A stretch of 13,854 nt of DNA from Thermoproteota archaeon (GTDB lineage Archaea; Korarchaeota; Korarchaeia; B14-G2): assembly GCA_003661385.1 (NCBI GenBank), contig QMWA01000025.1:1-13854 (forward strand), in the 5' to 3' direction. Of the stretch, positions 1 to 13,854 are shown piece after piece. The position numbers were made by a program, and so were the translations under genes. Positions within the stretch are counted from its first letter, which is position 1; each line of letters starts with the position of its first letter. The notes under the pieces were generated by a model, which did no database searches, was not told the DNA's origin, and saw only the letters and a list, made by a program, of their open reading frames with translations.

Positions 1-1
1 G

Positions 2-964
2 CTGGCAGAGAAATCAGAAGCTCAGGAGAGGGCTATGCAATTGAAGCAAGAGATCAGCGAGCTAGATGCACAGCTGAACAAAGTTCTTATGACGCTCTCT
101 AGCGCAGACAGGAAGCTTGCTAAGGTGAAGGCTACCCTAGACAGAGTGAGAGCGAAGAGAGAGCTCTTACAAGAGAAGCTAAGGAAGATAGAGAGTCAAA
201 TAGACATGCTAAGCTCTAAAGAGCGGGAGCTATCTGCGGAAGCTGAAGATCTCAGAAGGGAAATCCAGAGGATAGCTGAGAGCTTACCAGACAGCATAAA
301 GCCTCTAGAACCTGTACCTAAGGAGGAAGATATCTTAAGAGAGCTAGCTAAGGTAGAGGTTTCGTTGGAAGCTATTGGAGATGTAATACCTTCCGCAGAT
401 GAGATGTACATGAAGGCTCTTGAAGAATACAACAAAACAAGGGAGAACATAGAGAAGATACAGGAAAGGAAGCTAAGGCTCGAAGCTGAGCTAAACAAGA
501 GGATAGCAACATGGAAGAAGACGCTTAGGGCGCTCATTAGAGAAGTTGACTCCCGATATCAGGAGCTGCTAAGGGAGATAGGTGCTACTGGAAGGATAAT
601 ACTGCACCTAGAAGATAACCCTGAGAGCAGCTGGCTTGAGCTCTCAGCTAAGTTTCATGAATCTAGTGAACGAGAGCTGAAGAAGGCAAAGGCAAGTGGA
701 GGAGAAAAGGCGCTAGCTACTCTATCCTTTCTGATAGCTCTGCAAGAGTGCAGCCAATCTCCAGTAAAGGCTATAGATGAGTTTGATGCTCATCTAGATC
801 CAATGAATAAAGCTAGAATCCTCGAAGTCATATACTCAGCTATCTCGAGAAAGGATATCCTGGGGCAGTACTTTCTAGTGACTCCGAGCTCACTGCCAGC
901 AATAGATTGGAGCAAGAAGAATGTCCAAGTGATTGCAGTCAATTACTGCGGTGTCCAGAAGTGA
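2..964 (+). CDS. SMC-family ATPase, C-terminal part (gene begins before the window)
   Basis: The reading frame is open from base 2, so the 5' part of the gene lies outside the window. The first roughly 180 visible residues are heptad-like, charged and leucine-rich, as expected for the returning coiled-coil arm of an SMC protein. The C-terminal head half follows: an ABC signature KASGGEKALATLSFLIALQ (about nt 686-742), a Walker B/D-loop AIDEFDAHLDPMNKAR (about nt 770-817), then a YFLVTPSSLP switch region. SMC proteins are ATP-driven DNA-entrapping or loop-extruding machines. The DEFDAHLD Walker B resembles the DEFD form of Smc5/6 and Rad50-like or coalescin-type proteins more than the DEVDAALD of bacterial Smc; this comparison is from memory. 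The stop overlaps the GTG of the next gene (GTGA), which points to translational coupling. I am sure of the SMC/Rad50 superfamily and less sure of the subfamily. Confidence 0.88.
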   Translation: MAEKSEAQERAMQLKQEISELDAQLNKVLMTLSSADRKLAKVKATLDRVRAKRELLQEKLRKIESQIDMLSSKERELSAEAEDLRREIQRIAESLPDSIKPLEPVPKEEDILRELAKVEVSLEAIGDVIPSADEMYMKALEEYNKTRENIEKIQERKLRLEAELNKRIATWKKTLRALIREVDSRYQELLREIGATGRIILHLEDNPESSWLELSAKFHESSERELKKAKASGGEKALATLSFLIALQECSQSPVKAIDEFDAHLDPMNKARILEVIYSAISRKDILGQYFLVTPSSLPAIDWSKKNVQVIAVNYCGVQK

Positions 965-2121
965 GGAAGGCAAGTTTCATATCGCTGTTAGCTAAGCTGA
1001 CAGGAGAACGTGGCTCACTTACCTTAAGGATAATAGATGTACTTGACCAGATGCCAGAGGGTATCTCAATAACTCAGTTATCATCTAAGGTAGGCTCCCC
1101 ACAACCAAGCGTATCTCGTGCTATTAAGAGGCTAATAGAAGTAGGGCTTGTAGAGGTTAAGCGAGCTAGAGACCGAGGGAAAAGCTTCACGATAGTTAGG
1201 CTAACCAATGCAGGAGAAACCCTCGCGCTCATACTAAGCTATGCTGACCTACTGTTTTCACTCTACGAAAAAGGAGAGAACCCGATCCTTCACCATGTTA
1301 AGCACTTAGATCTCAATGAAGATGTAGAGGAGTATAAGCAGCACCTAGATCGCATTACCCTAAAGGGGAGGTTTGCTCTTGAAAATCTCATCTCTCTTGC
1401 TGCTCGTATTCTAAGGCATGAGATAGATCCATTCGACTTGGATTTAGACTCGTACATAGAGCTGCTCAAGGAGTACCATGACATTTGGAAGAGCAAGGAA
1501 GATCTCTTAATGGACGCTGAAGCGCTTCTAAAAGCAGTAAAGGTGCTTAAAGCTCAGAGGGAGAGGCTGTTTCATGAACTCAAGCTACCAAGAGGCTTTG
1601 CAAGTGTTATAGAGGAGACGGGAGAGAACAAGCTTGGCAAGAAGCTACTTTCTCATATGTCCCCCGTCTTTACACCAAATACACCAATTTATCAAGGTCT
1701 AGCTAAGGCTACAGCTCAGCTGTGGCTAGCTCCTACAGCACACGTGCCAAAAAAGCCTAAGACAGCAGAGAGAGCAAGCATAGAATTAGATCTAGAGGAT
1801 GCAAGGAGGATGGGTGTAGTAGACTCCAAGAAGTTCGAGGAGATGCTAGCTAGTCTGCTAACTGAACTAAGGGACAAGACTTCGTCCAGCCCAATTGAGT
1901 ATTCTGAGTGGATTCTGGCTCCTACGTTCATAGAAACTGTCAACAGAGCTTATTTAACAAGCTTTCTCGTCAAGAGGGGTTTAGCTACTCTTAGGCCAGG
2001 TGGAGACGGCAAGCTCCTGATATCTCCTGGCTCAGCTGAGAAGCCTCGTGTGGTTCTGACATCAGTAACCTATGAGCTATGGGTTGAGGAGATGCTTAGA
2101 TGCAAGAAAATAAGAAAGTAG
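961..2121 (+). CDS. Winged-helix protein with ScpA/kleisin-like domain, SMC partner
   Basis: I chose the GTG at 961 because it overlaps the SMC stop in a GTGA and has a GGTG Shine-Dalgarno motif about 8 nt upstream. The frame also allows a TTG at 907, 54 nt inside smc. From the 961 start (386 aa), residues about 15-75 form a MarR/TrmB-like winged helix (GISITQLSSKVGSPQPSVSR, a recognition helix, and a wing KRARDRGKSF). About residues 135-205 contain LENLISLAARILRHEIDPFD and a later helix LLMDAEALLKAVKVLKAQ. These align by eye with the ScpA N-terminal pattern (LDLLLHLI..IDIYDI..., then an A-rich helix LVMAATLLSIKSR). The last roughly 60 residues could be the small C-terminal winged helix that binds an SMC head. 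Known: ScpA kleisins bridge SMC heads and bind KITE proteins. Inferred: this is the kleisin of the neighbouring SMC. The N-terminal DNA-binding-type domain is unusual for a kleisin. Confidence 0.62.
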   Translation: MRKASFISLLAKLTGERGSLTLRIIDVLDQMPEGISITQLSSKVGSPQPSVSRAIKRLIEVGLVEVKRARDRGKSFTIVRLTNAGETLALILSYADLLFSLYEKGENPILHHVKHLDLNEDVEEYKQHLDRITLKGRFALENLISLAARILRHEIDPFDLDLDSYIELLKEYHDIWKSKEDLLMDAEALLKAVKVLKAQRERLFHELKLPRGFASVIEETGENKLGKKLLSHMSPVFTPNTPIYQGLAKATAQLWLAPTAHVPKKPKTAERASIELDLEDARRMGVVDSKKFEEMLASLLTELRDKTSSSPIEYSEWILAPTFIETVNRAYLTSFLVKRGLATLRPGGDGKLLISPGSAEKPRVVLTSVTYELWVEEMLRCKKIRK

Positions 2122-2621
2122 TGGCTATGCTCTCCTCAGAAAGAGGTAGGAAGAGGGGGATCCCTGTCAGCGAAATCATAGCTATATATGGAGAGAGTTG
2201 GAGAGAAAAGCTAGCTGAGCTGGATGAAGCTCTCCAAAAACTAGGCTTAAGGATTGTAGCTGTAAATGGATACAAAAGAGTAGCCGACTGGAATGCGCTA
2301 AAGCCCAGCACAAGGCTCTTTCTTGTCCTTCAAGCCTCTCATGGTACATCTACTTTAACTCTCGCAGAGCTTGGAGCTCTAGCCATAATAGCGGCGCACA
2401 TAATAGAGGCAGGAGGGAAGATAAGCGAGGATAGAGCTATAACAATTCTCAGGAAGAGGCATACATACAGTACTGCAAAATCTATCATAGATAGTCTGAT
2501 CAGAGAAGGATACCTAGTCAAGTCAGGTGGCTATCTAGAGATAGGGGGGAGGCTAGTAGCAGAAGTAGACCTGGAAAAGTTCTTCGTGGATGTGCTAAGA
2601 GAAAGCAGCATACTACAATGA
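2100..2621 (+). CDS. KITE-type tandem winged-helix protein (ScpB / MAGE-Nse3-like)
   Basis: This is a 173-residue protein starting at an ATG with a strong GAGGAG Shine-Dalgarno motif 8 nt upstream. It overlaps the end of the kleisin-like gene by 22 nt. The first half (RGIPVSEIIAIYG... LGLRIVAVNGYKRV) has the shape of the first ScpB or MAGE winged helix, which ends in a 'giel-ev--yrl' strand. The second half (ELGALAIIAAHIIEAGGKIS, then a helix and YLVKSGGYLEIGGR) fits the second winged helix. The AHIIEAGGKISEDRA stretch resembles the MAGE/Nse3 core 'I..I..nGgkvsE..L'. KITE proteins are dimeric kleisin-binding subunits of SMC complexes. Fold and gene order (smc, kleisin, KITE) support each other. 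It could be nearer ScpB than Nse3; no ScpB-specific motif settles this. The gene ends 3 nt before the convergent cgi121 stop. Confidence 0.62.
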   Translation: MQENKKVVAMLSSERGRKRGIPVSEIIAIYGESWREKLAELDEALQKLGLRIVAVNGYKRVADWNALKPSTRLFLVLQASHGTSTLTLAELGALAIIAAHIIEAGGKISEDRAITILRKRHTYSTAKSIIDSLIREGYLVKSGGYLEIGGRLVAEVDLEKFFVDVLRESSILQ

Positions 2622-2624
2622 AGG

Positions 2625-3197
2625 CTACTTACGTAGGTCAAGTAATGCTATTTTTTCAAGCACCCCGAGCTCCAGTGCCTTTATTAGCCCCTTCCCCCTG
2701 TCAAAGACCTCTAACTTCACACTAAAGACCTTAGATAGCTTCTTGACATCACACTGCTCTGGTACAATGTCCTCTAAGATCTCCCCTCCATGTACACGTA
2801 TACACCTCCTTATACTTTCCAAGACTTTCTCTCCATCTCCATATGCTATGCATACAAACTCTCTAGAGGTAATTCCTTCCAGAATGCTCTTAACGTCTCT
2901 TATCTGCTTAACTCCAAAGTAGTATCTAAGAAACTCCATATTCGGGTCTCTAAGCTTACCCCCCCTTCTAAGCGATCTAAGACAGTGGATAAATGCTGAT
3001 AACACGTGTCTAGTAGAGAAGGCGAATTCAGCTGGAAGAACCACATATAAACTGCTGTGCTTATCAAGCTCGCTGCTTACCTCCTTAAGAACCTCATGAA
3101 GTTCTCTAGCTTCCCTATATACTATTCTAACGGCAATCAGCTCAAACTCTACTGCTTCAACATAGCTTACTAAGAACTCAGGCTTAATGACTACCAA
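2625..3197 (-). CDS. cgi121: KEOPS complex subunit Cgi121
   Basis: This 190-residue protein matches the Cgi121/TPRKB family. It has the STRHVLSAFIHCLRSLRRGG helix, the N-x-E-FLRYYFGVKQI segment (the family's 'n.eiLly.sg.rQI'), the VCIAYGD strand, and a C-terminus VLEKIALLDLRK close to the usual 'vlEkiAlleL'. Cgi121 is a KEOPS subunit that binds Bud32 and the tRNA 3' CCA end, helping Kae1 place t6A at position 37 of tRNAs that read ANN codons. The start is a TTG only 14 nt after the 3' end of tRNA-Arg(CCT). No promoter is visible between them, so co-transcription and release by tRNA 3' processing is likely (inference). It converges with the KITE gene with a 3-nt gap. Some neighbouring residues could be lost if a later start is used, but no better start is seen. 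Confidence 0.87.
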   Translation of the reverse strand: MVVIKPEFLVSYVEAVEFELIAVRIVYREARELHEVLKEVSSELDKHSSLYVVLPAEFAFSTRHVLSAFIHCLRSLRRGGKLRDPNMEFLRYYFGVKQIRDVKSILEGITSREFVCIAYGDGEKVLESIRRCIRVHGGEILEDIVPEQCDVKKLSKVFSVKLEVFDRGKGLIKALELGVLEKIALLDLRK

Positions 3198-3211
3198 GGC
3201 TATTTCCCCAG

Positions 3212-3313
3212 CGGGCCCGGAGGGACTTGAACCCTCGACCTGGGGCTCTCTCCCGTAATTAGGAGGCCCCCGCTCTAACTCTAGCTATCTGCTCCTAGCT
3301 GAGCTACGGGCCC
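3212..3313 (-). tRNA. tRNA-Arg(CCT) with two introns
   Basis: The acceptor stem is GGGCCCG/CGGGCCC with discriminator G and no encoded CCA. The T arm is GAGGG-TTCAAGT-CCCTC. The anticodon stem is GGGGC/GCCCC around loop CTCCTAA, so the anticodon is CCT. Intron 1 (3279-3292, 14 nt, position 20/20a) sits in the D loop: CTAG pairs with CTAG, flanked by bulges GAG and AGT. Removing it gives the normal D loop AGCTAGGATTA. Intron 2 (3248-3259, 12 nt, canonical 37/38) has central helix CTCC/GGAG with bulges TAA and AGA. The mature length is 76 nt. The repeated TAGCTA sequence leaves the exact cuts of intron 1 slightly uncertain. Confidence 0.93.
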
Positions 3314-3336
3314 ACCTGAACTCCATGCTACTATAG

Positions 3337-3352
3337 CCTTTTAACTTTTACC
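3337..3352 (-). promoter_or_regulatory. BRE/TATA promoter of tRNA-Arg(CCT)
   Basis: Read on the minus strand this is an A-rich BRE (GTAAAAG) followed by TATA-like TTAAAAGG. The centre of the TATA box lies about 27 nt upstream of the mature tRNA 5' end. That is the usual archaeal TATA-to-start distance, so the transcript probably starts at or next to the tRNA itself. Confidence 0.6.
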
Positions 3353-3364
3353 TTTGCTGACAGT

Positions 3365-4396
3365 TTAGCTCAGTTTCTCTTCCCTGAGGTCTATCATGTC
3401 CTCAACACTAGGTCCTGTTGAGATCATGGTTACTGGGGTCTTTAGTTCGTCTTCAACCTTTTCGATGAACTCTCTTGCTCTTTTGGGGAGAGCATCGTAG
3501 CTTTTTATCCCATAAGCTGCTGGATACATCCTATCTATGTTAGTTATTGCTATTTGTGTGGCTGAATTCAGCATGATAGCTCTCTTAGCAAGCTTAAAGT
3601 TGAATGGAGCTGCTCTCCTTACCCTTCCAGTGACAGTAGCTATCTCAAGTATCCCCATCTCTTTTGCTTTTTCAGCTGGGAGTTCTCCCTCTAAAGGCCC
3701 CCCTCCTACCCTGGTTGTGTAGGCTTTAAACACTAGTATGATGTCCGTGACTTTCCTAGGTCCTATCCCAATATCTGAGCATACAGCTGATGCTGTCGTG
3801 TCCTTAGATGTGCAATAAGGGTAGTGGTCTGTGTGGTATAGTGAGAGAAATGTCCCCTGGGTCCCCTCTAAGAGGATGCTATACCCACTGTCTAAGGCTT
3901 CATTCAGCACTAATGCAACATCCGTTATGTACTCCCTTAGTGTATCCACTTCACGTGCTATCTTGAGCACTCTAAGCGCTCTCTCAGCATTAGCTGGCCC
4001 GCACCCTGTCCCTGTTGTCCCAACCCTCCCGCTGAGATGCTTGCTTTTCCTGTCTTCCTCGATGTGCTTTTCCTCGATAACACCACAGTTTCCGTCTATC
4101 CATATCCTACCTCTGCAGCCAGTTTCCTTAACCTCTCTCAGGAACACCTTAGGATCTATTAGCACTCCAGCTCCAATGTACAGCCTAGTGTCCTTGCTGA
4201 CGAATGCTGATGGAAGCTGCCTAAGCTTGTACGTCCTCCCCTCAAACACAACAGTGTGCCCTGCATTTGGCCCCACTCCGCCTCTGGCCGCTGCATAAGG
4301 CTTATCTCTCCATGCTAGGTAAGATACAACCTTTCCCTTCCCTTCATCCCCATAGAAGCCTCCTACCACTATAGTACATGGCAAGCTATCCCCCAC
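3365..4396 (-). CDS. purA: Adenylosuccinate synthetase (short archaeal form)
   Basis: PurA joins IMP and aspartate using GTP to make adenylosuccinate, the first committed step from IMP to AMP, in the cytoplasm. Signatures present are the P-loop GGFYGDEGKGK near the N-terminus, GVGPNAGHTVV (catalytic His), TGTGCGPANAERALR, LLEGTQGTFLSLYH, CTSKDTTASA and VGGGPLEGELP. At 343 residues it matches thermophilic archaeal PurA, which is about 90-100 residues shorter than bacterial forms. The annotated GTG start gives five residues before CTIVVGGF. A TTG at 4384, with GGGGGAT just upstream, would give MPCTIVVGGF and is an equally reasonable start. The gene is divergent from the C25 peptidase gene, with 50 nt between start codons. 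Confidence 0.95.
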   Translation of the reverse strand: MGDSLPCTIVVGGFYGDEGKGKVVSYLAWRDKPYAAARGGVGPNAGHTVVFEGRTYKLRQLPSAFVSKDTRLYIGAGVLIDPKVFLREVKETGCRGRIWIDGNCGVIEEKHIEEDRKSKHLSGRVGTTGTGCGPANAERALRVLKIAREVDTLREYITDVALVLNEALDSGYSILLEGTQGTFLSLYHTDHYPYCTSKDTTASAVCSDIGIGPRKVTDIILVFKAYTTRVGGGPLEGELPAEKAKEMGILEIATVTGRVRRAAPFNFKLAKRAIMLNSATQIAITNIDRMYPAAYGIKSYDALPKRAREFIEKVEDELKTPVTMISTGPSVEDMIDLREEKLS

Positions 4397-4406
4397 CTAC
4401 CACACT

Positions 4407-4434
4407 AGCTAAAGCTCATAAGACTGCTTTAGCT
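4407..4434. repeat. 9-bp inverted repeat in the purA / peptidase divergent promoter
   Basis: AGCTAAAGC (4407-4415) and GCTTTAGCT (4426-4434) form a perfect inverted repeat around a 10-nt spacer that contains CATAAG. It lies in the 50-nt gap between two divergent starts, about 20-30 nt from each, where TATA boxes or an operator would be expected. It may be back-to-back core promoter elements or a dimeric regulator site. The function is inferred from position only. Confidence 0.4.
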
Positions 4435-4446
4435 TCTTAACCTAAT

Positions 4447-6384
4447 ATGAGGCTAGCTCGAGTTCTTGATAAGTGCTGGGTAGCTTGTGTCCTCACCTTA
4501 TTATCTTCATCTGCTAACTATGCTCTATTAGCGGCTTTTCAGCCTACAGCAGCTGATATACGTGATGTCCCAACTCTAAGGCAGTCTATAGTCTTAGTCG
4601 ACTCGAAGCTAACTTACCTGACTGCAGCTCCTCTGGCAGCATGCTTCTCATCCATAGTAGTATATGTCAGCTCTGAATCCAGCTTGTCTAGGATTAATCG
4701 CTTAGCTGCCTTGTCTAATAGGATTATCCTCGATGCAAGAGGGTTTAGCCCAGCTGATCTAGTCATTTTATCTGCAAGAAAAGGTTGGCTCTCTGCGGGG
4801 GCTCTCATAGTTTCTGATGCATCCGACCTAGAGGCTTGCATGGAGGCGAGCCGCTATGCTGTGCAGCGCAGGGCACCACTACTGCCTGTTTCTGCGCTTG
4901 ATTCTGTAGACAACGTCTTTGACTCCATTCTTCCCAGGGAACTGGTATTATTCGCAAGTAACCTCACCTTAATAAGGGAGCTGTCATCGAAGTACCCTTG
5001 CATAGTTGCAAAGCCCCCTCATTCGTCTGATAACATAACTTATGTAGTTACTTCCCCTCGAGATAGTGATGCAGCATTCCTCGCCTCTCAAATAGCCTCG
5101 ACACGGCTAGCTGAATACATCCCCCTTGACAAGCTCCAAGCTTTCTTGGAGTCTCATTTCTCATGCTCCCCTGTGGTCGCTGTCCTCTGCACTATGCAGG
5201 AGTTAAAGGAGAAGAACCTAGTATATGCTGTAAATGAGGCTGTGATAAGGTTAGATGACGATCCATACATAGATGTGCCTACTGGCTTCTTGGCTGCTGC
5301 TACTATAGACGACATATCGTACATGATAGCTGCCTCTCTTATCTACCCGGAGATATTCTTGAAGATCCCTAACATGTTGCTTCTCACAATATCCGATGCT
5401 GAACCAGTAGCTCTTAAGCTCATCAGGATAGCTGCTCTCGCGCACGTTAATTCAACGCTGCTGACCGAGGTGGAAGGTAATCTCACAAAGGCTGCTGCAG
5501 TAAAGTGGCTATCACAGCCTAACTCGCTCATCTACATAGGGATGCACGGCTCTCCCTACTCTCTAGCTCCAAGCCCATATGCGTCTCCATATCTGATAAG
5601 CAGCAGCGACTTGCCCCAGTTACCCCCCGCCATAGTATTCACCTTATCTTGTTCAACAGCTCGACTAGATTCTAAGACGGATTTGTCAAGATACCTACCT
5701 GCAGCATTCCTCTCTCAGGGAGCTGTCGCGTATATTGGAGCGATGAGAGTCGAGTATGTGGCTGAAGAGCAAAGTACTGCACTACCTGACCTGATCCTAT
5801 ATCTGCTACTGCATGCCGGAGCTCCCCTCGGAGAGGTTGTCAGAGTACTGAATAATTTCCATATATCAAGTATGTTGGGGCATTCTCCGCCAGAAAAGTC
5901 GGCATACACTGTCTTATTTGGTGATCCAGCTTTACATGTGCCCTGCTCCAGCTCTCACTATGTTAAGGTCACGGAGGCAAGGTTTACTGAGGGTGATGCG
6001 TGGCTGAGGCTGAGGGTTCTAACTTTCACCCCATCAGTGTATACTGTGCTCAAAGTGCCTATAGAGGAGTATAGCCCAAGGCCTAAGGTAAAGATAACGG
6101 TCAATAGAAGGGTTATAGACATGGTTTCTCCACTATTTTTAGATAAAACACCACAGGGCAACGTGCTCCACCTATATGCTACCCTAAAGGTCACACTTGT
6201 GGTCGGCGACTTTAGCCCTGGGGACATAATTGAGGTGGAGGCTTATGTTAAGCCTTCTTTACCTCCTCTAGTCAAGCTGCTTCTCATAGCCTCCACAGCT
6301 ACAGTGGTTTACCTAGTGGCTAGGCGGCAATTCAGAGCTAGACATCGATCTAGCTCCAAGCCTCACGTGGAAGCTGCTACTTGA
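4447..6384 (+). CDS. Membrane-anchored gingipain-like (C25, clan CD) cysteine peptidase
   Basis: This is a 645-residue protein with an N-terminal hydrophobic segment (VACVLTLLSSSANYALLAAF), probably a signal peptide, and a C-terminal membrane helix (LVKLLLIASTATVVYLVA) followed by a basic RRQFRARHR tail. That arrangement predicts an extracellular enzyme held by a C-terminal anchor. The catalytic core looks like peptidase family C25: LIYIGMHGSP with His367, IVFTLSCSTA with Cys402, FLSQGAVAYIGAM, and a later VLFGDPALHV strand. The His-Cys spacing of 35 residues and the 'GDPAL' ending fit C25-like proteins. The N-terminal roughly 300 residues are unassigned, and a beta-rich domain of about 130 residues lies between the peptidase and the anchor. 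No substrate can be inferred. The ATG at 4447 has no clear Shine-Dalgarno motif, so it may be read from a leaderless or short-leader mRNA. Confidence 0.75.
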   Translation: MRLARVLDKCWVACVLTLLSSSANYALLAAFQPTAADIRDVPTLRQSIVLVDSKLTYLTAAPLAACFSSIVVYVSSESSLSRINRLAALSNRIILDARGFSPADLVILSARKGWLSAGALIVSDASDLEACMEASRYAVQRRAPLLPVSALDSVDNVFDSILPRELVLFASNLTLIRELSSKYPCIVAKPPHSSDNITYVVTSPRDSDAAFLASQIASTRLAEYIPLDKLQAFLESHFSCSPVVAVLCTMQELKEKNLVYAVNEAVIRLDDDPYIDVPTGFLAAATIDDISYMIAASLIYPEIFLKIPNMLLLTISDAEPVALKLIRIAALAHVNSTLLTEVEGNLTKAAAVKWLSQPNSLIYIGMHGSPYSLAPSPYASPYLISSSDLPQLPPAIVFTLSCSTARLDSKTDLSRYLPAAFLSQGAVAYIGAMRVEYVAEEQSTALPDLILYLLLHAGAPLGEVVRVLNNFHISSMLGHSPPEKSAYTVLFGDPALHVPCSSSHYVKVTEARFTEGDAWLRLRVLTFTPSVYTVLKVPIEEYSPRPKVKITVNRRVIDMVSPLFLDKTPQGNVLHLYATLKVTLVVGDFSPGDIIEVEAYVKPSLPPLVKLLLIASTATVVYLVARRQFRARHRSSSKPHVEAAT

Positions 6385-6441
6385 CCTAAGCAGTGGGCTA
6401 CATGTTAGTGATAGCATCAGAACTCTATCTCTGATCTCGCT

Positions 6442-6454
6442 GAAAGTTTTTAAA
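6442..6454 (+). promoter_or_regulatory. BRE/TATA promoter of tRNA-Thr(GGT)
   Basis: GAAAG followed by TTTTTAAA gives a textbook archaeal BRE/TATA pair. Its centre is about 26-27 nt before the tRNA 5' base, so transcription probably starts at the mature 5' end. Confidence 0.65.
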
Positions 6455-6476
6455 TGCTTCTTCTCTTCTCCCTTGG

Positions 6477-6564
6477 GCCGCGGTAGCTCAGCCTGGTTAG
6501 AGCGCCGGCTTGGTAAGCCGGAGGTCGCGGGTTCGAATGTTTACAGAGTATCCCGCCCGCGGCT
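6477..6564 (+). tRNA. tRNA-Thr(GGT) with a T-loop intron
   Basis: The acceptor is GCCGCGG/CCGCGGC with discriminator T, as expected for archaeal tRNA-Thr, and no encoded CCA. The D arm is GCTC-AGCCTGGTTA-GAGC. The anticodon arm is CCGGC-TTGGTAA-GCCGG, giving anticodon GGT with no intron there. The T stem GCGGG/CCCGC encloses 20 nt instead of 7. Removing 13 nt (6538-6550, position 59/60) leaves TTCGAAT. The intron fold is relaxed: TTC pairs with GAG, leaving a G/A mismatch, so the exact cut may shift by a base or two. The mature length is 75 nt. Confidence 0.92.
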
Positions 6565-6633
6565 CACTACAGGAAGCTTCTTCTAGGCTCCTTCTCTACT
6601 TGAGAGTTAGGTGTAGGCCACCGTGGTTACCTG

Positions 6634-6647
6634 AAGAAATAAAAATC
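6634..6647 (+). promoter_or_regulatory. Likely promoter of tRNA-Thr(TGT)
   Basis: AAGAAATAAAAATC is the only strong A/T TATA-like block upstream of tRNA-Thr(TGT). Its centre is about 30 nt before the first GCCCCGG copy (6674) and about 38 nt before the second (6682). This bears on which copy is the transcript 5' end. Confidence 0.4.
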
Positions 6648-6681
6648 ATCACAATGCATGCTATAGCTTTAGAGCCCCGGT

Positions 6682-6780
6682 GCCCCGGTAGCTTTACGGG
6701 GTGAGCTCAGCTGGCAGAGCGGCGGATTATAGCCGAGCCTTGTAAGCCGCAGGTCGTGGGTTCAAAGCCCACCCGGGGCT
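6682..6780 (+). tRNA. tRNA-Thr(TGT) with two introns and a duplicated 5' end
   Basis: The acceptor is GCCCCGG/CCGGGGC with discriminator T. The T arm is GTGGG-TTCAAAG-CCCAC and the D arm GCTC-AGCTGGCA-GAGC. Intron 1 (6690-6703, 14 nt) lies between positions 8 and 9; CCCCG of the acceptor pairs with CGGGG of the intron, flanked by bulges GTA and TGA. Intron 2 (6726-6737, 12 nt, position 30/31) has central helix CGGC/GCCG with bulges GGA and AGC. Splicing gives anticodon stem GCGGC/GCCGC, loop CTTGTAA, anticodon TGT and a 73-nt tRNA. The first eight bases, GCCCCGGT, occur twice in tandem (6674-6681 and 6682-6689). If the gene starts at 6674, intron 1 is 22 nt and the mature RNA is identical. 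The tRNA runs directly into rpiA. Confidence 0.88.
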
Positions 6781-6815
6781 CTCAGCAGAGTAGAACTTAC
6801 ATAGAGAAGGTTACT

Positions 6816-7472
6816 GTGGCTAGATTTGCTTCCCAGCTAGTTGAGGACGGTATGACAGTTGGCATCGGAAGCGGCTCTACTGTTGCGATGTTCCTATACT
6901 TCTTATCTAAGAGGGTCATTAGAGAGAAAATTAAGATCAGATGTATCCCCGCTTCCTCTCAGATGGAGATCCTCGCAAGAAGCTACGGCATTCCAGTACT
7001 TAACGACTATTCCTCTGAGTTTGATATATCTATCGATGGCGCTGATGAAGTAGATCCTGAGCTTAACCTACTAAAGGGGATGGGTGGTGCTCTTACCAGA
7101 GAGAAGCTAATAGCTCAGAATAGTAGCAGTTATGTCGTGATATGCGACAGCAGTAAGCTTGTCCCCCGCTTGTTCTCAAACCACCCACTACCCGTGGAGG
7201 TAATCCCATTCCTATGGAAGGCTGCTGCTAGAAGACTCGCTAGAGAATGTCATGCCAGCAGCTACTCTATCAGAATGCTAGGTGAAGCTCCCTATGTGAC
7301 TGATAACGGGAATTACCTAATTGAAGTATATGGCATATCTGCTCCACCAGATACTGTGCTAGCTGCTGCGAAGCGTGTCGCTGGAGTAGTAGAGTGTGGG
7401 GTTTTTCCAAGCGAACTGGTTACTGAGGTCATAACAGCCTATGGGGCTAGAGTTACACACCTTAGTAAGTGA
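6816..7472 (+). CDS. rpiA: Ribose-5-phosphate isomerase A
   Basis: RpiA interconverts ribose-5-phosphate and ribulose-5-phosphate and supplies ribose for nucleotides. Family motifs are GIGSGSTV (phosphate loop), DISIDGADEVDPELNLLKGM (catalytic Asp), GGALTREKLIA (catalytic Lys), VICDSSKLV, LPVEVIPFLW and TDNGNYLIEV. The start is uncertain. The frame is open back to a GTG at 6756, but that codon is in the T stem of tRNA-Thr(TGT), which ends at 6780. The first usual initiator after the tRNA is the GTG at 6816 (218 aa, AAGGT just upstream). It removes an EKVT stretch that aligns with the first helix of other RpiA proteins, so a non-standard start such as ATA at 6801 is possible. It is probably co-transcribed with the tRNA and converges on tRNA-Met with a 2-nt gap. 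Confidence 0.93.
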   Translation: MARFASQLVEDGMTVGIGSGSTVAMFLYFLSKRVIREKIKIRCIPASSQMEILARSYGIPVLNDYSSEFDISIDGADEVDPELNLLKGMGGALTREKLIAQNSSSYVVICDSSKLVPRLFSNHPLPVEVIPFLWKAAARRLARECHASSYSIRMLGEAPYVTDNGNYLIEVYGISAPPDTVLAAAKRVAGVVECGVFPSELVTEVITAYGARVTHLSK

Positions 7473-7474
7473 GG

Positions 7475-7587
<113 letters not shown>

Positions 7588-7612
7588 ACCCCTAAGGCTT
7601 AGGTCAGTGGAT

Positions 7613-7627
7613 GATAAAAGCTTTGCC
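7613..7627 (-). promoter_or_regulatory. Likely promoter of tRNA-Met(CAT)
   Basis: On the minus strand GGCAAAG is followed by CTTTTATC, a BRE/TATA-like pair centred about 29 nt upstream of the tRNA 5' end. It is somewhat weaker than the other tRNA promoters here. It overlaps the intergenic space just after the DRG-like gene on the same strand. Confidence 0.45.
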
Positions 7628-7630
7628 ACT

Positions 7631-8803
7631 CTAAGTTCCTACTATCCTTATTATATCCAGGTCCTCTACTACGTACCCCTTCCCAACTTTTACAGGTCTT
7701 CTACCTAGGTCTCCTCTTCTCCAGACCAGTGCATACCTGAAGTTCTCATGTAGGCTGCTATGGACTCTGCCAGCTATCTCCAGAACTGTAGATCCCTTTT
7801 TCACGACTATAGGCCTATTAGCTGGCTGTTTCTCGTATCTTCCCCATGTATACACTCTGATTAGCTCAAGCTTTTGCATCAGGTACTCGGTTATCTCGCT
7901 TTTCACGCTATTTAGGTCTCTTCTCATATCAATGACTAACGTGTCCCTTACTACGCCTCTGATCTTTTCCAAGATGCTATCAGCTTCTTCGTGGGTCAAT
8001 GTATCCAGTTTCGTCATAATAATGATTGGAGGCTTATACTTGAGCATCATGGTGACATACTCCTCTATGGAGTTCAGATCAGCCTCCCCATGTATCGTCA
8101 CTATCTTGTTCCTGATTCCAAGTTCTGCTAAAGCTCTCTCTACATCTTTAAGAGTACACCCCCGTAGCTTTCCTCTTATCCTTATGATATTGCCATTTCT
8201 GCTTGGATTAGGCTCCACGCTAACGTATACCTTAGGCCTCTTTAGGGAGATTCCTCCCTTTCTAAGTATATCTCCTAGCTTTAGCAGCTGGCTTACTGGG
8301 TTACTTGAGGCATCTAATGTTATTGCAACTGAATCCGCATTTCTTACAAGCGCTAGTGCTCTGGATGTAAGCGTATCCTCGAGGTTTTCAATAACTGGAG
8401 GGGCCTCAACCACCTGGACACTTACACCATTCCACGTGAACACACCTGTCTCTGGCTTATTTACCGTGGTAAAGGGGCTAGGTGAGATTTTCACTTTTCT
8501 GCCTGTGAGCTTATTTAAGACGGTGCTTCTCCCACTATTCGTGAACCCGAACAACACAATCTGTACGTCTCCACTTTTCTCTACAAAGAACCCTGTACTC
8601 CTTCTTCGCTCTCTTTTAGACACCACCTCCTCTCTCAGCCTGGCAATCTTTCTTCTAACCTGCTTAAGCAGCTTTTCAGTACCTTTATGCTTTGGTACTA
8701 GTGCATAGAACTCCTGCAGCTTCCTAAGTCTCTCCTCTGGTGTTCTAGCTTTCTGCACCTCTTCCCACTTTGATAGCGCTTCAGCAGGGAGGTTTGTGGG
8801 CAT
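7631..8803 (-). CDS. DRG/Obg-like GTPase with TGS domain and altered G motifs
   Basis: This 390-residue protein has the DRG layout. A helical, basic N-terminus (about 1-70) is followed by VEKSGDVQIVLFGFTNSGRS, which parallels the DRG 'vaKsGdarValiGfPsvGKST'. A switch I SPFTTVNKPETG (about 109-120), a G4 TKLD (264-267) and a C-terminal TGS domain (about 315-389, ending VVEDLDIIRIV) follow. DRG proteins are ribosome-associated GTPases of translation. Two motifs deviate: the P-loop lysine is Arg92 (GFTNSGRST, codon AGA), and the G3 site, usually DLPG in DRG, reads VEAPPV. It may bind GTP weakly, hydrolyse it differently, or act as a non-hydrolysing factor. The ATG start is followed by an intact frame. 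Upstream A/T elements suggest its own promoter, divergent from the dnaG leader. Confidence 0.82.
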   Translation of the reverse strand: MPTNLPAEALSKWEEVQKARTPEERLRKLQEFYALVPKHKGTEKLLKQVRRKIARLREEVVSKRERRRSTGFFVEKSGDVQIVLFGFTNSGRSTVLNKLTGRKVKISPSPFTTVNKPETGVFTWNGVSVQVVEAPPVIENLEDTLTSRALALVRNADSVAITLDASSNPVSQLLKLGDILRKGGISLKRPKVYVSVEPNPSRNGNIIRIRGKLRGCTLKDVERALAELGIRNKIVTIHGEADLNSIEEYVTMMLKYKPPIIIMTKLDTLTHEEADSILEKIRGVVRDTLVIDMRRDLNSVKSEITEYLMQKLELIRVYTWGRYEKQPANRPIVVKKGSTVLEIAGRVHSSLHENFRYALVWRRGDLGRRPVKVGKGYVVEDLDIIRIVGT

Positions 8804-8895
8804 TCTAACCAGCCCAAGTTATGCTATGCTACTTTTATCACTCTTAAGCCTTATACAGGGTATATAAGATCTCATAGAAGCTCGATGGCACTTAA

Positions 8896-8908
8896 CGAAA
8901 GTTTAAGT
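8896..8908 (+). promoter_or_regulatory. Strong BRE/TATA promoter of the dnaG-leader RNA
   Basis: CGAAA followed by GTTTAAGT is a strong archaeal promoter, almost the same as the tRNA-Thr(GGT) one. Its centre is about 26 nt before 8931, so transcription should start right at the base of the long stem at 8929. Confidence 0.6.
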
Positions 8909-8928
8909 AGCCCTTTTCCAAGACACTC

Positions 8929-9042
8929 CTGGGGGATGTGGTGGGGCTGTCTGCCTTTGTTAGAGCCGGGTGATGAGAGGCAAGCGTTGGCTTATCGATG
9001 AGCCCGTTAATCAGTAGGCAGACACACACCTACCACCCCCAG
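8929..9042 (+). ncRNA. Structured RNA of unknown type (or dnaG leader), 22-bp interrupted stem
   Basis: The two ends pair in three blocks: CTGGGGG (8929-8935) with CCCCCAG (9036-9042); TGGTGGG (8939-8945) with CCTACCA (9029-9035), one G-T pair; and TGTCTGCC (8948-8955) with GGCAGACA (9017-9024). That is 22 bp, interrupted by a 3-nt bulge and one internal loop. The enclosed 61 nt hold a hairpin GGCTTA-TCGA-TGAGCC (8989-9004) and a box-C-like GTGATGA (8970-8976). No open reading frame covers it. The promoter places the 5' end at the foot of the stem, which suggests a stable RNA. However, the dnaG Shine-Dalgarno motif GAGGTG (9042-9047) abuts the 3' foot, so it could also be a regulatory leader. 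I do not recognise it as SRP, RNase P, a tRNA or a known riboswitch. Confidence 0.5.
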
Positions 9043-9055
9043 AGGTGTAGTAGAC

Positions 9056-10216
9056 TTGGCGAAGGAGTCGTACAAGTACATTCTGCACTTTGAGCTGAAT
9101 GTTAAGGGTCTAGTTGAGGATAGTGACGTCATAGGTGCAATATTCGGTCAGCTTGAGGGGCTCTTAGGCGAGCCATTTGAGCTAAGAGAACTCCAGAGGA
9201 TAGGTAAGATAGGCCGTATCAAAGCTGAGCTAAGGCAGAGGAACGGGGCTACAGAAGGCCACATCATCGTAACATCCAACATGAGTAGACCAGAAACCGC
9301 TCTACTCGCAGCTGCTTTCGAGTCAGTTGATCAAGTAGGCCCCTACCCCGCTAGGATCAGGCTTCAAAGAATAGTCGATGCGAGAGAAGAGAGAAGAAAG
9401 CAGATAGTAAGGAGAGCTATTGAGATACTCAGAAACTGGACTGCTAGCTTAACAGCCGACACTGCTGACATACTGGAGAAAATCCAGGAGGAGGGCCACT
9501 TAGCTGAGCTCTCCTACTACGGTCCTGAGAGACTGCCATGTGGTCCAGCAATAGAGTCATCTGATGACATAATTGTAGTTGAAGGCCGTGCTGATGTCAT
9601 TCAGATGCTTAAGTATGGTTGGAGGAACGTGATAGCAATTGGCGGCGCAACGACAACTATACCAAAGTCTCTAATCGAGCTAAGCAAGCGTAAGAACGTC
9701 ACAGTGTTCGTGGATGGCGACCGTGGTGGGGAACTCGTTCTGAAGAACGTTCTTTCACAGATGGATGTGGACTATGTCGCAATAGCTCCCCCTGGTAGGA
9801 GTGTAGAGGAGCTGTCTGCTAAGGAGATCAGACAAGCACTCAGAAATGCCGTTCCAGCAGATGAATACCGTCAGACAGCGCACCTAAGGGCCTCCCAGGT
9901 GCAAGCTGTCTCATCTGACATCAGCAGGAAGCTATCAGAGCTCTTTCCTCAGGTAGAAGGAAAGCTTGAAGCTCTTCTTCTGGATAAGAACTTCAACGTA
10001 GTTAGAAGGTGCAAAGTTGATGCACTGTACAAGGAGCTAACTTCTATCGAGGAGGGTGTAGAGTACATAGTGTATGATGGCTTTATCACGCAAAGAATAG
10101 TCGATGCAGCTGCGTCAAAGGGTATTAAAGTCGTAGCTGGTGTCAAGGCAGTTGATGTAGTCAAAGTCCCGACATGGATGAGAATAGTAACAAAGTCTGC
10201 TCTATCACAGGGATAG
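9056..10216 (+). CDS. dnaG: Archaeal DnaG (TOPRIM-domain primase / exosome subunit)
   Basis: This 386-residue protein has a central TOPRIM domain with the catalytic Glu in DDIIVVEGRADV (Glu176) and the acidic pair in VTVFVDGDRGG (Asp220, Asp222). An archaeal-type N-terminal domain (SYKYILHFELNVKGLVEDSD) precedes it, and there is no bacterial zinc or helicase-binding domain. Archaeal DnaG has been shown both to have primase activity and to be a stable subunit of the RNA exosome in several archaea. The start is a TTG with a strong GAGGTG Shine-Dalgarno motif 8 nt upstream. The pelA gene follows after 3 nt, so the pair is an operon. The structured RNA at 8929-9042 lies immediately before the ribosome-binding site. 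Confidence 0.95.
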   Translation: MAKESYKYILHFELNVKGLVEDSDVIGAIFGQLEGLLGEPFELRELQRIGKIGRIKAELRQRNGATEGHIIVTSNMSRPETALLAAAFESVDQVGPYPARIRLQRIVDAREERRKQIVRRAIEILRNWTASLTADTADILEKIQEEGHLAELSYYGPERLPCGPAIESSDDIIVVEGRADVIQMLKYGWRNVIAIGGATTTIPKSLIELSKRKNVTVFVDGDRGGELVLKNVLSQMDVDYVAIAPPGRSVEELSAKEIRQALRNAVPADEYRQTAHLRASQVQAVSSDISRKLSELFPQVEGKLEALLLDKNFNVVRRCKVDALYKELTSIEEGVEYIVYDGFITQRIVDAAASKGIKVVAGVKAVDVVKVPTWMRIVTKSALSQG

Positions 10217-10219
10217 ACG

Positions 10220-11272
10220 TTGAAAGTCTGTTGGCTAGATAAGAACTGGCTTGAAGTAACCCCCCAGACCATGGACGACTTATACTACTTGTCGAGGATA
10301 ATTGAGCCAGGTGACCTGGTAAAGGCCATAACTCTCAGGAAAATCAAGCATCCAAGATCCCTGAGACCCACTGCCCCTCTTATCGTGAAAATCCCTGTTA
10401 TGATAGAGGTAGAGTCTACCTCCCTAGATTCCCTCTCATCCAAGCTCAGAGTACTCGGAGTCATACGAGATTGCCCGAGTAAGTACAGTATACTAGGGCT
10501 ACATCACACCATAGAGGTAACCCTCGGTAAGAGGGTTTCGATCTATAAAGATAAGTGGCTTAGGCTCCACTTAGATCTGCTAGAAAGAGCTATCAAGCCA
10601 AAATCATCCATGCTTATTGTGCTCGTTGACCAGGAGGAGTTTGAATTATATCACATCAAAGATGAGCAATATCAGCTGATTACACGCGGATACTTGGGGG
10701 CTAACAGAAAGCTTACTGGAACGAGTGAAGCTATCTGTAGCAAGAGCCTGTATGAAGCTGCAAAGCTCATAGTAGAGAAGATAAGAGAACTTTCTCCCCA
10801 GCACATCATAGTGGCAGGCCCAGGATTCTTTAAGGAGTCCATGTTGAGTAAGATTCGAGAACTGAATCCTGCTCTCTCTCCCAAGCTGGTTGTAGCAAAG
10901 ACCTCGTCAATTGGTGTACCCGGGCTGATGGAGTGCCTAAGGTCTGAGTCACTCCAGAAAGTGCTCAGAGACATTACGATTGCAGAGGACAACAGGGTTA
11001 TCGAAAGCATACTGGAGAAACTCGCTAAGGAACCCGATATGGTAGCGTATGGCCTCAGTGATGTGGAAAAGGCAGTTTCCTATGGTGCTGCAGATCTAGT
11101 CGTGGTAAGCCCGTCTCTCATGTCAGCTCACAGGGACGCAATAGAGCAGCTTCTGGAGATATGCCAGAAAACAGGCTGTAAGTACAGGATCATACACTCA
11201 GACTCGCCGTCCAGAGAGATGTTGGAAGGTCTTGGTGGGATTGTAGCTGTACTCCGGTTCAGGATATCTTAG
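10220..11272 (+). CDS. pelA: Pelota, mRNA surveillance / ribosome rescue factor
   Basis: This 350-residue protein follows the whole Pelota/Dom34 layout. The N-terminal domain contains WLEVTPQTMDDLYYLSRIIEPGDLV (the family's 'eDlwhLYNli..GD'). Next come GLHHTIEV, the central domain with MLIVLVDQEEFELYHI, and a C-terminal eRF1-like domain with AYGLSDVEKAVSYGAADLVV. Pelota enters the ribosomal A site of stalled ribosomes together with the GTPase aEF1A and, with ABCE1, splits them; unlike eRF1 it has no GGQ motif, and none is seen here. The start is a TTG 3 nt after the dnaG stop with AGGGAT just upstream. Its operon with dnaG, an exosome partner in archaea, fits a joint role in RNA quality control (inference). 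Confidence 0.93.
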   Translation: MKVCWLDKNWLEVTPQTMDDLYYLSRIIEPGDLVKAITLRKIKHPRSLRPTAPLIVKIPVMIEVESTSLDSLSSKLRVLGVIRDCPSKYSILGLHHTIEVTLGKRVSIYKDKWLRLHLDLLERAIKPKSSMLIVLVDQEEFELYHIKDEQYQLITRGYLGANRKLTGTSEAICSKSLYEAAKLIVEKIRELSPQHIIVAGPGFFKESMLSKIRELNPALSPKLVVAKTSSIGVPGLMECLRSESLQKVLRDITIAEDNRVIESILEKLAKEPDMVAYGLSDVEKAVSYGAADLVVVSPSLMSAHRDAIEQLLEICQKTGCKYRIIHSDSPSREMLEGLGGIVAVLRFRIS

Positions 11273-11278
11273 AACTGA

Positions 11279-11569
11279 TTACAGGATCGAGAGCAATATC
11301 AGAAGGATTACTCCTCCTGTCATTAGCCTGAACCCTGTATATCTGAATACACCAGAAGCCCACAGTACTGCTCCAATAACTATGAGAGCGCCTGCTAGTA
11401 CTCGCCCCAGATCTATGAATAAAGCACTAATGTCCTGGATGAGCTGCTCCAGCCCATGGAAAAACTCTTCGATCTTGCCAGAGACCCCCTCAAAGGGCCC
11501 TTCTCCAAATCTAGTTGACGCAAGCAGCACAAGGTGTATTAGAAGTATCTCTCTCAACCCCTCTCCCAA
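11279..11569 (-). CDS. Small membrane protein, possible VirB2/TedC-like pilin subunit
   Basis: This is an intact 96-residue frame ending 6 nt from the convergent pelA stop. Visible elements are a short hydrophobic N-terminal stretch (ILLIHLVLLAS), an amphipathic helix (IEEFFHGLEQLIQDISALF), then a membrane hairpin: LAGALIVIGAVLWASGVF, a basic turn RYTGFR, and MTGGVILLILLSIL. The order helix, membrane segment, short positive turn, membrane segment with GG resembles VirB2/TrbC-like pilins, including the Ced/Ted DNA-import pilins of Thermoproteota. This is a pattern guess, not a recognised match. The start is a TTG at 11569; another TTG at 11557 follows a GAGAGGGG. No partner genes (VirB4-like ATPase or channel) are in the window, so no function is assigned. 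Confidence 0.5.
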   Translation of the reverse strand: MGEGLREILLIHLVLLASTRFGEGPFEGVSGKIEEFFHGLEQLIQDISALFIDLGRVLAGALIVIGAVLWASGVFRYTGFRLMTGGVILLILLSIL

Positions 11570-11606
11570 CTAACACTCAGCCAAATCTCCATATAACTCC
11601 CGCAGT

Positions 11607-12308
11607 TTACAGGGCGATTCTCTTTCTTCTTCTAAGAGCCACTCTTATGGCCTCAGCAAGGCTTTCTCCAACATCGAGCTTGATGTACACCCCTGTTCTC
11701 CCTATTTCCTCTCTCCTAGTGAGGACTCTAACCCTTTCTAACACAGTCTCCATGCTGATCCCAAGTTTCCTCGCGATAACCCCCTCACGTCCAACTATGG
11801 GATACTCTACATGCCCTTTCGGGGTAGGCTCAATCATCAAGAGCTTCTTATTTACACCTGGTGCTCTTCTCCCTTCAAGCAGCTCCTTTAGGCTAACAGC
11901 ACCGCCAAACCTGTAGAACTCATACTCTGTCTTACTAAGCGGCGTTACTGGGAATGACACTGAGATATTTCCATCCAAGTATAGGTATAGCTTCAGAGCT
12001 TTACCTGGGCACGCCTGTATCAGCTCAACCTCTCTAACACCAGCTATCCTGTCTATTGAATCTCTAAAAACTTCAATAAGTGAAATAGGAACCACTCTCA
12101 CGAAGAACAAATCTATATCACTTTTGTCACCCACATCACCCCTAGCGACGCTTCCATGAACACCTCCACCAACTATACCAAGCCTAGACGCCTCGCTGAG
12201 GACTTTAATAGCTAGCTTCCGCTTTCTCTCAAGGATTTTCCACTGATCAATGCTGTAGACGACTTCTCTCTCGGCTCCCTCTCTTGCTATCCTCCTTCTG
12301 CTGTGCAA
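11607..12308 (-). CDS. Minimal nucleotidyltransferase-fold protein (archaeal COG1665-like)
   Basis: This 233-residue protein has the nucleotidyltransferase motif GSVARGDVGDKSDIDLF (about residues 52-68), with metal-binding Asp64 and Asp66. The downstream features LYLYLDGNISVSFPVTPLSKTEYEFYRFGG, APGVNKKLLMIEPTPKGHVEYP and VLTRREEIGRTGVYIKL match, from memory, an archaeal family of predicted nucleotidyltransferases about this size whose substrate is unknown. It has no partner HEPN-type gene beside it, so a toxin-antitoxin role is not suggested. The start is a TTG at 12308. A TATA-like GTTATAAGT on the minus strand (around 12344) lies about 26 nt before a position just upstream of it. It is divergent from the TtuA-like gene. 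Confidence 0.8.
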   Translation of the reverse strand: MHSRRRIAREGAEREVVYSIDQWKILERKRKLAIKVLSEASRLGIVGGGVHGSVARGDVGDKSDIDLFFVRVVPISLIEVFRDSIDRIAGVREVELIQACPGKALKLYLYLDGNISVSFPVTPLSKTEYEFYRFGGAVSLKELLEGRRAPGVNKKLLMIEPTPKGHVEYPIVGREGVIARKLGISMETVLERVRVLTRREEIGRTGVYIKLDVGESLAEAIRVALRRRKRIAL

Positions 12309-12361
12309 ACACTACCCTTATCAAAACATGGAATTCGTACTTATAACTCGAAGGTGCTCTG

Positions 12362-13144
12362 ATGAAGTTTGCTATCTGCAGTGTATGTGGATTAAGGCCT
12401 CCTATTTATGTAAAGAGAAGCTCAGGTATGGCATACTGTACACTCTGCCTCAGAAATGCCGTAGAGCGCTCTATAAAAAAGACTATTAGGAGACTAGAGC
12501 TTCTGTCGCCAACTGACAGAATCATAGCTCTAGTTAGGCCATGCGTGGAAGACATATGCTTTTTGTCTCTGTTCCTAGAGATAGAAAGCGAGTTTAGAAT
12601 GGTAAAGGTTAAGCCCCTACTAGCAGTACCCAGCTCCCCCGACTATGATCTGCTCTACTCTACAGCAAACAGCATATGCAAGGCTCATAAGATAGAGCTT
12701 CACAGAGTAAAAATCCCCTCCAGCAGATCATGTTTATCCTGCACCAGTAATGCCATGAACATGGCATTAAAGATAGCTAAGCGAGCTAACTACAACAAAA
12801 TAGTTATGCCAGTAACGCTAGACGAGTACTGCAGCCTAGCTCTAGCCTACCCAGTCATATCTCAGCGTGATATGCGACCACTGCGGGGTCTCCTTCTATC
12901 AGCTTTGCCTCAAAGCTCTAACCGTCATCTAGCGCTACCTGCCATTGAAGTGCTGTCAGCAGAGCTTATAGCAGCAGTCCAGATACCAGAGACCCCACAA
13001 GCCTGCTCTATGAAATCTAGCAGCTGGATAGGCAAGCTGAGAAGGCTGCTACTAGACCTAGAAGGCCAGAGAGCCGGCTCACTCATGGGTCTGCTGAGAA
13101 CTCTCCAGAAAATAGGCAGCTTACTCTTTACGGAAGCTATATAA
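12362..13144 (+). CDS. TtuA/Ncs6-like tRNA thiolase homologue lacking the PP-loop
   Basis: The 260-residue protein has the plan of TtuA/Ncs6 (CTU1) tRNA 2-thiouridine enzymes. An N-terminal zinc finger CSVCG...YCTLC (Cys6, 9, 26, 29) is followed by the helix SIKKTIRRLELLSPTDRIIAL. SCLSC (Cys124, Cys127) and Cys215 have nearly the same spacing as the three cysteines that bind the catalytic [4Fe-4S] cluster in TtuA, and a C-terminal helix pattern KLRRLLLDLE follows. The ATP-binding PP-loop, normally SGGKDS directly after the 'drvavalS' strand, reads RPCVEDI (residues 59-65), and the usual HN.DD-type segment reads MPVTLDEYC. The second zinc finger at the C-terminus of TtuA is absent. It is probably a non-ATP-dependent or structural paralogue. 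The frame is intact and the ATG has an AAGGTG Shine-Dalgarno motif 5 nt upstream. Confidence 0.72.
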   Translation: MKFAICSVCGLRPPIYVKRSSGMAYCTLCLRNAVERSIKKTIRRLELLSPTDRIIALVRPCVEDICFLSLFLEIESEFRMVKVKPLLAVPSSPDYDLLYSTANSICKAHKIELHRVKIPSSRSCLSCTSNAMNMALKIAKRANYNKIVMPVTLDEYCSLALAYPVISQRDMRPLRGLLLSALPQSSNRHLALPAIEVLSAELIAAVQIPETPQACSMKSSSWIGKLRRLLLDLEGQRAGSLMGLLRTLQKIGSLLFTEAI

Positions 13145-13145
13145 G
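13131..13145 (+). promoter_or_regulatory. TATA promoter of the SRP RNA, overlapping the previous stop codon
   Basis: CGGAAGC followed by TATATAAG (13138-13145) is centred about 26 nt before 13167-13168, close to where the SRP RNA closing helix begins. The TATA box includes the TAA stop codon of the TtuA-like gene. Confidence 0.65.
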
Positions 13146-13165
13146 CTACCCTAGCTTGTGTTAGT

Positions 13166-13488
13166 GGGCAGCGGTGGGTAGGGCCGGGGGTGTAGTCGAC
13201 CCCTGTAACCAGAAGACTAAGCTGGGGCCAGATGAACCCGAGGGGCGGTGAAAGCTCCTCCCAGCTATGCGCGTGAGGAGGTGATGAAGCTACCACCCGA
13301 GGGGCCTATGGAGGAGTAGGAGCTCCTGGAGAGGAGCCCCCCTACTCCTTACCGCCGAACCGGAGGAGGCTCGGAAGAGAGCACTCCTAAGGCGGACATC
13401 AGGCGTTCTCGGGCAAGGGGCTGAATCGCCCTCACGCTGCCTCTGGCTGGAAGGAGCTTCATCCACCCAAGGGGGCCACCGCTGCCCC
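13166..13488 (+). ncRNA. ffs: Signal recognition particle RNA (archaeal 7S)
   Basis: Helix 1 of the archaeal form closes the molecule: GGGCAGCGGTGG (13166-13177) pairs perfectly with CCACCGCTGCCC (13476-13487). The Alu part has the TGTAGTC...CTGTAACC motifs (about 13190-13210), with the loop sequences that pair with each other in SRP RNA. The S domain has the helix 8 core CTCGGAAGAGAGCACTCC (about 13369-13386) and GGACATCAGGC further on, bound by SRP54. The length of about 322 nt fits the archaeal range. It scaffolds SRP19 and SRP54 for co-translational targeting of membrane and exported proteins. The exact ends are taken from the closing helix and promoter distance, so either may be off by a few bases. 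Confidence 0.93.
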
Positions 13489-13517
13489 GCTTCTGCTCTA
13501 GTAAGCCACACTAGTAG

Positions 13518-13602
13518 TGGGCCGGGAGGGACTCGAACCCTCGACCTCCGCCTCGTGAGGGCGGCTTTATGCTATCGAGTCATACCCCTAGACCACCGGC
13601 CC
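13518..13602 (-). tRNA. tRNA-Val(CAC) with one intron at 25/26
   Basis: The acceptor is GGGCCGG/CCGGCCC with discriminator A. The T arm is GAGGG-TTCGAGT-CCCTC and the D arm GTC-TAGGGGTAT-GAC. The anticodon arm is CCGCC-CTCACGA-GGCGG, anticodon CAC. A 13-nt intron (13566-13578) sits between the D stem and base 26. TATG pairs with CATA, flanked by bulges ACT and AAG, and cutting each bulge after its second base restores a 72-nt tRNA exactly. It lies 8 nt downstream of tRNA-Ser(GCT) on the same strand and has no separate promoter, so the two are probably one transcript. Confidence 0.93.
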
Positions 13603-13610
13603 CCAATGAG

Positions 13611-13721
13611 CGCCGGGGGTGGGATTTGAACCCACGCGGCCACAAGGGCCACAGGCTTAGCAGGCTTAGGCTCCTCTGCCTCCTACCAGGCTCTCCGGCC
13701 AAGCCTCTAGAGCACCCCGGC
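13611..13721 (-). tRNA. tRNA-Ser(GCT) with two introns, one only 10 nt
   Basis: The acceptor is GCCGGGG/CCCCGGC with discriminator G, as in archaeal tRNA-Ser. The T arm is GTGGG-TTCAAAT-CCCAC and the long variable arm is GGCC-CTTGT-GGCC. Intron 1 (13689-13706, 18 nt, D loop 15/16) has central helix CTCT/AGAG with bulges AGA and CCT; removing it gives D arm CTC-TAGTGGTAG-GAG. Intron 2 (13666-13675, AGGAGCCTAA, 10 nt, position 29/30) has central helix AGGC/GCCT with bulges AGA and AAG and a 3-nt loop. The spliced anticodon arm is CAGGC-CTGCTAA-GCCTG, anticodon GCT. The mature length is 83 nt. Intron 1 could be placed differently by a few bases, because an alternative D arm is also possible. Confidence 0.9.
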
Positions 13722-13732
13722 CTCTACTACAC

Positions 13733-13854
13733 CTACCAAACTAGGTACTTAAGGATTTCTAGAGGGTGGATGACAGCAAACTGACATACTCCTATTCTCC
13801 TTAGAGCTCTTATCACGCTGGCTGCATGCTTTACTGGGCAGATCAACTGATAAA
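13733..13854 (-). CDS. 3' end of an unidentified protein gene (partial)
   Basis: The last 39 codons of an open frame enter from the right edge on the minus strand, ending in VCQFAVIHPLEILKYLVW and a TAG at 13733-13735. The composition (alternating hydrophobic strand and helix, e.g. AASVIRALRRIGV) looks like real protein, and the stop lies 11 nt before tRNA-Ser. I do not recognise the family, and the piece is too short to prove coding. Confidence 0.4.
   Translation of the reverse strand, partial: YQLICPVKHAASVIRALRRIGVCQFAVIHPLEILKYLVW
13746..13758 (-). promoter_or_regulatory. Promoter of the tRNA-Ser / tRNA-Val transcript
   Basis: On the minus strand AAATC is followed by CTTAAGTA, centred about 28 nt before the tRNA-Ser 5' end. 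It lies inside the last codons of the partial reading frame at the window's right edge. Confidence 0.5.

Follow-up and report, generated by a model that had tools for sequence, protein, structure and literature searches.

Gene content of the operon and its genomic setting

The analysed stretch of DNA (hereafter, the window) comprises 13,854 nucleotides and represents contig C25 of a korarchaeal assembly of 1.74 Mb in 206 contigs, with an estimated completeness of 91% and an estimated contamination of 1.9%. Positions 2-2621 hold three same-strand, head-to-tail, overlapping ORFs, encoding an SMC protein (smcA), a kleisin-like protein, and a tandem winged-helix protein of the KITE type (Table 1), which confirms the three-gene set proposed in the initial annotation. 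The first ORF is open at its 5' end, where the start of the contig truncates the SMC gene. The kleisin start called by the ORF program (TTG 907) is probably too early; GTG 961 was preferred because it overlaps the SMC stop codon (GTGA). The gene order recurs in other genomes, and the three-gene arrangement is therefore not a chance one.

Table 1. Coordinates of the operon genes, predicted domains, and motifs in the window
Feature	Position	Strand	Basis
smcA, C-terminal part (320 aa of a 933-aa Smc5/6-type SMC)	2..964	+	SMC_N 1.8e-10, overlap with C149
ABC signature SGGEK	695..709	+	read from sequence
Walker B DEFDAHLD	776..799	+	read from sequence
Kleisin, Nse4-like, 386 aa from GTG 961	961..2121	+	profile, predicted fold
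Extra N-terminal MarR/PadR-type winged helix (residues 1-107)	961..1281	+	MarR_2 3.3e-8; Z ~8 to MarR/PadR folds
Kleisin N-terminal helical domain (residues 126-207), predicted SMC-neck binder	1336..1581	+	pLDDT >90, DPF motif
Kleisin C-terminal winged helix (residues 289-359), predicted SMC-head cap	1825..2037	+	pLDDT >90, Nse4 profile match
KITE subunit, Nse1/MAGE type, 173 aa	2100..2621	+	profile, predicted fold
KITE winged helix A (residues 1-77)	2100..2330	+	predicted structure
KITE winged helix B (residues 88-172)	2361..2615	+	predicted structure

The neighbours of the operon in the window were assigned by Pfam to purA, rpiA, dnaG, and a release-factor family gene. The KITE gene is immediately followed by a minus-strand ORF (2625-3197) with a weak CGI-121 (KEOPS Cgi121) match, and a 645-aa protein (4447-6384) with a C25-type peptidase match has a hydrophobic C-terminus and is possibly membrane-anchored.

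The N-terminal 715 aa of smcA were located on contig C149 (locus L011, 2-2146, minus strand), which overlaps the window by 307 bp with 5 mismatches. The full smc gene was obtained in this way. The joined protein of 933 aa is a reconstruction, since the gene is split between two contigs that disagree at 5 bases of this overlap. The divergent gene upstream of smcA on C149 looks TIP49/RuvB-like (AAA; by eye from the sequence), and the Mre11-Rad50 pair of the host is located on contig C72, away from smcA.

Relationships of the three subunits

The two heads of smcA are separated by 552 residues, including a mid-coil domain of about 130 aa (residues about 420-560), which is a presumptive hinge. This domain had no Pfam match, SMC_hinge included, and no convincing relatives in 29 genomes of the phylum. 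Nor were convincing relatives of it found in 121 genomes of the phylum to which one Bathyarchaeota locus belongs; the N-terminal half of smcA was matched in 59 of them, and the matches stop short of the domain. The CxxC motif (zinc hook of Rad50) was not found in smcA. The coalescin-like character suggested for the SMC in the initial annotation was not upheld, as the two halves scored 60.5 and 26.2 bits with the coalescin/ASRP model NF045487, for which the cut-off is 300.

The best solved relatives of the smcA N-terminal half were yeast and human Smc6 (3e-17 and 2e-13), followed by canonical Smc (7e-12) and Rad50 (3e-5). The profile of the short SMCs described below had Smc5 as its best solved relative (7.5e-62), with Rad50 at 1e-20. 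In some searches, canonical archaeal Smc ranked close behind, or ahead of, Smc5/Smc6. The head tree was built from 40 sequences, with reference heads taken from PDB alignments (human Smc6, Smc5, and Smc2 were among the queries used for fetching them); the reference letters in the tree are those of the PDB chains. Smc5, Smc6, the short SMCs, smcA, and smcB were split from canonical SMC with a UFBoot of 90 when both heads were used, and with 96 and 90 in two subsets; for single heads, the value was 95 on the C-head and only 41 on the N-head. The AU test rejected grouping smcA with canonical SMC (p = 0.016) and with smcB (p = 0.006), and did not reject its grouping with short SMCs (0.23), Smc5 (0.13), or Rad50 (0.15). 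By sequence, the smcA head is thus on the Smc5/Smc6 side, apart from canonical SMC. Together with the KITE fold described below, this agrees with the side to which the initial annotation had assigned both proteins. The pairing of smcA with Smc6 reached a UFBoot of 100 with the two heads combined and with the N-head alone; it is not claimed here, because the C-head does not recover it and the placements with short SMCs and Smc5 are unrejected. A firm grouping with Rad50 beside an upstream mre11 gene had been named as an outcome that would speak against the SMC reading. The gene next to the 5' end looks TIP49-like and is not mre11. As to the phylogeny, the tree that joins smcA to Rad50 falls short of the best one, at an AU p of 0.15.

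In the kleisin, Pfam detected MarR_2 (3.3e-8) and, weakly, Nse4_C (0.0035). When a family alignment of 36 sequences was used as a profile against PDB, the four best solved relatives were all Nse4 (2.4e-5 to 3.3e-4), and the C- and N-domains of ScpA followed at E 0.15-0.24 (the N-domain, 6ivh, being weak at 0.24). The ScpA-like N-terminal pattern noted in the initial annotation corresponds to a helical segment modelled with pLDDT >90, in which a DPF motif is conserved across the family alignment. The mean pLDDT of the whole model was 74, exceeding 90 in the N-terminal helical domain and C-terminal winged helix; confidence was low over the first 120 residues, where the MarR-type winged-helix blocks had values of 45-80. 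The best Foldseek match of the predicted fold was Nse4 (4.3e-5), and the Z scores (VIA) were 10.5 for Nse4 and 10.2 for the C-terminal winged helix of ScpA. Whole-chain alignments to Nse4 show a large rmsd because the kleisin domains are loosely linked. The MarR-type winged helix is missing from the aligned relatives. By profile and predicted fold, the protein is nearest to Nse4.

The KITE protein matched no Pfam family; it has no cysteine and therefore no RING. A 7-member profile searched against 177,635 PDB sequences placed Nse3/MAGE and Nse1 in the top five positions, each at an E-value of only 0.013-0.033, and a 31-member profile ranked MAGE first (0.0057) and Nse1 third (0.64). The model is a tandem winged-helix structure (pLDDT 91, pTM 0.80) with Nse1 as the best Foldseek match (4.8e-5, TM 0.70; Z 13.1 over 154 residues), and MukE and JetB come next, as expected for KITE proteins. 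The profile E-values are weak and their ranking is consistent, and together with the predicted fold they indicate that the protein is nearest to Nse1 and Nse3/MAGE. The structural likenesses to kleisins and to KITE proteins, whose lack would have spoken against the initial annotation, were thus found for the second and third proteins, respectively.

Distribution of related operons and the short-SMC version

The phylum comparison set included 29 genomes, one of them a closed genome of 1.6 Mb. Its members include Methanodesulfokora washburnensis, a species placed in Korarchaeota by PMC7055376, and the phylum of the host is taken to be Korarchaeota on this ground. The KITE profile matched in 14 of these, twice in the host, and in several phylum genomes the operon set adjoins an lhr-type helicase gene (named from sequence). 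The kleisin alone, used as a query for genome contigs, retrieved zero relatives; therefore, contigs were scanned with a short-SMC alignment, yielding 182 relatives, from which 79 loci were kept. A kleisin was present at 64 and a KITE at 61 of these, and almost all of the partner genes come straight after the SMC gene. The relatives belong to Korarchaeota, Bathyarchaeia/Bathyarchaeota, Nitrososphaeria, Methanomethylicia, Thermofilales, Hadarchaeota/Hadesarchaea, Hecatellales, and others. The ANME-1/Syntrophoarchaeum-type loci (L093-L095, L097, L101, L103, L106, and L111) carry a short SMC with no recognisable kleisin or KITE neighbours.

The short SMCs of the relatives are 555-696 aa long, and the stretch between their heads is 179-276 residues (n = 77) vs. 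381-393 in the hinge-bearing canonical SMCs of the phylum, which therefore leaves no room for a canonical hinge and coils; a small tip domain is possible. The host also has such a set, on contig C8 (L012, 4015-8808), with an SMC of 628 aa, an overlapping kleisin-like gene of 241 aa that no NCBIfam model matched, and, two genes away, a 171-aa KITE. The host assembly thus contains two SMC and two KITE genes split over two operons, one of each per operon. Neither ScpA (PF02616, E ≤ 1) nor SMC_hinge (Pfam) had any match in this 91% complete assembly, which leaves the two operons of Smc5/6 type as the sole kleisin-SMC sets recognised there. The window copy is a paralogue of the widespread archaeal short-SMC complex, odd in its mid-coil domain and extra winged helix.

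Canonical operons (L061-L064) of other phylum genomes encode a hinge-bearing SMC of 764-777 aa, an ScpA-like protein of 174-184 aa, and an ScpB-like protein of 158-184 aa, and some genomes hold both the short-SMC set and the canonical smc-scpA-scpB operon (L061, L064). The SMC_hinge match was absent in 17 of the 26 genomes with a short SMC, several of which are incomplete. Upstream of the short SMC, many loci carry a divergent gene (about 230 aa; L048 5900-6592, L055 2490-3170) that has no Pfam match and may be functionally linked to this SMC. In one phylum genome, a Roadblock/LC7 protein gene is situated between the SMC and kleisin genes (L048 8841-9209). For Thermofilum adornatum, chromosome-arm pairing has been described, and the species is said to be without SMC homologues (PMC11946384). 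The operon is at most a possible explanation of this pairing; the KITE is patchy (7 of 17) in the family of a Thermofilales genome.

Proposed complex, rival explanations, and comparison with known systems

The sequences, the predicted folds, the head phylogeny, and the order of the genes make it very probable that the three genes specify an SMC complex with kleisin and KITE, its subunits being of the Smc5/6 type. A rival reading, that of a fast-evolving copy of ordinary Smc-ScpAB pulled to Smc5/6 by long branches, draws on the many long branches in the head tree, the ScpA-like N-terminal pattern kept in the kleisin, and the high rank of canonical archaeal Smc in some searches. It is nevertheless improbable, given that the AU test rejected smcA with canonical SMC, that the kleisin is nearest to Nse4 and not ScpA, and that the KITE fold is nearest to Nse1/MAGE. 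Moreover, this KITE type occurs together with ScpA-like matches in four phylum genomes, so the two represent separate systems. In another rival reading, the operon would serve plasmid or phage defence and work like Wadjet or MukBEF. A winged helix N-terminal to the kleisin is the layout of MukF and JetA, JetC and LmuB gave weak matches, and the KITE fold also matched MukE and JetB. However, the Pfam results for the window include no JetD-like nuclease (the 5' side on C149 is seen in part), the neighbours are purA, rpiA, dnaG, and a release-factor family gene, the kleisin and KITE had no defence-model match apart from a generic winged helix, and the related operon recurs across archaeal lineages; we find a defence system improbable.

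The window could also be a contig misbinned from another archaeon, in which case the two operon types would not share one cell. Its tetranucleotide correlation with the rest of the genome is low (r 0.55; 20 of the 21 other sampled contigs fit better, at 0.55-0.86), that of C149, a short contig, is lower still (r 0.48), and the assembly is fragmented into 206 contigs. This is an unlikely explanation, since the only DnaG detected in the assembly is encoded in the window and has its best relatives in same-phylum genomes (51 and 49%), and the estimated contamination is 1.9%.

For the Smc5/6-type complex that we prefer, assembly and function are inferred as follows. Two SMC proteins would pair via the mid-coil domain and, with ATP, via their heads. 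The kleisin would bind the neck of one SMC with its N-terminal helical domain and cap the head of the other with its C-terminal winged helix, while the Nse1-like KITE would sit on the kleisin linker and press DNA onto the engaged heads. ATP hydrolysis would cycle the ring, which would hold DNA or move along it. As in MukF, the additional MarR-type winged helix may join two complexes; alternatively, it may provide a further contact with DNA. A role in chromosome maintenance or repair is most likely, given the housekeeping nature of the neighbouring genes and the lack of a detected canonical SMC in the assembly. It may be suggested, tentatively and with more doubt than confidence, that the archaeal operon family goes back to the complex from which eukaryotic Smc5/6 arose, all three subunits having been inherited together; the window would then hold a form with a hinge, and its SMC would lie closer to Smc6 than to the short archaeal SMCs. 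Archaea with no detectable canonical SMC gain a candidate machine, as illustrated by the short-SMC genomes with no SMC_hinge match, and a three-part machine of this kind that does without a canonical hinge would help to test the purpose of that domain. Part of these findings may be covered by a 2024 preprint (van Hooff and others) that reportedly treats the prokaryotic roots of SMC complexes.

In published surveys, Crenarchaeota are said to be without condensin (PMC7055376, PMC10769869). The crenarchaeal frame in which the initial annotation set the operon does not apply, the host being korarchaeal. Archaeal SMC complexes are also said to work mostly without KITE (PMC7055376). The adjacent smc, scpA, and scpB genes reported for three Korarchaeota (PMC7055376) probably correspond to the canonical operons that the present analysis found in other genera. 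According to the relevant passage of PMC9389158 (citing Yoshinaga and Inagaki 2021), an archaeal 'SMC5/6-related' SMC has already been published; like the SMCs here, it has archaeal heads grouping with Smc5 and Smc6. Compared by description only, that class probably includes the SMCs seen here. It is described in that passage at the SMC protein level, and no kleisin or KITE partner was found described there, nor in the published papers searched. The idea of an undescribed archaeal SMC complex may hold for the partners but not for the SMC class, and the complex is not confined to the host.

Among other SMC-superfamily systems, Rad50 differs in its zinc hook and mre11 neighbour, neither of which smcA has. 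Coalescin/ASRP proteins (ClsN, Sph) are likewise archaeal members of the superfamily, but NF045487 scored far below its cut-off, and the window SMC is accompanied by kleisin and KITE genes. MukBEF and Wadjet JetABC share the winged helix before the kleisin N-terminal domain (modelled here with low confidence) and a KITE partner, whereas the window KITE fold is nearer to Nse1, JetC matches are only weak, and no JetD was recognised among the Pfam results for the window. The Smc-ScpAB condensin has the same three-part SMC-kleisin-KITE logic, and the operon order is that of the canonical operons (L061-L064); however, the window kleisin and KITE are Nse-type, and no Pfam ScpA, ScpB, or SMC_hinge match was obtained. 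Compared with the Smc5/6 core (Smc5, Smc6, Nse4, Nse1, Nse3), which has two SMCs and two KITEs, the window operon has one of each; its KITE lacks the RING of Nse1, its kleisin bears an extra winged helix, and no Nse2, Nse5, or Nse6 was recognised in it. The two have in common Smc5/6-group heads, an Nse4-type kleisin, and a tandem winged-helix subunit of the Nse1/MAGE type, and the archaeal operon with its Nse4- and Nse1-like partners is a plausible prokaryotic relative of Smc5/6 at the three-subunit level.

What the first reader, a model, noticed from the sequence alone, without database searches (positions are those of the whole stretch)
3212..13721. All six tRNA genes are interrupted: ten introns, at least eight non-canonical
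By folding I find introns at 20/20a and 37/38 (Arg), 59/60 (Thr-GGT), 8/9 and 30/31 (Thr-TGT), the anticodon loop and 59/60 (Met), 25/26 (Val), and 15/16 and 29/30 (Ser). Lengths are 10-24 nt and nearly all form a short central helix with 3-nt bulges. Such density is known from Thermoproteales and relatives with broad-specificity splicing endonuclease, but this level is still extreme.
Basis: partly seen in the sequence, partly recalled or inferred. Interest (0 to 1): 0.7.

Follow-up and report, generated by a model that had tools for sequence, protein, structure and literature searches.

The report
Korarchaeal tRNA genes packed with mini-introns
Almost every tRNA gene of this archaeon is cut up by tiny removable inserts, at a density close to the known record, in a lineage outside the one known for this and with a one-gene cutting enzyme, which makes it a natural test of how that enzyme came to tolerate such inserts.

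Summary
All six tRNA genes in the window are interrupted by ten introns (10-24 nt), eight of them non-canonical. Removing them gives six cloverleaves without one stem mismatch (scores 52.9-54.7; best of 150 shuffles 31.8). The introns form 38 of 40 possible central-helix pairs (null 20.1 +/- 2.8). No second copy of these six tRNAs was found.

The genome is a Korarchaeia MAG, not Thermoproteales, and its splicing endonuclease is not heteromeric: one 367-aa gene carries a structural and a catalytic half. The catalytic half has the 'Crenarchaea-specific loop' lysine (K222-P-K) known to give broad specificity.

Genome-wide I recover 45 of 46 expected tRNA genes with 61 introns (1.36 per gene; 39 genes interrupted; 39 introns non-canonical; median 13 nt). 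The published record is 71 in 46; Thermoproteales average 0.84. Seven other Korarchaeia genomes have roughly 0.13-0.4 per gene.

Best reading: minimal bulge-helix-loop introns, cut by a natural alpha2-plus-loop endonuclease and joined by RtcB. The kind is known; the lineage and the dose are unusual. Splicing itself is inferred, not shown.

The parts
3212..3313 (-). tRNA-Arg(CCT) gene, two introns
   Evidence: spliced form without stem mismatch
3279..3292 (-). intron 14 nt, position 20/20a (D loop), non-canonical
   Evidence: central helix CTAG/CTAG 4 bp; D-loop alternatives 19/20 score nearly as well
3248..3259 (-). intron 12 nt, canonical position 37/38
   Evidence: central helix CTCC/GGAG 4 bp
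6477..6564 (+). tRNA-Thr(GGT) gene, one intron
6538..6550 (+). intron 13 nt, position 59/60 (T loop), non-canonical
   Evidence: central helix 3 of 4 bp
6682..6780 (+). tRNA-Thr(TGT) gene, two introns; the 5' end may be 6674
   Evidence: tandem duplicate GCCCCGGT at 6674-6681; TATA spacing fits 6674 somewhat better
6690..6703 (+). intron 14 nt (or 6682-6703, 22 nt, if the gene starts at 6674), position 8/9, non-canonical
   Evidence: central helix 3 of 4 bp
6726..6737 (+). intron 12 nt, position 30/31 (anticodon stem), non-canonical
   Evidence: central helix CGGC/GCCG 4 bp
7475..7587 (-). tRNA-Met(CAT), elongator, two introns
   Evidence: the initiator is a separate gene on contig C20
7524..7547 (-). 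intron 24 nt, anticodon loop; 38/39 as printed, 37/38 gives the same product
   Evidence: central helix TCAT/ATGG 4 bp with one G-U
7489..7502 (-). intron 14 nt, position 59/60, non-canonical
   Evidence: central helix TTCA/TGAA 4 bp
13518..13602 (-). tRNA-Val(CAC) gene, one intron; directly follows tRNA-Ser
   Evidence: ARAGORN miscalls it Ser
13566..13578 (-). intron 13 nt, position 25/26, non-canonical
   Evidence: central helix TATG/CATA 4 bp; same position in Val-TAC and Val-GAC
13611..13721 (-). tRNA-Ser(GCT) gene, two introns, long variable arm
13691..13706 (-). intron 16 nt, position 15/16 (D loop), non-canonical
   Evidence: central helix CTCT/GGAG 4 bp with one G-U; an alternative D-loop placement scores nearly as well
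13666..13675 (-). intron 10 nt, position 29/30, non-canonical
   Evidence: central helix AGGC/GCCT 4 bp

Best explanation
These are working tRNA genes of a korarchaeal archaeon whose transcripts are spliced in cis by the archaeal protein pathway. In each precursor the 3' part of the intron pairs with about 4 nt of the upstream exon, leaving 3-nt bulges at both exon-intron borders (shown by sequence). Most introns are so short (46 of 61 are 14 nt or less) that no inner intron helix is possible, so they are relaxed bulge-helix-loop motifs; on this geometry the smallest possible intron is about 10 nt, and the observed minimum is 10 (geometry inferred). A one-gene endonuclease, presumably a homodimer, with an N-terminal structural half and a C-terminal catalytic half (triad Y306, H314, K345), cuts both bulges; the Crenarchaea-specific-type loop with K222-P-K lets it accept relaxed motifs at any tRNA position (inferred from sequence, predicted fold and published experiments on homologues). 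RtcB then joins the exons (gene present; step inferred). The tolerant enzyme let introns accumulate in this lineage.
For: Ten introns and perfect spliced cloverleaves, beyond chance. 45 tRNA genes, 61 introns, 39 non-canonical, median 13 nt. AT-rich TATA-like peak at -31 to -24 upstream of mature 5' ends. A single EndA locus with two tRNA_int_endo domains. K222 invariant and aligned with A. pernix K44, followed by P and K (PMC12397907 for K44/P45/R46). Predicted fold pLDDT 92.6; best PDB matches are the M. kandleri subunit-fusion EndA (Z 34.0) and the A. fulgidus chimera titled 'broadest substrate specificity' (Z 28.2); PMC6379350 reports that inserting the loop into A. fulgidus alpha'2 EndA confers broad specificity. 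RtcB gene present. EndA contig C7 also carries an interrupted tRNA-Pro. Exons of Val-TAC and Val-CAC differ at 1 of 72 sites, their introns at 3 of 13.
Against: No RNA data: neither splicing nor enzyme assembly nor specificity was observed. The korarchaeal enzymes with the same loop lysine sit in intron-poor genomes too, so the loop alone does not explain the load. The RtcB gene shows an apparent one-base frameshift in this assembly. The MAG is 91% complete in 206 contigs, so an additional endonuclease subunit on missing sequence is not excluded.
Confidence: 0.87

Rival explanations
1. The introns are removed by a heteromeric (alpha-beta)2 endonuclease as in Thermoproteales.
For: All previously characterised genomes with this intron density are Thermoproteales with (alpha-beta)2 enzymes (PMC8450103, PMC4033280).
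Against: Only one EndA locus at E <= 1, with both domains in one frame. The same fused gene occurs across the class.
Confidence: 0.04
2. The interrupted genes are decayed copies (pseudogenes) and intact copies do the decoding.
For: Only that nearly all genes deviate from the standard tRNA models.
Against: All six are the only genes found for their anticodons; every stem pairs after splicing; central helices far exceed chance; promoter-like elements are in place.
Confidence: 0.02
3. Contig mis-binning: the tRNA contigs come from a Thermoproteales member and the fused EndA from a korarchaeote.
For: The genome is a fragmented MAG (206 contigs).
Against: The EndA contig C7 itself carries tRNA-Pro(GGG) with introns at 29/30 and 37/38; interrupted tRNAs lie on more than 15 contigs and add up to one almost non-redundant set of 45; the set includes tRNA-Ile(TAT), a known Korarchaeum trait (PMC8450103).
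Confidence: 0.05
4. The introns persist because they are useful, for example by blocking integration of mobile elements into tRNA genes, rather than through enzyme tolerance alone.
For: Recalled proposal from the literature; intron positions fall in commonly targeted tRNA parts such as the anticodon and T loops (positions).
Against: Not tested here; no integration data.
Confidence: 0.1

Closest known systems
Multiple-intron tRNA sets of Thermoproteales (e.g. Pyrobaculum calidifontis, 71 introns in 46 genes; PMC8450103)
   Same: Short introns at many non-canonical positions, up to three per gene, bulge-helix-bulge type borders, similar density (1.54 against 1.36 per gene).
   Different: Different class (Korarchaeia) and a single fused endonuclease gene instead of separate alpha and beta genes.
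Korarchaeum cryptofilum tRNAs and its proposed alpha2 endonuclease with the specific loop (PMC4033280; PMC3218864)
   Same: Same class, same fused two-domain EndA with K-P at the loop, tRNA-Ile(TAT), shared introns such as Trp 17/18.
   Different: G002, whose length of 1,590,757 bp matches my recollection of K. cryptofilum, has 6 introns in 46 genes, 2 non-canonical; here 61 in 45. Its loop reads K-P-E, here K-P-K.
Chimeric Archaeoglobus fulgidus alpha'2 EndA with grafted crenarchaeal loop (PDB 3p1y; PMC6379350)
   Same: One-chain two-repeat enzyme plus crenarchaeal loop; predicted fold aligns over 310 residues, Z 28.2.
   Different: That one was engineered; this one is natural, with a C-half closer in sequence to crenarchaeal alpha subunits.
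ARMAN-2 epsilon2 EndA (PDB 4fz2, 9w2k; PMC12397907)
   Same: Single-gene enzyme with broad specificity through an added loop with a lysine.
   Different: Three units per chain and an unrelated loop; lower structural match, Z about 20.

Membership tests
Archaeal BHB-type (EndA-processed) tRNA introns | Bulge-helix-bulge or relaxed motif at the exon-intron borders | tested here: met
   38 of 40 central-helix pairs, null 20.1 +/- 2.8
Archaeal BHB-type (EndA-processed) tRNA introns | Removal restores a normal tRNA | tested here: met
   zero stem mismatches in all six
Archaeal BHB-type (EndA-processed) tRNA introns | Genome encodes EndA and RtcB | tested here: met
   RtcB with one apparent frameshift in the assembly
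Archaeal BHB-type (EndA-processed) tRNA introns | Precursor is cut and joined in vivo | not testable with these tools
   needs RNA sequencing
Thermoproteales multi-intron tRNA system | Many genes with two or three introns, mostly non-canonical | tested here: met
   18 of 45 genes with two or three; 39 of 61 introns non-canonical
Thermoproteales multi-intron tRNA system | Separate alpha and beta endonuclease genes | tested here: not met
   one fused gene
Thermoproteales multi-intron tRNA system | Host in Thermoproteales | tested here: not met
   nearest held genomes are Korarchaeia, including Ca. Methanodesulfokora washburnensis
Korarchaeal alpha2 endonuclease with crenarchaeal-type loop | One gene with two EndA units, triad only in the C-terminal unit | tested here: met
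   Pfam domains and alignment
Korarchaeal alpha2 endonuclease with crenarchaeal-type loop | Loop with conserved lysine at the A. pernix K44 site | tested here: met
   K222 P223 K224 aligned with K44 P45 R46 (PMC12397907)
Korarchaeal alpha2 endonuclease with crenarchaeal-type loop | Homodimer with relaxed specificity | not testable with these tools
   monomer fold only
Split or permuted tRNA genes | Halves encoded apart or in reversed order | tested here: not met
   all 45 recovered genes are contiguous and in normal order; Leu-CAG was not found

The most novel reading that the evidence does not exclude
A natural one-gene (alpha2-plus-loop) endonuclease, so far only proposed for Korarchaeota, handles a near-complete set of relaxed tRNA introns, and intron proliferation to near-record density happened in this korarchaeal lineage independently of Thermoproteales. 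As a weaker lead, the charge of the third loop residue (K-P-K or K-P-R against K-P-E, K-P-Q, K-V-P) may set how many introns a lineage carries.
Probability: 0.55. Interest if true: 0.6.

Novelty: new member of a known kind. Interest (0 to 1): 0.45.

Why it matters
A 2019 review (PMC6379350) names only the (alpha-beta)2 and epsilon2 endonucleases as efficient on relaxed intron motifs, and the korarchaeal alpha2 type with a loop is listed as hypothetical (PMC4033280). A korarchaeal genome in which 39 of 45 tRNA genes need such processing, with only the fused gene to do it, is strong circumstantial evidence that this type has broad specificity. It gives a natural counterpart to the engineered loop graft and a within-class contrast (about 0.13 to 1.36 introns per gene) for testing enzyme-intron co-evolution. 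Practically, standard gene finders miss or miscall most of these tRNAs.

Tried and rejected
Naming the organism through DnaG in genome contigs: nothing; done through EndA. My first finder was too strict for class II variable arms and for weak motifs and invented introns in Leu variable arms and beyond gene ends; corrected or discounted by hand. Split or permuted tRNAs as an explanation for missing genes: rejected, because five of the six missing genes (Phe, Tyr, iMet, Gln-CTG, Gly-TCC) turned up contiguous but interrupted. rtcB with a pre-mRNA intron: rejected, looks like a one-base frameshift. A simple rule that a basic third loop residue means many introns: only a weak trend (K-P-K genomes about 0.32 to 1.36 per gene, others about 0.13 to 0.28), confounded by kinship; kept as a lead only. 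A DNA search for relatives of the structured stretch upstream of dnaG gave only short matches of 20-29 nt; the one inspected with its surroundings looks coding.
Full report
What is there. The window is one whole contig (C25, 13,854 bp) of a 1.74-Mb MAG in 206 contigs, 91% complete. Standard tools see little: ARAGORN reports one gene and miscalls it Ser(CGA); Rfam's tRNA model passes its cut-off for two genes. I wrote a search that joins relaxed bulge-helix-bulge (BHB) intron candidates with a cloverleaf score. Two introns are at or next to the canonical 37/38 site (Arg, Met); eight are elsewhere.

Is it more than chance? 150 dinucleotide shuffles of the same regions gave at most 31.8, 100 other stretches of the window at most 27.6, and the six genes 52.9-54.7. 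Independently, with exons fixed and intron letters shuffled, the number of central-helix pairs at the splice sites fell from 38 of 40 to a mean of 20.1 (sd 2.8, maximum 29 in 2000). Individually some helices (Thr-GGT 59/60 and Thr-TGT 8/9, 3 of 4 pairs) are not significant; the set is.

Genome-wide. Rfam tRNA hits, a model built from this genome's spliced tRNAs and a T-loop pattern lead to 45 genes, each one anticodon. Against the 46-gene set seen in the presumed Korarchaeum genome only Leu-CAG is missing. They hold 61 introns: 1.36 per gene, 39 genes interrupted, 14 with two and 4 with three introns, 39 introns non-canonical (earlier steps). Uninterrupted: Pro-TGG, Arg-TCG, Asp, Gly-CCC, Ser-TGA and, as far as the contig end shows, Glu-TTC. 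Some boundaries were set by hand (Lys-CTT, Ala-CGC, Ala-GGC, Ser-GGA, Arg-CCG, Ile-GAT, Tyr, iMet, Gly-TCC), so the total may be off by a few. Lengths: median 13 nt, 46 of 61 at most 14 nt. Positions cluster at 37/38 (22), 59/60 (9), 30/31 (6), 29/30 (5).

Are the genes alive? No second copies of the six window tRNAs were found. AT content upstream of the mature 5' ends peaks at -31 to -24 (up to 0.91 over 43 genes), the place of an archaeal TATA box; exceptions such as Val-CAC follow another tRNA closely. Among Val isoacceptors, exons of the TAC and CAC genes differ at 1 of 72 sites and their introns at 3 of 13, as expected for removed sequence.

Which organism? The nearest held genomes are 'same class'. 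One of them, G017, has the contig length and EndA position of NZ_RCOS01000062.1, Ca. Methanodesulfokora washburnensis, class Ca. Korarchaeia. G002 is a single contig of 1,590,757 bp, which from memory is the Korarchaeum cryptofilum genome; I could not check that in the library. tRNA-Ile(TAT), reported for K. cryptofilum (PMC8450103), is present here. The window's genome is in its own family within the class.

Intron load of relatives. With the same method G002 has 6 introns in 46 genes, 2 of them non-canonical (Trp 17/18, Ser-CGA 18/19). Six other Korarchaeia, counted from uninterrupted hit lengths plus re-analysis of the longer hits and of a few unparsed genes by eye, have roughly 0.15-0.4 introns per gene (G012, G017, G014, G007, G006, G020). 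G026, in another class of the same phylum, has about 1.1 per gene (hand count), mostly canonical. So the load here is an outlier within Korarchaeia. Published yardsticks: P. calidifontis 71 in 46, Thermoproteales mean 0.84, archaeal mean 0.21 (PMC8450103).

The enzyme. Only one EndA locus was found: a 367-aa gene on contig C7 with two tRNA_int_endo domains in one frame. The same contig carries tRNA-Pro(GGG) with two introns, which argues against mis-binning. All Korarchaeia examined have this fused gene. The C-terminal half is closest in sequence to crenarchaeal catalytic subunits (A. pernix 3p1z, P. aerophilum 2zyz) and holds the triad Y306, H314, K345; the N-terminal half lacks it. K222-P223-K224 aligns with A. 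pernix K44-P45-R46, the Crenarchaea-specific loop residues whose mutation impairs cleavage (PMC12397907, PMC6379350). The predicted monomer (pLDDT 92.6) matches the M. kandleri subunit-fusion enzyme (Z 34.0) and the A. fulgidus chimera with the 'broadest substrate specificity' (Z 28.2). Inserting the loop into the A. fulgidus enzyme is reported to confer broad specificity (PMC6379350); the enzyme here has that combination naturally.

Mechanism. Shown: exon-intron pairing, 3-nt bulge geometry, perfect spliced tRNAs, EndA and RtcB genes. Inferred: cleavage of both bulges by an EndA homodimer, with the loop lysine stabilising relaxed motifs, and joining by RtcB. On this geometry the smallest intron is about 10 nt (1 nt of the 5' bulge, a 3-nt loop, 4 nt of helix, 2 nt of the 3' bulge), and the shortest seen are 10 nt, so this genome's introns sit close to the physical minimum (inference).

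Novelty. Non-canonical tRNA introns, their proliferation in Thermoproteales, and a korarchaeal alpha2 enzyme with the loop are all described (PMC4033280, PMC3218864). New here are the dose in Korarchaeia and the resulting support for the hypothetical enzyme type. I file it as a new member of a known kind.

Noticed in passing
window 8928-9045: Strongly structured stretch just upstream of dnaG (long hairpin, -62.4 kcal/mol for 8920-9050, z = -4.4 against shuffles) with no Rfam match at E <= 1 and no convincing DNA relative in 22 related genomes; possibly an unknown RNA or a leader element.
   Followed up: partly
window 6674-6689: Perfect tandem duplicate GCCCCGGT-GCCCCGGT at the 5' end of tRNA-Thr(TGT): either an 8-nt leader copy of the acceptor strand or part of a 22-nt 8/9 intron; the TATA spacing fits the upstream start somewhat better.
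   Followed up: partly
window 13172-13481: Archaeal SRP RNA gene (143.5 bits), next to the Ser-Val tRNA pair.
   Followed up: no
window 2625-3197 (-): Weak, sub-threshold CGI-121 (KEOPS subunit, tRNA t6A modification) match in the gene beside tRNA-Arg.
   Followed up: no
L229 (G000:C181:2538-3718): rtcB, the likely exon ligase gene, is split over two frames by what looks like a single-base frameshift; assembly error or real is unknown.
   Followed up: partly
A1 columns around K222 (EndA alignment): The third residue of the loop motif is K or R in the more intron-rich korarchaeal genomes and E, Q or P in the intron-poor ones; small sample, not corrected for kinship.
   Followed up: partly
L080, L114-L143, L208-L211 (genome G026): A genome of another class in the same phylum also has a fused EndA with K-P-K and about 1.1 tRNA introns per gene, many of them canonical.
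   Followed up: partly
L228 (G000:C20:4100-4650): The initiator tRNA-Met of this genome appears to carry three introns (37/38, 52/53, 59/60), the last with a long stem; parsed by hand only.
   Followed up: partly
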